A stretch of 64,000 nt of DNA, from assembly GCF_016403105.1 (NCBI RefSeq), contig NZ_CP046155.1, forward strand, positions 868,001 through 932,000, written 5' to 3'. Source of the DNA: Leptolyngbya sp. BL0902. Lineage in GTDB: Bacteria; Cyanobacteriota; Cyanobacteriia; Phormidesmidales; Phormidesmidaceae. The translations under genes and the position numbers were made by a program. Shown one piece after another: positions 1 through 64,000 of this stretch (positions are counted from its first letter, which is position 1; each line of letters starts with the position of its first letter). The notes under the pieces were generated by a model. That model made no database searches. It was not told where the DNA came from and saw only the letters and a list, made by a program, of their open reading frames with translations.

Positions 1-2
1 AA

Positions 3-284
3 GAAGCCCGTACCGCCAACTTCAAGACGGGGACGGGGGAAGTGGTCATCGTCAAGACACCGAACACGGTCTATGAAGCGGTCTATGGCGGTGGTCGTGA
101 ACGCAGCGTAACCGCCAATGCCTGTGGCTTTGCCGCCATCAACGAGAGTACGACCTACCCCTGGGCTTCCAACCCCACGATCATGATTGGTGGCACCACT
201 CACACCTTGGCAACCATGCCGGATGCGGGCTCTGAACCCCTCTGTCGCAGCGGGCAACTCTACACCCCGGCGGCGTGGCCCTAG
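3..284 (+). CDS. Secreted two-cysteine-module protein, 3' end only
   Basis: The reading frame is open from the first full codon at base 3, so the gene begins outside the window. About 93 residues are visible. They contain one copy of a module also found twice in the next gene: a region resembling FKT-GDIVVV, then NxxYE, an N-A-CGF cysteine motif, a P-rich stretch, and a closing PLCRxGxLYxPxxW before the stop. The two cysteines could pair if the domain is exported, as its neighbour is (inference). An internal GTG at 42 could start an 80-aa protein, but the similarity continues upstream of it, so I read this as a truncated view of a longer gene. Function unknown. It is followed by a strong terminator at 334-359. 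Confidence 0.6.
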   Translation, partial: EARTANFKTGTGEVVIVKTPNTVYEAVYGGGRERSVTANACGFAAINESTTYPWASNPTIMIGGTTHTLATMPDAGSEPLCRSGQLYTPAAWP

Positions 285-333
285 GGGCTAGGCTGGCTCC
301 GTTCCATCTTGGTTTAATGCACCCTGATATCCA

Positions 334-359
334 GCCTCTCTATACGGAGAGGCTTTTTT
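334..359 (+). terminator. Rho-independent terminator before the 608-aa gene
   Basis: Seven-base-pair stem GCCTCTC / GAGAGGC around a six-base loop, followed by six T. It ends the upstream partial gene. The run of T finishes only three bases before the ATG at 363, so any transcript of the next gene that starts upstream would have to pass this hairpin. Confidence 0.8.
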
Positions 360-362
360 GTT

Positions 363-2189
363 ATGAAACATCTGCTCCTCTCTGCCCCGTTGCTTCTACT
401 TCTGAATGCCCCGGCGCTGGCTTCCCAGGGCCACATCTACCGAGACAGCGACGGGGCCATATCGGTCTACCGCCTAGCACCCAACGCCCAGGTGAGAATC
501 GGCATTGACACCCCACCCAGCCGTACCCTCACCTCTAATCCCTGTGGCCTCCTGGTGGTGAGCGCATCGGAGAACTACCCAACCGCCACCATTCAAGTCA
601 ATGGGGCCACCATCAACCCCGCTAGCCTACCGACACAGATCCGGCCCACCTGTCGGCAACGGAGCGGTGGCCATGGTCTTGACGAGGAACGACCTCAACA
701 CTTCAAAACCCAGGATGGCGATATTGTCGTCGTTGGCAACCCGCCCAATACCCGCTATGAAGTCACCTATCCAGGGCAGCTTCGGATTCTGAGCCGTCGC
801 GTCAATGACTGTGGCTTTCTGAGAATCCGGGAAACACAGACCATCAACTTCAACCAAAGCATCCTGCTACCCACCACCTCCGTCGAAACCTACGCCGAAT
901 TTCAGGTGAGCCAAATCCCAGAGACTCGGCCTTTGCTCTGCTATCGCGGGAACCTCTACTATCCCCAGCCTTGGGTTGATATCTTTGCCCCCGCCATCCC
1001 TGGTACTAACCTTCCGGCCACCGTAGTCAATACGACCCGTACCATCACGAGCGCCATCACCACCGCTGGGAGTGGAGGCACCACTGGGGGAAGTTCCACC
1101 GGAACAGGGGGCGGCAGTGGCTCAACGGGAGGATCTGGTACTACAGGGGGCAGTGGGAGCGGTTCTAGCGGCACGGGAGATGGATCTAGTGGAGGCTCCA
1201 CAGGCGGATCGACAGGAGGCTCCACCGATGGATCCACGGGCGGCTCCACGGGCGGCTCCACGGGCGGTTCAACAGGTGGCTCTAGCGGTGGTAGCTCTAC
1301 CGATGGATCCACGGGCGGTTCAACAGGTGGCTCTAGCGGTGGTAGCTCTACCGATGGATCCACGGGCGGTTCAACAGGTGGCTCTAGCGGTGGTAGCTCT
1401 ACCGATGGATCCACGGGCGGCTCCACGGGCGGATCGACGGGGGGTGCAGACGGCTCCACTGGGGGCTCGACGGATGGCTCTGGAGGTTCTACGGGCGGAT
1501 CCACAGATGGCTCCACGGGCGGATCTGGGGACTCCACAGGCGGGACGGGGGGCGGTTCGACGGGGGGCTCTACAGATGGCTCTGGAGGTTCTACGGGGGG
1601 CGGCTCGACAGGGGGAGGCTCCACGGGTGGGACGGGTGGCGGCACAGCGGCCATGAATGACTTCACCCTAGCCACCTATAACCCAACCATCCATGACTTC
1701 AATGGTGATGGCCAGGTAGACGACAGCAACGGCGATGGTATTCCCGATGACCGAGATGGGGATGGCTTTCCCGATGGGCCTTGGGGGCCAGGAGATATGC
1801 CCCGTTCCGCAGGGCCAGGGTTTACCGTGCCCACCAATGCCGAGGTTTGCATAGCCTACAACGGCAACATTGTGGCGTCCTCCTATGGCTTCATTCGCGG
1901 CTATAGTTACGGTCTATCCGCCGATGATGGCCTAGCCCCCATCTCCAATGACAATCCACTGTTCACTGCGGCCAATGCTGGATCGCTCTCTGGGCCTCCA
2001 GCCATCCGCTGGTCGGGGAATTTCAGACCACCCAACTTCCCCCATAGCTTTGAGGAAAGTCTACGGAATGGCTATATCTTGAGGGAATCAGACTACGGAG
2101 AAGTCACGTCCTTCTCCTTTGAAAACCTACGCTCCTGCCTAATGCCGCCCTGGCTGGCGAATCCGCCTGCTTGGATTACCTTTGATTAG
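363..2189 (+). CDS. Exported Gly/Ser/Thr-repeat protein with Ca-binding-like motif
   Basis: 608 aa. Residues 1-20 form a clear signal peptide (hydrophobic Leu run ending ALA). Residues about 24-110 and 115-212 are two copies of the cysteine module seen in the preceding partial gene (N-x-CG-F/L, then a second Cys before an aromatic tail). Residues about 235-430 are an almost pure Gly/Ser/Thr/Asp linker. Residues about 445-478 contain serial DxDxDG-type motifs (DFNGDGQVDD, NGDGIPDD, DGDGFPDG) like thrombospondin type 3 or dockerin calcium loops. The C-terminal 130 residues have one more Cys pair. The layout suggests a surface or matrix protein with a flexible stalk (inference); I recognise no named family. 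No Shine-Dalgarno is visible because the upstream terminator runs almost into the ATG. Confidence 0.75.
   Translation: MKHLLLSAPLLLLLNAPALASQGHIYRDSDGAISVYRLAPNAQVRIGIDTPPSRTLTSNPCGLLVVSASENYPTATIQVNGATINPASLPTQIRPTCRQRSGGHGLDEERPQHFKTQDGDIVVVGNPPNTRYEVTYPGQLRILSRRVNDCGFLRIRETQTINFNQSILLPTTSVETYAEFQVSQIPETRPLLCYRGNLYYPQPWVDIFAPAIPGTNLPATVVNTTRTITSAITTAGSGGTTGGSSTGTGGGSGSTGGSGTTGGSGSGSSGTGDGSSGGSTGGSTGGSTDGSTGGSTGGSTGGSTGGSSGGSSTDGSTGGSTGGSSGGSSTDGSTGGSTGGSSGGSSTDGSTGGSTGGSTGGADGSTGGSTDGSGGSTGGSTDGSTGGSGDSTGGTGGGSTGGSTDGSGGSTGGGSTGGGSTGGTGGGTAAMNDFTLATYNPTIHDFNGDGQVDDSNGDGIPDDRDGDGFPDGPWGPGDMPRSAGPGFTVPTNAEVCIAYNGNIVASSYGFIRGYSYGLSADDGLAPISNDNPLFTAANAGSLSGPPAIRWSGNFRPPNFPHSFEESLRNGYILRESDYGEVTSFSFENLRSCLMPPWLANPPAWITFD
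1260..1412 (+). repeat. Three perfect 51-bp tandem repeats
   Basis: Units at 1260-1310, 1311-1361 and 1362-1412 are identical by reading. Each encodes 17 residues of the Gly/Ser/Thr/Asp linker. Shorter imperfect 9- to 18-bp repeats of the GGSTGGST type flank it across roughly 1070-1650. A unit of 51 bp keeps frame, so copy-number change would only alter linker length. Confidence 0.9.
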
Positions 2190-2224
2190 GCGAGTTCTCA
2201 CGGAAAATCGAGTCCTAGACCAAT

Positions 2225-2260
2225 GAGCCTCACCTGCATTGAGCCAGTTGAGGCTCTTTT
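2225..2260 (+). terminator. Rho-independent terminator of the 608-aa gene
   Basis: Stem GAGCCTCA (2225-2232) pairs with TGAGGCTC (2249-2256) across a 16-base loop, followed by a short T run to 2260. It lies 36 bases after the stop codon. Confidence 0.7.
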
Positions 2261-2308
2261 AGTTGCCTTTAACTTGTCCTTCTGTTTTATCCCTAAAGTG
2301 TGCCTAAC

Positions 2309-3589
2309 CTACTCATCTTTAGGTTCTAACTCCTCATGGGAAGGTACTCTAGACACCTGATCCGCCAAGCTGGGAGCAAAGCGCTCACTAAAGCCTGCCA
2401 CAAAGGCAATCGCAGCAAAGAGATAGAGCTTTTCATTTTGTTGTCCTGGCTTCTCTAGCTCTAGAAAGCTCGAAAAGATGCCAGATTCAATCAGCGACAC
2501 CACAAAAATTGCAAAGGCCATTCCAATGAATGGTCTAAAAAAGCCAATATAGAAAGGATCTACTTTCTTTCTCTTCGTTTCATTTACAAGCTTATCTGAA
2601 GTCATAATCACACTGACTGATCCTCCTAACGCACCCATGGTAATCGCAATAAGTAGCGCTAGAATGCCTGTCATTGGGAGGGTGCCTGACTGAATGCCAA
2701 AGATTTCTAAGATAGCCTTATGAATCAATGCAACACTTTGCTTACTGGACTCACCGTTAAGGAGATTTTGAGTCGCTGTAGCAGCATGGGTATAGTCGAG
2801 TTGATTTTGAAGCGCTTTTGTGACATTGCCATCAATTTCACTAAGAATAGAGATTGGCACATTGATGGACTCTACGCTGTTTGTTTCTGATGGATTAGGA
2901 TTCTGTTCGGCCCCTTCAGCTTTTTCCACCGGAGGAAGAATCTCGTCAAGCTGAGAATCTATGTCCCTTAAGGACTGGGTCATAACGGAATTATTGGAAA
3001 TTAGGGTATTCAGATTATTTTTGATATTTTCTCCATTGACATTGTAGGTTTTTAGGGTGTAGACGACCAGAATAGAAAGTACCAGAAGTGAGGGAACCAC
3101 GAAGAACAGATTGAAGAACCAAACTGTACCTGACAGTAGCCTATCCTCTAGACTGTTATATCGTGCAAGTAAGCTGGATACTGGATTAGGGAAATGCCGA
3201 GACTGAATATCAATTTTGTGGATGATTTCTCTTGAAAATATCAGCCTTTGCCGCTTATATTTTTCTTCTTCATCTAGACCTTCTGTTAATACAATAGACG
3301 TAGTTTCAAGAATCTCTAAAAGCTCTTCTCTTGGCACAGATATATCTGCATTTCCAAATAAAGAGCTAACGGCAGAATGAAGAAAACCAGGCTTTTGGTC
3401 ATCAATATCCTTGGTTCTAGCAACCTGTGCCACTAAACCTAGAATTTGAGATAGTTCATAGGCCGTGGCTGGAGATACATGGTCAATTTTTTTATGAATT
3501 CTATCCCGAATTCTTCGTATAATTTCCTTTTCAGCAGGGCTCAGATTATGCTCAAAGCTATTGCCATGATAGCCAACTTGCTGTGTCAT
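2309..3589 (-). CDS. Four-TM membrane protein of unknown function
   Basis: 426 aa. A charged helical N-terminal domain (1-150) precedes TM1 at about 156-179. An Asn/Ser/Glu-rich loop (190-300) follows, then three more hydrophobic segments at about 305-329, 348-371 and 388-402, with a GGSVSVIM motif and a conserved-looking GFSERFAP near the end. I do not recognise a named family; the C-terminal three-helix part resembles membrane modules of bacterial signalling or stress proteins, but this is only an impression. Base composition is clearly more AT-rich than all neighbours, which fits recent acquisition. It is convergent with the 608-aa gene and has its own AT-rich upstream region (3590-3820). 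Confidence 0.65.
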   Translation of the reverse strand: MTQQVGYHGNSFEHNLSPAEKEIIRRIRDRIHKKIDHVSPATAYELSQILGLVAQVARTKDIDDQKPGFLHSAVSSLFGNADISVPREELLEILETTSIVLTEGLDEEEKYKRQRLIFSREIIHKIDIQSRHFPNPVSSLLARYNSLEDRLLSGTVWFFNLFFVVPSLLVLSILVVYTLKTYNVNGENIKNNLNTLISNNSVMTQSLRDIDSQLDEILPPVEKAEGAEQNPNPSETNSVESINVPISILSEIDGNVTKALQNQLDYTHAATATQNLLNGESSKQSVALIHKAILEIFGIQSGTLPMTGILALLIAITMGALGGSVSVIMTSDKLVNETKRKKVDPFYIGFFRPFIGMAFAIFVVSLIESGIFSSFLELEKPGQQNEKLYLFAAIAFVAGFSERFAPSLADQVSRVPSHEELEPKDE

Positions 3590-3820
3590 AATATCTAACC
3601 AATTTTAAGTAGTGTATTCAAGAACTTTGTCATATAAACTTACTAGCTCACTGCCATTTCACCCATGGCAAAACCATCGGATCTTCAGTTAAGAGAGTCC
3701 AAGTTATGACCTTTTGTTCTTGAATCAGGACACTACCATTTTATTTAGAATACTTATGTGAATGTGCTATTTAATACATTGCCGCCATGTCTTTTAACGA
3801 AACTTTAGCTGATTTGGCCT

Positions 3821-4834
3821 TTACTCTTCCTGCCCCAGCACCATCATCTGAATCCTAGCCAGCCGGGTTCTGAGCCTTGCCCAAGCTCGGTAGGTATCGG
3901 CCTTTTGGCGGTCTAGCTGGGAGAGATGGCCTAGGTAGGTGACGCTGTCGATGCGGCTACTGAAGCGATAGTCAATCTCTAGAATGCGGTGCTGTACCGT
4001 GGCGCGACGGGCAATCTCCTGGGAGATTTGGAACTCTCGGCGGGTAGCATCGAACTCCAGAACTTCGAGCATCACCTGTTCTCGCAAGGTTTCCGCCATC
4101 TTGCGCTTCTCCTGCTCAATCTGCGTCACCTTCACCTGGAGGTCACTAATGGCGAGGGCATTGGTCTGGGCAGCGGTATTGGTTTGGGTAATGCCGCGCA
4201 CCAGGGGAATGCCAATCAGGCTAAGGATTTCATTGATCGAGCGTAGGGGGTCGGTAAAGATGCCAAACAGGTTATTGAGGAAGCCCCGGCCCGATGATTG
4301 GTCAAACTGAAGGTAGCGGGACATCAGGGGGTCAAGGACATCCATGCGTACCGCCTGCTGGTTGAGGCTACGGGCTTCGTCGATCCGCATCTCAATGGCA
4401 TCAATGCGCTCCTGGATGATGGTGAGGGCCAAGTTATTCTCAACCGCCATGGTCTGGAGCTGGGCGATACATTCCGTGGTGGGGTCTAGGCAGGGCAAGT
4501 CTCCCATCATGGCCGCCCACAGGTCAGCATTGATCTGGGTCTGAATCAGCAGATCGAGGTTATCGCCCAAGGGATTGAGGGGATTGTCATCGAGTTGGTA
4601 GAACTCATCGGGATGGGAGATCAGGGGTTGGGTGTTGCCGCTGCCCTCATCCCCCCAGTCCTCCTCAAAGACCTCTTCCTCAAAGACTTCCTCCTCAGTC
4701 TCCTGGGCCTGGACTGGGGAGAGGCTGAATCCCAGCAGCAGGGCTAGGGCTACCGCCAATGGCCAACGTAATTTCCACCGTGAGGCGGGTGTCACTTTGG
4801 CCCAACCACTTGACCCGTCGAATCGTACCCGCAT
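3821..4834 (-). CDS. Exported coiled-coil protein, last gene of the island operon
   Basis: 337 aa. A signal peptide follows a basic stretch (hydrophobic core about residues 28-40, ending PVQAQ), then a very acidic segment (about 44-66), then long Glu/Gln/Arg-rich helices likely to form coiled coils (about 120-160 and 225-330). The ATG at 4834 has a good ribosome-binding site (AAGGAG, five bases away) but overlaps the upstream gene by 140 bases; a GTG at 4795 would give a more conventional signal peptide. Coupled to the HlyD-like gene, it may be its periplasmic partner (inference). A resemblance to conjugation (TrbI/VirB-type) envelope proteins was considered but no diagnostic motif is visible. 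Confidence 0.65.
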   Translation of the reverse strand: MRVRFDGSSGWAKVTPASRWKLRWPLAVALALLLGFSLSPVQAQETEEEVFEEEVFEEDWGDEGSGNTQPLISHPDEFYQLDDNPLNPLGDNLDLLIQTQINADLWAAMMGDLPCLDPTTECIAQLQTMAVENNLALTIIQERIDAIEMRIDEARSLNQQAVRMDVLDPLMSRYLQFDQSSGRGFLNNLFGIFTDPLRSINEILSLIGIPLVRGITQTNTAAQTNALAISDLQVKVTQIEQEKRKMAETLREQVMLEVLEFDATRREFQISQEIARRATVQHRILEIDYRFSSRIDSVTYLGHLSQLDRQKADTYRAWARLRTRLARIQMMVLGQEE

Positions 4835-5645
4835 AGGGACTCCTTACCGTTGAAAGGTCTGATAGTTTGGCGTTGATGGTTTCGATCTGGGCCTGAAGCT
4901 GGGCCTCTTGAAAGGTCTTCTCCCGGCGCTGGGCCTCGGCCTGTTGCCGCTGTTGGTTGTGGGCGAGTCGCTGCTGGTTGGCCTCCTCCGCCCGTCGCGC
5001 CATGGCCAAGGAATGTTCATACTCCTGATGGGCACGGCGTTCCTGGGCCTGCTTCAGTTCCGCCTTGGCCCGTTCGAGGTCACGATACAGCCCCTCCAAA
5101 ATCCGATCCTCATGCTCGCGCATGGCCGGGGGCACATCAGCGGGGGGCATCGTCGAGAGCAGGTCAATCTTGCGCTTCTGGAGGTCGATGCTGTCCTCAA
5201 CGGCGGCGATGGTGGCCTCTTGGGTGCCGTAGAAGACTGGGGGTAGGCCCGACACCGGGGGTACGGGTAACGGCTCTGGGGGGTCAAGTACCTGTTGGGC
5301 CTGGATGCGCTGGAGGGAAAGGGTCGTCTGGGCAAGCTGGGTCTGGAGGGCGGTACGCTCACGGGTACGGTCGGCCAACACATCCCCCACCGCTACGGTG
5401 TCCCCCTGCCGTACCTTCAGGTCATCGGGTTCACTCAGGGTTAGGGTGAAGGTCAACACCCGTGGTTGGGTACTCACCGGGGGCGTGGTGACGAGCTGCG
5501 GCGGCTCTAAATTGGGCGTAGACGCTTGGCCCTGACTCGGTTCTGTCCGCGTCAACCATAGGATGATCATTATCCCCAGAACATTCACCAACCCAAGGAA
5601 GACAAGGAAGAGGGAGCCTTCATAGGGTCGTGTGGGCTGGGTCAT
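4695..5645 (-). CDS. HlyD-like membrane-fusion protein
   Basis: 316 aa. One N-terminal transmembrane anchor (about 12-31), then a Pro/Thr-rich spacer, a half lipoyl-like motif (VRQGDTVAVGDVLAD, about 78-92), a long Gln/Glu/Arg coiled-coil hairpin (about 95-260) and a second half barrel (STVRSPYAGTIRRVKWLG). This is the classic layout of membrane-fusion/adaptor subunits of type I secretion and efflux systems, which span the periplasm. No ABC transporter or outer-membrane TolC partner lies nearby. Its start overlaps the stop of the upstream gene as ATGA (5642-5645), so translation is probably coupled. The C-terminal 45 residues overlap the start of the next gene in another frame. Confidence 0.75.
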   Translation of the reverse strand: MTQPTRPYEGSLFLVFLGLVNVLGIMIILWLTRTEPSQGQASTPNLEPPQLVTTPPVSTQPRVLTFTLTLSEPDDLKVRQGDTVAVGDVLADRTRERTALQTQLAQTTLSLQRIQAQQVLDPPEPLPVPPVSGLPPVFYGTQEATIAAVEDSIDLQKRKIDLLSTMPPADVPPAMREHEDRILEGLYRDLERAKAELKQAQERRAHQEYEHSLAMARRAEEANQQRLAHNQQRQQAEAQRREKTFQEAQLQAQIETINAKLSDLSTVRSPYAGTIRRVKWLGQSDTRLTVEITLAIGGSPSPAAGIQPLPSPGPGD

Positions 5646-6664
5646 GCCTTCACTTTGACGATGACGCTACCGTGGAGAATCCAGAACTCTTGCAGTAGAG
5701 AACGAATCTCTTGGGGATGAGCATTTTGTAACTCAATTTGGCCGCTACCCATGCGAATCGTAGGATAAGTTTCAAGATTGACCGGGGGTGGCACCTCTAG
5801 CAGGTCATCCAGCAGGAGGCTACCGCTGATGTAGGCGTTCTGGGGAACCGTGGTTAGCCATTCCGTCACCCCCACCTCTTGTAGGTTAAAGAACTGGGCC
5901 GCAACCTGCACTGGATCGCCCAGCCTTGCCTTAACTCGTATGGGGCGGATCTGAGCATCATTGCCCTGGCCAATTTTATAGAGGCGTTTGGTGGTTACGT
6001 CCTCAACAATCAGGTCACTGCTGCCTGCCTCCAGGACTTCATAGGTGCCGCTGACCGATTGGCGGGTGTGGGTGTGGATGCCCTCGATGTCGATGTAGAT
6101 CCGCTGATTGGCTCCATGCTTATGAAATAGCTCCGCTGCTGTGGCGGCGTCATTGAAGAACGTCCGGGCCACGCTCTCGGAAAGTCCCCCGGCGCTGGTG
6201 AGGTTGACGCTGATGATGGTCAAGAAGAGAGCGGTAGAGAGTACCCAATACTCAGCCGGGGAACGAGTATCGAGTCTGGCCCTAGGGTTGCCGGGAATCA
6301 CCAGCCTAGCGGGATTGGGATAGAAGGCTTCTACGCCAGACTTGGTGAAGGCATCGGCAAACCAGCCCACAAAGTAGCCCAGCACGATAGCCCCAAAGAA
6401 GGGTGGGTTAATCCACAGCAGGGGCGCGGCTAGTCCTGCCACCAGGCCCGTCGCCAGGAAGGAGTGGGTGACGGAACGATGGGGAAACCGTTGCTCTAGG
6501 AAATTGGTCAGAGGCCAAATCAAGCGACCTGAGAAGCTTTCCGTGGTGTCGATGTCGGGAAACTGGGAGGCCACCGCAGCGGTCGCTAGAACGTAGGGAT
6601 CTGCGGTACTGAGGCCGATAGCCGTAGCGGCCACCGCCAGGGCGGCATGGGTCACACTCATCAT
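5642..6664 (-). CDS. DUF457/YdjM-type membrane protein (metal-dependent hydrolase family)
   Basis: 340 aa. The N-terminal 180 residues match the YdjM/DUF457 pattern: MxxxTHAALA at the start, a DIDTTES motif (about 36-42), RSVTHSF (about 63-69) and several transmembrane helices, with conserved His and Asp that could bind a metal. The C-terminal half (about 185-340) is soluble and beta-rich with no recognised domain; it may sit in the periplasm. Members of the family are annotated as LexA-regulated, putative inner-membrane hydrolases with no proven substrate. The gene starts within an ATGA overlap with the 58-aa gene and ends in an ATGA overlap with the HlyD-like gene. Confidence 0.75.
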   Translation of the reverse strand: MMSVTHAALAVAATAIGLSTADPYVLATAAVASQFPDIDTTESFSGRLIWPLTNFLEQRFPHRSVTHSFLATGLVAGLAAPLLWINPPFFGAIVLGYFVGWFADAFTKSGVEAFYPNPARLVIPGNPRARLDTRSPAEYWVLSTALFLTIISVNLTSAGGLSESVARTFFNDAATAAELFHKHGANQRIYIDIEGIHTHTRQSVSGTYEVLEAGSSDLIVEDVTTKRLYKIGQGNDAQIRPIRVKARLGDPVQVAAQFFNLQEVGVTEWLTTVPQNAYISGSLLLDDLLEVPPPVNLETYPTIRMGSGQIELQNAHPQEIRSLLQEFWILHGSVIVKVKA

Positions 6665-6837
6665 GGCTCCACCTCCACTGGTTCTAGAAAGTAGTCTTCT
6701 GTGGTTAAGTCGCCCAAATGCTTGACCTGGCAGGTGTCGTAGAACTCCAGCCCCAGATCACTCACCTGCCATACATTCACCCATTCTTCTGGGGCTAACT
6801 GGCTAGATTCATCTCCCCCAATGCCTCGAATCCTCAT
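6661..6837 (-). CDS. 58-aa conserved-context small protein
   Basis: A short acidic protein beginning MRIRGIGGDE and ending EPVEVEP. Its ATG (6837-6835) overlaps the stop of the ATPase gene as ATGA, and its stop (6663-6661) overlaps the start of the DUF457 gene as ATGA. This double translational coupling is the main evidence that it is a real gene. It has a W-V-x-V-W-Q and LEFYDTCQ pattern and no membrane segment. Function unknown; a small accessory subunit of the operon's complex is an inference. Confidence 0.65.
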   Translation of the reverse strand: MRIRGIGGDESSQLAPEEWVNVWQVSDLGLEFYDTCQVKHLGDLTTEDYFLEPVEVEP

Positions 6838-7727
6838 CGTCCTAACCTCGTACTCTTGCGGTTAATCGAATAGAACAACGTCCTCAAGGTCAGAGCTAGC
6901 AGCGTGGCCACCCCACCGACGATGTAGAGGGCTTTGTCCCCTAGGCCAATGCCAATGAACCGGACAATGCCAATGGCACTGAGGCTGGCAACCAGGAAGG
7001 GGGTGCCGTCGATGTACTGCCGATGGTCGGTACTCATCTCTTCACCAATGCCCAACAATTCCTCATGCACCACCCGTTTCGCCAGGGCTGGATTGCCCCC
7101 CACCCGCTGCTGTAGGTCAGCAAATTTGGCGGGGTTGATCGCCATGCCTTGAGCGGTGGCTTCGGCATACATGAGGGTGCGGATCTGGTCAGGGGTCAAG
7201 GGTTCTAGCTCCATCCGAGGCAGCTTCAAGAAGACATCCCTTGCCGGAGGCCGATCCGCCAGCAGCAGCAGCAGCCCCTTCCCCCGTAGCAACTCCTCCA
7301 TCCAGTAGCGCAAGGATGCGGGCCACCGATGGGCATCATCGGCAATCAGCAGCCGTCGGCCACCGTTCATGTCCTGGGCAATCTCCACCCGCAGTTGGTC
7401 AGCGGTCAAGGGCTTAGGTCGGTCATCGGCGGTTTCTGTGGGAACACCCAAGGCTTCGGCAATGGCAATCAGGGTTTGCTTGGCACTGCCAGAGTAGGAC
7501 GCCACCGCAATGCGGTACTCAGACCCCAGACGATGCCTCACCTCCAGACCAAGGACGCTCTTACCGCTGCCCGATTCTCCCAACACCAGAATGGACTGTC
7601 CCTTCAGGAGCGAGTTAATCACCTGGGCAATGTCGTCCTCACGAAACTCCACCACCAGGGCATTGCCGTCCCGGATGGGGGGCTTGGGCGTCCCTAGGCG
7701 GCTTGAGTCCCGCGTTGACTGCGCCAC
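6834..7727 (-). CDS. AAA ATPase with C-terminal membrane segments
   Basis: 297 aa. Walker A GESGSGKS at about residues 50-57, Walker B LLIADDAH at about 130-137, and a sensor-like LLLADRPP segment near 155-162, as in ExeA/AAA_22-type ATPases. A helical lid (PLTPDQIRTLMYAEA) follows. The last 60 residues hold two hydrophobic segments (about 238-255 and 262-283), so the ATPase is membrane-tethered. This argues against a TniB/TnsC transposition regulator, which is soluble. It overlaps the end of the upstream gene by 34 bases and is coupled to the 58-aa gene. Probably the energy-providing part of the operon's product (inference). Confidence 0.7.
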   Translation of the reverse strand: MAQSTRDSSRLGTPKPPIRDGNALVVEFREDDIAQVINSLLKGQSILVLGESGSGKSVLGLEVRHRLGSEYRIAVASYSGSAKQTLIAIAEALGVPTETADDRPKPLTADQLRVEIAQDMNGGRRLLIADDAHRWPASLRYWMEELLRGKGLLLLLADRPPARDVFLKLPRMELEPLTPDQIRTLMYAEATAQGMAINPAKFADLQQRVGGNPALAKRVVHEELLGIGEEMSTDHRQYIDGTPFLVASLSAIGIVRFIGIGLGDKALYIVGGVATLLALTLRTLFYSINRKSTRLGR

Positions 7728-8272
7728 TGCTGCATGATCCGGTTGGCGATCTCGGCGGGGTTGGATTTTGGGTGGGTAGCCTCCCGCACCCCCTGCACCT
7801 TGCTCTGTAGCTCCGGCGTTAGGTCGTCAAAGGTCATCTGCTGGGCCAACTGCGCCACCACCAGGTCGCCCATGGCCATGTGGTGAGCGGCTAACTCCTG
7901 GGCCTGACGAATCAGATGCTCTAGCTGAGAGGGGTCGGTACTGTCCGCTGGACTGTCCTGCGACCAGGGCGCACCACTGCTGCCTAGGCCCGACTCTTCA
8001 GCGGTGGCTAGCGCCGTTTCCTCAAAGCCCTCAATTCTGCCCGTCTCTTGTACGTGGGATCGTAGCGCCCGAATCCGATCCGCCTGGTCTGGCTCTAGGT
8101 ACGCCTTGCCGTCACCGTCCCGCTGGGCCTTGATGTCGAGGTGCTTCAGGTAGGCATAGTAGGCGTCCTTCTTGATGCCCAATTCCTCCATCAGGTCATC
8201 GGGCCGCACCTGGCACTCGATCACCGCATTCTGGTCAGGCGGGATATCCGGGGCCGAAATCGGGTCTGACAT
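7694..8272 (-). CDS. Putative DNA-binding/regulatory protein, first gene of the island operon
   Basis: 192 aa. Residues about 22-72 (DLMEELGIKKDAYYAYLKHLDIKAQR, then LEPDQADRIRALRSHV) read like a short helix-turn-helix of the MerR/excisionase kind that reads a recognition helix followed by a wing. The middle is Ser/Asp/Glu-rich and probably disordered; the C-terminal 75 residues are helical (LEHLIRQAQELAAHHMAMGD). No enzymatic motif is visible. It is the first gene after an AT-rich promoter region with a direct repeat (8291-8317), so autoregulation is possible. It could instead be a scaffold for the ATPase. Confidence in the gene is good, in the function low. Confidence 0.6.
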   Translation of the reverse strand: MSDPISAPDIPPDQNAVIECQVRPDDLMEELGIKKDAYYAYLKHLDIKAQRDGDGKAYLEPDQADRIRALRSHVQETGRIEGFEETALATAEESGLGSSGAPWSQDSPADSTDPSQLEHLIRQAQELAAHHMAMGDLVVAQLAQQMTFDDLTPELQSKVQGVREATHPKSNPAEIANRIMQQWRSQRGTQAA

Positions 8273-8290
8273 AAAACTAAATTTTTTTTA

Positions 8291-8317
8291 GGGAACGTAC
8301 ATATTATGGGAAACGTA
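8291..8317 (-). promoter_or_regulatory. Candidate promoter/operator of the island operon
   Basis: Read on the minus strand, TACGTTTCCC and TACGTTCCC form a direct repeat separated by ATAATATG, which resembles a -10 element. It lies about 20-45 bases before the ATG at 8272. Two repeated half sites around a -10 are typical of an operator. No convincing -35 is seen. Confidence 0.35.
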
Positions 8318-8401
8318 GAGAATTAAAGGGTTCCGGCACACTACCCGAATTCTGGTTAAGCCAACAAATCGTTCATTGTTGATGAATTTGCTATTGGCTA
8401 T
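8318..8401. other. Junction between island and comM remnant
   Basis: AT-rich, non-coding stretch. Upstream of 8402 the comM frame continues only as DEFAIGY with a stop at 8357, and none of it matches the expected ComM sequence before LFLDEL, so the boundary lies at about 8396-8402. Near the edge there is an AACAA/TTGTT inverted repeat and a repeated AATAGC on the minus strand. No clean terminal inverted repeat can be defined without the other end. Confidence 0.5.
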
Positions 8402-9025
8402 TTGTTTCTGGACGAACTCACCGAGTTTAAGCGCGACGTGCTGGAATTTCTGCGCCAGCCCCTAGAAGACGGCTACGTCACCATCACCCGCACCCGGCAA
8501 TCCGTCGTATTTCCAGCCCAGTTTACCCTGATTGCCAGCACCAATCCCTGCCCCTGTGGCTTCTATGGCGACTCTGTGCAGCCCTGCACCTGCACCCCTC
8601 GCAGCCGCGAAAGCTACTGGTCTCGGCTATCGGGGCCGCTGATGGATCGCATTGACCTGCAAGTGGTGGTCAGCCGCATCAAGCCGGAAGAAATGACCCA
8701 GCACCAGCCCGGAGAAGCCTCGGAGGTGGTGCGAGATCGGGTGCAGCAGGCCCGTCAACGCGCCCACGACCGCTTCAAGGCCGAACCCAAGCTGCAATGC
8801 AACGCCGATATGCAAAGCCGCCACCTCAAAGACTGGTGCCCCCTCGACGACCCCAGCCGCACCCTACTGGAAGGCGCGGTGCGTAAACTGGGCCTCTCCG
8901 CCCGCGCCACCGACCGCATCCTCAAGGTAGGGCGCACCATTGCTGACCTGGACGGAGCCGAACACTTGCAAACCCACCACATTGCCGAGGCGATTCAGTA
9001 CCGCACCATTGACCGAATGCAGTAG
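8402..9025 (+). pseudogene. comM: comM/yifB Mg-chelatase-like ATPase, 3' fragment
   Basis: 207 residues equal to the C-terminal part of ComM/YifB (full proteins are about 500 aa). It starts inside the Walker B motif (LFLDEL), continues with TEFKRDVLEFLRQPLEDG, the ASTNPCPCGFYGD cysteine loop, MDRIDL and the C-terminal Mg-chelatase domain ending RTIDRMQ. The N-terminal protease-like domain and Walker A are missing. ComM is a hexameric helicase that promotes branch migration in natural transformation. The only in-frame start is a TTG without a ribosome-binding site, so this is a disrupted gene. The 5' half would be expected beyond the left edge of the window on the far side of the island. Confidence 0.9.
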
Positions 9026-9072
9026 GCCCAGGTAGTAAGCCCAGGCCATAGAGGCAGCGGGCCGTGAGGGGT

Positions 9073-10470
9073 CTAGGTGTCCAACTGAAAATCCTGGCCT
9101 TTGCCCTGGCGCAGGGTGGGGTAGTAGCTAGCGACGAGGGCAATGGAGAGCCACCACAGGGTGCTAATTTGGGGCCGATACATCACCGTATCAGCAATGC
9201 CCTGGCCCAGGATACCCACCATGGAAGCCAACGCCCCCATCAGCCAATAGCCCTGCACAGACTGAAGCTCCCGCAGCTTTTGAATCTGCACCCAGCCCTG
9301 CTGAAACACCACCAGCAGCATCCACAAAAAGGCCGCAAGACCGATAATCCCGCCCTCTACCAACACCTCTAAGAAAACAGAGTAGGCGCTGAGGGCGTTG
9401 TAGCGGGGGCGCTGATAGAGAGGATAGACCGCGTTGAAGGCGTTGTTGCCGGGGCCAATGCCGAGGATGGGGCGGTCTCGAATCATTTCGATCACCGCCA
9501 CCCAAACGTTCATACGGAAATTGTTGCTGCTGTCGGATCGTCCAGCAAACATACTCAGCACCCGCACCCGCAGAGAACTGACAGACAGCACCGCCAGCAC
9601 CACAAAGGCCGCAACCCCGCCCAAAAGCAGGGGCATGGCCCAGCGTCGCCAAAAGGGCGTGAACCGAATGCTCCAGTAATGCACCGTCAGGCTGAGCAGC
9701 ACAAAGCCGCCGAGCACGAAGCCAATCCAGCCGCCCCGGCTGAGGGTGAGCACCAGACAGAGGGTATTTAGCACCGCCGTCAAAGCGGCCAATCCCTTGG
9801 GTACCCAGCGCGGCCAAGCAAATACCGCCATCACCGCGAACATGACAGCGGGAATGAGATACCCTGCCAGCAGGTTGGGGTTGCCCAAAAAGCTGTAGAC
9901 CCGCGTGGCGGTGGCCAGTTCGGAGGTGGCATCTACCCAAGTGGCGAGGGCCGTTGCCCCAAAGAAATATTGCCGCAACCCATAGATGGCAACGGGCAAG
10001 GTGGTGAATAGATAGGCCGAAATCAGCAGTGTTCTGGCTCTGGGCCGTCGGCTAATGCGGGCCGTCAACAAAAACAGCAAGATATTGAGGGTGAGGCGAA
10101 TCAGACCCGTTAGGGCCGCCCCCCGCACCGGGGAGAAGGCGGTGGCGAGGGCCATGGCTCCCCAAAACACCGCCACCGTAATGTGGATGGGCGTCATGCC
10201 GACCCCGGCCTCATCGGTGAGGGTGAGCAACACCCAAAAGGCCGCCGCCGCCATCAACAGTACCCCAATCAGCGTGGTAGACACGTAGGGGGCGAGGACG
10301 TAGATCACCGCCACCAGAGCCAGCCCAATCCAATCGCCCCAGGGCAACAGCCAGCTTCCTTGCCGCCACTGCCGCAGCGGGGCCAAGAGACGATGGAGGA
10401 TACTCACCTGCCGCCATTGGTCGAAGGCAAAGGTGGAGAGGGTTAGCTGCTGCCAAAAGGACGTCAACAT
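9073..10470 (-). CDS. ictB: IctB family membrane protein (O-antigen ligase fold)
   Basis: 465 aa, matching the length of cyanobacterial IctB. About ten to twelve hydrophobic segments are visible. The large loop and RPILGIGPGNNAFNAVYP region (about 335-355) are hallmarks of the Wzy/RfaL/IctB family. The name records an early proposal that it transports or helps accumulate inorganic carbon; later work suggested a role other than direct bicarbonate transport, and the fold is that of glycan polymerases/ligases. The gene stands alone, directly after the comM fragment and convergent with it. Start ATG at 10470. Confidence 0.88.
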   Translation of the reverse strand: MLTSFWQQLTLSTFAFDQWRQVSILHRLLAPLRQWRQGSWLLPWGDWIGLALVAVIYVLAPYVSTTLIGVLLMAAAAFWVLLTLTDEAGVGMTPIHITVAVFWGAMALATAFSPVRGAALTGLIRLTLNILLFLLTARISRRPRARTLLISAYLFTTLPVAIYGLRQYFFGATALATWVDATSELATATRVYSFLGNPNLLAGYLIPAVMFAVMAVFAWPRWVPKGLAALTAVLNTLCLVLTLSRGGWIGFVLGGFVLLSLTVHYWSIRFTPFWRRWAMPLLLGGVAAFVVLAVLSVSSLRVRVLSMFAGRSDSSNNFRMNVWVAVIEMIRDRPILGIGPGNNAFNAVYPLYQRPRYNALSAYSVFLEVLVEGGIIGLAAFLWMLLVVFQQGWVQIQKLRELQSVQGYWLMGALASMVGILGQGIADTVMYRPQISTLWWLSIALVASYYPTLRQGKGQDFQLDT

Positions 10471-10567
10471 AGATCAACCGATGGGGTCGCCAGGAAAGTC
10501 TTTCCCATCATGCCAAGGTTTGGGCGAACTGGGGTAAGCAAAGTTGATAAAAGCACCCCCCGGATCG

Positions 10568-10592
10568 GGGCTGTCAGCCTCCTTGACAGCCC
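10568..10592. repeat. Perfect 9-bp inverted repeat upstream of ictB
   Basis: GGGCTGTCA pairs with TGACAGCCC around a seven-base loop, in the divergent region between ictB and the 82-aa gene. No T run follows on either strand, so it is a palindrome or leader hairpin rather than a terminator. Confidence 0.5.
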
Positions 10593-10694
10593 TTCACAAC
10601 TAATATCTGAATATTCCTGAACAAAATGCGATTTTCCCGCCGGGTACGGTGAACCATACTGACAATAGCTCCAGCTCGTCACCCTCGCCCCACC

Positions 10695-10943
10695 ATGGAA
10701 ACCTTCCTGATTCTCTTTGTTCTTGGGCTGATGATTTACCTCGGCCTGCCCGAAAAAAAGCCTTCCCCCAAAGACCCCTGGGAAGAAATGGGCCGAGCCA
10801 TCGGCACCGCCCTCAAGACCCTCAATGCCCCTAGCGATGGGGGCAAAGGGGGTGGGGGCGGCGGCGGCAAAAAAGACGGCTTCCCCTGGTTTCTGACCCT
10901 CGCCATCCTGACCGGACTGGTGGTGTATTTGCTCAGTCCATAG
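10695..10943 (+). CDS. Small two-TM protein
   Basis: 82 aa. A hydrophobic N-terminal helix (about 3-18), a charged middle ending in a run of Gly with Lys (GGGGGGGKKDG, about 50-62) and a second helix at the C-terminus (about 64-80, FLTLAILTGLVVYLLSP). Both helices would cross a membrane with the glycine-rich loop between them. I do not recognise a family. It is transcribed away from ictB and ends shortly before the two YggT genes, which are on the other strand. Confidence 0.6.
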   Translation: METFLILFVLGLMIYLGLPEKKPSPKDPWEEMGRAIGTALKTLNAPSDGGKGGGGGGGKKDGFPWFLTLAILTGLVVYLLSP

Positions 10944-11055
10944 CTTGGGGCCGTTCCTGAGATCGGCCCATCTTGGCAGGACTTTAGCCCGCCCTAACCC
11001 TGCGTCTGAACTGGACTAAGCTGGGGCCGAGGGGCGTTTGTTGCGGCTAGAGGGC

Positions 11056-11328
11056 TTAGAAGGAGTAGCCGATGCCTGCAATGCGGTCTAGAACGTTTTG
11101 GACAATGGCCAAGGCCAAGATAGCAAAGGACGCCGACAGATCCATCCCAGCGATGGGGGGAATCACGGCGCGAAAACAAGCTATGTAGGGATCCGTAAGC
11201 TGCCGCATCACCGATAGGACGGGATTCTCCCAATTCACCGTGGGAACCCAACTCCAAATGACGCGAAGCAGCAGCACCAGGAGGTACAAGGCCACAAAGT
11301 TAGCTAGGCTATCAACCCAAAGATCCAT
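11056..11328 (-). CDS. YggT/Ycf19 family membrane protein (copy 1)
   Basis: 90 aa with two hydrophobic segments (about 8-27 and 63-80). The motif PxxxVMRQLTDPYIACFRAVIPPIAGMDLS is diagnostic of the YggT/YlmG/Ycf19 family. Cyanobacterial and plastid members affect nucleoid distribution, division and cytochrome b6 maturation. A paralogue follows at 11462-11746, about 130 bases away on the same strand. Confidence 0.85.
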   Translation of the reverse strand: MDLWVDSLANFVALYLLVLLLRVIWSWVPTVNWENPVLSVMRQLTDPYIACFRAVIPPIAGMDLSASFAILALAIVQNVLDRIAGIGYSF

Positions 11329-11461
11329 CGAGAGCTCCCCATCGCAGGCTGGGTAACACTAAGGCAATCGCATCGGCTCTGCCTCAAGACTATCGACGCA
11401 GCCATGACAATCAATGCTGTCATTCAATGCTGTCATTGGTGCGAAGAGCAGGGGTGATCCC

Positions 11462-11746
11462 CTAGAAGTAGGCGTAGGAAGAGGACAGCGCCAGCGCAAG
11501 GGTCATAATGCCTTGGCGCAGGAAGGACAGCAGCAAAAAGGCCAGGATAGGCGATAGGTCAATGCCGCCTAGGGGAGGAATGATGGATCGAAACAGGTTT
11601 AGGTAGGGATCCGTAAGCTGGCTAAGGACGGAGAAGGGTGGGCTGAGCCAATCCACATTGGGGAACCAGCTCAGCAAAATGCGGATGATGAGCAGGACGG
11701 TGTAGATCGAAAGGAAGGTGGAGAGGGTCTGTACTAAAATATCCAT
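11462..11746 (-). CDS. YggT/Ycf19 family membrane protein (copy 2)
   Basis: 94 aa, same layout as its neighbour: two membrane helices around SVLSQLTDPYLNLFRSIIPPLGGIDLSP. The two copies share the LTDPY and IPP-GG/AGxDLS core but differ elsewhere, so the duplication is old. Probably part of the same transcription unit as copy 1, with the 96-aa gene upstream. Confidence 0.85.
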   Translation of the reverse strand: MDILVQTLSTFLSIYTVLLIIRILLSWFPNVDWLSPPFSVLSQLTDPYLNLFRSIIPPLGGIDLSPILAFLLLSFLRQGIMTLALALSSSYAYF

Positions 11747-11863
11747 CGGAAGAGCCTCAGCTTGAGTCGTTACTCACAATACATGGAACGCGGAAACCTG
11801 TCAGTTAGTGTAACGAAATGCGGCAGGAAGCGCCCGATGCCCCATCCGCTGCCAGGTCTTGCC

Positions 11864-12154
11864 CTAGTTTTGTTCGGCTTGGCCATTGATGTGGCCGAGC
11901 TGCTGGCGTACGTCGTCGATGGCGTCGTTGAGCTGGGCAATCTTGGCTTCTAGCCCTAGGCGGGCCGCTTCCATGGCCTCCTCAGAGGCTCCGTCCAACT
12001 CCTCTAGGGAAAACTCATCGCCATCCGATGACCCCAACCGCGCCCCCTGGCTCGAAATGCGGGAGGCCGCTAGGGCACCCACAACGCCGCCCAAGGCCCC
12101 GCCTACCAGGGTACCCAACAAAAAACCGCCGACAAAATTGCCTTGCTCACTCAT
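11864..12154 (-). CDS. Glycine-zipper small protein (YtxH-like)
   Basis: 96 aa. A glycine-zipper membrane segment (GGFLLGTLVGGALGGVVGALAA, split here as residues about 9-30) is followed by an acidic linker and a helical tail (about 65-90, IAQLNDAIDDVRQQLGHING) that may form a coiled coil. This is the usual pattern of YtxH-like envelope-associated proteins. Function unknown. It lies just upstream of the two YggT genes in the same direction. Confidence 0.7.
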   Translation of the reverse strand: MSEQGNFVGGFLLGTLVGGALGGVVGALAASRISSQGARLGSSDGDEFSLEELDGASEEAMEAARLGLEAKIAQLNDAIDDVRQQLGHINGQAEQN

Positions 12155-12217
12155 GGTGCTATCCGTAGTTCTGTTGCCGAATCTGTAAGGGGTTGAATCG
12201 TTTGGTTAGGCTAGGGG

Positions 12218-12868
12218 TTAAGAGCCGAAGGTGCGATCTCCGGCATCCCCCAAACCGGGCACGATGAAGCCTTGGTCGTTGACCACTTCATCAATGCCAG
12301 CGGCAAAAATGGTGAGGGAGGGGTAGGTATCGGCCAGTTTGCGGAGGGCAATGGGGGAGGCCATGATGGAGATAATCCGCACCAGGGCCGGATCTACACC
12401 TCGGCTTACCAGGTCGGCCATCATCGCCATGATGGTGCCCCCGGTGGCTAGCATGGGTTCGCTAATGATGACGCGGGTTTGGGGATCGATCTCGGCGGGC
12501 AGTTTGTTTAGGTAGCAACTGGCCTCCAGGGTTTCCTCATCGCGCACAAAGCCCACATGATAGACCGAGGCTAGGGGCAGCAAAGCTTGGATTCCCGGCA
12601 TCAGCCCTAGCCCCGCCCGCAAAATGGGCACGATCATGATGGGCACGTCGGGGTTAACAAAGGTGGCATCGCAGGGGCCGAGGGGCGTGTTCACGGTGGT
12701 GTCTAGGGTGGGAAGCCACTCGCGAATGGCTTCATAGGTCAGCCAGCGGGCCAATTCCTCCATGGCCGACCGAAACAGCGGCGAGGGAGTATCTGCATCG
12801 CGGGCCACCGCCAGCCAATGCTTAATTAAGGGGTGGGGCGGAACGAAAATACGCAGTTGAGGAGCCAT
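12218..12868 (-). CDS. upp: Uracil phosphoribosyltransferase
   Basis: 216 aa from the ATG at 12868; an upstream TTG at 12889 would add seven residues but is a weaker start. The enzyme makes UMP from uracil and PRPP in pyrimidine salvage. The PRPP-binding loop is seen as SEPMLATGGTIMAMM (about 127-141), with ILRAGLGLMPG (about 83-93) and the C-terminal GLGDAGDRTFGS that closes over uracil. Length and motifs are those of a complete Upp. It stands alone, with a short AT-rich gap to the 96-aa gene. Confidence 0.93.
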   Translation of the reverse strand: MAPQLRIFVPPHPLIKHWLAVARDADTPSPLFRSAMEELARWLTYEAIREWLPTLDTTVNTPLGPCDATFVNPDVPIMIVPILRAGLGLMPGIQALLPLASVYHVGFVRDEETLEASCYLNKLPAEIDPQTRVIISEPMLATGGTIMAMMADLVSRGVDPALVRIISIMASPIALRKLADTYPSLTIFAAGIDEVVNDQGFIVPGLGDAGDRTFGS

Positions 12869-13053
12869 GAACCCAGAGAAATGCGCCAATCTGCCACATC
12901 ATACTCCGTTGCCCGTCCTTTCGGCTGTTTGGGTACGGTCGATTCGGTGTAAAACACCTACTTTTTTAGGGGCAAGCCACACCTGTGCAAACCCGTCTGC
13001 TCTGACAAGATAGGGATGTCAACGACAGGGATGTTACCCCACCGGAGCGGGCC

Positions 13054-13434
13054 ATGAGCAAGGGCATGAAGACGGGTATGAACAAGGGCACAAAGAACGG
13101 CCCCATGCAGAATGGATTTGTGAAAAACGGACTATTGAGCCAGCCCATCATGCAGGGCTATCGTCGCCTGATTCGCCACCCCAAGTATCGCTGGGCAATT
13201 CTCCTAGGCACCCTGGTCTACTTGGTTAGTCCGGTGGATATCTCCCCCGATGTGTTTCCGGTGGTGGGCTGGGTCGATGACGGCCTGATCGCCACCCTCG
13301 CCATTTCGGAAGTGACCCAGCTTTTGCTAGAGCGCAAACGCAACCTGCGCCGCGCCACCCAGGCCCCATCCTCCGCCACCGAGACTGGGCAAACCCAGGT
13401 GCTGGATGTTAATGCGGTGGTGGTTCCTCGCTAG
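13054..13434 (+). CDS. YkvA family (DUF1232) membrane protein
   Basis: 126 aa. After a Lys/Met/Asn-rich N-terminus, residues about 38-85 carry the YkvA/DUF1232 core: YRWAILLGTLVYLVSPVDISPDVFP and GWVDDGLIA, with one hydrophobic helix. The family is common in bacteria and its role is not established. A Shine-Dalgarno GGAG sits six bases before the ATG. Its last 26 bases overlap the 3' end of the convergent phosphatase gene. Confidence 0.85.
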   Translation: MSKGMKTGMNKGTKNGPMQNGFVKNGLLSQPIMQGYRRLIRHPKYRWAILLGTLVYLVSPVDISPDVFPVVGWVDDGLIATLAISEVTQLLLERKRNLRRATQAPSSATETGQTQVLDVNAVVVPR

Positions 13435-14083
13435 GGGAAGGGGGGGTGAAATCTGAAAACATGGCCTGATACAGCCCCACCGTCCAGCCCACAGCCAGTA
13501 GCCAGCCCCCCACTACATCGCTGGGATAGTGCACCCCCAGGTAGGAACGACTAAGCCCGATGAGCAGCGCCAGCAGCCCCCCCAGCCCCCCCAGCCAGCG
13601 GTGATGGGGCCAGCGGTGATGGGGGCTCGTCTGGCTCAGCAGCACCACCGCTAGGACAAAGGCAGCGGAAAAAGTCGCGTGGCCACTGGGAAAACTAGGG
13701 TCAGGATAGAGCGGAATACCCTCCCAGAGGTTAGGCCGCGCCCGTTGCCACAGCCCTTTTAACAGCAAGTTCAAAACCAGGGCTCCCAGCACCGATAGGA
13801 CGAGGAAGGCACTCTGGCGCGGCTGGCGACGCTGTAATAGCACAACTCCCAAAAGGACGGTTCCCGGCAGCACACCCCACACAGTGCCCAGGTCGGTAAA
13901 CCCCAGGACAAAGCGATCCATCCCCGGCGTAGCATAGCGGTGTAGGGCTAACAGAAGAGATTGATCCCAACGGGTGAGCGCGGGAGAAAGCGCCACGGCC
14001 CCACCCAGGGCTATCACGCCTCCCAAGGCCAAACCGGGCCATAGCCATCTCTGCTTCCAGGCTTTCCAGGGGAGTTGTTTCAC
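13409..14083 (-). CDS. PAP2 superfamily phosphatase
   Basis: 224 aa from a GTG at 14083 with an AAGGAGG six bases upstream; the frame is open to 14113. All three acid-phosphatase motifs are present: KGLWQRARP, PSGHATFSA and SRSYLGVHYPSD, containing the catalytic histidines and Asp. About six membrane helices place it in the inner membrane, where such enzymes dephosphorylate phosphatidic acid or undecaprenyl diphosphate. The exact substrate cannot be told from sequence. Confidence 0.88.
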   Translation of the reverse strand: MKQLPWKAWKQRWLWPGLALGGVIALGGAVALSPALTRWDQSLLLALHRYATPGMDRFVLGFTDLGTVWGVLPGTVLLGVVLLQRRQPRQSAFLVLSVLGALVLNLLLKGLWQRARPNLWEGIPLYPDPSFPSGHATFSAAFVLAVVLLSQTSPHHRWPHHRWLGGLGGLLALLIGLSRSYLGVHYPSDVVGGWLLAVGWTVGLYQAMFSDFTPPSPSEEPPPH

Positions 14084-14122
14084 CTCGATCCTCCTTGCGC
14101 TAACAGGACGCACCCGCGTGGC

Positions 14123-14482
14123 CTAAGCCTCTGCTCTGGGCGGGGGCTGCGTTTGTTCGGCCAGCCAGTTTAGGTAGGCTACAGACCCCGCCACTAAGGG
14201 TAGAGCGATGATTTCTGGCACGTCGTAGGGGTGGTGCTGGGAAATAAACTGGGTGATCTCCTCTAGCCGGGTGAGGTTGGTTTTGAGGGTGAGTTGCCAT
14301 TCACGCTCCTGTTGGATAGCCCCCTGCCAACGGTAAATCGACTGCACGGGGGCAAGGCTGACACAGGCGGCCAGACGAGCTTCTACCAGTTTTTGGGCCA
14401 AGGCTTGGGCGTTGGCTTCGCTGTCTATGGTGACGAGTACGAGGCCGAAGGGTTGGCCGGGACGAAGGAGGGAGGGAGGCAT
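14123..14482 (-). CDS. cutA: CutA family divalent-ion tolerance protein
   Basis: 119 aa. The typical CutA pattern is complete: VTIDSEANAQALAQKLVEARLAACVSL, YRWQGAIQ, EWQLTLKT and HHPYDVPEIIALP. CutA forms very stable trimers with a ferredoxin-like fold; a role in metal tolerance was proposed from E. coli. The gene follows iaaA on the same strand after a heptamer repeat and precedes the PAP2 gene. Confidence 0.93.
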   Translation of the reverse strand: MPPSLLRPGQPFGLVLVTIDSEANAQALAQKLVEARLAACVSLAPVQSIYRWQGAIQQEREWQLTLKTNLTRLEEITQFISQHHPYDVPEIIALPLVAGSVAYLNWLAEQTQPPPRAEA

Positions 14483-14490
14483 GGGGGCAG

Positions 14491-14535
14491 GAAGTCAGGA
14501 GTCGGGAGTCGGGAGTCAGGGAGTCAGGGAGTCAG
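14491..14535. repeat. Heptamer GGGAGTC-type tandem repeat
   Basis: About six imperfect copies of a seven-base unit (GGGAGTC with C/A variation) between iaaA and cutA. Simple heptamer repeats of this kind are common between cyanobacterial genes. Confidence 0.8.
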
Positions 14536-14587
14536 GCGAACTCGTAGGGGCGAGGTCTTCTCGCCCTGCTGCTCTGGGGCTTGGGGA

Positions 14588-15535
14588 TTAGGCCACAATG
14601 CACCCGGTTTGGGTGCCGTGGGGTTGGTCGAGGGTGTCGCCTTGGGTTTGGCCCGTGTGGTAAGCCGCGAGGAGAACGTCGCTGGTTTTTCCCCAGAGAA
14701 TGTGGCCGCCTTGGGTGAGGCCGATAGCCCCAAAATCCCGCTGGTTGCGGGTTGCTTCGGTGAAGGATTTAGCCAGGGCATCGGCGGGGGGCATGCCATC
14801 GCTGATGCGGATGACCAGTCGGGCGGCGAGGCATTCGTCGATGATGTCTTCACCGATGCCCGTGCAGCTTACGGCGGCCTGGGCGTTGGCGTAGGTGCCC
14901 GCTGGCATGGCGGAATCACTCACGCGACCGATGCGCTCTAGTCCTTTACCTCCAGTGGAGGTGCCCACCGCCAAACGACCTTCTGCATCCAGCACCACGA
15001 CGCCAATGGTGCCCCGTCGGGCGTTGGGATCTTTGGCATCCGAGGACTCGGCCACCACTCCGGCCATCGACCGCTGAAAATTGTTGGCCCGTTCCTGCAT
15101 CCATTCCCGCAGGCGTAGGTCGGTGATCGGGTCGAACAGCGGTATGGCCAATTCTCTAGCCAGTTCCATCGATCCCACGTCTGACAACACCCGGTCATTG
15201 GCCCCCTGCAAATGGGCGGCGAGGGCAATGGGATGGGCCACCCGCGATACGTTAATCACCCCGCTCAGCCGTTGGGCTTGACCATCCATCAGCGCTGCGC
15301 TCATCCGCACTTGGCCATCGGACTGCAACACCGACCCATAGCCTGCATTGAACCGAGGGGCATCCTCCAGCAGTTGACAGCCGTAGACTACGCAATCCAC
15401 AGCCCGATCTCCGGCTTGGGCGCGTTGATAAATTTGACCCACGATGGTGTGTAAATCCTGACGCACCGCCGCCAGCCCGCCTTTGTCTTGGAGGGCACTG
15501 CCCGCACCACCGTGGATGATCACCTTGGGATTCAT
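14588..15535 (-). CDS. iaaA: Isoaspartyl peptidase/L-asparaginase (Ntn hydrolase)
   Basis: 315 aa. Starts with the family signature VIIHGGAGSA and contains the self-cleavage site ARRGTIGVV, where Thr176 becomes the N-terminal nucleophile of the beta chain after autoproteolysis. GTSTGGKGLERIGRVSD and CTGIGED follow, completing the active site. The enzyme removes beta-aspartyl residues from damaged or cyanophycin-derived dipeptides; in cyanobacteria it can supply Asp and Arg after cyanophycinase action. No cyanophycin genes are adjacent. Confidence 0.93.
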   Translation of the reverse strand: MNPKVIIHGGAGSALQDKGGLAAVRQDLHTIVGQIYQRAQAGDRAVDCVVYGCQLLEDAPRFNAGYGSVLQSDGQVRMSAALMDGQAQRLSGVINVSRVAHPIALAAHLQGANDRVLSDVGSMELARELAIPLFDPITDLRLREWMQERANNFQRSMAGVVAESSDAKDPNARRGTIGVVVLDAEGRLAVGTSTGGKGLERIGRVSDSAMPAGTYANAQAAVSCTGIGEDIIDECLAARLVIRISDGMPPADALAKSFTEATRNQRDFGAIGLTQGGHILWGKTSDVLLAAYHTGQTQGDTLDQPHGTQTGCIVA

Positions 15536-15678
15536 GGCGGGCCTACCTGTGCGTCTAAAACAGCCTTCCCATTGTAGGGCCGACCGGGAGGCCGCGATTG
15601 CGCCGCTCTGCGCCGAATTCTGCCCTCCCGGCCTAGCTCCTGGGTCTAACGCTTTGAGTTAGCGCTCATCCTTCCCCC

Positions 15679-17844
15679 TCAATCCCCCGCACCCAAGCGA
15701 CTCTGGGTGATCTGATCCCGCAGCAGACGCCCCCGCAGCAGCGGCCCTACGGTTGGCCCACTGGGACGAGAAGCCCCGCTGGCAAAGGCTTGCTGAAATC
15801 CAGCAACGCGGTCTTCGCGCCGTTCGCGGGGGGTGGGCATCCAGAGGGACTCGTAGAAGAAGAAGGACATACCGGAGAAGCGACGATCTCGGACGGCCTT
15901 GATTTGGTCGCTGATGTGATCCATCCCCACTGGGGCCGCACGGAGACCGCTGAGAATACCGACGCTGGTGGGAATTTTGCGGAGAGCGGTCTGCATGTAG
16001 GGTTTGTTCATCTCCCAGATGAAGCGGTTTTGGTCATTGCGGTAAATCTGCACAATTAGCTCATCCACAATGCCCCGATTCACCCAGGTGGGCCAGTCTT
16101 GCAGGTAGTAGGCGTAGGCAAAGGGGTGGGGGTTGGGGGAAATGGAAATCACCGCGTTGGGCCGACGGGTCTTCACCATTTGGTAGACCTCGGCTAAGAA
16201 ATCGGAGATTTTGTTGGCTCGCCAAGCCATCCATTCCGGGTCTTGGTAGTTGGCTGGGGGCTCTTGGCCGTTGTGTTCAGACTTGTAGAGGTTGATCGTA
16301 TAGGCGTCGTAGCCAAACTCTACGGGTATGCCCAAGTGGTCATCAAACTGAAAGCCGTCTACGTCGTAGTTGCTGACCAGTTCGTTGATGAGCTGCAACA
16401 AAAATCGCTTGGCCTGGGGATGGAAGGGGCTGAGCCAACGGCGGGGCAGTCGTCCCCCCTCTAGCCAAATGCCGGGGTCGGCCAGCACCTCTGGCGACAG
16501 ACCATTCTCCTCGGGTTGGTCGCCATCCTGCTTGGTCTGAACCAGGCTTGGGACAGCCTCCTGGCCCAGGGCTAGCTTGGCCTGCCGACTGGCCTCCTCC
16601 GTGGGGGTGAGGGCTCGCCCTTTGGGGGTAGCCGCCGTTGGTGATGCCTTGGCCCTGGCCTGGGGTTCCTCTGGGGCGGGGGGCTCAACCCGCTTGTGGG
16701 TAAACCAGTCGGGGTGGCGGCGATACAGGTCGTAGGGTTCGGGGGCCATAAAGCCAAACTCAAACCAGGGGATGACAGCCATACCCTTAGCGTGGCCGAG
16801 CTCTACGGCCTCCAGCATCATGTCCCTGGCTCCGTCTACGGCTCCTCGCTGGGGTGGGCGCAGGTCGGCGTAGAGGTGTTGACTCACGCCCAACTCTCGC
16901 TCAGCGGTGATGCTGGGATATAGGGTATAGCCCCAGTTCCAAACCACGGGGTAGAGGGTGTTGAAGTTGAGGTCGGCCAGTTGTTCGACCCCTGCTGTCA
17001 GAGCCTCGGTGGAAAATAGCACCTGGCTGTCAATGTTGGTGAGCCACACCCCTCGCGTCTCGGCAAGGGGAACGGGGACGGAACCGGGGCTTTCGGCTAC
17101 CGCCACCCAGGCCGGATCAATCCACCGCCGTAGGGCTAGGCTAGGATCGGCCTGACACACCAGCGCTGCCGCCTCGCCTCGGGTGAGCCGCTGGGTTGAG
17201 TGGAGCTGATTGGCTTCGGGATAGTTCACCACGAGGCCCTGGGCCAAGGCTGCGGCTACCCCCTCCCGCGCATACCCAGGCACCTGCGCCCCATCCGCTA
17301 GGCTGTTGGTTACTAGGGTATTGGCGGCAATGACGTGGTTGGCCCCTAGCTTTGCCGCCAAGGCCATGATGCCCTCGGCCCGCACCAGGGGGCGATCCGG
17401 CTGGTAATACTGGCTGGGATAGTGGGACGCCACCGTGGGCGCGGTGGTCAGCCCTAGGGCGCGTTCCAGGGGGTTGGCCCAGCCCCCCGCCACACCGGGA
17501 GGAATGAGTCGGTTGAGCAGCGCCACATAGTCGCCCCACAGAATGGGCTCATCGGGATAGAAGCGGGCGCTTGGGTCGGCGGTGATGATCTGGGCCTGGG
17601 CTAGGGCGGCCATGCAGTCTGCGGCCCAGTGTTGACGAATGTCGATGGGAATTACTGGGGGTGGGGCGACGGGCTGATCTGGGGGCAGGGCTTGGGCCAA
17701 CGGACGAACGGAGGCCATCTCCCCAGTCGCCATCGCCGCCCATAGCGGGAGGCCGCTCTGAACACCCAACACCAACACCAAGGCCAGGACAAAACTGCCC
17801 AGCCGCCGCCAAATTTTCCGTTGCCCCATCCATCCCATGCCCAT
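15679..17844 (-). CDS. SLH-domain glycoside hydrolase-like protein (GHL10)
   Basis: 721 aa. Signal peptide (about 1-38), then SLH-like repeats (about 65-220, with WAADCMAALAQAQII and RFYPDEPILWGDYVALL) that would bind the cell-wall polymer, then the GHL10 hydrolase-like domain (about 255-660: ETRGVWLTNIDSQVLF, WGYTLYPS, IPWFEFGF, VDGFQFDDHLG). A Pro/Ala/Thr-rich insert lies at about 385-450. Such proteins are predicted to act on envelope glycans; the substrate is not known. The ATG at 17844 has AAGGAG seven bases upstream. Confidence 0.88.
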   Translation of the reverse strand: MGMGWMGQRKIWRRLGSFVLALVLVLGVQSGLPLWAAMATGEMASVRPLAQALPPDQPVAPPPVIPIDIRQHWAADCMAALAQAQIITADPSARFYPDEPILWGDYVALLNRLIPPGVAGGWANPLERALGLTTAPTVASHYPSQYYQPDRPLVRAEGIMALAAKLGANHVIAANTLVTNSLADGAQVPGYAREGVAAALAQGLVVNYPEANQLHSTQRLTRGEAAALVCQADPSLALRRWIDPAWVAVAESPGSVPVPLAETRGVWLTNIDSQVLFSTEALTAGVEQLADLNFNTLYPVVWNWGYTLYPSITAERELGVSQHLYADLRPPQRGAVDGARDMMLEAVELGHAKGMAVIPWFEFGFMAPEPYDLYRRHPDWFTHKRVEPPAPEEPQARAKASPTAATPKGRALTPTEEASRQAKLALGQEAVPSLVQTKQDGDQPEENGLSPEVLADPGIWLEGGRLPRRWLSPFHPQAKRFLLQLINELVSNYDVDGFQFDDHLGIPVEFGYDAYTINLYKSEHNGQEPPANYQDPEWMAWRANKISDFLAEVYQMVKTRRPNAVISISPNPHPFAYAYYLQDWPTWVNRGIVDELIVQIYRNDQNRFIWEMNKPYMQTALRKIPTSVGILSGLRAAPVGMDHISDQIKAVRDRRFSGMSFFFYESLWMPTPRERREDRVAGFQQAFASGASRPSGPTVGPLLRGRLLRDQITQSRLGAGD

Positions 17845-17911
17845 CGGTGCTCCTTGAAATGCTGGAAATTCTTACGGTTAACGTTTGGTCTCAATCCTGG
17901 TCGGTGAGTCC

Positions 17912-17960
17912 CTGAACCTGTTCCCCCCTAGCCCCTTTGTGAAGGGGGGAATAGGTTCAG
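17912..17960. repeat. Intergenic palindromic repeat
   Basis: CTGAACCT...AGGTTCAG outer arms and a C-rich/G-rich inner hairpin (TTCCCCCC... GGGGGGAA). It is flanked by an 11-bp direct repeat, TCCTTGAAATG, at 17851-17861 and 17964-17974; the first copy contains the ribosome-binding site of the GHL10 gene on the other strand. Confidence 0.75.
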
Positions 17961-18031
17961 CATTCCTTGAAATGTAGAAAATACCTTCACAGTCCCTCGT
18001 AAAAAGAGAGATTTATGGGGATCTCCAACCT

Positions 18032-18379
18032 TCATTGCCCGCCGCTGCGTTTTACCTGATAGCCCTTGGCCGCCAAAAGTTCCAGCAGTTTGGGCGCATG
18101 GTCGCCTTGGATTTCAATGCTGTCCTCCTTAGCGGTGCCCCCGGTGCCGCACTGGGCTTTTAGCTGCTTGGCCAGGGTGCTGAGGGTGTCCGGTGGGTGC
18201 TGAAAGCCGCTGATAATAGTGACAGTTTTGCCGCCCCGTCCCTTACGGCTCACTTCCACCTTGAGTTTTTGCTGGTTCGGAGGCCGATCCGGTACTGCCC
18301 GCGCCATCGGATCCGCTGGGCCAAACTCTCGATACACCGCCCGATCACCGCCCGCACCAGATGCCTTGCGTTTCCCCAT
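18032..18379 (-). CDS. YciH/SUI1 family translation factor
   Basis: 115 aa from ATG 18379 (an in-frame GTG lies at 18388). The eIF1/SUI1 fold is recognised by KLKVEVSRKGRGGKTVTIISGF, LAKQLKAQCGTGGTAKEDSIEIQGDH and the closing ELLAAKGYQVKRSGG. Bacterial YciH discriminates against aberrant initiation complexes in vitro. Length and the GTGG loop are normal. It lies 84 bases after the antiporter gene's stop in the same direction but not clearly in one operon. Confidence 0.88.
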   Translation of the reverse strand: MGKRKASGAGGDRAVYREFGPADPMARAVPDRPPNQQKLKVEVSRKGRGGKTVTIISGFQHPPDTLSTLAKQLKAQCGTGGTAKEDSIEIQGDHAPKLLELLAAKGYQVKRSGGQ

Positions 18380-18463
18380 CGCCCTCACCTCGAACTGCTT
18401 GATTTATATCACGCGGAGCCACCGCCTAGGGCCAACCCCCCAATTCCTGGCCCAGGGCGGCGG

Positions 18464-20557
18464 CTAGCTGTGGGGTTCGCCAAAGAGAATGAGGGAACAG
18501 GTGGCTTCGTCAATAACGCGGTGGGTGACATCGCTAACGGCCAAGCCCCCTACGGTGCGGCGGCGCATGGAACGCAGCACCACCAGATCAAACCCCTGAA
18601 CCACCTGGAGAATCACCTCCGCCGGATCATTGCCATCCACGGTTTGGACGTTCCAGGCAATCGGTGGCCCCTCGGCCATGACCTTGGCCAGTTCGGCTTT
18701 AAAGGCATCAATGGCGGGGGCAGGGGTGTAGGGATCGTGGACGTGGAGCAGGGTAACGGCGGCGGCGTGGGTATCGGCAAAGATTTGGGCAAAGCGGGCG
18801 ATACGGATGGACTGGGGAGTAATCGCCTTCATCGGCACCAGAATACGTTGGATCTCGATGGGTTCGGTCAGCAGGCGGGCCACCGCCACCGGACAGTGGG
18901 ACGACCAAAACACGTCGTCAATCAGGGTGCCAAACAGCCGCGCCCGAAAGCCCCGCCGACTCCAGCCCATCAAAATCAGGTTGGCGTTTTGTTCGCGGGC
19001 GGCGCGGGTAATGCCCCCAGAGACGTCGTCATCAATCCGCAGCACTGAAAAGGCATCGGCCTTGAAGTCTTGGCTTAGCCGTTCAGCCCTTTGCAGCATT
19101 TTGCGCCCGTGGCCAATGGCGGCGGCCAAGCCCGGTTCATCCATGTGTACCTGGGCGCGGGTGATGGTGACGGGCACCACCCGACCGTGCTCATGGCTGG
19201 CCAGCAGCGCCGCCATCTCAATCAGGTAGCGCTGGGTGATGGGGTTGTAGATGGGTACCACCACCGTGAAGGGGCTGGCCAGATGGGCCTCTGGGGCTAG
19301 GTGGCCGAGGTCGGTCTCCAAGGTCTCAGGGAGGTCATCCTCTCGATGGAGAGACGCTCCACTGGCCTTCAAGACGGGAGTGGCCACCAGCTTTCCGGCA
19401 AAGCGGGCGGTGAGGAGCGGCCCAAGCACTGACGTCACGAGCATCATCACAATTACGGCATTAAACTCTAGGGCCGTGAGAATGCCCTGCTCTAGGCCCA
19501 CCAGTGCCGCCGCCAAGGTGGCGGCTACCTGGGGCATCGACAGCGACCACATCGTCAGGGTTTGTGCCCAGCGGTAGCCGTAGAGGGGCTTGATGATCAG
19601 GGCGGCGAGAAACTTGCTGCCAATGAGGGCGACGGTGAGGGTCACGGTAAACGCCAAGTTTGTGGTCATCGACTCCATGAAGAGGTCGAGGTCAATCAAC
19701 AGGCCCATACAGACAAAGAAAAAGGGGATAAACAGCACTCCCCCCACAAACTCCACCTTTTCCTTCACGGGGCTCTCGCCTACCACATCGTTGACCGCCA
19801 GCCCCGCCAAAAAAGCCCCCACAATCTTATCGACGTTAATCATCTGCGACCCTACCGCCGCCAGGAAGACCGCCGCCAGCACAAACAAAAACTGGTTGCC
19901 CTCCCTATCGCCGTTGTGGCGAAAGTAGCGCTTGCCCGCCCGATCTAGCCCCACCAGCACCAGCAGCGAAAAGGTGGCCAGCATAAACACCTGACTGACC
20001 ACCGTTTGGGCCGAAAAATCTCCGGCCTGGGCGGCCACACACATGGCCAGCACCATCAGGGCTCCAATGTCGGTGAAAATGGTGGCCCCCACCGTCGCCC
20101 CCACCGACACCTCCTTGGCAATGCCCAACCGCATGATGATGGGGTAGGCCAGCAGGGTGTGGGACGCCAGCAGCGACCCAATTAAAATCGCCTTAACCCA
20201 GCCAAACCCAAAGGCCAAACTCAGCACCATGCCCGCCGTTAGGGGCACGGCAAAAGTGGTAAAGCCAAACCCTAGGGAGCGATTGCGAGTGTTTTTGAAG
20301 TCGCGCAGGTCAATTTCCATCCCCGCCACAAACATGAGATAAATTTTGCCCACATCGGAGAGCAGCTTTTCCAACTCTCCATCGGGGCTGAGCAAGCCCA
20401 TCGCACTTGGCCCCAAAATGACCCCTGCCGCCAGCAGCCCCACCAGTCCGGGCAGCCGCAGTCGCTCAAACAAGGGTGGCACTGTGAGGGTGACGAGCAA
20501 CAGAATTGTGAACCCAATGATGGGGCTATCGGGTAGGGGGCTAAACAGGTTTTGCAT
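18464..20557 (-). CDS. CPA2 cation/proton antiporter with C-terminal universal-stress domains
   Basis: 697 aa from ATG 20557; a TTG at 20572 would add five residues. The first 400 residues form about 12 membrane helices with the CPA2 signatures (LVGLLAAGVILGPSAMGLL, FVAGMEIDLRDFK, GAFLAGLAVND). From about 425 the protein is soluble and contains two UspA-like units: one with LILMGWSRRGFRARLFG (about 535-551), one ending LVVLRSMRRRTVGGLAVSDVTHRVI. These could sense nucleotide or energy state and gate exchange of Na+ or K+ for H+. No TrkA-N domain is present. Confidence 0.88.
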   Translation of the reverse strand: MQNLFSPLPDSPIIGFTILLLVTLTVPPLFERLRLPGLVGLLAAGVILGPSAMGLLSPDGELEKLLSDVGKIYLMFVAGMEIDLRDFKNTRNRSLGFGFTTFAVPLTAGMVLSLAFGFGWVKAILIGSLLASHTLLAYPIIMRLGIAKEVSVGATVGATIFTDIGALMVLAMCVAAQAGDFSAQTVVSQVFMLATFSLLVLVGLDRAGKRYFRHNGDREGNQFLFVLAAVFLAAVGSQMINVDKIVGAFLAGLAVNDVVGESPVKEKVEFVGGVLFIPFFFVCMGLLIDLDLFMESMTTNLAFTVTLTVALIGSKFLAALIIKPLYGYRWAQTLTMWSLSMPQVAATLAAALVGLEQGILTALEFNAVIVMMLVTSVLGPLLTARFAGKLVATPVLKASGASLHREDDLPETLETDLGHLAPEAHLASPFTVVVPIYNPITQRYLIEMAALLASHEHGRVVPVTITRAQVHMDEPGLAAAIGHGRKMLQRAERLSQDFKADAFSVLRIDDDVSGGITRAAREQNANLILMGWSRRGFRARLFGTLIDDVFWSSHCPVAVARLLTEPIEIQRILVPMKAITPQSIRIARFAQIFADTHAAAVTLLHVHDPYTPAPAIDAFKAELAKVMAEGPPIAWNVQTVDGNDPAEVILQVVQGFDLVVLRSMRRRTVGGLAVSDVTHRVIDEATCSLILFGEPHS

Positions 20558-20654
20558 AGAACGCCTCAACAACGGTAGGCCCTGGCTCAGGCTAGGGTAT
20601 GGCCTTGGCTATTCTCACACCCTTGGCCTAGGGCCGCGCGACCTAGCCCAGCGC

Positions 20655-20681
20655 AAAAAAAGGACGAGCCGAAGCCCGTCC
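20655..20681 (-). terminator. Strong rho-independent terminator with TTCG loop
   Basis: On the minus strand GGACGGGC-TTCG-GCTCGTCC forms an eight-pair stem (one G-T) with the extra-stable TTCG loop, followed by seven T. It ends a transcript coming from upstream of 20713, where no long gene exists. This points to a short transcript, see the 33-aa candidate. Confidence 0.85.
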
Positions 20682-20712
20682 ACAGATACAGGAGATTACA
20701 AGGAGATTACGA

Positions 20713-20814
20713 CTACAGCCAAAAGCTCCAATCACCGATGCCACCGCCTGTTCGGGCCATCCAGAAAGCGTAGCCTTCCTTTGGCTTTATCCAGGAATTA
20801 TTGCGGCAAGTCAA
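20713..20814 (-). CDS. Candidate 33-aa protein or short RNA
   Basis: Minus-strand frame from TTG 20814 to TAG 20713, ending about 30 bases before a strong terminator. The peptide is Trp- and Gly-rich with the tail ARTGGGIGDWSFWL, which does not look random. An in-frame TAA precedes the TTG, and before that ATG-initiated codons MAISIKF, so start choice is unclear and no ribosome-binding site is visible. A promoter-like TTGACT with an AT-rich -10 lies near 20840-20885. Either a very small protein or a non-coding RNA; I do not recognise it. Confidence 0.35.
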   Translation of the reverse strand: MTCRNNSWIKPKEGYAFWMARTGGGIGDWSFWL

Positions 20815-21137
20815 TGGTTAAAACTTTATTGATATAGCCATTTCAATGTCATATTGGAGCAGAAAAAGTCTTAAAAGTCAACCCTTCGTATCGTTTTGAT
20901 AATTTTTGTCTAATCATGGCCCACTTCTCCTAGGTCTGTGGTTCATGCTGAACGTCTCAAGCGGGCCTTGGCCCTGGGAGTGACGCCCCTCGCATCGCAG
21001 ATGGGCTAGGGTTCCAAGCTTTTGGGGCAGACGGCTCTAGGAAAAATCCTTTGGGGGGCTCCCTCTGGGGTAAAACGGTCTAGGGTTGAACGATACGGAA
21101 AGACTCAAAAAGAACTCAGAAAGGACTCAGAGTTGCC
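20815..21137. other. Intergenic region before the MOSC gene
   Basis: Holds the presumed minus-strand promoter of the short transcript (TTGACTTTTAAG near 20875-20885) and the upstream region of the MOSC gene. Apart from these I see no gene or strong repeat. Confidence 0.4.
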
Positions 21138-21920
21138 ATGACGCCCTATCTCGCTCGGATTGATTTGTTTCCCATCAAGTCCTTGGATGGGGTATCGGTG
21201 CTAGAGGCCACCGTGCTAGACCAGGGAGCCCTCCAGGGAGACCGTACCTACGCGCTGTTTGATGCCCAAGAACGTTTCATCCACGCCAAGCGCACCGCAA
21301 CCATCCATGGCCTACGGGCCAGCTATAGCCCGGATTTAAAGACTGTGACCTGCGCCAAGGCGGGCTTTGGGTCGGCCTCCTTTCGGCTGCCAGACGACTT
21401 GGCATCGCTGGCCCATTGGCTAGGGCAAGCCCTCCAGCAGCCCGTTACCCTCAAATCCAACGTCGAGGTAGGCTTTCCCGACGACACCGTTGCCGCTGGG
21501 CCAACGGTGATCAGCACCGCCACCCTCGAAACCGTGGCCCAGTGGTATCCAGGGCTCTCCTTAGAGGATGTGCGCCGCCGCTTTCGCAGCAACCTGGAAA
21601 TTGGCGGTGTGCCCCCCTTTTGGGAAGATCGCCTCTTCAGCGCCAGGGGTGCCCCCGTCCCCTTCACCGTGGGAGCAGTGACGATAGACGGCATCAACCC
21701 TTGCCAGCGCTGCCCTGTGCCCACCCGCGATGCCCTCACCGGGGCCGAAACCGTCGACTTTCAGCGTCAATTTGTGGCCCAGCGGCAAGCCACCCTGCCG
21801 CCTTGGGCAGCGGCCCAGCGGTTCAACCATTTCTATCGCCTTGCGGTCAACACCGTGATCCGCCATCAAGGGGGCCAACGCTTAGCGGTAGGGGATCCGA
21901 TCCGCCTAGGTCAGCCATGA
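21138..21920 (+). CDS. MOSC-domain protein (YcbX/mARC-like)
   Basis: 260 aa. N-terminal MOSC_N beta-barrel (LARIDLFPIKSLDGVSV and GDRTYALFD), then the MOSC domain with GVPPFWEDRLF and the cysteine-containing motif GINPCQRCPVPTRD (about 190-203). In YcbX and mARC proteins this Cys binds the molybdenum cofactor for reduction of N-hydroxylated compounds. No ferredoxin domain is fused here. The Asp and Arg that follow the Cys are kept, so cofactor binding is likely. Confidence 0.88.
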   Translation: MTPYLARIDLFPIKSLDGVSVLEATVLDQGALQGDRTYALFDAQERFIHAKRTATIHGLRASYSPDLKTVTCAKAGFGSASFRLPDDLASLAHWLGQALQQPVTLKSNVEVGFPDDTVAAGPTVISTATLETVAQWYPGLSLEDVRRRFRSNLEIGGVPPFWEDRLFSARGAPVPFTVGAVTIDGINPCQRCPVPTRDALTGAETVDFQRQFVAQRQATLPPWAAAQRFNHFYRLAVNTVIRHQGGQRLAVGDPIRLGQP

Positions 21921-21996
21921 GGTCGGCGGACGTGGGGGGCAAGGGCTGGACTGAACCGAGGGGGGCTGGCTGAGGAGGATCGAGGTGGAGGAGGGG

Positions 21997-23238
21997 CTAG
22001 GCGAGGGCTCTCAGGCGATCCGCCAGGGCATCCACCTCCGATTCTAGGGTTAGATAGTGGACGCAGGCCCGCACACAGTGGGGCGACAGCAGCGTGCGGA
22101 GAAAAATGCCCTCCGACTCTAGGGTTTCGACCAGGTGGCGATGGCGTTGGGGGGAGGGCTCGCCGTCCTGGAGCACCCAAAAGGAAATCAGGCCAGAATC
22201 GGGCGGTGTTTGCCGCACAGGGCGCAGGTGGGGCATGGCGATGATCTGGTGCCATAGCCGCTGGCTGAGCTGGCAGATCCGCTGATAGCGTTCCTCGGCA
22301 GTGCCCCAGGTGGCCTGGTGGGCGAGGGCCGCTCGCAGTCCTGATTGGAGGGCATAGTCGGAGGTGGCCACCTCAAAGCGCTGGCCGTTGGGCTGCCATC
22401 CGGTGGGGTTTCCGGCGGCATCGGTGGTAATGCTGCGCCAGCCAATGAAGGTGGGATGGATGGCCTCCATGGCTTCTGGGCGGACGTAGAGCCCCCCCAA
22501 GCCTCCTGGCCCGCACCACCATTTATGGCCCGTAAAGGCGTAGAAGTCTACCCCCAGGGCAGGCAAGTCTAGGGGCAGCGACCCCACAGATTGGGCCGCA
22601 TCGACCAAGACCCGTACCGGGTGAGGGCGCTGGTGGCAGAGGTCGGCAATGGCTTTCAGGGGCAGCACTTGGCCCGTGTTCCAAAAGATATGGCTGATGA
22701 CCAGTAGTCGGGTATTAGGCTGAAGGGCTTGCTCAATCACCGCCATGGAATCGCCGCCGTTCACGGTGGCCATCAGCGGACAGGTGCTATGGGTGACGCC
22801 ATAGCGACGGCCAATTTCCTGCACCGCAGCAATCACGCCAGGGTGCTCACAGTCCGACAGCAGGATATGATCCCCCGCTTGCCAGGGCATCCCCCAGAGG
22901 GGAATGTTGCAGCCCACCGTGACGTCCTCGGTGAGGGTGAGGGTGTCGGCGGTGGTGCCCAGTTCCGCTGCTATTACCTGGCGAGTACGAACCGCCTCAG
23001 CCCCAATCCACTGGTTCACGGTATTGGAAAACGGCCCCACAGTTTGGATGTGGCGATGGGCCTCAGCCATGGCCTCTAGAGCCACCGATGCCATGGGGCC
23101 TTGGCCCCCATAGTTAAAATATTGCCCCCGCTGAAGAGCCGGAAAACTTCGACGGTGCTCGATCAGAGCTGCAACATCCATAGGTGCGGCAGGGGCGGGT
23201 GCGGGCTGAGAAGGATCAAGGGCAGGGGACGAAGTCAC
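21997..23238 (-). CDS. L-cysteine/cystine C-S lyase (C-DES type)
   Basis: 413 aa, class V aminotransferase fold. It follows the Synechocystis C-DES sequence closely as I remember it: FNYGGQGPM, LTEDVTVGCNIPLWGM, LLSDCEHPGVIAAVQ, SHIFWNTGQVLPL, DAAQSVGSLPLD, and the PLP-lysine motif YAFTGHKWW (about residue 235). This enzyme cleaves cystine or cysteine to pyruvate, ammonia and persulfide and can feed iron-sulfur cluster assembly. The start may be GTG 23238 (GGAG ten bases upstream) or ATG 23181, which fits the family length better. Confidence 0.88.
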   Translation of the reverse strand: MTSSPALDPSQPAPAPAAPMDVAALIEHRRSFPALQRGQYFNYGGQGPMASVALEAMAEAHRHIQTVGPFSNTVNQWIGAEAVRTRQVIAAELGTTADTLTLTEDVTVGCNIPLWGMPWQAGDHILLSDCEHPGVIAAVQEIGRRYGVTHSTCPLMATVNGGDSMAVIEQALQPNTRLLVISHIFWNTGQVLPLKAIADLCHQRPHPVRVLVDAAQSVGSLPLDLPALGVDFYAFTGHKWWCGPGGLGGLYVRPEAMEAIHPTFIGWRSITTDAAGNPTGWQPNGQRFEVATSDYALQSGLRAALAHQATWGTAEERYQRICQLSQRLWHQIIAMPHLRPVRQTPPDSGLISFWVLQDGEPSPQRHRHLVETLESEGIFLRTLLSPHCVRACVHYLTLESEVDALADRLRALA

Positions 23239-23721
23239 GGCGGCAGGTCTCCAAAGGCACTGATCTTTAACCCTAGCCTACCGCTGTGCCCTCCCGCAAA
23301 GCCAGATCGCCCGTGGGGTATCGGCGACTCGGGGGCTTCAGTCGGGCTGGCGCTAGCGAGGGCCATCCCCTTGGAAATTGCAGAGCGTATTTGACCTACC
23401 TACCATTGGCTCCCACCGTGGCCCAACCGTAAAAATTATGATCTCTTCCTGTAGCTCTTGCTAAGACCGCTAGGAAGGAATACCGATTTTTGAGAATTCC
23501 GACTATGATCAGTAGCGGCAGATTATTCGGTCTCCGTGGTCTACCCCCTCTGGGAACCTCAAGGGCGCTGCCTGTCGTCTAGTGTTATGACTTTAGGTGT
23601 TGTCTGCGGTATGTCTATCTCCCCTTACACACCGGGTTCACTCCAAAGTCGTGGGGGCGAACATCGCCAGTCTAGCCCCCGTTTCGGTTCCGCTGTAGCG
23701 ATATGTTCGGACCTAGATGTG
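23239..23721. other. Divergent intergenic region
   Basis: Lies between the C-S lyase and the anti-sigma gene. The plus-strand frame is open from 23536, but residues before the ATG at 23722 do not resemble anti-sigma factors, so I treat it as 5' leader. No clear operator, riboswitch or small gene seen. Confidence 0.4.
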
Positions 23722-24195
23722 ATGAAACGAGATCGCTTTGAACTCCTCAGTGCCTACCTCGATGGGGAAGTTACCCCAGAAGAGCGTCGCCTAGTGCAAA
23801 CCTGGCTTAGCCACGACCCCACCGCCAAGTGTCTATACGACCGCCTCATGGTGTTGCGTCACGGCCTGCGGGAAGATGACGCCCCCGATACCTGCGAAGC
23901 CGATGTCACCCTGGCCGGAGTCTTTCAGTGCCTCAATCGGCGCTTTCGCATGGTGACGATGGCTGGGGCTGGCGTCGTTGTCTTGGGCGTGTTGAATGTG
24001 CTGTCAGGAACGGTAGGCCCCAGTCCGGCTCGGTGGTCCCTAGCGAACCAAGCCGCAGATGAGGTAGTCATTTCCAATACCCTACAAATCACGCTAGATC
24101 AGCCCGCCTTTCCCATTCCAGACCCCATGGCCACCCCCGCCGACGGAACGAGCCTAAAATCGCCGGGTACTTTTCCCCTAGGGACAGACCTTTAG
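23722..24195 (+). CDS. Anti-sigma factor (RseA/zinc-finger-HC2-like)
   Basis: 157 aa. The N-terminus FELLSAYLDGEVTPEERRLVQTWLSHDP (about 5-32) is the standard anti-sigma pattern of cyanobacterial ECF systems. The usual HC-x-C zinc ligands are not obvious, so this is closer to RseA. One membrane helix follows (about 75-95, TMAGAGVVVLGVLNVLSG), then a short periplasmic tail. No sigma-factor gene is adjacent, so its partner lies elsewhere. Confidence 0.75.
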   Translation: MKRDRFELLSAYLDGEVTPEERRLVQTWLSHDPTAKCLYDRLMVLRHGLREDDAPDTCEADVTLAGVFQCLNRRFRMVTMAGAGVVVLGVLNVLSGTVGPSPARWSLANQAADEVVISNTLQITLDQPAFPIPDPMATPADGTSLKSPGTFPLGTDL

Positions 24196-24356
24196 CGGTA
24201 GGCCATAGCTCAACTTCGCCCACCCCAGCACCCCGAAGCCATGCCCCCAGGCTATTGCCAGCGTCGGCCTAGGGGCCGTAGAAAATGGTGCTCAATCTGA
24301 ACCTGCATCCCAGTTCCCGGCGCTGAACCGGAGACCAGGTGTGGTCTACAGGCGGT

Positions 24357-24494
24357 CTACAGCAGCGCCAATTGAGACTTCAGAATTGCCGCTTGGGCTT
24401 CGGTGAGGGCATCGCGGACACCCCGCACCACATCGGCGGGGGTTTTGTCCATCAATCCAGCGTTGCTGAGGCGACCGGAGGGGGCCTTGATTTC
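24357..24494 (-). pseudogene. Orphan 3' end of a second valS
   Basis: Translating the minus strand gives 45 residues and a stop that match the very C-terminus of the complete ValRS encoded 3 kb away: about 33 of 45 positions agree by eye, including SGRLSNAG and RDAL-EA, with one two-residue gap. Similarity ends sharply at 24494. There is no start codon context, so it is a remnant. The rest of 24196-24729 holds only a duplicated GTAGGCTGAAT (24547-24568) and no gene. Confidence 0.85.
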
Positions 24495-24729
24495 GCCTGA
24501 ATTCTTTATACTGACAATACTGGCCTAAGATTCCATACTCGACATCGTAGGCTGAATGTAGGCTGAATTTTTTCGGTTCCTTCGGCTTTAAGGGTGATAC
24601 GTCAAGCTAATATCGAGGTGCAACAAGGCTGCCCGTAAATGAATAACTATTCAGTACTTGAGTGCATCGCGGCGGCACCAGACGGTTCATGGTGATCTCA
24701 ACAGCAGAGAGATGCCGAAGAGATCTGGG

Positions 24730-27471
24730 ATGCACACCTATGAAAGCACTGTAATGTCACCGCCTTTCTCGCTGACTTGGAGCAGGAAAAAGCACAACAG
24801 CTATCTCACAGTACTGGGGATGGTGCTGTTTGCGGTGCTCCTGACTCTCTTCGGGTTGATTGGTGCAGAGTTGATTCGTTTCGAGTCTGAACGGCACCAA
24901 CAGCGCCAGAGAGAGCAGGTGAAACAGGATCTCGATGAGTTGGCGATGGCCCTCCAGAGTCGGATCTACGCCAATATCTTCTCTGTCTCAGGGGTGAAAT
25001 CCCTGGTGGCGATGAATCCGAATCTGACCCAGGAGGATTTCAGCCGCGCCATGGCGGTGCAGTTCAAGGAGCAACAGGATCTGCGTAACATCGGTCTGGC
25101 CCGCGACATGGTGATTCGCCTGGTATACCCCATCGAAGGCAACGAAGCAGCCATTGGCCTCGATTACCGCACCGTTCCAGATCAGTATGCTGCCGTCAAA
25201 TTGGCGTTGGATCTAAATCAGATCGTTCTCGCGGGGCCAGTGGCCCTGGTGCAGGGGGGGGAGGGGTTGATTGCCCGCATACCCATTCATATCCCCGATG
25301 CGGCCTCCGACCAGGAACAGTTTTGGGGCTTTGCCTCAGTGGTCATGATCGCGGACGCCGTGTTTGTGGGTGCTGGCCTCACAGACCAGCCAACCCTGCG
25401 CCTCGCCATTCGAGGGCGGGACGGCAGTGGGGCGCAGGGACCTGTCTTTTTTGGAGATTCAGGGGTCTTTAGCGATCAGCCCGTCACCCAGTTGATTGAG
25501 CTTCCCTACGGGAACTGGCAGATGGGGGCCGTGCCGATGGGCGGATGGACACAGTATCAGGCGCTATCCGACCCGACCCTGTGGCTGTACGGCTGGGTGA
25601 CTGCCGCTATTCTGGCCTTTTCCGCCGCTATTGTTGGGCTGTTAGCTGCCAATCGCAAGGCCGTGGATGCGCTTCAGACGGAGCGCGATCTGTTTGCCGC
25701 AGGGCCAGTGTTTACCATCGAATGGGCTACGAAGCAATCAGGCCACTGGCCGATCAAGACGGTTTCCTCGAATGTCGAGCAAATTCTAGGATATCGTCCG
25801 GCAGAGATGTTAAAGCCTGACTTTTCCTATACTCAACGGATTCATCCCGACGATGTGGAAGCCGTTATTGGTCGGCTCGAGCACAACATTGCCCAGCACC
25901 TTGATCGCTACGAAGATTCCTATCGGCTCAAAACCCAATCTGGCCAATATCTCTGGGTTTACGACTTTACAATTTTGCTGCGCGATGGTGCAGGTCGTCT
26001 AGTGGGTATTCGCAGCTATATGTATGACCAGACGGTGCAAAAGCAGACAGAGGAGGCTCTGCGTATCGCTGAGCAACGGCTAGAAAAAACCGCCTACGAA
26101 CTGACAGAAAATATCCCTGTCGGCACCTATACCATGGTCCAACCTGCCGATAGCTCCATGGCAAAATTTGCCTTTATGAGTAGTCGTTTTCTGGATCTGT
26201 TAGGTTTGGCACGAGAGGAGGTCGATGCCGACCCCCAAAGCCCCTTCGCCCGTATTCATCCCGATGACATTGATGCCTTCATGACACGCAATGTCCGGGC
26301 CTTTAAGGAGAAAATCCCGTTCTTTGCCGAAGCCAGGATAATCCCAGCTAATAATGAAGTCAGATGGATTACCGCCGAATCCAACCCGCGTCCCTTGCCG
26401 GATGGAACAACCGTCTGGGAAGGGGTAGTGACCGATATTTCCGACCGCAAGCGGGCCGAGGCTGCCCTGAGCGAAAGCTTGCAACGCTTCAATGATTTGG
26501 TGGCCTATGTATCGGTGGGGGTGTATGTATTTTGGCAGCGAGCCAATGGCACCATGGAATTTGAGTATGTCAGCGATGGTTGGTGTGAACTGAACCACAT
26601 CCGCCGAGAAGAGGTGCTTAACAATCCAAGGCTGGCCTGGGACGTCATTCATCCAGACGATTTTCAGGCTTTCAACCAGTTGAATCAACAGGTTGTGCTT
26701 GAACGCCAGCCGTTTGTTTGGGAAGGGCGAATTCTGGTCGAGGGTGAGGTACGTTTTGTCCTGATTGAGTCACGTCCGATATTTTTTGAGAATGGCGATA
26801 GTCGCTGGTTCGGCTTCGAGCAAGACATTACCGAACGAAAACAAGCAGAAGCCACCTTGCATGCCACCAACCTCGCCCTCGAACAGGAGATCACCGAGCG
26901 CAGACTGATCGAACAAGAACTTAAGAACAAGACGAAAATGCTGGAAACACTGTCTATGCAGGATGGCCTGACGGGAATTTCCAATCGGCGTTATTTCGAT
27001 CAATGTGCAGAGTTAGAGTGGCAGCGAGCCCGACGCAACGGCCTGCCCCTGTCGCTACTGCTAATAGATGTGGATCATTTCAAGCAATACAACGATTGTT
27101 ATGGGCACGGGGCGGGTGATGACTGCCTCAAGCAGGTAGCCTTGGCGCTGTTAGACTGCTGCGAACGCCCCTTTGATCGGGTGGCGCGTTACGGCGGCGA
27201 AGAATTTGTTGCCCTACTCCCGGAAACGGATATGGAGGGTGCAGTCCGCCTTGCCGAGAAAATGCGCATCGCGGTGGAAGCACTCTCCATCCCCCATGCC
27301 CACTCTAGCGCTGGCGCAGTGGTGACTGTGAGTATCGGCGCAGCCAGCCACGGCACAGACCGAGTCAAGCGCGACCTCTGCCACCTACAAAGTTCCGCCG
27401 ATCAAGCCCTCTATCACGCCAAGCACCAGGGACGCAACCGGGTTCAGGAAGACGACCCCTCCCCCCACTAA
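24730..27471 (+). CDS. Membrane sensor diguanylate cyclase (CHASE-like, three PAS, GGDEF)
   Basis: 913 aa from ATG 24730; the frame is open from 24658 and ATGs at 24712 and 24754 are alternatives. A membrane helix (bases about 24800-24870) and a second at about 25590-25650 bracket an extracytoplasmic CHASE-like sensor. Three PAS/PAC units follow (about 25700-26060, 26090-26460, 26480-26850; HPDD motifs recur). A coiled linker leads to the GGDEF domain with YGGEEF at about 27190 and an RxxD inhibitory site five residues before it. It should make c-di-GMP and be product-inhibited. The gene lies between two valS 3' ends. Confidence 0.88.
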   Translation: MHTYESTVMSPPFSLTWSRKKHNSYLTVLGMVLFAVLLTLFGLIGAELIRFESERHQQRQREQVKQDLDELAMALQSRIYANIFSVSGVKSLVAMNPNLTQEDFSRAMAVQFKEQQDLRNIGLARDMVIRLVYPIEGNEAAIGLDYRTVPDQYAAVKLALDLNQIVLAGPVALVQGGEGLIARIPIHIPDAASDQEQFWGFASVVMIADAVFVGAGLTDQPTLRLAIRGRDGSGAQGPVFFGDSGVFSDQPVTQLIELPYGNWQMGAVPMGGWTQYQALSDPTLWLYGWVTAAILAFSAAIVGLLAANRKAVDALQTERDLFAAGPVFTIEWATKQSGHWPIKTVSSNVEQILGYRPAEMLKPDFSYTQRIHPDDVEAVIGRLEHNIAQHLDRYEDSYRLKTQSGQYLWVYDFTILLRDGAGRLVGIRSYMYDQTVQKQTEEALRIAEQRLEKTAYELTENIPVGTYTMVQPADSSMAKFAFMSSRFLDLLGLAREEVDADPQSPFARIHPDDIDAFMTRNVRAFKEKIPFFAEARIIPANNEVRWITAESNPRPLPDGTTVWEGVVTDISDRKRAEAALSESLQRFNDLVAYVSVGVYVFWQRANGTMEFEYVSDGWCELNHIRREEVLNNPRLAWDVIHPDDFQAFNQLNQQVVLERQPFVWEGRILVEGEVRFVLIESRPIFFENGDSRWFGFEQDITERKQAEATLHATNLALEQEITERRLIEQELKNKTKMLETLSMQDGLTGISNRRYFDQCAELEWQRARRNGLPLSLLLIDVDHFKQYNDCYGHGAGDDCLKQVALALLDCCERPFDRVARYGGEEFVALLPETDMEGAVRLAEKMRIAVEALSIPHAHSSAGAVVTVSIGAASHGTDRVKRDLCHLQSSADQALYHAKHQGRNRVQEDDPSPH

Positions 27472-27531
27472 CCCGTTAGGTCTTGCCTGGGGAAGTGAAT
27501 GGATGAAGCACGACTATCGAGGGCAAACCCC

Positions 27532-30500
27532 CTACAGCAGCTCTAATCGAGACTTGAGCATCGCCGCCTGGGCTGCGGCTTCGGCGAGGGCATCGCGGGC
27601 ACCCTGCACCACCTCGGCAGGGGCCTTATCCACAAAGCCAGCATTGCTCAGCCGCCCAGAGAGGGACTTGATTTCGGCTTCCACTTTGCCTAGGTCTTTT
27701 TCGACCTTGGCGCGAAGGGCGTCTACATCCACAATGCCCGTGAGGGGAATCAGGACTTGGACGGTGCCCGTTACGCCAGCAAAGAGCTTGCGAGATTCGG
27801 TGGGTTCCGAGGTCGCTGGGATTGCTTCACCTTCAGGAACCACCGCATCTGGGGCAGCACCTTCTGGGGTAACGACTTCAGCGGCAACGGGGGCCGGAGC
27901 CTTGGGCCTCTCGGCTCCAAAAATACTGATCCGCCATTGGTTAATGGTTTGGAAGGTGTGTTGACGAGCCTTCGCCGTCAGCAGGTTTTGGGCGATGAAG
28001 ACTGCCGTTACCCAAACACCGATCAACTCCAATAGATGACCAATCAAAGGGGTGCTATCGATGGCGCTGATGAGACTGGTGGCTAGCTTGAGGGCAAAGA
28101 GCGCCCCTAGCACCCACAGCACACTGCGTCCGGGTCGGCTAATTTTCGCCATGGCGGTGTTGGTGTAGTGGAGGGGATCCTCCAGCAGGGGCCGGATGGC
28201 GTCCCAGAATTCCTTGAATTCACCAGCCACCTGTTCGGGGGTTGGAGTGCCCGTAGTGGCAGGAACGGTCGCCGTTGGGGACTCAGTGACCGTGATCGCG
28301 ATGGCGGGAGGTGCTTCAGCGCCCTCGGGCGTGAGGATCTCCGCTGAACTCGCGGTGGCGGGGCCATTGGCAGGCGTTGATCCGGCGATGACCAGCTTCT
28401 CAATTTTGCCGAGGTCTTTGATGTAGGCGGCGGTGGATTGCAGAATGTGCCGCTCTTCTAGGTTGTCAGTTTCCAGGATGGTTTCGATGCGCAGACCCGG
28501 TTTGATGCCCGCTTCGGCCCGCAGGTTACGCACAGTGCGGACGGTGTTGAACAGCAGGGTGAACTGTTGCTCTAGGTGATCGTCGATCAGGCTGGAGACA
28601 GCGGCGGGGTAGGGTTGCACCGCCAAAAAGTCGCCCTCGGTTTGGGTGAGGGTGTGCCACACTTCTTCGGTGATGTGGGGCATGAAGGGGTGCAGCAGTT
28701 TGAGGATGCCGTCTAGCACAAAGGCGAGGGTTTGTTGGGCGGTGCGTTTGCTGGTGCCCTCGGCTTGGAATCGGGGCTTGACCAGTTCGATATACCAGTC
28801 GCAGAAGTCGCCCCAGATGAACTCATAGAGGTCTTTGGAGGCTTCGCCCATGCCGTAGGCGTCCAGGTGATTCCGCACGCTTTGCACCACCCGGTTGTAG
28901 CGGGAGAGAATCCAGCGGTCGGCCAGGTCTAGGTTGTCCAGATCCGGTGCGCCCAGATCAGCGGGGGATTGGCCCCCCAGGTTCATCATCACAAACCGAG
29001 AGGCGTTCCACAGCTTGTTGGTGAAGTTGCGGCTGGCCTCCACCGACACCGACTCATCGGTTTTACGGTCGTACTCCAGGCGAATATCCTGCCCCGCCCC
29101 GGTCACTTCGCGGATTAGGGTATAGCGCAGGGCATCGGTGCCGTACTTGTTGATCAGCACCAGTGGGTCGATGCCGTTGTTGGCGGATTTCGACATTTTT
29201 TTGTTGTTTTCGTCCCGCACCAGCCCGTGAATGTAGACGGTCTCGAAGGGCATTTTGTCGGTGAAGTGGCCTGCCATCAGGGTCATGCGGGCCACCCAGA
29301 AAAAGATGATGTCGAACCCGGTGACGAGGGTGGTGGTGGGGTAGTAGGTCTGTAAATCCTTGGCGGATTCGTCGGGCCAGCCCATGGTGGAAAACGGCCA
29401 CAGACCGGAGGAAAACCAGGTATCCAGTACGTCAGGATCACGCTCTAGGCGGACGCGATCCCCAAACTGAGCTTCGGCCTTGGCGCGGGCTTCTTCCTCG
29501 GTGGCGGCGACGACAAAGGGCGTGTGGTCGGTGATTTCCCAATTGGTTTCGCTAATGGCGTACCAGGCCGGAATTTGGTGCCCCCACCACAACTGCCGGG
29601 AAATGCACCAGTCCTTCAGGTTCACCAGCCAGTCGCGGTACACCTTCGTCCAGCGTTCGGGCACAAAGCGGGGGTCTTGGTGGTTGTCGAGGTAGTCCAG
29701 CGCCTTGTCTGCCAGGGGTCGAATTTTCACAAACCACTGGGTCGAAAGCAGCGGCTCTACGGGCACCTTGCCCCGGTCGCTGTAGGGCACCGTGTGGCGA
29801 TAGTCTTCCACCCGCACCAAAAAGCCATCGTCATCCAATCGCTGCACCACGGCTTTGCGGGCCTCAAAGCGATCCATGCCCTCAAAGTCTCGCGCCAGTT
29901 CGTTCATGGTGCCGTCTTTGTTCATGACGGTGATCATGGGCAAATCGTGGCGCTGGCCCATCGCGAAGTCGTTGGGGTCGTGGGCGGGGGTCACTTTCAC
30001 ACAGCCCGTGCCAAATTCCGCATCCACATACTCGTCGCCAATGACGGGGATTTCGCGGTTCACGATGGGCAGGCGCAGTTTTCTACCAATCAGGTGCTTG
30101 TAGCGTTCGTCGTTGGGGTTCACCGCCACCGCCGTATCCCCCAGCATGGTTTCGGGGCGGGTGGTGGCCACTTCCAGATAGCCGGATTCGTCGGTGAAGG
30201 GGTAGCGGAAGTGCCAGAGATGACCGTCCACCTCCTTTTGTTCCACCTCCAAATCCGACACGGCGGACTGGCTGGCGGGGCACCAGTTCACCATGTAGTT
30301 GCCCCGGTAGATCAGCCCTTCATCATAAAGTTGGGTGAAGGCCGTCAGCACCGCATGGGACAGACCCTCATCCATGGTGAAGCGCTCTCGGCTCCAGTCC
30401 ACGGAAACCCCCAATTTGCGAAGCTGGTTCACGATGGTGCCGCCGGATTCCGCCTTCCATTCCCAGGCGCGTTTGAGGTAATCGTCTCGCCCCAGGTCTT

Positions 30501-30825
30501 CCTTAGCCTTGCCTTCGGCCTGAAGCTGCTTGTCCAAAATCGTGGCCACGGCAATGCTGGCGTGATCCGTCCCCGGCAACCACAGGGTATTGCGTCCGGC
30601 CATGCGTTGATAGCGCACGATGGTATCGATCAGGGCGTTCTCGAAGGCGTGGCCCATGTGCAAACTGCCCGTCACGTTCGGCGGCGGAATCACCACACAA
30701 AACGGCTCGCCGGGGTGGTCGGGGTCAGCCTTAAAGACCTGGGCCTCTTCCCAGCGGGTTTGCCACTTGGTTTCCGTTTGGGTGGGGTCATACTGTGCCG
30801 AAAGGGCGGGAGTGGGGGCCGTCAT
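27532..30825 (-). CDS. valS: Valyl-tRNA synthetase with CAAD membrane domain
   Basis: 1097 aa from ATG 30825 (usual ValRS about 880-950). The class I motifs are [14 protein letters not shown] (HIGH type) and [10 protein letters not shown] (about 545). The tRNA-binding and C-terminal coiled-coil arm are complete (tail LKSRLELL). Between the anticodon domain and the arm lies an insert (about 870-975) with two hydrophobic helices, [12 protein letters not shown] and [18 protein letters not shown], framed by Pro/Ala/Thr-rich linkers. This is a CAAD domain, which tethers some cyanobacterial synthetases to thylakoid membranes. Charges tRNA-Val and edits Thr. Confidence 0.93.
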
Positions 30826-31266
30826 CGCAAAACCTGGACGCAAAGACTACATCATTACAGAATATCGTTACAGAACAGATTACCGTGATCGCCCATCCTC
30901 CAGCAGGGTTTTCTCGCTAACCGTCTGTTCTGTGGCACACTGATCTTTAGATAGAACGTCCTGTGAGATAAGAAATTTCACTGAAGAGCCCCTCTAGGCT
31001 GAAACTATCCTGACAGCCCAGCCGTCATCAGCTGTAATTAGCCAGGTTCCAGTCTAAAGTTTGCCAAAATCCGTAAGTAACTTGGCGGATATGTAGCCCA
31101 TTTGTCATTTAGAGGCTGTCAACTCCCTTAAGGTGATAAAAGTTTGTTTCAGTGTTTTAGCTTAGGGCATCCGTAGACCGTTGAGTGACATCAACTCTCA
31201 GGCTCTAGCACAGCTCACAGATTGGGTATCCGTTGTCAGGCATCTATCAACTGAGGGTTTCTATCC
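30826..31266. other. Divergent intergenic region between valS and receiver-like gene
   Basis: Moderately AT-rich and without an open reading frame that looks coding. No T-box, hairpin-T terminator or clear repeat was noticed. It must hold the valS promoter on one strand and that of the 31267 gene on the other. Confidence 0.4.
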
Positions 31267-32094
31267 GTGGACTCACCACAAAAGCTGGCGTTTGTTATCC
31301 AAGCCAATCGATTGCAGGGGCTGATCTGGCAAGCCTTACTCAAGTCGCAGTCCCTAGCCGTCATTTTGGAGCCATCCCGGACGGATTTGGTAGACTGCAT
31401 TCGGCAAATTGCTGAGGCTGGGCTAACGCTCCCGGATGTCATTATTTTGGACACGGAAATCAACGACCTCAACCCCTACGAGTTTTGTCGCTGGTGCCAG
31501 CAAAACTTTCCCAGGATTGAAATTTTTCTAACCCGTACCCATCGCGGCCCCATTGCCGAAACCGAGCGACGATGGGCAATGCAGCAGGGGGCTACGGGTT
31601 TTCTGCACGGATTCCATCGAGAAACCCTGATGAGTGCAGCGACGGACAGTATGCGGTTGATCCTAGCCTCCCTGGACGCTCCCTTCCTCAACGAGAAAGC
31701 TTTGCTGTCTGTGCTGCTCAACATTCGCCGCCAGATGAGTCAGTCTACCCCCAGCAAAACCACTCTATCCTCCACAAAAGCCCAGGATACCTTCATGCCG
31801 TCTTCCGGCAATGGCAGTTCCCCAGAGCGTCAACGCTTCAATCAGGGTCAGGCGTCTCCAGGTGGAGATCTGTTCAACGATATTAGCTGGGTTTCCGCTG
31901 GGCTGCGCACTCTCAATGGGCACGCCTCATCGGGTAGTGGGGCTGCCAACGATGGCAGATCGTTGCCCGCCGCCGCTTCGTTATCGAGCGACTCTGCGCC
32001 TGCAACGCCCACCGAAGTCACCCCTTCCCTCACAGAGGCTGATTCCGGTGAGCAGCCCGGTAAAACCCGCCGCTACCGAGGAGTAACCTACTAA
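31267..32094 (+). CDS. Receiver-like regulatory protein
   Basis: 275 aa from a GTG. Residues about 5-125 follow the receiver alternation: a beta strand LAFVIQAN, PDVIILDTEI with an Asp at the phosphoacceptor position (about 57), a later IEIFLTRT strand and a GATGFLHGF segment. The Asp pair normally found at the first strand is missing, so phosphorylation is uncertain. The C-terminal half is Ser/Pro/Thr-rich and likely disordered, with no DNA-binding domain. Probably an atypical response-regulator or scaffold; low certainty on role. Confidence 0.55.
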   Translation: MDSPQKLAFVIQANRLQGLIWQALLKSQSLAVILEPSRTDLVDCIRQIAEAGLTLPDVIILDTEINDLNPYEFCRWCQQNFPRIEIFLTRTHRGPIAETERRWAMQQGATGFLHGFHRETLMSAATDSMRLILASLDAPFLNEKALLSVLLNIRRQMSQSTPSKTTLSSTKAQDTFMPSSGNGSSPERQRFNQGQASPGGDLFNDISWVSAGLRTLNGHASSGSGAANDGRSLPAAASLSSDSAPATPTEVTPSLTEADSGEQPGKTRRYRGVTY

Positions 32095-32357
32095 AGCCGT
32101 TAACGTCTCCATACCCCGTCTCCCCAAGCCTACCCGTCGCTACGAATAAACCAGGCTGCCGGAGTGTCATGGCCCATGCCTTGAGCGCTAGGGCCATGGT
32201 GTTCCTGTGCTGCGATGCCCAGCGTAAGTAGCGACTCGGGTCGCTGTTGCTTGTCATCCCTAGGCTCAGCCGGAGGGATTTCAAGCTATCGTTGATTCAT
32301 AGGGACAACAAACAGCCCCTTGATCGAGCAACGACTAGGGCGTTAGGGAGTAGACCG

Positions 32358-32666
32358 ATGGTCATTGAATGGCTCACCTTTGCGGTGGCACCCGAACACC
32401 GAGAAACCTTCATTCGGGTTGACCACGAGATTTGGACCGCCGCCCTCAGCCAATATCCCGGCTTTATCTCCAAGGAAGTGTGGATTTCTCCGGATTTGAG
32501 CGATCAGGTGATCGCCGTTATCCGCTGGCATACCCGCGACCAGTGGAAAGCCATTCCCCAAGCCGATTTAGAGCAGATAGATCAGCGTTTTCAGGCAACC
32601 CTAGGAGCACCCTACCGCCTGATTGATGCTAGGGAATACCAGGTACGCCGCTATCCGTCGCCCTAA
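32358..32666 (+). CDS. TIGR03792 family protein (dimeric alpha-beta barrel)
   Basis: 102 aa from ATG 32358 with GGAG eight bases upstream. The sequence VIEWLTFAVAP, EIWTAALSQYPGFISKEVWISPD and VIRWHTRDQWKAIP is the hallmark of a cyanobacterial family of ferredoxin-like, monooxygenase-fold proteins of unknown function. Complete and of normal length. Confidence 0.82.
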   Translation: MVIEWLTFAVAPEHRETFIRVDHEIWTAALSQYPGFISKEVWISPDLSDQVIAVIRWHTRDQWKAIPQADLEQIDQRFQATLGAPYRLIDAREYQVRRYPSP

Positions 32667-32750
32667 GCGTTGGGCGAGCAACCCGGTTTCTTCAGGGTGG
32701 GCGGCGTTCTCTGGAGCCCAGGGCAGAAGTCGGGCTTCTGCATCGACTCC

Positions 32751-32903
32751 CTAGGCCGCTCGTTTTTTGCCGATTAACTGTTTTAGCCAGCCCTTAGAAC
32801 GCAGATCTACGTAGGCTTTGCAATGGGAGCATTGGCGAATACCAGGAACCCCTAATCGGATCAGGGTCGTGCTTTGGCAGTGGGGACAGCGACGTTTGGC
32901 CAT
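32751..32903 (-). CDS. Small zinc-ribbon protein
   Basis: 50 aa from ATG 32903. Two CxxC pairs (CPHC, CSHC) spaced 18 residues form a zinc ribbon; the C-terminus is basic (KGWLKQLIGKKRAA), as in nucleic-acid or ribosome-binding small proteins. Function unknown. Confidence 0.65.
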   Translation of the reverse strand: MAKRRCPHCQSTTLIRLGVPGIRQCSHCKAYVDLRSKGWLKQLIGKKRAA

Positions 32904-33083
32904 GGTTAAGAATCTGGAGTGGAGGGGAAAGCCCAGGGCAACCATTGGGCTCTAGGCCGTTGGGTTTGTGTAGGCATTAGTTTCAGTGTGACAACTGCTT
33001 TGAGGGGAGTTGGACGGCTCGTTGACAGTCTTGAAATTGTCATGCATGAGCGGTTCCCGGCCTTGGAGGCTATTCCCTTGGGC

Positions 33084-33112
33084 AAAAAAAGCCCAGGCTC
33101 ACGACCTGGGCT
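33084..33112 (-). terminator. Rho-independent terminator of ndhD
   Basis: On the minus strand AGCCCAGG pairs perfectly with CCTGGGCT around a seven-base loop, followed by seven T. It lies 26 bases beyond the ndhD stop. Confidence 0.9.
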
Positions 33113-33137
33113 CAGCGACTGATTTGAGATTTGAGAC

Positions 33138-34748
33138 CTAATCGATTTGGCTGGTGATGAGGGCCGGAGCCTCGGCCACCGTAGCGCTGGGCAGGGTGAA
33201 GACGTGGGCATAGAGGTTCCCAGGTTGCTCAGCCACCAGCAGGGTGTTCTGGATTTGGCTGGCTACTTCCACGGTCTTCACGTCATACACCTGGGTGGCC
33301 ACTTTGGGATAGAGGCCAATCCCGATGATGGGCACCAGCAGGCAAGCAGCGACGAAGGCTTCGCGGGGGCGGATGTCGATGATGTTGGGCACCTTGGCAA
33401 CCACAGCCCCGGTATCTCCGTAGAAGATGCGGCGCAGCATGGAGAGCAGGTAGATGGGGGAGAGCACCACACCCACGGCGGCGGCGATGATAATCACCGT
33501 TTTGAAGGTGGTGCTGTAGACATCGCTGGTGGCCAAGCCCAGGAAGACGGCGATTTCGCTGACAAAACCGCTCATGCCAGGGAGGGCCAGGGAGGCCATG
33601 GACGCTGCCGTGAAGAAGGCGAAGGTAGTGGGCATCTTGCGAGCCATGCCGCCCATTACATCCATGTCGAGGGTATGGGTGCGCTCGTAGGTGACACCGG
33701 AGAGGAAGAACATCACCGCCGCAATCAGACCGTGGGAAATCATTTGCAGCATTGCGCCGCTCATGCCCAGGGTGGTGAAGGAGGCGCAGCCAATCAACAC
33801 GAAGCCCATGTGAGCCACGGAGGAGTAGGCCATGCGGCGCTTCAGGTTGTCTTGGCCGAAGGCGGTGAGGGAGGCGTAGATGACGTTGATAACACCGAGG
33901 ATGACCAGGATGGGCGCAAAGTACACATGGGCATCGGGCAGCATCTCGATGTTCATGCGGATCAGGCCGTAGCCCGCCATCTTCAGCAGCACACCCGCCA
34001 GAATCATCGACACCGCAGCGGGGGCTTCACTGTGGGCATCGGGCAGCCAGGTGTGCAGGGGGAAGATGGGCAGCTTGACGGCAAAGGCCACCAGGAACGC
34101 CGCATACATCAACAGTTGGAAGGTGAGCGAGTAGTCTTTTTGGGCCAGTTCCGTCAGGTTGAAGGTGACGGTGTCGCCGTAGAAGGCCATGGCCAGAGCG
34201 GCTACCAGAATGAAGATAGAGCCGATGGCGGTGTAAAGAATGAACTTGGTCGCTGCGTAGAGTCGCTTAGCGCCGCCCCAGATGGAGATCAGGAGGTAGA
34301 CCGGAACCAGCTCCAGTTCCCACATCAGGAAGAACATGACCAAATCCTGGGCCAGGAACACGCCGACCTGGGCGCTGTACATCACTAGCAGCAGGCTGAA
34401 GTAGAGGCGAGGGCGCTTAGTGATGTTCCAGGAAGCCAGAATTGCCAGGGTCGTTACCAACCCGCTCAGCACCACTAGGGGCATGGCTAGGCCGTCAGCG
34501 GCTAGGCTCCAGGTGATGCCCACTTGGGGCACCCAGTTGTAGCTTTCTACGAGCTGTAAACCAGACTGGTTAAGGTCGTAGAAATTAGCGAAGGTGTAGA
34601 GGATTAAAGAAAATTCAATAAAGCCTATGCCCAGGGCATACCAGCGAATGGTTTGGCCATTGCGGTCGGGCAGGAAGGGAATGGGCAGAATCGCTAGAAG
34701 CGGCAGGATAACTAGGGTGGTTAGCCACGGAAATTGCTCGGTCAGCAT
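33138..34748 (-). CDS. ndhD: NAD(P)H-quinone oxidoreductase subunit 4 (NdhD1/D2 type)
   Basis: 536 aa with about 14 membrane helices. The proton-channel signatures are present: [46 protein letters not shown] and [15 protein letters not shown]. NdhD is a proton-pumping antiporter-like subunit of the thylakoid NDH-1 complex used in respiration and cyclic electron flow. This copy differs clearly from the NdhD3 encoded at 38352-39938 and stands alone with its own terminator, so it belongs to the D1/D2 group; which of the two cannot be told. Confidence 0.92.
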
Positions 34749-35228
34749 GACAATTCTCGTGAAGGTTAGTACAAAACAGCCAGCGCACTCGGTATTCCGG
34801 TCTTGGGGGTCTGGTTCATCAAGAGCCAGACTTACTGGTGCTGTTCGCGGCGGCCTACCCTAGCGGATCAGGTCGGAGGACTTCAGCGGGCGGGGTCGAG
34901 ATCGGTTAGGAGACGACCCGGTTACGAAACCGGACTGCAAGGTCGATAGAGATAAATACCTATCTTTGCGCTCCTCCATAGTATAGGAAACTTAATAAAC
35001 TTTTGAGAACTACTTTTTTGATGAGACTGTGAAAATTGCCTTATCAATAGGCTGAAAGCCTTGCCCTGCAAGGCTTTAGGGTATTAAGATCTTTGATTTA
35101 ATAAAACAGAGTGTTCACATTTAGGTATGTCAATGCTTCGGAAAATAATTTTTGTAACGATGGGCCTTGAACGGCCAAAGTAGCCCAATATCAGGCAATA
35201 GGGGAATTGCCTGTAGAGTTAGGTCGCC
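34749..35228. other. AT-rich intergenic region upstream of ndhD
   Basis: Contains a perfect 10-bp hairpin AAAGCCTTGC/GCAAGGCTTT with a three-base loop at 35055-35077, a smaller AGGCAAT/ATTGCCT hairpin near 35193-35212 and long A/T runs. No reading frame looks coding. Could hold ndhD regulatory elements or a small RNA. Confidence 0.4.
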
Positions 35229-35271
35229 CAAAAACGTTCTTGGCGCAGAGGGGATGAGTCTCTGCGCCAAG
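35229..35271 (-). terminator. Terminator downstream of the lipoprotein gene
   Basis: Perfect 12-bp stem CTTGGCGCAGAG/CTCTGCGCCAAG with a nine-base loop, about 63 bases after the lipoprotein stop, followed on the minus strand by AACGTTTTT. The T run is slightly offset from the stem. Confidence 0.65.
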
Positions 35272-35333
35272 CCATGGATCAACCTGCGGTAACGAAGCGT
35301 AACGAGATTTGCGATGGGGTGAGAGTCTTACTC

Positions 35334-36299
35334 CTAGCGAATCCGCACCGTCAAGGTGTAGCGGTCATTAGTGCCATAGGTGTGGACTCCCACGTAATAA
35401 ACGCCATCCATGGGCAGTTGAATCGCCACGGATCCTAGGGCCTCCCGCACCATCACGACCCCGGTGGGTGCATACACCGAGAAGTAGGACACATCATCCT
35501 CCGCACTCATGTCAATTTCCATGAGTTGCCCCGCCCTAGCCTGGAGTTCGTAGCTGTGGGCTTCGATTTCGGTGATGCTGGTGCTGAAGGTAGCGCGATC
35601 ACTGCCTCTAGGAAACTGCACCGGGATGGTCTCGAAATTGGTGACTTCTACGGGCACCACATCGCTGGCGGTGGGGCCACCCGTGAGATCGCTGGGCTGG
35701 AAGCGCATCACCTCAGATTCGGGAACGTTGCTGGGGGTTGGAGTGGTGCTTGGAGCAGCACTGGCGCTGGCGGTGGTGGAGCGACTGGGGGCGCTTGGAG
35801 CGGCGGCGGGGGTGGCAGCAGCGGCTTCGCTACTGGGGAAGCGACTATCCACGGTGGCACAATCTACCGCCTGGAAGGTATTCGTGCCATCGTTGAGGCG
35901 GCTACTGCTGACGTCCCAATCCCAAGGATCATCGCCTTTGTTAAGGCCATTCCACATATGCACCGTCAGGGTTTGCCCCTCCAGCACCGCGTTAAAGCTG
36001 TTCAAGCCCGGATCCTCTGGGCCACTCACCTCCGCCACAGAAATCATGCCCTCCACGGTTCCCATGGAGTCAACGGTCATTTTCACCACCTCCTGCATGG
36101 TTTCTCCGCCCACGGTGACATCTGCTGAGAAGCAGTGAGTACCTGCGCCTAGGGGGGCATCGCTGCTGGCCATGGCGGTGGGGGCGGTAGGCTCTGGGGT
36201 GACAGCAGAGGTCGTGGTGGAGGCGGCATCGCCACAGCCCAAGCTAAGCGCCGTGGCAGCGAGGCCAACGACGGCCCAAGGAGAACGGATTCTGATCAT
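35334..36299 (-). CDS. Secreted lipoprotein with pre-peptidase-like C-terminal domain
   Basis: 321 aa from ATG 36299. Signal peptide with lipobox LSLGC (Cys about 22), a Thr/Ser/Ala/Pro linker, a first domain with two Cys (HCFSADVTVGG to DCATVDSRF, about 50-150), a second low-complexity linker (about 155-200) and a C-terminal beta domain (GQLMEIDMSAEDDVSYFSVYAPTG to YYVGVHTYGTNDRYTLTVRI) like bacterial pre-peptidase or carbohydrate-binding beta sandwiches. Likely anchored in the outer or inner membrane. No enzyme motif. It follows cupS on the same strand but is separated by about 235 bases. Confidence 0.75.
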   Translation of the reverse strand: MIRIRSPWAVVGLAATALSLGCGDAASTTTSAVTPEPTAPTAMASSDAPLGAGTHCFSADVTVGGETMQEVVKMTVDSMGTVEGMISVAEVSGPEDPGLNSFNAVLEGQTLTVHMWNGLNKGDDPWDWDVSSSRLNDGTNTFQAVDCATVDSRFPSSEAAAATPAAAPSAPSRSTTASASAAPSTTPTPSNVPESEVMRFQPSDLTGGPTASDVVPVEVTNFETIPVQFPRGSDRATFSTSITEIEAHSYELQARAGQLMEIDMSAEDDVSYFSVYAPTGVVMVREALGSVAIQLPMDGVYYVGVHTYGTNDRYTLTVRIR

Positions 36300-36534
36300 G
36301 AAAAGCATCAAAGATTAAACAGCATCGAAGCTGTACGGAGAAGCGCGGATCCGACCTGGAATACCCATTTCCTTCAGAAACCACGCTGCCGCACAGTAGG
36401 CTCTACACCATGGTAGGAAGGAATTACGGAAAACCTTGCTCAAAGGGCGATAAAAATCCCCCGATCAGTCTGTCCGACTGCCGGGAGAGTGCTGGGGGTA
36501 ATGGAGCACTGTGGATCGCCTGTCGCTAAAGCCT

Positions 36535-36936
36535 TTACCCCATCAAAATCACGTTGTCCAGCACATGGATGATGCCGTTGTCGGCCCCAATGTCGGCGGC
36601 GAGGACGGTGGCATTTTTCACCTCAAAGCCCTCGGTGCCGTCGATAGGAATCGGTGCGCCCTCCAGGGATTCGACGGTGCCTAGTTTGATCAACTCGTCC
36701 TTGGTGTATTTGCCCGCAACCACATGGAACTTGAGGATACGGCCCAACTGGGGCGGATTTTGCACTAGGGTTTGCACGGTGCCGGGGGGCAGCTTGGCAA
36801 AGGCGGCATCGTTGGGCGCAAAGACGGTGAAGGGGCCGGGGCTTTGCAGGGCTTCCACCAGTCCGGCGGCTTGAACAGCGGCCACTAGGGTAGAAAACCC
36901 TTCGTTGTTCACGGCAATATCGACGATGGTAGGCAT
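36535..36936 (-). CDS. cupS: CupS-type fasciclin-domain subunit of CO2-uptake NDH-1MS
   Basis: 133 aa, a single fasciclin domain: [55 protein letters not shown] and [15 protein letters not shown]. It has no signal peptide, so it stays on the cytoplasmic side. Position directly after cupA (80 bases) is that of cupS, a small soluble subunit of the NDH-1MS complex bound to CupA. Fasciclin proteins of other kinds share this fold, so the operon context decides the call. Confidence 0.88.
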
Positions 36937-37016
36937 AGGTGATGAAGGGGTGATGGGGTGGAGGGGGTGATGGGGTGAAGACCCAGGGCTCTCTAAGAAC
37001 CCTAAGATCTAGGCCA

Positions 37017-38312
37017 CTAACGATAGTCCTGCCGCTGGATGTCGCGTAGGCGGGCTTCGGGGCGCAGGAAGCGATCCATTTGGGCCTCGAAGAATTTGCG
37101 GTTGGCGGCGAGGTGGCGGGGGTTGGGGTCATCCAAAGGATAGAGCAATGCTGTCCGCAGGGCTTGGATCACCGCTGAGGTAACGTTATACATCGACCGC
37201 TGGAAGGTGATGCCGAGCTGAATTAGCATATCGTCTTCGCCCCGGCAGTGCTTTTCGTAGTACTCCAGCAGGTAGGGCGGCAGGAAGTGCAGCATATCCT
37301 GCATGAGCAATGTGGGCGGAATCCCGGCACTGCCCACGGGGAACACATCGGCGTAGAGGATGCCGTAGTGGAAATCGTTTTGATCCATCGGCACCTGGCC
37401 CGCCTGGGCATTGTAGGATTTGGTGCCCCGGAAGGGAGCGGTGCGGTAGAAGACAGCCTCCACGTAGGGCAGGGCTGCTTCATAGAGCCAGGTAAATCCG
37501 CAGGATTTGGGAATCAGTTCAAAGCATTCATCGCCAATGTAAACATGGTGGTAAATGGGCCGACCTGCGACGGCAAAAATACCGTTGGTAATGAAATCCA
37601 TGGCATCGGGTACGCCCTTAAAGCCACCCTCATCAAAGATGTCCGACATTTCAAAAAATACCGGAGCCATCACTTCCCAAAACAAGCCCAGGTTGGAATA
37701 GTAGGACAGTTCCCGACATTTTTCGTAGAACATCTCTGGGAACAGCTTGTGCAGCCCCAGCATCACCGGATTGCCCTTGAAATAGGCTTTAATCGCCCGA
37801 TCACAGGCGGTTTTGTATTCATCGGTATAAAGGTAATCGTTAAACCGTCCGCCCATATCCTGGTGCCACAGCATCGCCGTCATACAGGCTTCGGCAAACT
37901 CCATATTTACCCGGTCATGCCAGAGGTGATGGAACAACTTGGGCAGCTTGCGCTTCATTTCGCCCTGTTCCATAAACTCCAGCAGTTCAGGATGGGCGGT
38001 GGCTTCCCCTCGCCAAATGCGGAGATCGGCGGTGTTCCCAGCGTAGTGATTATGGAGATCCAAATATTCCTGGGGCAGGAAGTATTTAAAGGCAGGAACC
38101 GGGTTCAAAAATACCCGCTCGGCAATGTAGAGCAGATCGCGCCAGTAGAAATCCATCGGCACCGCATAGGCTTTATAGATGCCGATGATTTGCATCAAGT
38201 TTTCCGGCGTATCCGGCAGCATCGAACCACCTGCTTCCAGGCGATGAATCACATCGGCGTGGGGATGGGTGGAGGGAGGAATGAGGGTTGGGGTTTCGGT
38301 GAGGGTGGGCAT
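37017..38312 (-). CDS. cupA: CO2 hydration protein CupA/ChpY
   Basis: 431 aa, soluble. It belongs to the ChpXY family, which turns CO2 into bicarbonate when attached to specialised NDH-1 complexes. Typical stretches are IGIYKAYAVPMDFYWRDLLYIAERVF, KLFHHLWHDRVNMEFAE and YHHVYIGDECFEL. Metal ligands have been proposed in this family (His and Arg/Cys residues), and candidate His are kept. ndhD3 lies 39 bases upstream and cupS 80 bases downstream, so this is the inducible high-affinity form rather than CupB. Confidence 0.93.
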   Translation of the reverse strand: MPTLTETPTLIPPSTHPHADVIHRLEAGGSMLPDTPENLMQIIGIYKAYAVPMDFYWRDLLYIAERVFLNPVPAFKYFLPQEYLDLHNHYAGNTADLRIWRGEATAHPELLEFMEQGEMKRKLPKLFHHLWHDRVNMEFAEACMTAMLWHQDMGGRFNDYLYTDEYKTACDRAIKAYFKGNPVMLGLHKLFPEMFYEKCRELSYYSNLGLFWEVMAPVFFEMSDIFDEGGFKGVPDAMDFITNGIFAVAGRPIYHHVYIGDECFELIPKSCGFTWLYEAALPYVEAVFYRTAPFRGTKSYNAQAGQVPMDQNDFHYGILYADVFPVGSAGIPPTLLMQDMLHFLPPYLLEYYEKHCRGEDDMLIQLGITFQRSMYNVTSAVIQALRTALLYPLDDPNPRHLAANRKFFEAQMDRFLRPEARLRDIQRQDYR

Positions 38313-38351
38313 AGGTAGGTAGGGAATGGGGAGTGGGGAGCAGGGTGCGTA

Positions 38352-39938
38352 CTACGGGAGGGTAGTGGGGATGGTAGCGACGGGGAAGGGAATGGCCTCG
38401 GCGGTAGCCGTATCCGCTGGGGTTAGATCTATCGGTAGTTGTTCGATCACCTCGTCGGCAACGACTTCGGTTAGCACCATCGGTAGGTTGGCGACCATGG
38501 CGGTGGCGGTGGGTTCGCCCCATTTCACCAGCCAGTTGGGTTGGATGCCGAGGAAGAGGATCAACCCAGCCAGGACGTAGGCGGGTAGTTTCTCGGAGAA
38601 AGTGACTTTGGGGAAGTAGGCGATGGCGTTATCGAGCTTGCCGAAGCAGGTGCGGTTCAGCAAAATCACGAAGTACACCGCCGTTAGGCCTGTGCCCACC
38701 ACCCCCAGCAGGGTTTGGATGGGGTAGACCGCATAGCTGCCCTGGAAAACTAGAAATTCCGTCACAAAGCCCACCAGGCCGGGGATTCCAGCGCTGGCCA
38801 TGCCACCGAGGACGAGCAGGGCACTAACCATCGGCAGACCACGCACGGGGTTCATCAGGCCGTTGAGAACATCCAGCTCACGGGTGCCGACTTTGGTTTC
38901 AATCACCCCGACCAGGTGGAAGAGGATGGCCAAAATCAACCCGTGGGAGACCATTTGGCTAACGGCTCCGGTGAGGGCCAAGTCCGTCATGGCGGCACCG
39001 CCCAGCAGCACGTAGCCCATGTGGCCGATGGAGCTATAGGCCACCATGCGCTTGATGTCCTTTTGGGCGATGGCCGTCACGGCACCATACATCAGGCTCA
39101 CTGCTGCCCACACCGCCAGGTAGGGAGACAGTTCCGCCCAAGCATCAGGGAACAGCCCCAGGCCGAAGCGAAACAGGCCGTAGGTGCCCAGCTTGGCCAA
39201 CACGCCCCCCAGCATCATCGCCACCGGGGTACTGGCGGAAACGTAGGTATCGGGCAACCAGGTGTGGAAGGGCACCAGGGGAATTTTGATGCCAAAGGCC
39301 ACCAGCAGCAGGCTCAGCAGGATAATCTGCCAAGACATCGGTAGGCCATGGCCCATCACCGCCTGGTAGGTGAAATCTTCGGCACCGCTGAGCCACACCA
39401 CGCCCAGGAATCCCGCCAGCATCAGCGCCCCAGAGAGGGCCGTATAGAGCAGAAACTTGGTGGCGGCGTAGCTTTTTTGGCCCCCGCCCCAGATGGCAAT
39501 CAGCAGGTACAGGGGCACCAGTTCAATTTCGTAGAGCAGGAAGAACAGCAGCAGGTTATCCGCCAAAAACGCCCCCGCCACCCCGCTACTCACCAGCAGC
39601 AGCAGACTATAGAACAACCGAGGCCGCTCGATTTGGGGCGAACTGCTCCAGATGGCAATCCAGGTGATCAGGCTGTTGAGGGCCACCATCAACAACGACA
39701 GACCATCGAGGCTGAGTTCGTAGTTCAACCCCAGGAAGGGCAACCAGGGCAAAAATTCGTGGAACTGAAAGCCGCCAAAGGACAGATCAAACTGCGTAAA
39801 CAGCCACAGCGTCCACAGCAGCGCCGCCCCCGACACCACCAAGGCCCCCTGGCGCGACCGCTGGCTAGACAGCCCCGGCCAGCAGCCAATGGCCACCGCA
39901 CCAATTAACGGAATGAGCAGAAGAGGAGTGAGCAACAT
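38352..39938 (-). CDS. ndhD3: NDH-1 subunit 4, CO2-uptake form (NdhD3)
   Basis: 528 aa from ATG 39938; the frame is open further upstream into the repeat. About 14 membrane helices with LLYEIELVPLYLLIAIWGGG, VPFHTWLPDTYVSAST, LAKLGTYGLFRFGLG and MVAYSSIGHMGYVLLGG. The channel loop HTWLPD-TYVSAS differs from the HSEAP of the other NdhD in this window, as expected for the D3/D4 group. Forms the distal proton channel of NDH-1MS together with NdhF3 and CupA. Confidence 0.92.
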   Translation of the reverse strand: MLLTPLLLIPLIGAVAIGCWPGLSSQRSRQGALVVSGAALLWTLWLFTQFDLSFGGFQFHEFLPWLPFLGLNYELSLDGLSLLMVALNSLITWIAIWSSSPQIERPRLFYSLLLLVSSGVAGAFLADNLLLFFLLYEIELVPLYLLIAIWGGGQKSYAATKFLLYTALSGALMLAGFLGVVWLSGAEDFTYQAVMGHGLPMSWQIILLSLLLVAFGIKIPLVPFHTWLPDTYVSASTPVAMMLGGVLAKLGTYGLFRFGLGLFPDAWAELSPYLAVWAAVSLMYGAVTAIAQKDIKRMVAYSSIGHMGYVLLGGAAMTDLALTGAVSQMVSHGLILAILFHLVGVIETKVGTRELDVLNGLMNPVRGLPMVSALLVLGGMASAGIPGLVGFVTEFLVFQGSYAVYPIQTLLGVVGTGLTAVYFVILLNRTCFGKLDNAIAYFPKVTFSEKLPAYVLAGLILFLGIQPNWLVKWGEPTATAMVANLPMVLTEVVADEVIEQLPIDLTPADTATAEAIPFPVATIPTTLP

Positions 39939-39976
39939 AGCGAAGTAACGGATAGGGATTTGTGATGGAGAAGGTT

Positions 39977-40131
39977 GGCCCTCACCCCCAGCCCCTCTCC
40001 CCAAGGGAGAGGGGAGCCGGAGGAATCAATAACGTTTGACTAAGCCGTACCAATTCCCTTTCAAAGTCCCTCTCCCTCTGGGAGAGGGATTTAGGGTGAG
40101 GGCTTCCGGGGATTTAGGGTGAGGGCTCCTA
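39977..40131. repeat. Palindromic repeat between ndhF3 and ndhD3
   Basis: Two hairpins in series: CCCTCACCCCCAGCCCCTCTCC... GGGAGAGGGGAGCCGG, then AAAGTCCCTCTCCC... GGGAGAGGGATTTAGGGTGAGGG, with the last 20 or so bases (GGATTTAGGGTGAGGGC) duplicated. Same family as copies at 57810, 57922 and 63609. It sits inside the operon. Confidence 0.85.
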
Positions 40132-40157
40132 GGACTTTCGGGTAAGCACAACTCGGC

Positions 40158-42026
40158 CTAAAACAGCGCCGTCAACGATGACCAGCCCAGCAGCACGCCG
40201 ATGACCGCCACACCCACGGCAATGGTGAGCACATAGAACTGAAGCCGTCCGCTGTTGCCGTATTTCAGGGTTTCGCCACCAAAGAGAGAGGCTAGACCAA
40301 TGGCGTTGACGAGGCCATCCACCACGTAGCGATCTAGCCAGTCCGTGGCCCGCGAGAGTAGATCAACCCCCAGCACAAAGGTGTTGCGGTAAATCTTGGG
40401 GGTATAGAAATCGTAGGCCAGCAGGTTTTGCAGGGGTTTTTTCACCAGCTTGGCGGGGCTTTCCAGCACCCGGTTGACGTAGAGCAATGTGCCCACTGCC
40501 GCGCCCAGAATGCTCGACCAGGTGAGCAACAGCGCCATATCTTGGCTGACCTCGGCCCAGTTGGGCAACAGGTTAAACTGCGCCATCACCAGGGGCAAAT
40601 GCAGGGTAAAGCCCGCCACCAGGGTCATGGGGATCACCATCAGCCAGATGGGTTCCGGGGCGCGGATGGTCATCTGTTGGGTGTTGCCTGCAAAGATGAG
40701 GCCCAGCATTCGGGCGAGACTGAAGGCCACCAGCCAGTTCACCATCAGCACAATCGCCACCAGCAGACCCCGTTGTTCCGCCCACAGGCCCGACACCAGG
40801 GACAACATCGCCCAGAATCCACCCAAGGGAGGCAGTGCCACCAAGCCAGCCGCCCCCGCCAGCATCGACATCGCCGTCACCGGACGCCGCCCCCACAGGC
40901 CGCCCATCTGGGTCAAATCCTGGGTGATGACGCTGAGGATAATCGACCCCGACCCCATCACCAGGGTCGCCATGCCGAGGGCGTAGATCAGGGCCAGCAG
41001 CAGGGCCGCGTTGGGCAGGTGGGCACCCACCGCAATGAACATCAGGCCCATGTAGGCACTGCTGAGGTAGGACAGCACCCGCTTAATATCCACCTGGGCG
41101 GCGGAAATTAGCGTGGCCCCAATGGCCGTTACGGTGCCCACTGCGATGGCAAAGGCGCTGGCGGTGGAGGACAGGGCAATCACGGGTTCCAGCTTCACCA
41201 GAATCCACACCCCGGTTGTGACAACGACCGCATTCCGCAGAATCGTGCTGGGCAGGGGGCCTTCCATGGCCTCATCCAGCCACAGGTGCAGGGGGAATTG
41301 GGCGCATTTACTCATGGGGCCAGCAATCAGGCCAATGCCGATCAGCGTCAGCAGCCCCGGTTCAATCCCGGTCGCCGTTTGTGCCCAGGCCGCCAGTTCC
41401 CGAAAGTCCCAGGTATGGGCCAGGGGATAGATGGCCAACACCCCCATCAGCAGCACCAGATCGCCCACGCGCTTGGTCAAAAAGGCATCCCGCGCCCCCG
41501 TCACCACTAGGGATTGGTTGTACCAAAAGCCCACTAGCAGGTAGGTACCGAGGGTGAGAATCTCCAGCAGCATGTAGGAAAACAGCAGGGAGTTACACAG
41601 CACCAGGGCACACAGCCCCGCCTCGAATAGGGCCATCATGGCGAAGAACCGTCCCCAGCCCCAGTCCATTTCTAAATAGCCCACCGCGTAGATTTGGGCC
41701 AGCAGGTTGAGGGTGGTAATCAATACACAGGCCCCCAGGGTAATGGCGTCCGCCTCTAAGGGAATGGTTAGATCCAGCCCCGCCACATTCAGCCAGGGGG
41801 CAAAGAAAAACTGGGGCGACGACTTGCCCCAAAAGGCCACAAACGCCAGCAGACTGTGGGTTAACGCTAGGGCCGTCATCACAATATTGATATAGCCCGC
41901 CGGACGTGGCCCGGTGCGGCGAATCATGGCGGGCGACCAGGGGATGGTCAATAGCGCCCCCATCAGGGGATAGAGCGGGATAAGCCAGCTCGTTTCGGCC
42001 AAGAGCGGTGTGAGGATGAGGGTCAT
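40158..42026 (-). CDS. ndhF3: NDH-1 subunit 5, CO2-uptake form (NdhF3)
   Basis: 622 aa from ATG 42026; a TTG at 42047 would add seven residues. About 15-16 hydrophobic segments, including AFLTKRVGDLVLLMG, KCAQFPLHLWLDEAMEGPLPST and VDIKRVLSYLSSAYMG, the antiporter-like core of NdhF. The long amphipathic C-terminal arm (ESPAKLVKKPLQNLLAYDFYTPKIY) is present. First gene of ndhF3-ndhD3-cupA-cupS, normally induced at low CO2. A 219-base gap with a palindromic repeat separates it from ndhD3. Confidence 0.92.
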   Translation of the reverse strand: MTLILTPLLAETSWLIPLYPLMGALLTIPWSPAMIRRTGPRPAGYINIVMTALALTHSLLAFVAFWGKSSPQFFFAPWLNVAGLDLTIPLEADAITLGACVLITTLNLLAQIYAVGYLEMDWGWGRFFAMMALFEAGLCALVLCNSLLFSYMLLEILTLGTYLLVGFWYNQSLVVTGARDAFLTKRVGDLVLLMGVLAIYPLAHTWDFRELAAWAQTATGIEPGLLTLIGIGLIAGPMSKCAQFPLHLWLDEAMEGPLPSTILRNAVVVTTGVWILVKLEPVIALSSTASAFAIAVGTVTAIGATLISAAQVDIKRVLSYLSSAYMGLMFIAVGAHLPNAALLLALIYALGMATLVMGSGSIILSVITQDLTQMGGLWGRRPVTAMSMLAGAAGLVALPPLGGFWAMLSLVSGLWAEQRGLLVAIVLMVNWLVAFSLARMLGLIFAGNTQQMTIRAPEPIWLMVIPMTLVAGFTLHLPLVMAQFNLLPNWAEVSQDMALLLTWSSILGAAVGTLLYVNRVLESPAKLVKKPLQNLLAYDFYTPKIYRNTFVLGVDLLSRATDWLDRYVVDGLVNAIGLASLFGGETLKYGNSGRLQFYVLTIAVGVAVIGVLLGWSSLTALF

Positions 42027-42447
42027 AGACGGACTACTCTCTGGCAACAGGACAGCACATGAATATCACCCCCTGGCCCTAGACTAGAACCTAAAGGGAT
42101 CCTAAAACGAATTGACTGTGTTCAATCGTTTTTTTGTTTCGATAGACTTAAAGCTATCTATCTTGGATAGAGTTTAACCAATGACTGCCCCAAAAAGGAA
42201 GGTGCTACTCGATTACTTATGCTTATTCATGCTATTTTCCGTAGTGCGGTTTCCTAAGCTAGGATAAGCTTCAGGTTTGCTCATCAAACCCTTGAAACTG
42301 AGTCATCCCGTAGACCAGATGGTGCGCTACAGGAGGCTAGCTGTTGGGGCTGGCCGAAATCAGGGATGAACCATTTTTTAAGGGATATTTCTACACTTAC
42401 CACGTCCTCCTTATCTATTGGGCCGATTGATCAGGCCCATTTAGCCG
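42027..42447. other. Divergent promoter region between ndhF3 and the cyclase gene
   Basis: About 420 bases, AT-rich in 42110-42240. It should contain the low-CO2-regulated promoter of ndhF3 and the promoter of the kinase-cyclase gene. A clear NdhR box of the TCAATG-N10-ATCAAT type was not found. The notable element is a set of GATAG/CTATC inverted repeats at 42141-42170. Confidence 0.5.
42141..42170. promoter_or_regulatory. GATAG/CTATC inverted-repeat cluster
   Basis: GATAG at 42141-42145 and CTATC at 42154-42158 form one inverted repeat (spacer 8); CTATC at 42158-42162 and GATAG at 42166-42170 form a second (spacer 3). Overlapping dyads like this are typical binding sites of dimeric regulators, for example LysR types, which control ndhF3 operons. 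Confidence 0.4.
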
Positions 42448-45400
42448 ATGGCAATACCGGGCTACGAAACCCATCAGGTTTTGCATTGCAGCGATGTATC
42501 TATCGTTGAGCGCGGTCTTTGGGATGGGCGACGGGTGGTGGTCAAGCGGTTGAACCGTCCCTATCCTCTGCCCCAGGATTTAGATCGCTATCGCCAGGAA
42601 CACGATCTTCTGAGCCGCCTGGATAGCGATTGGATCATCAAAAGCTATGCCCTGATGACCGAACACCACACCCTGGCCCTGGTGTTGGAGGACATGGGCG
42701 GGGATTCCCTGCGGCAGCACTATCCAGCACAACCCCTCGACCTGGACACCTTTTTGACCCTGGCCCTAGCCATTACCCAAGGGTTGGGGGATCTCCATCG
42801 GGCCAACATCATCCACAAGGACATCAACCCGGCCAACATTATTTTTAATCCCCAAACGGGCCAACTGCGCCTGATCGACTTTGGCCTATCGAGCCAAGTG
42901 CAGCAGGAGATCACCCTCCTGCAACATCCCAACACGCTAGAGGGCACCCTGGCCTACATTTCGCCGGAGCAAACGGGGCGAGTGAACCGTCTGATTGACT
43001 ACCGCAGCGATATTTACTCCCTAGGCGTCACCTTCTATGAGCTGTTGACGGGGAGCCTGCCCTTTAACTCAACGGATCCGATGACCCTGGTGCATGGCCA
43101 CCTGGCCAAGACGCCCCCCAACTTGGCGGATCAACGGCCCGACTTGCCAGCGGCCCTGGTGGCCCTGGTTAGTAAAATGATGGCCAAGGGCGCTGAGGAT
43201 CGCTATCAGAGCGCCTGGGGCATCCAAGCCGATCTGGAACGGCTCCAGCGGAAAATCCCGGATTTTGCGATTGCCCAGGATGATTACCCGGTGCAGTTTC
43301 GCTTGCCCCAGCGGCTGTATGGCCGGGAAGCGGATTTGAAGCGCTTGCTAGCCGGGTTTGAGGCCATGCGCCAGGGGGGGCACGGGCCGTTTGTGCTGGT
43401 GACGGGCTACGCGGGCATTGGCAAGTCTGCCCTGGTAGGGGAGCTGCATCGCCCTGTAACCGAGGCCCAGGGGTATTTTGCAGCGGGGAAGTTTGAGCAG
43501 TTTCAGCGGGTAACGCCCTACTCGGCGTGGATTAAGGCGTTGGGGGAACTGCTGCGGCAGGTGTTGGCCGAAAGCACAGAGCGGCTGGATCACCTGCGGG
43601 CCCAGCTTCTCGACGCCTTGGGCCACAATGGGCAGGTTTTGATTGAGGTGATTCCTGACCTAGGGCTGATCCTAGGGCCACAGCCTCCAGTGCCCACCCT
43701 GGCCCCCGCCGAGGCCCAAAACCGTTTTGAGAATCTGTTTCAGCGGTTTGTGCGGGTCTTTGCCCAGCCCGATCATCCTCTAGTGTTGTTTTTGGACGAT
43801 TGGCAATGGGCCGATAGTGCCAGTCTGCGGCTGTTGCGCCTGGTGTTGGGAGATTCGCAGTGTCAATCTCTGCTGCTGATTGGATCCTATCGCAGCAACG
43901 AGGTTGGCCCCACCCATCCCCTGATGCGCCTGCTGACCACCCTGGCCCAAGAGGGGCTGGTGCCCACCACTCTGGATCTGCAACCGCTGGGCCTGGGCCA
44001 CATTCGCCAACTGTTGCAGGATGCCCTTGCCAGCGATGGGCCTACGGTGCAGCCCCTAGCCGAACTGGTGCTGGCCAAAACCAACGGCAATCCCTTCTTT
44101 GTCAACGAGTTCATCAAAACCCTGGCCACCGATGGGCTGCTTCAGTTTGACCCCAGCCAACGGGGCTGGCGGTGGGATTTGGCCCAAATTCAGGCCCAAG
44201 ACATCACAGACAACGTCGTGGTGCTGATGACCGACAAGCTGAAAAAGCTGTCGGCGGCGGTGCAGTACTTGCTTTCCATCGCCGCCTGTATTGGGACGAC
44301 CTTCGAGGTGGAAACCCTCAGCCTCGTGGCCGATCAAGATCGGGAGGTGGTGCAAGTCGAACTCAGCCAAGCCACCCAAGCCGGGTTGATTTTGACCACA
44401 AAGCAGAGCCAGGAACTGCGTTTTCTCCATGATCGGGTGCAGCAGGCGGCCTACGAACTGGTGAGCCCCGACGAAAAGGCCGCGCTTCATTTACGCATCG
44501 GCCAACAGGGGCGAGGGCAGCTCACCAACCACCCAGAAAAGCTGTTTGATGTGGTGGATCACCTCAACCTAGGTCGGTCGCAGTTGCCAGAGTCGGAACA
44601 TCTGGACGTGGCCGAACTGAACCTGGAGGCCGGACGACGGGCCAAACAAGCCACCGCCTACCGTGCCGCCGCCCAGTACCTAGAGGCGGGCATTCGCCTC
44701 TGCCCAGCGTGTGACACTCCGGCGGAACTGCGCTTTGCTCTCCACCGCGAGCAGGCTGAGGTGCAATACCTGCTGGGCGAACTGGCGGCATCCCAACAGG
44801 CCATCGACGAACTGCTGCGCCAGGAATTGTCCCCCCTTCAGCGGGCCGATGTGTTCAATGTGCTGATCGTCCAAAACACCATCCAGACCAACTATCAGCA
44901 GGCCCTCGCCGCTGGTCAAGAGGCGCTGGCCGCCCTAGGCATTACCCTACCGCTGACGGATTTGGATCAGGCCTTTGCGGAGGAGTACGCCAAGCTGCAA
45001 GCCGCCCTGGGGGATCGGCCCCTGGCCTCCCTAGAGCACCTGCCCGCCATGACCAACGCTGAGCAGCGGTTTGCGGTGGAGCTGCTGTCTAACCTGGGGT
45101 CTGCGGCCTATCGCTATGACCGCAAAATTTGGCAGATCATCGTGGTTATGTCCATTAACCTGTTTTTGCGCCACGGTAACGGGCCCCAGTCCTGCTACGG
45201 CTACTCCAACTATGGCACCCTGCTGGGGTCGGTGCTGGGGGACTATCCGGCGGGCTACGAGTCGGCCCTGGTGTCCCTGGGGCTGGCGGAGCGCTATGGC
45301 AACCGCACCCAGGTTTCGCGGGCCTGCTTTATTCTCAGCAACTTTGTGCAGTCTTGGGTGCGCCCCGTGGCGGAGGCCGACGCCATCAACCAGGCCGGGG

Positions 45401-47457
45401 TGGATGCGGGCCTGGAAACAGGGGAGTTTCAGTACGTGGGCTATACCCTCAGCTACCGCATCTCCAACCTGTTTTTTCAAAGTCGCCCCCTGGCTGAGGT
45501 TTTGACTGCCTTGCAAGAAGCGATGGCCTTTTGTCGGCAGGTGAACAACCAGTGGGCCATCGACGCCCTGCTGGGCTACCAGATCACCCTGGCCCAGCTC
45601 CAGCCCGACAGCGCTGCCGACGCCTTACCCACCGCCACGGACTATATCGAAACCTGCCGCCGCCACAACAGCCTCAGCGGATTGTGTCGCTACCACATTT
45701 TGCAGGGGCTAGTGCAATACCTCGACCACCAATTCGCCGCCGCCCTTGACCACCTCGACCAGGCTGCTCCGCTGCTGGACTTTATTCTGGGGGTGGTGTC
45801 CGTGGCGGAATACCACTTCTACACGGCCCTGGTCTTAGCGGCCCTGCCCCCCACCGCTGACCACCAGCAGCGCCTAGACCAGCACCGCACCTGGCTTCAT
45901 GACCGGGCCAAAACCTGCGTCGCCAACTTCCTGCAAAAGGCCCAGCTCATCGACGCTGAGTGCGCCCACATCAACCAGCAGCCCTGGGAAGCCATCCATC
46001 ACTACGATGCCGCCATTGCCAGCGCTGTAGCCCACGGGTTTCTTGCCGACGAAGCCATCGCCTGCGAACGGGCCGCTCGCTTTTGGCTGAGCCACCACAA
46101 GCCCACCCTGGCCCAACCCTACCTGCGCCAAGCCCACTACGCCTTTACCCGCTGGGGAGCCACCCACAAGGTGCAGCACCTAGAGCAGGAGTTTCCCGAA
46201 TTGGCAGGCGTCCGTTCGGAATCTACCCACCGCACCCTAGCCAGCCAAGGGAGCGGCAGCCGCCTAGGCGAAACCCTGGATCTATCCAGCTTGCTGAAGG
46301 CGTCCCAAGCCATTTCTAGCCAAATTGTGCTGGGAACCCTCACCCGTGACCTGATGGATATTTTGGTGGAAAATGCTGGGGCGCAGCTGGGCTATCTGCT
46401 GCTGCAAGGGGAGGATCAACTCACGGTGCAAGCCTATAGCGGCCCCGAAGATCGCCCGATTGCCACCGAGGCCAACGACCCCACCCAGCTACCGCTTTCC
46501 CTGTTGAATTACGTGCGGCGAACGCAAACCCCTGTTCTTTTGGCCGATGCCGTCAATGGCGGTGACTTTACCCAAGATCCCTACCTACGCGCACAGAAAC
46601 CGCAATCGGTGTTGTGTGTGCCCCTGCTGCACCAAGGGGATTTTATCGGGCTGGTGTATTTTGAACATCACCTTACCACCAACGCCTTTACCCTCAAACA
46701 ACTCGAAATTATTAATGTATTGTCTTCCCAAGCCGCAATTTCAATTCAAAATGCCCAGCTTTATAACACCCTAGAACAAAAAGTAGCCCAACGCACCGAA
46801 GCCCTGGCGGCTGAACGGGCGAAATCAGAACGGCTCCTGCGAAATATTTTGCCCGCATCCATTGTGGAACGGCTCAAGGAAAACGAGCGAGACATTGCTG
46901 ACAGGTTTGATGAAGTGACGGTGATGTTCTGCGATATTGTGCAGTTTACCTCCCTTTCCAGCCAGATTCCACCGTCCCGACTGGTGCAATTTCTCAACCA
47001 AGTTTTCTCAGAATTTGATCATCTGTGTGAAGTGCATCAGCTCGAAAAAATCAAGACCATTGGCGATGCCTACGTGGCCGTGGGTGGTTTGCCAGGGAGT
47101 GCTACGAACCATGTAGAAGCGATAGCCAATATGGCCCTAGATATGCTGAAAATCATCCAATCCGTTAGCCTACCTATTGCCGAGTTATCTCACCAATCTC
47201 CCAACCTTCGCATTGGCATTCACGTGGGGCCAGTGGTGGCCGGGGTGATTGGCAAGCGCAAATTTGCCTACGATTTGTGGGGTGATACCGTCAACGTCGC
47301 CAGCCGCATGGAATCCCATGGAGAAGCCGGAAAGATCCAGGTCACGGAGGCCATTTATCGCAAACTTGCCCACCATTACCGCTTTGAACGCCGCGCCCCC
47401 ATTGAGGTCAAGGGCAAGGGCAAAATGACCACCTACTGGCTGCTGGGTCATCCCTAG
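42448..47457 (+). CDS. Ser/Thr kinase-ATPase-GAF-adenylyl cyclase fusion
   Basis: 1669 aa. Kinase domain (about 1-270) with VVVKRLN (ATP Lys), HKDINPAN catalytic loop, DFG and SPEQTGR activation segment. Then a predicted ATPase (about 285-600) with Walker A GYAGIGKS and LFLDDWQWAD, TPR-like helices (about 650-1260), a GAF domain (about 1285-1435) and a class III cyclase (about 1480-1669). The cyclase keeps both metal Asp (MFCDIVQF, TIGDAYV), the adenine-selecting Lys (EKIKTIG) and Asp (YDLWGDTVNVASRM) and the transition-state Asn/Arg, so it should make cAMP. No membrane helix. Divergent from ndhF3. Confidence 0.93.
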   Translation: MAIPGYETHQVLHCSDVSIVERGLWDGRRVVVKRLNRPYPLPQDLDRYRQEHDLLSRLDSDWIIKSYALMTEHHTLALVLEDMGGDSLRQHYPAQPLDLDTFLTLALAITQGLGDLHRANIIHKDINPANIIFNPQTGQLRLIDFGLSSQVQQEITLLQHPNTLEGTLAYISPEQTGRVNRLIDYRSDIYSLGVTFYELLTGSLPFNSTDPMTLVHGHLAKTPPNLADQRPDLPAALVALVSKMMAKGAEDRYQSAWGIQADLERLQRKIPDFAIAQDDYPVQFRLPQRLYGREADLKRLLAGFEAMRQGGHGPFVLVTGYAGIGKSALVGELHRPVTEAQGYFAAGKFEQFQRVTPYSAWIKALGELLRQVLAESTERLDHLRAQLLDALGHNGQVLIEVIPDLGLILGPQPPVPTLAPAEAQNRFENLFQRFVRVFAQPDHPLVLFLDDWQWADSASLRLLRLVLGDSQCQSLLLIGSYRSNEVGPTHPLMRLLTTLAQEGLVPTTLDLQPLGLGHIRQLLQDALASDGPTVQPLAELVLAKTNGNPFFVNEFIKTLATDGLLQFDPSQRGWRWDLAQIQAQDITDNVVVLMTDKLKKLSAAVQYLLSIAACIGTTFEVETLSLVADQDREVVQVELSQATQAGLILTTKQSQELRFLHDRVQQAAYELVSPDEKAALHLRIGQQGRGQLTNHPEKLFDVVDHLNLGRSQLPESEHLDVAELNLEAGRRAKQATAYRAAAQYLEAGIRLCPACDTPAELRFALHREQAEVQYLLGELAASQQAIDELLRQELSPLQRADVFNVLIVQNTIQTNYQQALAAGQEALAALGITLPLTDLDQAFAEEYAKLQAALGDRPLASLEHLPAMTNAEQRFAVELLSNLGSAAYRYDRKIWQIIVVMSINLFLRHGNGPQSCYGYSNYGTLLGSVLGDYPAGYESALVSLGLAERYGNRTQVSRACFILSNFVQSWVRPVAEADAINQAGVDAGLETGEFQYVGYTLSYRISNLFFQSRPLAEVLTALQEAMAFCRQVNNQWAIDALLGYQITLAQLQPDSAADALPTATDYIETCRRHNSLSGLCRYHILQGLVQYLDHQFAAALDHLDQAAPLLDFILGVVSVAEYHFYTALVLAALPPTADHQQRLDQHRTWLHDRAKTCVANFLQKAQLIDAECAHINQQPWEAIHHYDAAIASAVAHGFLADEAIACERAARFWLSHHKPTLAQPYLRQAHYAFTRWGATHKVQHLEQEFPELAGVRSESTHRTLASQGSGSRLGETLDLSSLLKASQAISSQIVLGTLTRDLMDILVENAGAQLGYLLLQGEDQLTVQAYSGPEDRPIATEANDPTQLPLSLLNYVRRTQTPVLLADAVNGGDFTQDPYLRAQKPQSVLCVPLLHQGDFIGLVYFEHHLTTNAFTLKQLEIINVLSSQAAISIQNAQLYNTLEQKVAQRTEALAAERAKSERLLRNILPASIVERLKENERDIADRFDEVTVMFCDIVQFTSLSSQIPPSRLVQFLNQVFSEFDHLCEVHQLEKIKTIGDAYVAVGGLPGSATNHVEAIANMALDMLKIIQSVSLPIAELSHQSPNLRIGIHVGPVVAGVIGKRKFAYDLWGDTVNVASRMESHGEAGKIQVTEAIYRKLAHHYRFERRAPIEVKGKGKMTTYWLLGHP

Positions 47458-47594
47458 CGCTGGGCCTCGCTCTCAAGGTGACAAGGCTTCCAATGCGGGG
47501 CTGGGCCAAGCTTTGAGCGCATGGGAGTGAGGAAGACCCTAGGCCCCAATCGAGGTCGCAGGCTGCGCCAGAGCGATGAATGGGCGGATGGCAT

Positions 47595-48251
47595 CTACTC
47601 CGACATCTGGGCACCCCAGTCGAGGGCGGCTTCCCAGCCCTGACCTTGGCGCAGAATGGTGGGTTCATCGCCGATGACGTCGATAATGGTAGAGACGTCG
47701 TAGGTCATGGGCTCGTCATCTTCGATCATGATGTCTACCAGCTTTTCAAGGGCATCGAACACTTCGGCTTTGTCGATGAGGCGGGGCTTGGTGGTGGGGT
47801 GGGGCACCACGCTGAGGGCCGAGGTGGAAATAATCGGATGCCCCAGCGCTTCGATCAGGTCTAGGCAAATGGGGCTATTGGGCACCCGAATGCCTGTGGT
47901 GCGGCGTTTTGGATCCATCACGAGCTTGGGTACCAGCTTGGTGGCGGGCAGCAAGAAGGTAAACGGCCCCGGAATCAGGCGGCGGATGATGCGGTAGGCG
48001 CTGTCGTTGACGATGGCGTAGTCGGTAATGTTGGACAGCGACGAGCAGAGAAAGGTGAGAGGTTTGTCATTAGAGATCTGCTTGATCTGGCGCACCCGCT
48101 GCACCGCGCCTCGATGGTTGAGGTCGCAGCCGATGGCGTAGACTGTGTCTGTAGGGTAGAGCGCAATCGCCCCTTGGCGGAGGGCCTCGGCGATGGACTG
48201 CACCTTTCGAGCCTGGGGGGTTTCGGGATGGAGTCGATAGTGCGTTGCCAT
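47595..48251 (-). CDS. YciO/Sua5-YrdC family protein
   Basis: 218 aa. [38 protein letters not shown] and [28 protein letters not shown] are the YrdC fold motifs for binding threonylcarbamoyl-AMP. The KQISNDKPL spacing and lack of a C-terminal Sua5 domain fit YciO, whose exact role is less certain than that of TsaC/Sua5. It is divergent to larC; the long larC frame begins before its ATG but the real starts are about 140 bases apart. Confidence 0.88.
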
Positions 48252-48388
48252 GGGGTTGCGTCCTCAAGTATCCCGAACCGTGCCGATTAAAGGGGCATAC
48301 CACCGACCGATCTTGTCCTACGACAAATCAAGGTCATCCTGTGGCTCTCCTATTGTGGAAGAATTCTGGCATAGCTCAGCCGATTTGT

Positions 48389-50014
48389 ATGAAAACGATA
48401 GCCTACCTCGACTGCCCATCCGGCATTTCTGGCGATATGTGTTTGGGGGCCGTCCTGGATGCTGGAGTGCCCCTCGACTACTTGCAAACTCAGCTCCACC
48501 GTTTGGGGCTAGAGGATGAGTTTCAGCTATCGGCAACCTCTGTTTTGCGGCAGGGGCTGCGTGCCCTCAAGGCCAAGGTGGAACTGACCGAGCCAGCCTT
48601 TGCCGCTGAGCCGGATCCTTGGGACACCGACCCAGAGTCCGAATCAGCCCCCGATTCGGCCCACGGACATTCGGCCCACGGACATTCGGCCCACGGACAT
48701 CCTGGCCATCGGCGTCACGGCCCCAGGCACTCGGATCATCGCCCTGGATCGCGTCATCGCCACCAGGGCCGCGCCGATAGCCACAGCCACAGCCACGTTC
48801 ATACCGATGGCCACAGCACCGTTTCAAGTTCGGCCCACAGCACCACTCGCATCATCCACAATGGCGAGGTGCAAGTGCATCACCACCATGCCTATCGCCA
48901 CAGCCACAGCCCCGATCCTGCGGAGGCCCATCATCCCCCCGATAACTACGCTGAGCCGAGCCCCGATCCTTCCCATTCCCACGCCCCCGGCACCCGCCAT
49001 CTCCCAGAAATTGAAGCCCTGATTACCCAGGCTGGGCTACCGGATCGGGCTTGTCGCTGGAGTTTGGCGGTGTTTCGGCAACTGGCCGAGGCCGAGGCGG
49101 CGGTGCATGGCATTGCCGTTGACCAGGTTCACTTCCATGAGGTGGGGGCCACCGACGCCCTGGTAGACATTGTGGGCACCTGTCTGGGGCTAGATTATTT
49201 GGGCATTGACGCGCTGTTTTGTTCGGCGCTGCCCACGGGCCAAGGTCGGGTAAAAGCGGCCCATGGCTGGCTTCCGGTGCCTGCTCCGGCGGTGCTGAAG
49301 CTGATGGAAATGCGAAACATCCCCCTCTACAGCAACGGTATCCAGGGCGAGTTGGTGACGCCCACCGGAGCGGCCCTCGTCGCGGCCCTGGCCCAAGGAT
49401 TTGGCGATCCTCCGGCCATGACGCTGCAACGGCTGGGATTGGGGGCAGGCCAGAAAGACTTTCCCCAGGCCAACATTCTGCGGCTGTGGGTGGGCACCGA
49501 CTCGGCAACAGGTTCAGCAAGCGAGACATCACCCCAGACCGAAACCATCGCTGTGCTAGAAACCCAGGTGGATGACATGGTGCCCCAAACCATGGGCTAT
49601 CTCTATGATCGGCTGTTTGAGGCGGGAGCTTTGGACGTGTTTTCCCAGCCCATCGCTATGAAAAAATCGCGCCCTGGGCTGTTGATTACGGTGCTATGCC
49701 TCCCCGAGGCCGAGGCCCGCTGCACGGAGGTGCTGTTTGCCGAAACACCCACCCTAGGCATTCGCCACCGCCACCAAGCCCGCACCATTCTGCGGCGCGA
49801 GTTCCACCGCCTAGAAACCCCCTACGGCCCGGTGTCGATGAAGGTGGCCTACCACCCCCAAACCCAGGCGGTACTGAATGTTCACCCCGAATACGAGGAC
49901 TGCGCGGCCCTGGCCCGTCAGCATGATGTTCCCTGGCAGGTGGTTTACCACACGGCCCTGGGGCTGTGGTATCAGACGCCCCCCTCAACGGCGACCCAGC
50001 CCGCCTCCGAATGA
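48389..50014 (+). CDS. larC: LarC nickel-pincer cofactor synthase with His-rich insert
   Basis: 541 aa from ATG 48389. N-terminus [40 protein letters not shown] (about 250-265), [12 protein letters not shown] and [29 protein letters not shown] are diagnostic of LarC (former DUF111). It inserts nickel into the pyridinium dithiocarboxylate precursor using CTP. In Lactiplantibacillus the gene is split by a frameshift; here it is one frame. Residues about 75-215 are a His/Ser/Asp-rich insert likely to hold nickel. larB, larE and larA are not in the window. Confidence 0.92.
48656..48700 (+). repeat. Three perfect 15-bp repeats in larC
   Basis: TCGGCCCACGGACAT three times, encoding SAHGH repeats in the His-rich insert. 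Slippage here would change the number of histidines without breaking the frame. Confidence 0.9.
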
Positions 50015-50123
50015 GCCGTACCGGGTAGCATGGGCGCATCGGATAGCCAGCCCCTATTTGGGGGCTTACTGCTGGAGAATCGGGGGTATCGAAGGTGGAT
50101 TCGGTCGCCTGTGGAGGCCAACC

Positions 50124-51518
50124 TTAGCCGAGGGTTTCGAGGTAGTCGCGGATGCGGTTGCGGCGTTTGGGCTGACGCAGCTTTTGCAACGCCTTGGACT
50201 CAATCTGGCGCACCCGTTCCCTCGACAGTTCTAGGGCACGGCCAATTTCTGCCAGGGAGTAGGGGGTGCCGTCTGTGAGGCCAAAGCGCATGGTAATGAC
50301 GTCTTGCTCGCGGGTGGTGAGGTCGGCCATGAGCTGTTTCAGGTCTCGGCGCAGGGATTCGCGAATCAGAATATCCTCCGGCGAAAGACCCTCGGTTTCT
50401 AGCAGGTCGCCCAGTTCTGTGTCGCGGTCTTTGCCCACTTTGGTTTCAAGGGACACCGAGCGCGGCACCCGCAGCAGCACCTCCCGCACCTGTGGCCCGG
50501 TCATATCCAGCTCCTTGGCGATGTCGTCCACCGTGGGAGTGCGGCCCTTTTCTTGGGCCAGTTTGCGCTGGGCCTTTTTAATTTTGTTGAGTTTTTCGGT
50601 GATGTGAACCGGGAGGCGGATGGTGCGGCTTTGGGTGGCAATGGCGCGGGTGATGCCTTGGCGAATCCACCAGTAGGCGTAGGTGCTGAAGCGATAGCCC
50701 TTGGTGGGGTCAAACTTTTCCACCGCCCGCTCTAGGCCCAGGGTGCCTTCCTGGATGAGATCCAGCAGTTCCAGCCCCCGGTTTTGGTATTTCTTGGCCA
50801 CCGAAACCACCAGGCGCAGGTTGGCCTTAATCATGTGTTCCTTGGCCCGAATGCCCTCGGCAATCACCTGCTCCAGTTCGGGCACTGTCAGGTGGCTGAG
50901 ATCGGCCCAGGCCCGTTTTCCTGCGGCCAACGTCGGCTTCAGTTCGGCGATGGGCACTTGGGCTTCCGTGGCCCAGCGCTCTAGGGAAGGTCGATAGCCC
51001 AACTGCGACGACAGCCGATCCCGTGTGCGCAGCAGGGTATGGTAGGTGCTGAGGATGCCGCCGTCGGCCTGGGCTGTTTCGTCAAGGGTTTGCAAGAGCT
51101 GCATATAGCTCTGAACGCACTGGGCTTCGGAGACCTCCTCATCCTTGGCCAGCAGTTTCACCCGACCAATTTCCTGGAGATAGAGCCGGACGAGATCCGT
51201 TGTGTGTCGGTTCTTCAGCAGCGCCGCCGCCTCGGCTTCAAGTACGTCGCTGTCCACGGCATCCGGCTCTAGGGCATCGACATCAGCGATGGTCAGGGTT
51301 GAAGGATCCATATCAGGGGCCTCAAGGTCTAGGGCATCATCGGTTGCGTCGTCATCATCTGTGCCATGGGGGGATCTCAGCCCAGCCGCATCGGGGGTGG
51401 ATGGGGAGGCAGAGCCAGAATAGACCCCTCGAACATGGCCCCAGGCCAAGGACAAACCCAACGGATCGCTGGCCCGCAGGGCGTCGTCGTCTTGGCTATT
51501 GTGCGGTGTGAATACCAT
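50124..51518 (-). CDS. sigC: Group 2 sigma-70 factor, probably SigC
   Basis: 464 aa from ATG 51518 (frame open to 51551). Region 1.2 (DLVRLYLQEIGRVKLLAKDEEV), region 2 (NLRLVVSVAKKYQNRGLELLDLIQEGTLGL, FSTYAYWWIRQ), region 3 and the region 4 helix-turn-helix (YSLAEIGRALELSRERVRQIESKAL) are complete. The N-terminal 110 residues are Asp-rich and unlike the principal SigA. The closing LRQPKRRNRIRDYLE resembles SigC rather than SigA from memory; group membership is fairly sure, the letter less so. Alternative sigma factors of this group adjust transcription in stationary phase and stress. Confidence 0.85.
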   Translation of the reverse strand: MVFTPHNSQDDDALRASDPLGLSLAWGHVRGVYSGSASPSTPDAAGLRSPHGTDDDDATDDALDLEAPDMDPSTLTIADVDALEPDAVDSDVLEAEAAALLKNRHTTDLVRLYLQEIGRVKLLAKDEEVSEAQCVQSYMQLLQTLDETAQADGGILSTYHTLLRTRDRLSSQLGYRPSLERWATEAQVPIAELKPTLAAGKRAWADLSHLTVPELEQVIAEGIRAKEHMIKANLRLVVSVAKKYQNRGLELLDLIQEGTLGLERAVEKFDPTKGYRFSTYAYWWIRQGITRAIATQSRTIRLPVHITEKLNKIKKAQRKLAQEKGRTPTVDDIAKELDMTGPQVREVLLRVPRSVSLETKVGKDRDTELGDLLETEGLSPEDILIRESLRRDLKQLMADLTTREQDVITMRFGLTDGTPYSLAEIGRALELSRERVRQIESKALQKLRQPKRRNRIRDYLETLG

Positions 51519-51882
51519 GACACTCTCGAATAACGCGTACACATAGGCCATCAGTTGGCGATGTTGTTAGTGTTCCCCCCTGGCTAAGGTTTAGAAACAG
51601 TGTTAAGCAATCCAGTCACAAAGTAGAGGGGCTAGGCCCGCCTGGGGTTGATCTCCCTTCCGTCGCCGCTCCCTGAGTGGCTGCCGGGTGAATTTACTGA
51701 CACTGTAATCTACGCTAAGGTTGCCGCCGATTCCTGATCAAACGTTACGCCTTTGTCAAAACCTCATCATGAGGTTGCCTGTCCCGCGTAGGATAGGAAC
51801 ATCGCCCGCCTTCAGGGATCGGCGGCCATGGCTTGCCGTTGTTCCTGTGGCTTGCCGTTGTCTCCGTGATGGTCATTCGCCC
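51519..51882. other. Divergent intergenic region between sigC and the PCP-reductase-like gene
   Basis: No convincing gene. An open frame runs from 51721 into the PCP-reductase-like gene but its N-terminal part is not conserved-looking. A GAGAG sits just before the sigC ATG. Confidence 0.35.
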
Positions 51883-52053
51883 ATGTCAGACCTACCCGCT
51901 TGGACGCCTGCCGCCCAGGCCAAACTCAAAAATATCCCCTTCTTTGTGCGGGCTCAGGCTCGCAAACGCATTGAAGATGTGGCCCGCGAACAGGAAGCCG
52001 AGGCCATCACCGCCGATATTGTGGAGCAGGTGCGGCTAGAATTTGGCCAGTAG
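51883..52053 (+). CDS. PCP-reductase-domain small protein (ChlB C-terminus-like)
   Basis: 56 aa from ATG 51883. WTPAAQAKLKNIPFFVRAQARKRIEDVAREQEAEAITADIVEQ (given here only as a pattern: WTP, IPFFVR, RIEDVAR, IT) is the PCP_red domain found at the end of the dark-operative protochlorophyllide reductase ChlB. Free-standing copies are frequent in cyanobacteria; role unknown. Confidence 0.8.
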   Translation: MSDLPAWTPAAQAKLKNIPFFVRAQARKRIEDVAREQEAEAITADIVEQVRLEFGQ

Positions 52054-52066
52054 CCCCTGCCCAGAC

Positions 52067-53251
52067 CTATCCCTCCACCCCCAAGGTACGGTAAAAGTCC
52101 AGCAATTGCTGGGCCAGGGCGGTGTTGGTGTAGTGGGTCATGGCTTGGCCATAGGCCCGTTCGGCCAGGGTTTGGCGCTGGCTGGGGTTATCGAGCAGCA
52201 GGCGCAGGCGGGCGGCGAGGGCCGCAGAATTGGCGGCGGGGAAACTCAAGCCAGCCTCCTCGACCACATGGGGGGCGGTGCCACCGTCTGAGCCGATAAT
52301 GGGGACAGCACAGGCCATAGCGGACAGCAAGAGATGGATCGATGGCTCTGGCCAGTCGGTGGTTGGGCAGGATGGGCCGTTGTGGGTCAAGTGGGTGGGC
52401 AATACAAGGGCATCCATCAGATTGAGGTATCGCGACACCTCGCGGTGGGGAACACTCTCAACCCAGCGCACTCGGTCGGCAATGCCTGCGGCCTGGAGGT
52501 GGTGGGGCAGCGTATCTTTGAGGTCTCCTCGGCCCAGCAGCAACCATACCCAAGGTTGGGGATGATCTCTCAGGGTAGCCAGTGCCTTACAGAGGGTGAG
52601 CACCCCCTTTTCCGCGATGAATTGCCCCACAAAGCCCACCACAAAAGTACCCTCCGCAATAGGGATCTGGCGAGCGAGGTCAGGCTGAGCCTGGGGAAAA
52701 AAGCAGGTCTCATCCACCCCCACCTGGGGCATGATGCGGCATGGCCCCCGGTAGCCACGCTGGCAAAGGGCCTCCACTCCCTTGGGTCGCCCGGCTACCA
52801 GCCCGTGGGTGTGGCGCAGGTTGTAGGACTCTAGCCAGGAGACCGGAGACTGGAAATTGTCTTGGGCGGAGGGCCAGCCCGCAAACAAGACATTCTTGGC
52901 CTTCAAGTCGAGCAGGCGGTTGAGGGTGATGGTCTGGGCATAGGCGAGGGACTTAGCCCCCTCCTCCACCTGAATCACCTGGGGCTGAAATTCTCGCAGC
53001 AGCGTTACCAGGTCGGGGCCAAACCCCAGCAACCCCTGGTTATTTTGGCTAAAGTTGCCCAAGGGAATCAGCCGAAAGTTGCCGTCATCCCAAGCCTGGG
53101 ACTCAATCAGGCGATATTGGGGATTGCCCACACTCCAGCGGCGGGGCACCCCCACGGCCACCTCCAGGTTGGGATCAAGGTGGGCCAAGGCTCGCAGTTT
53201 TCCGCAGTTGAGATTAACAATATAGGTATGACTCAGCACCAGCACGCGCAT
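52067..53251 (-). CDS. GT4-type glycosyltransferase
   Basis: 394 aa. The N-terminus RVLVLSHTYIV and the C-terminal GT4 domain (GTFVVGFVGQFIAEKGVLTLCKAL, VWLLLGRGDLKD, PSIHLLLSAMACAVPIIGSDGG) mark a retaining GT-B enzyme that binds a nucleotide sugar near the Glu-x7-Glu motif, here PEPSIHLLLSAMA. It probably makes an exopolysaccharide or envelope glycan; sugar unknown. A PCP-reductase gene ends 13 bases from its stop in a convergent arrangement. No polysaccharide cluster surrounds it. Confidence 0.82.
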   Translation of the reverse strand: MRVLVLSHTYIVNLNCGKLRALAHLDPNLEVAVGVPRRWSVGNPQYRLIESQAWDDGNFRLIPLGNFSQNNQGLLGFGPDLVTLLREFQPQVIQVEEGAKSLAYAQTITLNRLLDLKAKNVLFAGWPSAQDNFQSPVSWLESYNLRHTHGLVAGRPKGVEALCQRGYRGPCRIMPQVGVDETCFFPQAQPDLARQIPIAEGTFVVGFVGQFIAEKGVLTLCKALATLRDHPQPWVWLLLGRGDLKDTLPHHLQAAGIADRVRWVESVPHREVSRYLNLMDALVLPTHLTHNGPSCPTTDWPEPSIHLLLSAMACAVPIIGSDGGTAPHVVEEAGLSFPAANSAALAARLRLLLDNPSQRQTLAERAYGQAMTHYTNTALAQQLLDFYRTLGVEG

Positions 53252-53329
53252 GGCAAAAACCGTCCGGCGGCGGCAGGGAGGGACTTATCCCTAGGGTGCC
53301 CAAGTTTGGCCCAGGGCTAGCAGGGTGAG

Positions 53330-54280
53330 CTAGGGACGGTGGGCAAAGGTGTCGGTGGCGGTGATGAGAGCATCGACAATGCCGGGTTCTAGGGCAGAGT
53401 GGCCCGCCTCTGGCACTAGCACAAATTCTGCCTCTGGCCATGCCCGGTGAAGTTCCCAGGCCGTTATCGCTGGACACACCACGTCGTAACGCCCCTGCAC
53501 AATAACGCCTGGAATGTGGCGAAGGCGGTCTACGTTGCTCAAAAGCTGATCGTCCTGCTCAAAAAAGCCCCGATTGACAAAATAGTGGCACTCAATCCGA
53601 GCAAACGCCAGGGCAAACTCGTCGGCCCCAAAGCGGCTCATCAGGGCGGCGTCCTGGATTAGCATACTGGTGCTGGCTTCCCAAATCGACCAGGCGCGGG
53701 CTGCTTCTAGGCGAAGGTTGGCGTCCTCGTGGGTCAAACGTCGGTAGTAGGCGGCTAACAGGTCGTCCCGCTCGTTTTCTGGAATGGGCGCGAGGTAATG
53801 CTCCCAGGCGTCGGGATATAAAAAGCTGGCTCCCGCTTGGTAAAACCAGCGAATCTCCTTCTGGCGCAGGGTAAAAATGCCGCGCAGAATGAGCCCACAG
53901 CAGCGGTCGGGATGGGTTTCGGCGTAGGCCAGGGCCAGGGTGCTGCCCCAACTGCCCCCAAACACCGTCCATTGGTCAATCCCTAGGGCTTTGCGAATAG
54001 CCTCGATATCGCTGACCAAGGCCCAAGTCGTGTTCTCCTCCAGCTCGGCATGGGGAGTACTTTGGCCACAGCCTCGCTGGTCGAACAGGATCATCCGCCA
54101 CTGCTGGGGGTCAAAAAACTGGCGATAAGTTGGGTTGGTGCCGCCCCCTGGCCCACCGTGCAAAAAAATGACGGGCTTGCCCTGGGGGTTGCCCGCCTCT
54201 TCAATGTAGAGGTTGTGGAGGGGAGAGACCTGAAGCCGAAAGGTGTTGTAGGGGTCGATAGGGGGATAGAGGGTACGCAT
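53330..54280 (-). CDS. pip: Proline iminopeptidase
   Basis: 316 aa from ATG 54280. Alpha/beta hydrolase of family S33: oxyanion-hole HGGPGGG (about 42-48), DQRGCGQS, the nucleophile elbow GGSWGS (Ser about 111) and catalytic Asp and His in GRYDVVCP and EAGHSALEPG. It releases N-terminal proline from peptides. Cytoplasmic, no signal peptide. Typical length (310-320). Confidence 0.93.
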   Translation of the reverse strand: MRTLYPPIDPYNTFRLQVSPLHNLYIEEAGNPQGKPVIFLHGGPGGGTNPTYRQFFDPQQWRMILFDQRGCGQSTPHAELEENTTWALVSDIEAIRKALGIDQWTVFGGSWGSTLALAYAETHPDRCCGLILRGIFTLRQKEIRWFYQAGASFLYPDAWEHYLAPIPENERDDLLAAYYRRLTHEDANLRLEAARAWSIWEASTSMLIQDAALMSRFGADEFALAFARIECHYFVNRGFFEQDDQLLSNVDRLRHIPGVIVQGRYDVVCPAITAWELHRAWPEAEFVLVPEAGHSALEPGIVDALITATDTFAHRP

Positions 54281-54415
54281 GATTGCCAAGAAGAAGAACC
54301 CAGTCCTCTGCCCATACCCCTCTGAGGAAGGATGGGGAAACGGAGGGAGTGAGGGTATTCTATCGCTGGTTGCGATGCTCGAAAATGCAGAGCGGCTGGT
54401 TTTTATCCCCAGGAA

Positions 54416-54526
54416 TTATTGACGGTTCCTGGGGCTGCTCTTTACCACGCGCCACTCTCCCGTTTGCGGATCCCGCAGGGAAATAAAGGGGTTTGCCTTC
54501 AACGGCTTATTGCAGGGGCTGGCCAT
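54416..54526 (-). CDS. 36-aa conserved-looking small protein
   Basis: Begins MASPCNKPLKANPF and contains SLRDPQTGEWRVV, with basic end. A GGAGG lies nine bases before the ATG at 54526. The composition and a DPxTGEW pattern typical of real domains support coding. An inverted repeat CCCCAGGAA/TTCCTGGGG (54407-54433) spans its stop codon. Function unknown. Confidence 0.65.
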   Translation of the reverse strand: MASPCNKPLKANPFISLRDPQTGEWRVVKSSPRNRQ

Positions 54527-54692
54527 GGGAAGTACCCTCCTACACTTTTTCCCATGGTATGAAATGTAACCCCTGGCGTTGGTGACATACCAGGGGTGTT
54601 AGTCGTGATTGTGATCACGCTGGTGGGTGATTTAGATCAGGTCAATGGTGGGTGTCGTAGATCAGGTCAATGTCCCAGCAACGGTGAAAGCC

Positions 54693-56330
54693 CTACAGGC
54701 TGGCGGGTTCCTTGCCGGAGGACACGGGGGCGATGGTGCTGAGCTTGAGTTCGGGGTGATCGCCTGCAATTTGCTGACAGTTCCACTCGTTGCGGAACAG
54801 CAGCACCGGACGTTCCCAGCTATCCTTCACTACCACGGTATTGAACAGGCGTCCGGCCTTTTCCAGGGCTTCCCAGCCGCCTTCTACCCAGCGGGCTACG
54901 GAGTAGGGCAGCAGTTCCAGGGTGGTATCGACGTTGTACTCGTTTTTCATGCGGAACTGCACCACCTCAAACTGAAGCTGGCCCACCGCCGCCAGGATTG
55001 GATCTCGCTTAGATTCGTCGGCGGAGAACATGATTTGCACCGCCCCCTCTTCCCGCAGTTCCATCACGCCCTTTTGAAACTGCTTGTATTTGGAGGGGTT
55101 GGGGTTTTTCAGGTAGGCGAAAATTTCCGGCGAAAAGCAGGGGATGCCTTCGTACTCTAGGCGCTGGCCCTGGTAAATGGTGTCGCCAATGGCAAAGACG
55201 CCGGGGTTATTCAGGCCAATCACATCGCCGGGATAGGCTTCTTCCAAGGATTCTCGCCCCTGGGCAAACAGCTTTTGGGGGTGAGATAGGCGCACGGTTT
55301 TGCCAGATCGGGCGTGGTTGACCACCATGTCCTTCTCAAACTTGCCGGAACAGACCCGCACAAAGGCGATCCGGTCGCGGTGTTTGGGATCCATATTGGC
55401 CTGGAGTTTGAACACAAAGCCGGAAAATTCCTCGTGGGTGGGGGGCACTTCGCCGATGGTGCTGTCGCGGGGGGAGGGGGGGAGAGCGTAGTCCAAAAAG
55501 GCGTCTAAAAAGAGCTGAACGCCAAAGTTGGTCATGGCGCTGCCGAAGAAGACCGGGGTCATTTGTCCGGCGTGGACGGCCTCCAAATCTAGCTCCGGCC
55601 CCAGTTCTTCAATCACTTCCAGTTCTTCCTTGAACTGGTCATACAAATCCTGCCCTAGGAGGTCTTCTAGGCGCGGATCACCCAGCTCAATCACCGTGTC
55701 CTTGGCGGCGCGGCTACCGTGGGCGGTGCGCTCAAACAGGTGAATTTGGCGAGTGCGACGGTCGAACACGCCCTTAAACCGTTCTCCCATGCCAATGGGC
55801 CAGTTGACGGCGTAGGTCTGCAAATCCAGCCGCTGCTCAATTTCGTCCAGCAGTTCCAATGGCTCACGGGCGGGCCGATCCATCTTGTTGAAGAAGGTGA
55901 AAATCGGCAGCGACCGCATCCGGCACACCTCAAACAACTTCAGGGTTTGGGGCTCCAGACCCTTGGCCGCATCCTCCAGCATCACCGCATTGTCCGCCGC
56001 CGCCAGGGTGCGGTAGGTGTCTTCGCTAAAGTCTTGGTGGCCGGGGGTATCCAGCAAATTGATGGTGTAGCCGCCGTAGGCAAACTGCAACACCGTGGAG
56101 GTAATGGAAATCCCCCGCTGTTGCTCCAGTTCCATCCAGTCCGACGTAGCGCTGCGCTGGGCCCGTTTGGCCTTCACCGCCCCCGCCTCTTGGATCGCAC
56201 CCCCGTACAGCAGCAGCTTTTCCGTCAGCGTGGTTTTCCCGGCGTCGGGGTGGGAAATGATGGCAAAATTGCGCCGTTGCTCCACGGCTTTGGCAATTTC
56301 AGAGGCAGGAAGAGCAGCGGCTTGGGTCAT
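54693..56330 (-). CDS. prfC: Peptide chain release factor 3
   Basis: 545 aa. Translational GTPase with all G motifs: [15 protein letters not shown] (P loop), RGISITST (switch I), [14 protein letters not shown] (switch II) and [19 protein letters not shown]. The C-terminal RF3 domain is complete ([15 protein letters not shown]). It recycles RF1 and RF2 from the ribosome after peptide release. Stand-alone gene, start ATG 56330. Confidence 0.95.
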
Positions 56331-56598
56331 GGAACAGGTGGCCTGGTAACAGGAAATGAAGACAAAACATTCAGGTGGAACCGCTATCTTAGCGGTCTGA
56401 TGAGCGGCTTGATCGACCAGCCAAGGACGGACTCGGCCTCACAGGTTTCAATCCGTTGCAAGAATCGATGCGCAAATCGGGGATTGACCGATCATCGCCG
56501 TTCTACCCATTGTAATAAGGTAGGTTCCTGTTTTGCCCTGTCCTACGCGCTGTCCCATGCGGTGGCGCAAGCTCCTTGCCTTTGGCCCTGGGCACCCT

Positions 56599-57744
56599 CT
56601 AAGCGGATGATTCCGCTCCCGTGGTCGGATTGGGGGTCAACCAGGGGGCGAATTCTTCGGCGAAGCGATCCGCCAGAATGGCCTCCCGAATCCGCTGGGT
56701 GAAGCGGATCAGTTCTGTAATGTTGTGGATGGAAATGAGCGTAAACGCCAGCATTTCCTTGGCGTGGATCAGGTGGCAGAGGTAGGCGCGGGTGAAGGTT
56801 TGGCAGGTGTAGCAGGGGCAGGTGGCATCGAGGGGGGTGTAGTCGCGGCGGAATCGTTGGTTTTTCAAGTTCCAGCGTTCGCCATCCACCAGGGCCGCAC
56901 CGTGGCGGGCGAGGCGGGTGGGAATCACGCAGTCGAACAAATCCACCCCGGCGGCGATGGCCTGGGCCATTTCGCGGTAGGTGCCTACCCCCATCAGGTA
57001 GCGGGGTTTGTTCTGCGGCAGGCAGGGCGCGGTGGCCTGGACGATGGTTTCAATCAGTTCCGGCGGTTCCCCCACGCTGACGCCGCCAATGGCATAGCCC
57101 GGTAGATCCAGTTCCGCCAATTCCAGGGCCGCCTGCCGCCGCAGATCGGGATAGACACCCCCCTGCACAATGCCAAACAGGGCTTGATCAGGCCGCTGAT
57201 GGGCGACGATGCACCGCTTCAGCCAGCGTCCGGTGCGCTCCGTAGCGGCCTGCACCGCCTCCCGACTGCACGGGTAGGGGGGGCATTCATCAAAGGCCAT
57301 GATCACATCGGCCCCCAGGGTGTTTTGGATCTCGATGGAGGTTTCGGGCCGCAGGTGAATGGTGCGGCCATCCTTAGGGGATTTAAAGGTGACGCCGTCC
57401 TCGGTGATGGTGCGAATTTGGCTGAGGCTGAAGACCTGGAACCCGCCAGAATCCGTCAGCATGGGGCCGCTCCAGCCCATGAAGCGGTGTAGCCCTCCGG
57501 CCTCGGCTACGATATCCTCCCCCGGTTGCAGGTGCAGGTGGTAGGTGTTGGACAGCACCATCTGCGCCCCGGTGGTGGCCAGTTGGTCGGGGGTAACGGT
57601 CTTCACGTTGGCCAGGGTGCCCACGGGCATAAACCGAGGCGTTTGCACCGGGCCGTGGGGGGTATGGAAGGTGCCCGCCCTGGCGTGGGTGTGGCTACAG
57701 TTTGCTTCGCAGTGGTAGGAAAAATGGGAGGACAAAGAAACCAC
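56599..57744 (-). CDS. tgt: tRNA-guanine transglycosylase
   Basis: 381 aa from GTG 57744, or 378 aa from TTG 57735, which has GAGG eight bases upstream. Catalytic [10 protein letters not shown] (Asp that acts as general base), [12 protein letters not shown] (nucleophile Asp) and a zinc site CPCYTCQTF with a later Cys and His (CHLIH). It exchanges guanine-34 for preQ1 on the way to queuosine. Full length. Confidence 0.95.
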
Positions 57745-57809
57745 CTCAGGCCAAGGATCAGCCGCAAAAAATCAAAACAGGGTTGGCAGGATAGCCCTCA
57801 GTCTTTGAA

Positions 57810-57904
57810 CCCTCACCCCCAGCCCCTCTCCCAACTTGGGAGAGGGGAGCCGGAAGATTTCTCAAAGTCCTTCTCCCTTGGGGAGAGGGATTTAGGGTGA
57901 GGGC
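57810..57904. repeat. Palindromic repeat, copy 2
   Basis: Same double-hairpin unit as at 39977: CCCTCACCCCCAGCCCCTCTC first arm, GGAGCCGGA between, GGGATTTAGGGTGAGGG end. Lies upstream of tgt. Confidence 0.9.
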
Positions 57905-57921
57905 CAAATCAGATTGGGTTG

Positions 57922-58019
57922 GCCCTCACCCCCAGCCCCTCTCCCTCCTGGGAGAGGGGGGCCGGAAAGTTCTTCAAAGTCCCTCTCCCAGCTTGGGAGA
58001 GGGATTTAGGGTGAGGGCC
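57922..58019. repeat. Palindromic repeat, copy 3
   Basis: Second unit in tandem with copy 2, separated by 17 bases (AAATCAGATTGGGTTGG). Length and order of sub-elements are the same with small changes in hairpin loops. Confidence 0.9.
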
Positions 58020-58113
58020 AGCAAGGACTTGGTAATCTACGGAATTTGCCAAAGCGATCTTCGATAGGCAAAACCGGGGTTCAATCATACTACGGATTTC
58101 CCCTGGTTCTGCC

Positions 58114-59286
58114 CTAGCGTCCTTTGAGAGGGAGGTCGGCGTTGATGGCGTCCATTTCTCGTTGTTCTAGGGCGTTCACTTCTTGGATGTAGCGCACCAG
58201 CAGGGCTTGGAGGCGGGGTTCGTAGAAGCGGTGCAGGCTGTGGTTGGGCGTGGCCGGAAATCCGCGTCGTTTTTTGTGGCGTCCGCCCGCACCGGGGTCA
58301 AACATTTGGATGCCGTTGGCAATGCCCCACTCGATGGGCGCATAGTAGCAGGCGTTGAAATGGAGGTTGTTGAGTTCCACCTTGGATCCCCAGTAGCGAC
58401 CGTAGAGACGATCTCCCTTGGTCAGGCAAAAGGACATCCCCACGGGGTCGTCGTCATCGTCGCTAAAGGCCGCAAACAGCACCATGCGGTGACGGTAATC
58501 GTGATGGATCAGGTTAAAAAACTTGCGGGTGAGATACTTGCTGCCCCACCAGCCAAACTTGTCGCAGGTGTCGGCGTAGTAGTCGTACATGCGGTTGCAG
58601 AGGGCGTGGGTGATGGCGTCTCCGGTGATGGCCTCCATCCGCAGGCCCGCCGTGGTCACGGATTTGCGCTCTCGCTTGATGTTGCGCCGCTGGTTGGCAT
58701 TGAAGATATCCAAATAATCGTCAAAGCTTTGAAAGCCTTGGTTTTGCCAGACATAGCTGTGGTGCAGCCATTGGGAAAAGCCCAAGTTGGCCATCCGCTC
58801 CCGCCATTCTGGATCCACGTACAGAAAGTGACAGCCGGAAATATCGTTGCGGACGCAAAAGCCGTCGATGGCCTCCACCATGGCCCGCGTGACCATCGCC
58901 TCATCCTCCTCCGGGGCGATCAAAAAACGGTAGCCCTCCGCCGGGGTGAAGGGCGACATCCCCAGCAGTTTGGGGTAGTAGTTCACCCCCAGCCGATCCG
59001 CCAAGTCGGCCCACTGATGGTCAAACACAAACTCGCCGTAGCTGTGGCCCTTGAGGTACATGGGCGCGGCCCCCACCAGGGTTTTGCCCCGCCACAGCGT
59101 GAGGTGACAGGGTTGCCATCCGGCATTGGCCACTGCACTGCCCGACCGCTCCATATGGTGCAGCCAAGTCCATTCTAAAAACGGTGTGGCCAGGGGCAGC
59201 GCCAAGCGATCCCACTCCGCCTGGGGCACTTCCTCAATCTGTCGCACCCAGGTGGCCGTGAGTTGGGGCGTGGGGGGATAGCTCAT
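58114..59286 (-). CDS. DUF482/FemAB-like GNAT acyltransferase
   Basis: 390 aa from ATG 59286. WDRLALPLATPFLEWTWLHHMERSGSA, FVFDHQWADLADRLGVNYYPKLLGMSPFTPAEG, CHFLYVDPEWRE, RRNIKRERKSV and GGRHKKRRGFPA are features of the peptidoglycan-synthesis-like DUF482 family with a GNAT fold. The acyl donor and target are unknown. It is separate from tgt by the tandem repeats. Confidence 0.85.
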   Translation of the reverse strand: MSYPPTPQLTATWVRQIEEVPQAEWDRLALPLATPFLEWTWLHHMERSGSAVANAGWQPCHLTLWRGKTLVGAAPMYLKGHSYGEFVFDHQWADLADRLGVNYYPKLLGMSPFTPAEGYRFLIAPEEDEAMVTRAMVEAIDGFCVRNDISGCHFLYVDPEWRERMANLGFSQWLHHSYVWQNQGFQSFDDYLDIFNANQRRNIKRERKSVTTAGLRMEAITGDAITHALCNRMYDYYADTCDKFGWWGSKYLTRKFFNLIHHDYRHRMVLFAAFSDDDDDPVGMSFCLTKGDRLYGRYWGSKVELNNLHFNACYYAPIEWGIANGIQMFDPGAGGRHKKRRGFPATPNHSLHRFYEPRLQALLVRYIQEVNALEQREMDAINADLPLKGR

Positions 59287-59440
59287 GGTCGGCAATCACG
59301 GAACGCGCTGACTTCCCTGACACAGTAACGAATTCGGCCAGAGAAGACAAGGACGCCTCCCGCTAGCCGTCGCCAACTCGCGCCCCCGCCAAGTGGCGAG
59401 GTTTCGCCAACTCCAAGCTTCACCATTGCCGGGAAACCAC

Positions 59441-59474
59441 AAAAACAACAAAACCCCGCCAAGTGGCGAGGTTT
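59441..59474 (-). terminator. Terminator of tRNA-Pro
   Basis: On the minus strand AACCTCGCC pairs with GGCGGGGTT around ACTT, then TTGTTGTTTTTG. A 23-bp part of it (59454-59476) recurs exactly at 59385-59407, without the T run. Confidence 0.85.
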
Positions 59475-59482
59475 CGATTAAT

Positions 59483-59555
59483 CGGAGCGGCGGGATTTGA
59501 ACCCACGACCCCCACTACCCCAAAGTGGTGCGCTACCAAGCTGCGCTACGCCCCG
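59483..59555 (-). tRNA. tRNA-Pro(GGG)
   Basis: 73 nt cloverleaf: acceptor CGGGGCG/CGCTCCG, D arm, anticodon stem CCACT/AGTGG with loop TTGGGGT (anticodon GGG), T arm GTGGG/CCCGC with TTCAAAT. The CCA tail is not encoded. It reads CCC and CCU codons. A terminator follows. Confidence 0.95.
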
Positions 59556-59698
59556 AATTTCCGCGCATCAGTTGCGCTCAACTAGAATAACACAGCTCTT
59601 GGTCACAAATATCGACCTGCTAAAAAATCTCTGTCGAAAAACCTCCGCCTAAAAATCTCGGTACTTCATCTACCCCCAGCGCGTTAAGGACGTTGTCT

Positions 59699-61054
59699 AT
59701 GAATCCCAAGACTGGCCCATCCGGGTTGAGCGAATCGCTACGGTTCAGCCGTTTCGGTCGGCTGGCGGTGGCGAATATCCTGTCGAACCTGATGGTGCCC
59801 CTGGCGGGGTTGGTGGATACCGCTTTTTTGGGCCACCTCGACGACATTCACCATTTGGGCGGCGTGGCTCTGGCGACGGCCATTTTTAACGTGGTCTACT
59901 GGAGCTTTGGCTTTCTCCGCATGGGCACCACGGGCACCACGGCCCAAGCGCGGGGGCGGGGCGATGGGGTTGGCCTCTGGCTGATTTTGCTGCGCAATGG
60001 TGCGGTGGCCCTCGGTGGTGGCCTGCTGATTTTGTTGCTTCAGGTGCCGATTCGTGAGGCGGGTTTCTCGCTGCTGCAAGCGGAGGCGGCGGTGAAGGCG
60101 GCGGGCTATGCCTTTTATAATGCCCGGATTTGGGATGCTCCGGCGGTGCTGCTAAATCTGGTGCTGCTGGGCTGGTTTTTGGGCCAGGAGCAGGGGCGGC
60201 GGGTGTTGGTGCTGTCGCTGATTGGCAACGGCAGCAATGTGTTGTTTAACAGCTTGTTTATCGGCTACCTGGGCTGGGCCAGCGCCGGGGCGGGGCTGGG
60301 GACGGCCCTCAGCCAGTACGTCACGATGCTGGTGGGGGTGGGGCTGATTCTGCGTGACGGGGGCTTTGCCAAGCTGCGCCAGGTTGCGCCCCAGGGCTGG
60401 GATAGGCAAGCCCTCAAGGGCGTTTTTTCGCTGAATCGCGACATTCTGATTCGTACCTTTGCCCTGGTGATAAGTTTGGCCCTGTTTACCAACCTCAGCT
60501 CGGCCCTGGGCACCCAAACCCTTGCTGCCAATACGCTGCTGCTTCAGGTGGTGATGCTATCGGCCTACTTCATCGACGGCATCGCCTTTGCCACCGAAAG
60601 CTTTGCCGGACGCTACTATGGCAGCGGCAACCGGGCTGAACTGCGGCGGCTCTTGTGGCTGGGCGGCGGCACCAGCGTCGGGCTGGGGCTCACCTTTGCC
60701 CTCACCTTTAACCTCTTTCCCCAAACCCTCTTTGGCCTGCTCACCAGCCACAAAACCGTCATCGACACCGTAGAAATCTACGTCCGCTGGCTGCTCCCGA
60801 TTCTCTCGCTGGGGGCCATTGCCTATATGCTAGACGGCTATTTTCTGGGGCTCACCGCCGGAAAGGTGCTGCGCAATGCCACTGTCCTAGCCGCTGGCAT
60901 GGGCTTTTTCCCGCTGGCGATGGTAGCCCAGCGCCTGGAGAGCCCCCACCTCCTCTGGCTGGCGCTCACGGGGCTGATGGCGGGCCGAGCCGTAACCCTG
61001 TTGTGGGCCGTTCCCAAATCGCTTCAACCCGATCCGCCACCCGGCACCCCCTAA
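59699..61054 (+). CDS. MATE family exporter (DinF subgroup)
   Basis: 451 aa from ATG 59699. About twelve helices; LAVANILSNLMVPLAGLVDTAFLGHL, GTTGTTAQARGRGD and SAYFIDGIAFATESFAGRYYG are typical of the DinF branch of multidrug/organic-molecule exporters driven by Na+ or H+. Substrate unknown. It runs into the deacetylase-family gene 121 bases downstream. Confidence 0.9.
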   Translation: MNPKTGPSGLSESLRFSRFGRLAVANILSNLMVPLAGLVDTAFLGHLDDIHHLGGVALATAIFNVVYWSFGFLRMGTTGTTAQARGRGDGVGLWLILLRNGAVALGGGLLILLLQVPIREAGFSLLQAEAAVKAAGYAFYNARIWDAPAVLLNLVLLGWFLGQEQGRRVLVLSLIGNGSNVLFNSLFIGYLGWASAGAGLGTALSQYVTMLVGVGLILRDGGFAKLRQVAPQGWDRQALKGVFSLNRDILIRTFALVISLALFTNLSSALGTQTLAANTLLLQVVMLSAYFIDGIAFATESFAGRYYGSGNRAELRRLLWLGGGTSVGLGLTFALTFNLFPQTLFGLLTSHKTVIDTVEIYVRWLLPILSLGAIAYMLDGYFLGLTAGKVLRNATVLAAGMGFFPLAMVAQRLESPHLLWLALTGLMAGRAVTLLWAVPKSLQPDPPPGTP

Positions 61055-61175
61055 AATGGGGTATGGACGCCGTCATCCAGATCAACAAAGCCCGACTAGA
61101 TCAGGCCCGACTCAGTTTCTAGATTTTATCGATCCCCGTGCGATCCCCACATCCCCTCGGAAAGCAAGCCCCTCA

Positions 61176-62138
61176 ATGCACCACGACTTCTCCCTGGCTG
61201 ATTTTGCGATTTTCTATTCTCCCGTTTTCCTCACCCACGATACGGGGCAAATTCACCCGGAAAATGCCGGACGTCTCACGGCCATCCTGAACGCCCTCAA
61301 CGCTTCGCCCTGGGCCGATCACCTCGACTGGCGCGAGCCTACCCCCGCCGATTCGCGCCAGGTGGATGAAGCGATTGTCGCCGTTCACGATCCCGCCTAC
61401 ATCGCCAAAATTCGGCAGTTTGCTGCAGCGGGCGGCGGCTACTGGGATGGCGATACCGCCGTGTCTCCCGCCAGCTATGAGGCGGCACGGCTGGCGGTGA
61501 GCGCGTGGCTAGACGGGGTGGATTATGTGCTGCAAACGGGGCATTCGGCCTTTGCCCTGGTGCGTCCCCCCGGCCACCACGCCATCCGGGATAGCGGCAT
61601 GGGCTTTTGCCTGTTTTCCAACGCCGCCATTGCCGCCCACTATGCCCTCCAGCAACCGGGCATTCGGCGGGTTGCTATTTTGGATTGGGACGTCCACCAC
61701 GGTAACGGCACCCAGTCTTTGGTAGAAGCCAACCCCGCCATCGCCTACTGCTCGCTGCACCAGTTTCCGGCCTATCCCGGCACCGGGCGCAGCACCGAAA
61801 CGGGCCTCCATCACAACGTCCTCAACCTGCCCATGCCACCGGGCAGCACCAGCGCCGACTACCACAAAAAATTTGACCAGCAGGCGATTCCCTTCCTGCG
61901 GGCGTTTAACCCCGATATTTTGCTGATCAGCGCCGGATATGATGCCACCGCCGCCGATCCCCTGGCCAGCATAAACCTGCATCCCCAAGACTACGCGACC
62001 TTTACCCAATTTGCCCTGCGCGTGACCGACAAAATCCTCTTTGGCCTAGAGGGCGGCTACGACTACAACGCCCTCAGCCAATCGGTGATGGCTACCATTG
62101 GCGCAAGGCTAGGGCTAGGATCTGGCCTCCTGCCCTGA
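61176..62138 (+). CDS. Histone deacetylase/acetoin-utilization family protein
   Basis: 320 aa from ATG 61176. Zinc amidohydrolase of the arginase/deacetylase fold: RPPGHHAIRDSGMGFCLFSNAA (active-site His pair), DWDVHHGNGT (zinc Asp and His), ISAGYDATAADPLA (second zinc Asp), GGYDYNAL. All catalytic residues are in place. In bacteria such enzymes act on acetylated polyamines or proteins; a nearby NspC-like polyamine gene would fit a polyamine substrate (inference). Confidence 0.9.
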   Translation: MHHDFSLADFAIFYSPVFLTHDTGQIHPENAGRLTAILNALNASPWADHLDWREPTPADSRQVDEAIVAVHDPAYIAKIRQFAAAGGGYWDGDTAVSPASYEAARLAVSAWLDGVDYVLQTGHSAFALVRPPGHHAIRDSGMGFCLFSNAAIAAHYALQQPGIRRVAILDWDVHHGNGTQSLVEANPAIAYCSLHQFPAYPGTGRSTETGLHHNVLNLPMPPGSTSADYHKKFDQQAIPFLRAFNPDILLISAGYDATAADPLASINLHPQDYATFTQFALRVTDKILFGLEGGYDYNALSQSVMATIGARLGLGSGLLP

Positions 62139-62387
62139 CCGCCAGCCACCAAGTCCGGCCCACCCCAGGGAAGATTGGCCTGGGGTTATGCCCGGTACTG
62201 TTTAGACTGGCGGCGGTTCAAAGGGCGGGTTAGATTCGTTGACGGCAAGGTTTGCTGAGGGCGGCTAGAGTAGCAAACCCGCTAGACTGGATGGGGTGCT
62301 GTGGGTGACTGCTCATTGCCATCGCCCGCAATGTTCTGTGCTGAAGTTGATCCTAAGCCACCTTTTCCTTCTAAGTCGCCCTACGGA

Positions 62388-63596
62388 ATGTCTGTACTAA
62401 GCCCCCTTTACCCTGCCCTCCAGGCCATCGCCACCCCGGCCCTGGTGTACGACGAAGCGCGACTTCGGGCTAATGCCGAGCGGATTCAGTCCTTGGGGCA
62501 GCGCTACGGATTTACGCCCCTGCTGGCGATGAAAGCCTCCTATGCGGGGCTGGGGGCGTTGTCGGAGGTGCCGGGGCTGGTGCCTGAAGTGGGTTCCATT
62601 GGCGAACTGCGGCTGTCCCAAACGCTCTTTCCAGAGGTGCCTGCCCACGGTTTTTTTGTCGCCATCGTTGAGGAAGAATGGGACGAAATTGCCCAGGGCG
62701 TTGGGCATTTGTCCTTTAATTCCCTCAATCAGGCGGCGCAATTTGGCCCTAGGGCGGCGGCGGCGGGTATTGCAGCGGCCATTCGGGTAAACCCCTTGGT
62801 GCAGGTCTCGTCCCACAGCGACTACGATGCCGGGGCAAAGGGCTGTCGGTTTGGGGTGCCCCTGGCAGAATTGCCCTCGGAGTTGCCGGACTCCATCGCC
62901 GGACTCCATGCCCATGTGTTGTGCGAAAACGGCGCGGCAGACTTGGCCCAAGTGGTGGAAGTGTTGCTGAAAGAGGGCGGACATTGGCTCTCCCAGGTGC
63001 AGTACCTCAACCTGGGCGGGGGCCATTTGATGACCGCTGAGGACTACGAGGATCAGCACCTAGGGGCAGCTTTGGCCCACCTCAAACAAGCCCATCCCCA
63101 CCTAGACCTGTTTTTAGAGCCCGGTGCCGCCTGGTTTTGGGAGGCAGGTCAACTGGTGGTAATGGTGCGGGACATTGTGCGCCCCAGCGGCATTGCCACG
63201 GCAATTATCGACTGCTCCTTCCGCGCCCACCTGAACGATTTTTTAATTGGGTCACTGTTGGCGGATCTGCCGCTGACCATCACAGGGGCATCCTATGTCT
63301 CCCCAGAGGACTACGCCCAACTATCCGACGAAGCCCGTGCCCGTACTTACCGCATCGGTGGCCTATCCTGCGCCACCTGCGACTCTAAAGAGTATTACCA
63401 GTTTGCCCAACCGCTGCGGGTGGGCGACCGTCTGGTGATGGAAAATATGGGCCACTACGTCGATGTTACCTATAGCTGGTTCAATGGCCTGCCGCCGCCG
63501 TCGGTGTATCGCCTGACGAAAGCCGCCGCCACCCTAGAGCGAGACCACCCCTACCGCGAGTTCCTTCAGAGCAATCTCCCCTTCCATCGACGATAA
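62388..63596 (+). CDS. PLP decarboxylase, NspC-like
   Basis: 402 aa from ATG 62388. Alanine-racemase-fold barrel: PALVYDEARLRANAERI, LLAMKASYAGL (PLP Lys), GSIGELRLS, GAKGCRFGVPL and NLGGGHLMT, with CDSKEYY and MENMGHYVDVTYSWFNGLPPP at the end. The pattern fits carboxynorspermidine decarboxylase better than diaminopimelate decarboxylase. It would form norspermidine or spermidine. The CxxCDS motif replaces the usual catalytic Cys region, so the substrate is not certain. Confidence 0.8.
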   Translation: MSVLSPLYPALQAIATPALVYDEARLRANAERIQSLGQRYGFTPLLAMKASYAGLGALSEVPGLVPEVGSIGELRLSQTLFPEVPAHGFFVAIVEEEWDEIAQGVGHLSFNSLNQAAQFGPRAAAAGIAAAIRVNPLVQVSSHSDYDAGAKGCRFGVPLAELPSELPDSIAGLHAHVLCENGAADLAQVVEVLLKEGGHWLSQVQYLNLGGGHLMTAEDYEDQHLGAALAHLKQAHPHLDLFLEPGAAWFWEAGQLVVMVRDIVRPSGIATAIIDCSFRAHLNDFLIGSLLADLPLTITGASYVSPEDYAQLSDEARARTYRIGGLSCATCDSKEYYQFAQPLRVGDRLVMENMGHYVDVTYSWFNGLPPPSVYRLTKAAATLERDHPYREFLQSNLPFHRR

Positions 63597-63608
63597 TCAT
63601 CCCCTATT

Positions 63609-63652
63609 CCGGCTCCCCTCTTCCCGTGGGAGAGGGGCTGGGGGTGAGGGCC
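63609..63652. repeat. Palindromic repeat, half copy
   Basis: First hairpin only of the family at 39977/57810/57922, in inverted orientation: CCGGCTCCCCTC... GAGGGGCTGGGGGTGAGGGCC. Between the convergent NspC-like and crr6 genes. Confidence 0.85.
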
Positions 63653-63701
63653 AATCCCCGCCAAAGAGGGTTTAGGGAGAGGATTGGGAAGTGAGGACTC
63701 C

Positions 63702-64000
63702 CTAGGAGTTCAACAGCTCAAACAGGCCGTCGTCGATGTCGTAGCCCAGCATTTGGGTCATAAATTTGAGCTTGGTGGGGTTGAAGCGGCCCTGGGATTT
63801 GAGCCATTCGGCAATCACAAAAATCTTTTGCATCACAAAGATTTCTAGGGCTTCGGGGTTGTAGCGGATGCCGTCGGTGGGGCTGAATTGGTGGGGCACC
63901 AGCATAGCGGCATAGCGACCCAGTTCACCCGCTTCCCAGTCCAGCACCAGGGGGAGCCAAGGATAGCGGCTATCCAACCGAATGAACCACAGCCGCACCT
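63702..64000 (-). CDS. CRR6-family NDH-1 assembly protein, 3' part
   Basis: About 99 residues; the start lies beyond the window. RLDSRYPWLPLVLDWEAGELGRYAAMLVPHQFS and YNPEALEIFVMQKIFVIAEWLKSQ match the CRR6 (DUF1817) family, which helps assemble the NdhI-containing arm of NDH-1 in chloroplasts and cyanobacteria. The GTG at 63998 is an internal Val. Confidence 0.88.
   Translation of the reverse strand, partial: VRLWFIRLDSRYPWLPLVLDWEAGELGRYAAMLVPHQFSPTDGIRYNPEALEIFVMQKIFVIAEWLKSQGRFNPTKLKFMTQMLGYDIDDGLFELLNS

Follow-up and report, generated by a model that had tools for sequence, protein, structure and literature searches.

The six-gene operon at positions 3821-8272 of the window (i.e. the whole 64,000-nucleotide stretch from Leptolyngbya sp. 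BL0902 analysed here) appears to belong to an undescribed apparatus, carried on mobile elements, that would span the diderm envelope and export DNA. We give this explanation as a whole, DNA export included, a probability of about 0.45. The envelope-spanning architecture is, as judged from the sequences, very probable; the export of DNA is held more tentatively, at slightly below even odds.

The operon and its integrative element

The first-pass annotation had described six coupled genes, and we observed all six ORFs, every one on the minus strand, with an overlap at each boundary. The overlaps were 34 nt between genes 1 and 2 (7694-7727), 4 nt at each of the next three boundaries (genes 2/3, 6834-6837; genes 3/4, 6661-6664; genes 4/5, 5642-5645) and 140 nt between genes 5 and 6 (4695-4834); this last overlap shrinks to about 100 nt should translation of gene 6 really begin at an internal GTG. 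When compared with the same operon in a related species, five of the genes had dN/dS values of 0.07-0.19. Chance ORFs were rejected, since the operon genes are under purifying selection. Gene order was preserved down to about 35% identity in the loci of relatives, and in unrelated cyanobacteria the module runs HTH-AAA-(58 aa)-DUF457-(TrwB-like)-HlyD-TolC-like, followed by convergent exported proteins and an SNase. The idea of an undescribed system held up on this point, as the genes occur together across many genomes without matching any known secretion system. PADLOC returned no match to a defence system, the AAA protein had no match in phages, and viral contigs gave two partial DUF457 matches.

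The operon sits at the right end of an integrative element of about 47.5 kb that interrupts comM at the codons for its Walker B motif. The N-terminal half of comM ends at C1:828899, while the C-terminal half of this comM/yifB gene, which the operon abuts, lies at 8402-9025 on the plus strand (Mg_chelatase 5.1e-39, Mg_chelatase_C 1.5e-33). A 9-bp direct repeat, the longest match between the two element junctions, is present at both, with the right-end core TTGTTTCTG at 8402-8410 (plus strand) and the second copy at C1:828882-828890. At the left end is a large serine recombinase (Resolvase + Recombinase). The element thus shows what is expected of a serine-recombinase element: an end recombinase, direct core repeats and a disrupted target that is intact in relatives. 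A weak DUF87 match in the island turned out to be a GIY-YIG insert and not an ATPase.

Components of the module and their distribution on plasmids

Gene 1 (7694-8272; 192 aa) is the conserved first gene of the module at many loci, and its counterpart in pSYSX is in two pieces. We infer a helix-turn-helix at its N-terminus and, in line with the earlier description, DNA binding; a Pfam scan of the protein gave no match. Gene 2 (6834-7727; 297 aa) encodes an AAA_22 ATPase (Pfam, 4.4e-11) with a TM hairpin at the C-terminus (by hydropathy, about residues 244-262 and 267-285), in agreement with the predicted membrane-tethered AAA ATPase. The hairpin motif R[FY]xGxGxGdxxLYxxGG is kept across phyla. 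Walker A is intact in the window copy; however, the P-loop was lost in 6 of 27 aligned AAA proteins, which weakens the proposed role of this protein as the motor. Most genomes with a P-loop-less AAA are also without a close TrwB-like gene, so that some systems have no recognisable motor. Gene 2 matched a phage DNA transposition family weakly (6.4e-10), and a PDB profile search with the AAA alignment returned generic P-loop matches only. Gene 3 (6661-6837; 58 aa) is an optional component. Homologues with 48-81% identity occupy the same place in three relatives (L035, L036 and L038) and none was seen in L033; the gene is real, though not universal.

The DUF457 assignment was borne out for gene 4 (5642-6664), a DUF457/YdjM membrane protein (YdjM 2.4e-23, Pfam) with a C-terminal domain. 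Residues H6, P36, D37, D39, H62, R63, H67 and D104 were invariant in 31 DUF457 sequences, and they look metal-site-like.

Gene 5 (4695-5645) encodes a periplasmic adaptor of the HlyD type, which has a single TM near its N-terminus (residues 11-29). On its own, it is only weakly HlyD-like (Biotin_lipoyl_2 0.02; NCBIfam RND_mfp 1.1e-4), and the earlier assignment is carried instead by the family: NHLM_micro_HlyD was matched by 16 of 25 members and type_I_hlyD by 10, although the HlyD matches of single adaptor proteins fall below curated cut-offs. The C-terminal part of the DUF457 protein of Thermus also corresponds to the adaptor family (hhalign E 7e-9), DUF457 and adaptor being fused in one protein there.

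Gene 6 (3821-4834) had been called an exported coiled-coil protein, and we assign it a putative single OEP/TolC-type repeat (half-TolC). It gave no significant profile match of its own, OEP included, but 4 of 22 family members matched OEP (PF02321; best 5.6e-7 in the alignment). OEP was over the cut-off in Thermus relatives (3.6e-13 and 4.9e-12) and in Tolypothrix (1.5e-6). The cyanobacterial and other half-TolC profiles aligned only weakly (E 0.086); this and the missing OEP match of gene 6 itself weigh against the proposed apparatus. PDB profile searches with the TolC-like, adaptor and DUF457 alignments returned nothing useful. AlphaFold models of the gene 6 protein and DUF457 (five sequences as input) were of low confidence (mean pLDDT 57 and 50), and PDB fold searches with them gave no match at E <= 0.001.

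Two genes for exported proteins belong to the conserved neighbourhood of the operon. EXP2 (363-2189, plus strand), a Gly/Ser-rich protein without a match in a Pfam scan, represents a recurrent neighbour family, convergent with gene 6 at most of the complete loci of cyanobacteria, and we regard it as an associated component. Its paired exported protein, EXP1 (211 aa), enters the window with its 3' end (1-284, plus strand; full gene C1:867649-868284), and in pSYSX an EXP1 homologue is convergent to the operon. The 426-aa membrane protein downstream (2309-3589, minus strand) is common only to the nearest element (56% in L033) and is probably a passenger. Thermonuclease genes lie near the module in Cyanobacteriota, Thermus and Fusobacteriota. 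TrwB_AAD_bind was over the cut-off in relatives (2.3e-10 and 3e-7), and a TrwB-like ATPase was absent from the window operon and from the whole host genome, which weighs against the proposed explanation.

As a rule, the module sits on a plasmid or in an integrative element. It was found on many cyanobacterial plasmids (pSYSX of Synechocystis 6803 among them), usually with a VirD4/TrwB-like ATPase, exported nucleases and paired exported proteins added, and it is kept on plasmids down to 19 kb. In pSYSX, tblastn placed the AAA, DUF457, DUF87, adaptor and half-TolC genes at two sites. Other, small plasmids of Synechocystis were transferred by DNase-sensitive natural transformation (PMC10667661); the same organism carries the module on pSYSX, and we counted this against DNA export. 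The core (AAA and DUF457) is present on plasmids of five more phyla, with the adaptor fused to DUF457 or a half-TolC gene adjacent. This cross-phylum link rests on tblastn; two hhalign comparisons were set aside as circular, the alignments in question having members in common. At 20 loci found by DUF457 alone, HlyD lay within 20 kb in 18, AAA in about 16-17, the TrwB-like ATPase in about 15 or more and the TolC-like protein in about 13-15. HMMs for HTH, AAA, DUF457, DUF87, HlyD and CC gave zero matches in 82 kb of background. In Haliscomenobacter, the AAA protein is fused to a tyrosine recombinase (Phage_integrase 9.9e-32), and in Desulfocapsa a recombinase gene overlaps a small exported-protein gene upstream of AAA-DUF457.

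Possible function of the apparatus

The AAA protein with its membrane hairpin and DUF457 are kept together, DUF457 is linked to the adaptor, and the half-TolC is encoded alongside. We propose that AAA and DUF457 would form an inner-membrane base and that the HlyD-type adaptor would bridge the periplasm. Half-TolC subunits would make the outer channel, probably six of them, since TolC consists of three two-repeat chains. The element DNA would be brought to the base by the DNA-binding protein, or by a tyrosine recombinase in other phyla, and the machine would most likely send this DNA out of the cell, in many cases together with a TrwB/VirD4-like ATPase. Exported nucleases may help processing, and exported surface proteins perhaps contact. 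Such a machine would act as a DNA donation system free of relaxase and VirB4. Of the secretion or DNA-transfer machine suggested in the first-pass annotation, the envelope-spanning part is well supported (by the adaptor, the TolC/OEP partner and the Thermus fusion); DNA transfer is only suggested, by the TrwB-like ATPase in relatives, the recombinase-AAA fusion and the exported nucleases.

Many plasmids are typed as non-mobilizable and yet are widely shared. On such plasmids, among them pSYSX (of the laboratory standard Synechocystis PCC 6803) and small Thermus plasmids, the module may provide a common envelope-spanning system and an unrecognised route by which they move DNA out of the cell. 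Its presence on pSYSX and the small Thermus plasmids makes the question of how such plasmids move testable by gene deletion. It is conceivable, and we put this a shade lower than the export step, that the module represents a new class of DNA-export machine (AAA/DUF457 base, HlyD-type adaptor, half-TolC channel) that spreads non-mobilizable-looking plasmids in at least six diderm phyla, free of relaxase and T4SS.

The HlyD and OEP families ordinarily act in efflux and type I secretion, and this usual role favours an exporter of proteins or small molecules, which we nevertheless consider rather unlikely. Here the adaptor and half-TolC would form a type-I-like conduit for EXP1/EXP2, the nuclease or a DUF457 product, with AAA powering or regulating it and the DNA-binding protein as a regulator only. 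EXP1/EXP2 and SNase are indeed frequent neighbours, and the metal-site-like residues of DUF457 are invariant while the AAA P-loop is not. Yet the module has no ABC, RND or MFS transporter gene, EXP1/EXP2 and SNase have apparent signal peptides of their own (by inspection), and the TrwB-like ATPase and recombinase fusion are left unexplained. If proteins are exported after all, the module would be a tripartite conduit built around DUF457 and without a known transporter; for the DUF457 family, no established function was found in the literature searched.

The AAA-tyrosine recombinase fusion, the short tyrosine recombinase that 10 of 62 loci have within 20 kb and the ParA/ParB genes that often adjoin the module would also fit a plasmid-maintenance anchor (cf. 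FtsK-XerCD), in which AAA, together with the DNA-binding protein or a recombinase, holds the replicon at the membrane so that it can be partitioned or its dimers resolved. This is improbable: it needs neither adaptor nor TolC-like protein, yet both persist in several phyla, and partition is already served by ParAB. Less likely still is a barrier, i.e. a surface apparatus with exported nucleases that excludes competing DNA (exclusion or anti-transformation); exported nucleases lie nearby in three phyla and insertion exactly in comM would fit, but nucleases need no such channel, and comM insertion was seen in just three close relatives, plasmids being the usual carriers of the module.

Comparison with known systems

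We found no description of the module in the papers searched, which dealt with transjugation, comM islands, plasmid transfer in cyanobacteria, DUF457/YdjM and the genes of pSYSX. AbaR-type islands also insert into comM; however, they integrate by tni transposition genes, whereas the element here uses a large serine recombinase and a 9-bp core. The AAA_22 fold is shared with TniB/TnsC/MuB and GspA-type proteins, but the module AAA has a conserved C-terminal TM hairpin, and no operon protein matched TniA/TnsB transposase or TniQ. A Tn7/Tn5053-like transposon was rejected on the lack of TniA/TnsB/TniQ and on the end recombinase being Resolvase + Recombinase.

Profile searches agreed with the earlier reading that the operon holds no ABC transporter, VirB4 or transposase. 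As in T4SS and conjugation, the module is plasmid-borne, with a putative DNA-binding partner and, in many relatives, a TrwB/VirD4-like ATPase. It differs in that VirB4 (PF03135) was found in 0 of 18 cases (the host genome and 17 module plasmids), MOBP/MOBF relaxases (PF03432, with nothing over the cut-off, and PF08751) on none of the 17 module plasmids, and a TrwB-like gene nowhere in the host genome. A canonical T4SS was rejected, as VirB4 and MOBP/MOBF relaxases are missing from the 17 module plasmids. The PF03432 matches in the host genome sit on other contigs.

Another comparison is Thermus transjugation with TdtA of ICETh1 (PMC5365140, PMC7767461), encoded in an operon of restriction enzyme, NurA, TdtA and methylase (PMC5365140). 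This system resembles the module in being mobile-element-encoded and relaxase-free, in the idea of a HerA/FtsK-family ATPase and in its naturally competent hosts. In contrast, genes for DUF457, an adaptor and TolC are missing from the tdtA operon, the Thermus module is on other plasmids, and no operon with TdtA, NurA and restriction enzyme was present in the window operon or the annotated Thermus module plasmids.

With the tripartite HlyD/TolC exporters (type I secretion, RND, MacAB) the module shares an adaptor with lipoyl halves and a coiled-coil hairpin, as well as a partner that is of OEP type in relatives and putatively so in gene 6. A canonical T1SS was rejected, since no ABC, RND or MFS transporter was found in the operon (Pfam scans) or the annotated plasmid modules. 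Unlike these exporters, the module has AAA and DUF457 as its base, its OEP-type protein has one repeat rather than two, and it is borne on mobile elements.

The operon and its module

An overlap at every boundary of the six genes had been proposed in the first-pass annotation, and this held: the minus-strand ORFs at 3821-8272 overlap by 34, 4, 4, 4 and 140 nt. The 297-aa protein matched AAA_22 (4.4e-11, Pfam) and the 340-aa protein YdjM/DUF457 (2.4e-23, Pfam); the remaining four had no significant match when searched singly. Comparison with the same operon in one relative gave dN/dS values of 0.07-0.19 for five genes.

From relatives' genomes and plasmid records we read a conserved module order: DNA-binding protein, AAA, an optional 58-aa protein, DUF457, an optional TrwB-like ATPase, HlyD-type adaptor and TolC-like protein, followed by exported proteins encoded convergently and, in many cases, by a thermonuclease. 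The exported protein at 363-2189 had no Pfam match. Its sequence looks like that of a surface protein: there is an extended region rich in Gly, Ser and Thr, and acidic DxNxDG-type repeats lie close to the end.

The module is present on pSYSX of Synechocystis PCC 6803, and on plasmids of Anabaena, Tolypothrix, Nostoc, Calothrix, Stanieria, Gloeocapsa, Microcystis, S. elongatus and Picosynechococcus. A DUF457 member was found in 27/386 cyanobacterial genomes drawn evenly (18/143 genera), a patchy distribution, as expected of mobile DNA. Of 20 of these loci, picked by DUF457 alone, 18 had the adaptor within 20 kb; over the same distance about 16-17 had AAA, about 15 or more carried the TrwB-like gene and about 13-15 the TolC-like gene, these counts shifting by one or two with the treatment of broken or split genes. 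The HMMs of five universal core proteins and of DUF87 gave zero matches in 82 kb of background. One genome (G029) carried multiple copies on its chromosome and probable plasmids (contigs C3, C4 and C5), one of them broken.

Using tblastn, DUF457 and AAA proteins were linked to plasmids of Methylobacter, Allochromatium, Nitrosococcus and Thermus, and adjacent AAA and DUF457 genes also occurred in Desulfocapsa, a Fusobacteria isolate and Haliscomenobacter. All six phyla bearing the module have two membranes. A small exported-protein gene precedes AAA in Methylobacter, Allochromatium, Nitrosococcus watsonii, Desulfocapsa (where a recombinase gene overlaps it) and the Fusobacteria isolate. The Fusobacteria protein matched OEP (1.8e-4), and for the other four the alignment, examined by eye, suggests likeness to TolC. 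Thermus has a gene of the TolC family between AAA and DUF457.

Properties of the component proteins

The last-gene family appears to belong to OEP/TolC. Matches over the cut-off came from Thermus (3.6e-13, spanning one complete OEP repeat) and Tolypothrix (1.5e-6); 4/22 cyanobacterial members matched at E <= 0.01, and the window's own protein had no OEP match. Its AlphaFold model, of low confidence overall with C-terminal helices above 80, has a long helix, a break, a long helix and a short helix, a predicted arrangement like that of one TolC half; a fold search of the PDB with it gave no match at E <= 0.001.

The adaptor family matched NHLM_micro_HlyD in 16/25 members and type_I_hlyD in 10/25 (E <= 0.01). 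Its profile also matched the additional C-terminal part that the DUF457 protein of Thermus carries (E 7e-9), and this fusion argues for the two being physical partners. Across 31 sequences DUF457 has invariant H6, P36, D37, D39, H62, R63, H67 and D104, and the Thermus member is also similar to Zn-dependent phospholipase C (2.8e-5); we infer that DUF457 may be a metalloenzyme.

The relatives' TrwB-like gene matched TrwB_AAD_bind over the cut-off (2.3e-10 and 3e-7). It was not found in this operon or genome by a query that was positive in two other genomes. In two TrwB-like genes (L064:9996-11411 and L057:21698-23158), the encoded ATPase domain contains a GIY-YIG domain.

The AAA C-terminus has a hairpin of two hydrophobic segments and the motif R[FY]xGxGxGdxxLYxxGG. 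The P-loop is lost in 6/27 sequences (loci L043-L047 and L070), where Walker A is destroyed, the membrane hairpin intact and the gene still in an operon. Most of their genomes have no close TrwB-like gene either (for L070, two near relatives were tested in place of its own genome). With both missing, those systems would have to draw their energy from elsewhere or serve a different purpose.

An integrative element in comM

The window covers C1:868001-932000 of this genome. The operon's first gene directly adjoins the C-terminal half of comM (8402-9025), whose N-terminal half lies 47.5 kb away (C1:828006-828899). The split of comM/yifB, a natural-transformation gene, falls exactly at the Walker B codons; TTGTTTCTG is present at both junctions, within the comM codons for the Walker B strand. 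A large serine recombinase (Resolvase 4.1e-33, Recombinase 4.2e-8) lies at the element's left end. Recombination of the 9-bp repeats would restore the comM reading frame, a rejoining like that of programmed cyanobacterial interruption elements. Among the 27 genomes of the genus having this comM stretch, it is intact in 24 and interrupted in this genome (G000), G002 and G025, the same three where the operon adjoins comM. G002 has a colinear element of ~61 kb with the same left-end recombinase (88% identical). On these findings the operon is part of an integrative element, either as cargo or as backbone.

Also on the element, to the left of the window, is a CRISPR-Cas locus of type I (L002, C1:854999-867068) with a long repeat array, a Cas4-Cas1 fusion, Cas3 and DevR-type Cas7. 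In locus L031 are a UvrD-type helicase with an intein-like insertion (C1:834843-837311, Intein_splicing 7.8e-4) and an ArdC-type anti-restriction protein (C1:839290-840432). A short tyrosine recombinase of catalytic domain only lies at C1:851492-852100; similar ones were near the module in 10/62 loci, and one of this kind forms a fusion with the Haliscomenobacter AAA.

A possible apparatus and its likeness to known systems

Co-conservation, homology of the parts, fusions and mobile location are established at the level of sequence comparison. In the apparatus that we propose, AAA and DUF457 would form an inner-membrane base, the adaptor a periplasmic part and the half-TolC an outer channel. 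DNA may be its substrate, since a DNA-binding protein, a TrwB-like ATPase and a recombinase are joined to the module in different lineages (the Haliscomenobacter AAA carries a fused tyrosine recombinase catalytic domain, 9.9e-32), and since nucleases accompany it. The AAA P-loop losses speak against this reading, and the module may serve to export protein, to anchor the plasmid or to exclude DNA.

No account of the module was found in the openly accessible journal literature, an absence that is not proof. We regard the combination of parts as new in kind. Tripartite exporters share the adaptor and a putative outer component, but the module is without a transporter. With type IV secretion systems the module's relatives share a coupling-type ATPase; however, neither VirB4 nor a relaxase (PF03432 over the cut-off, or TrwC) was found on any of 17 complete module plasmids, the positive control matching in each search. 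Plasmids matched by the AAA, TolC-like or TrwB-like protein were nearly all typed as non-mobilizable, and 9/75 of those matched by DUF457 as conjugative. Thermus transjugation is alike in idea, but its tdtA operon comprises a restriction enzyme, NurA, TdtA and a methylase (PMC5365140).
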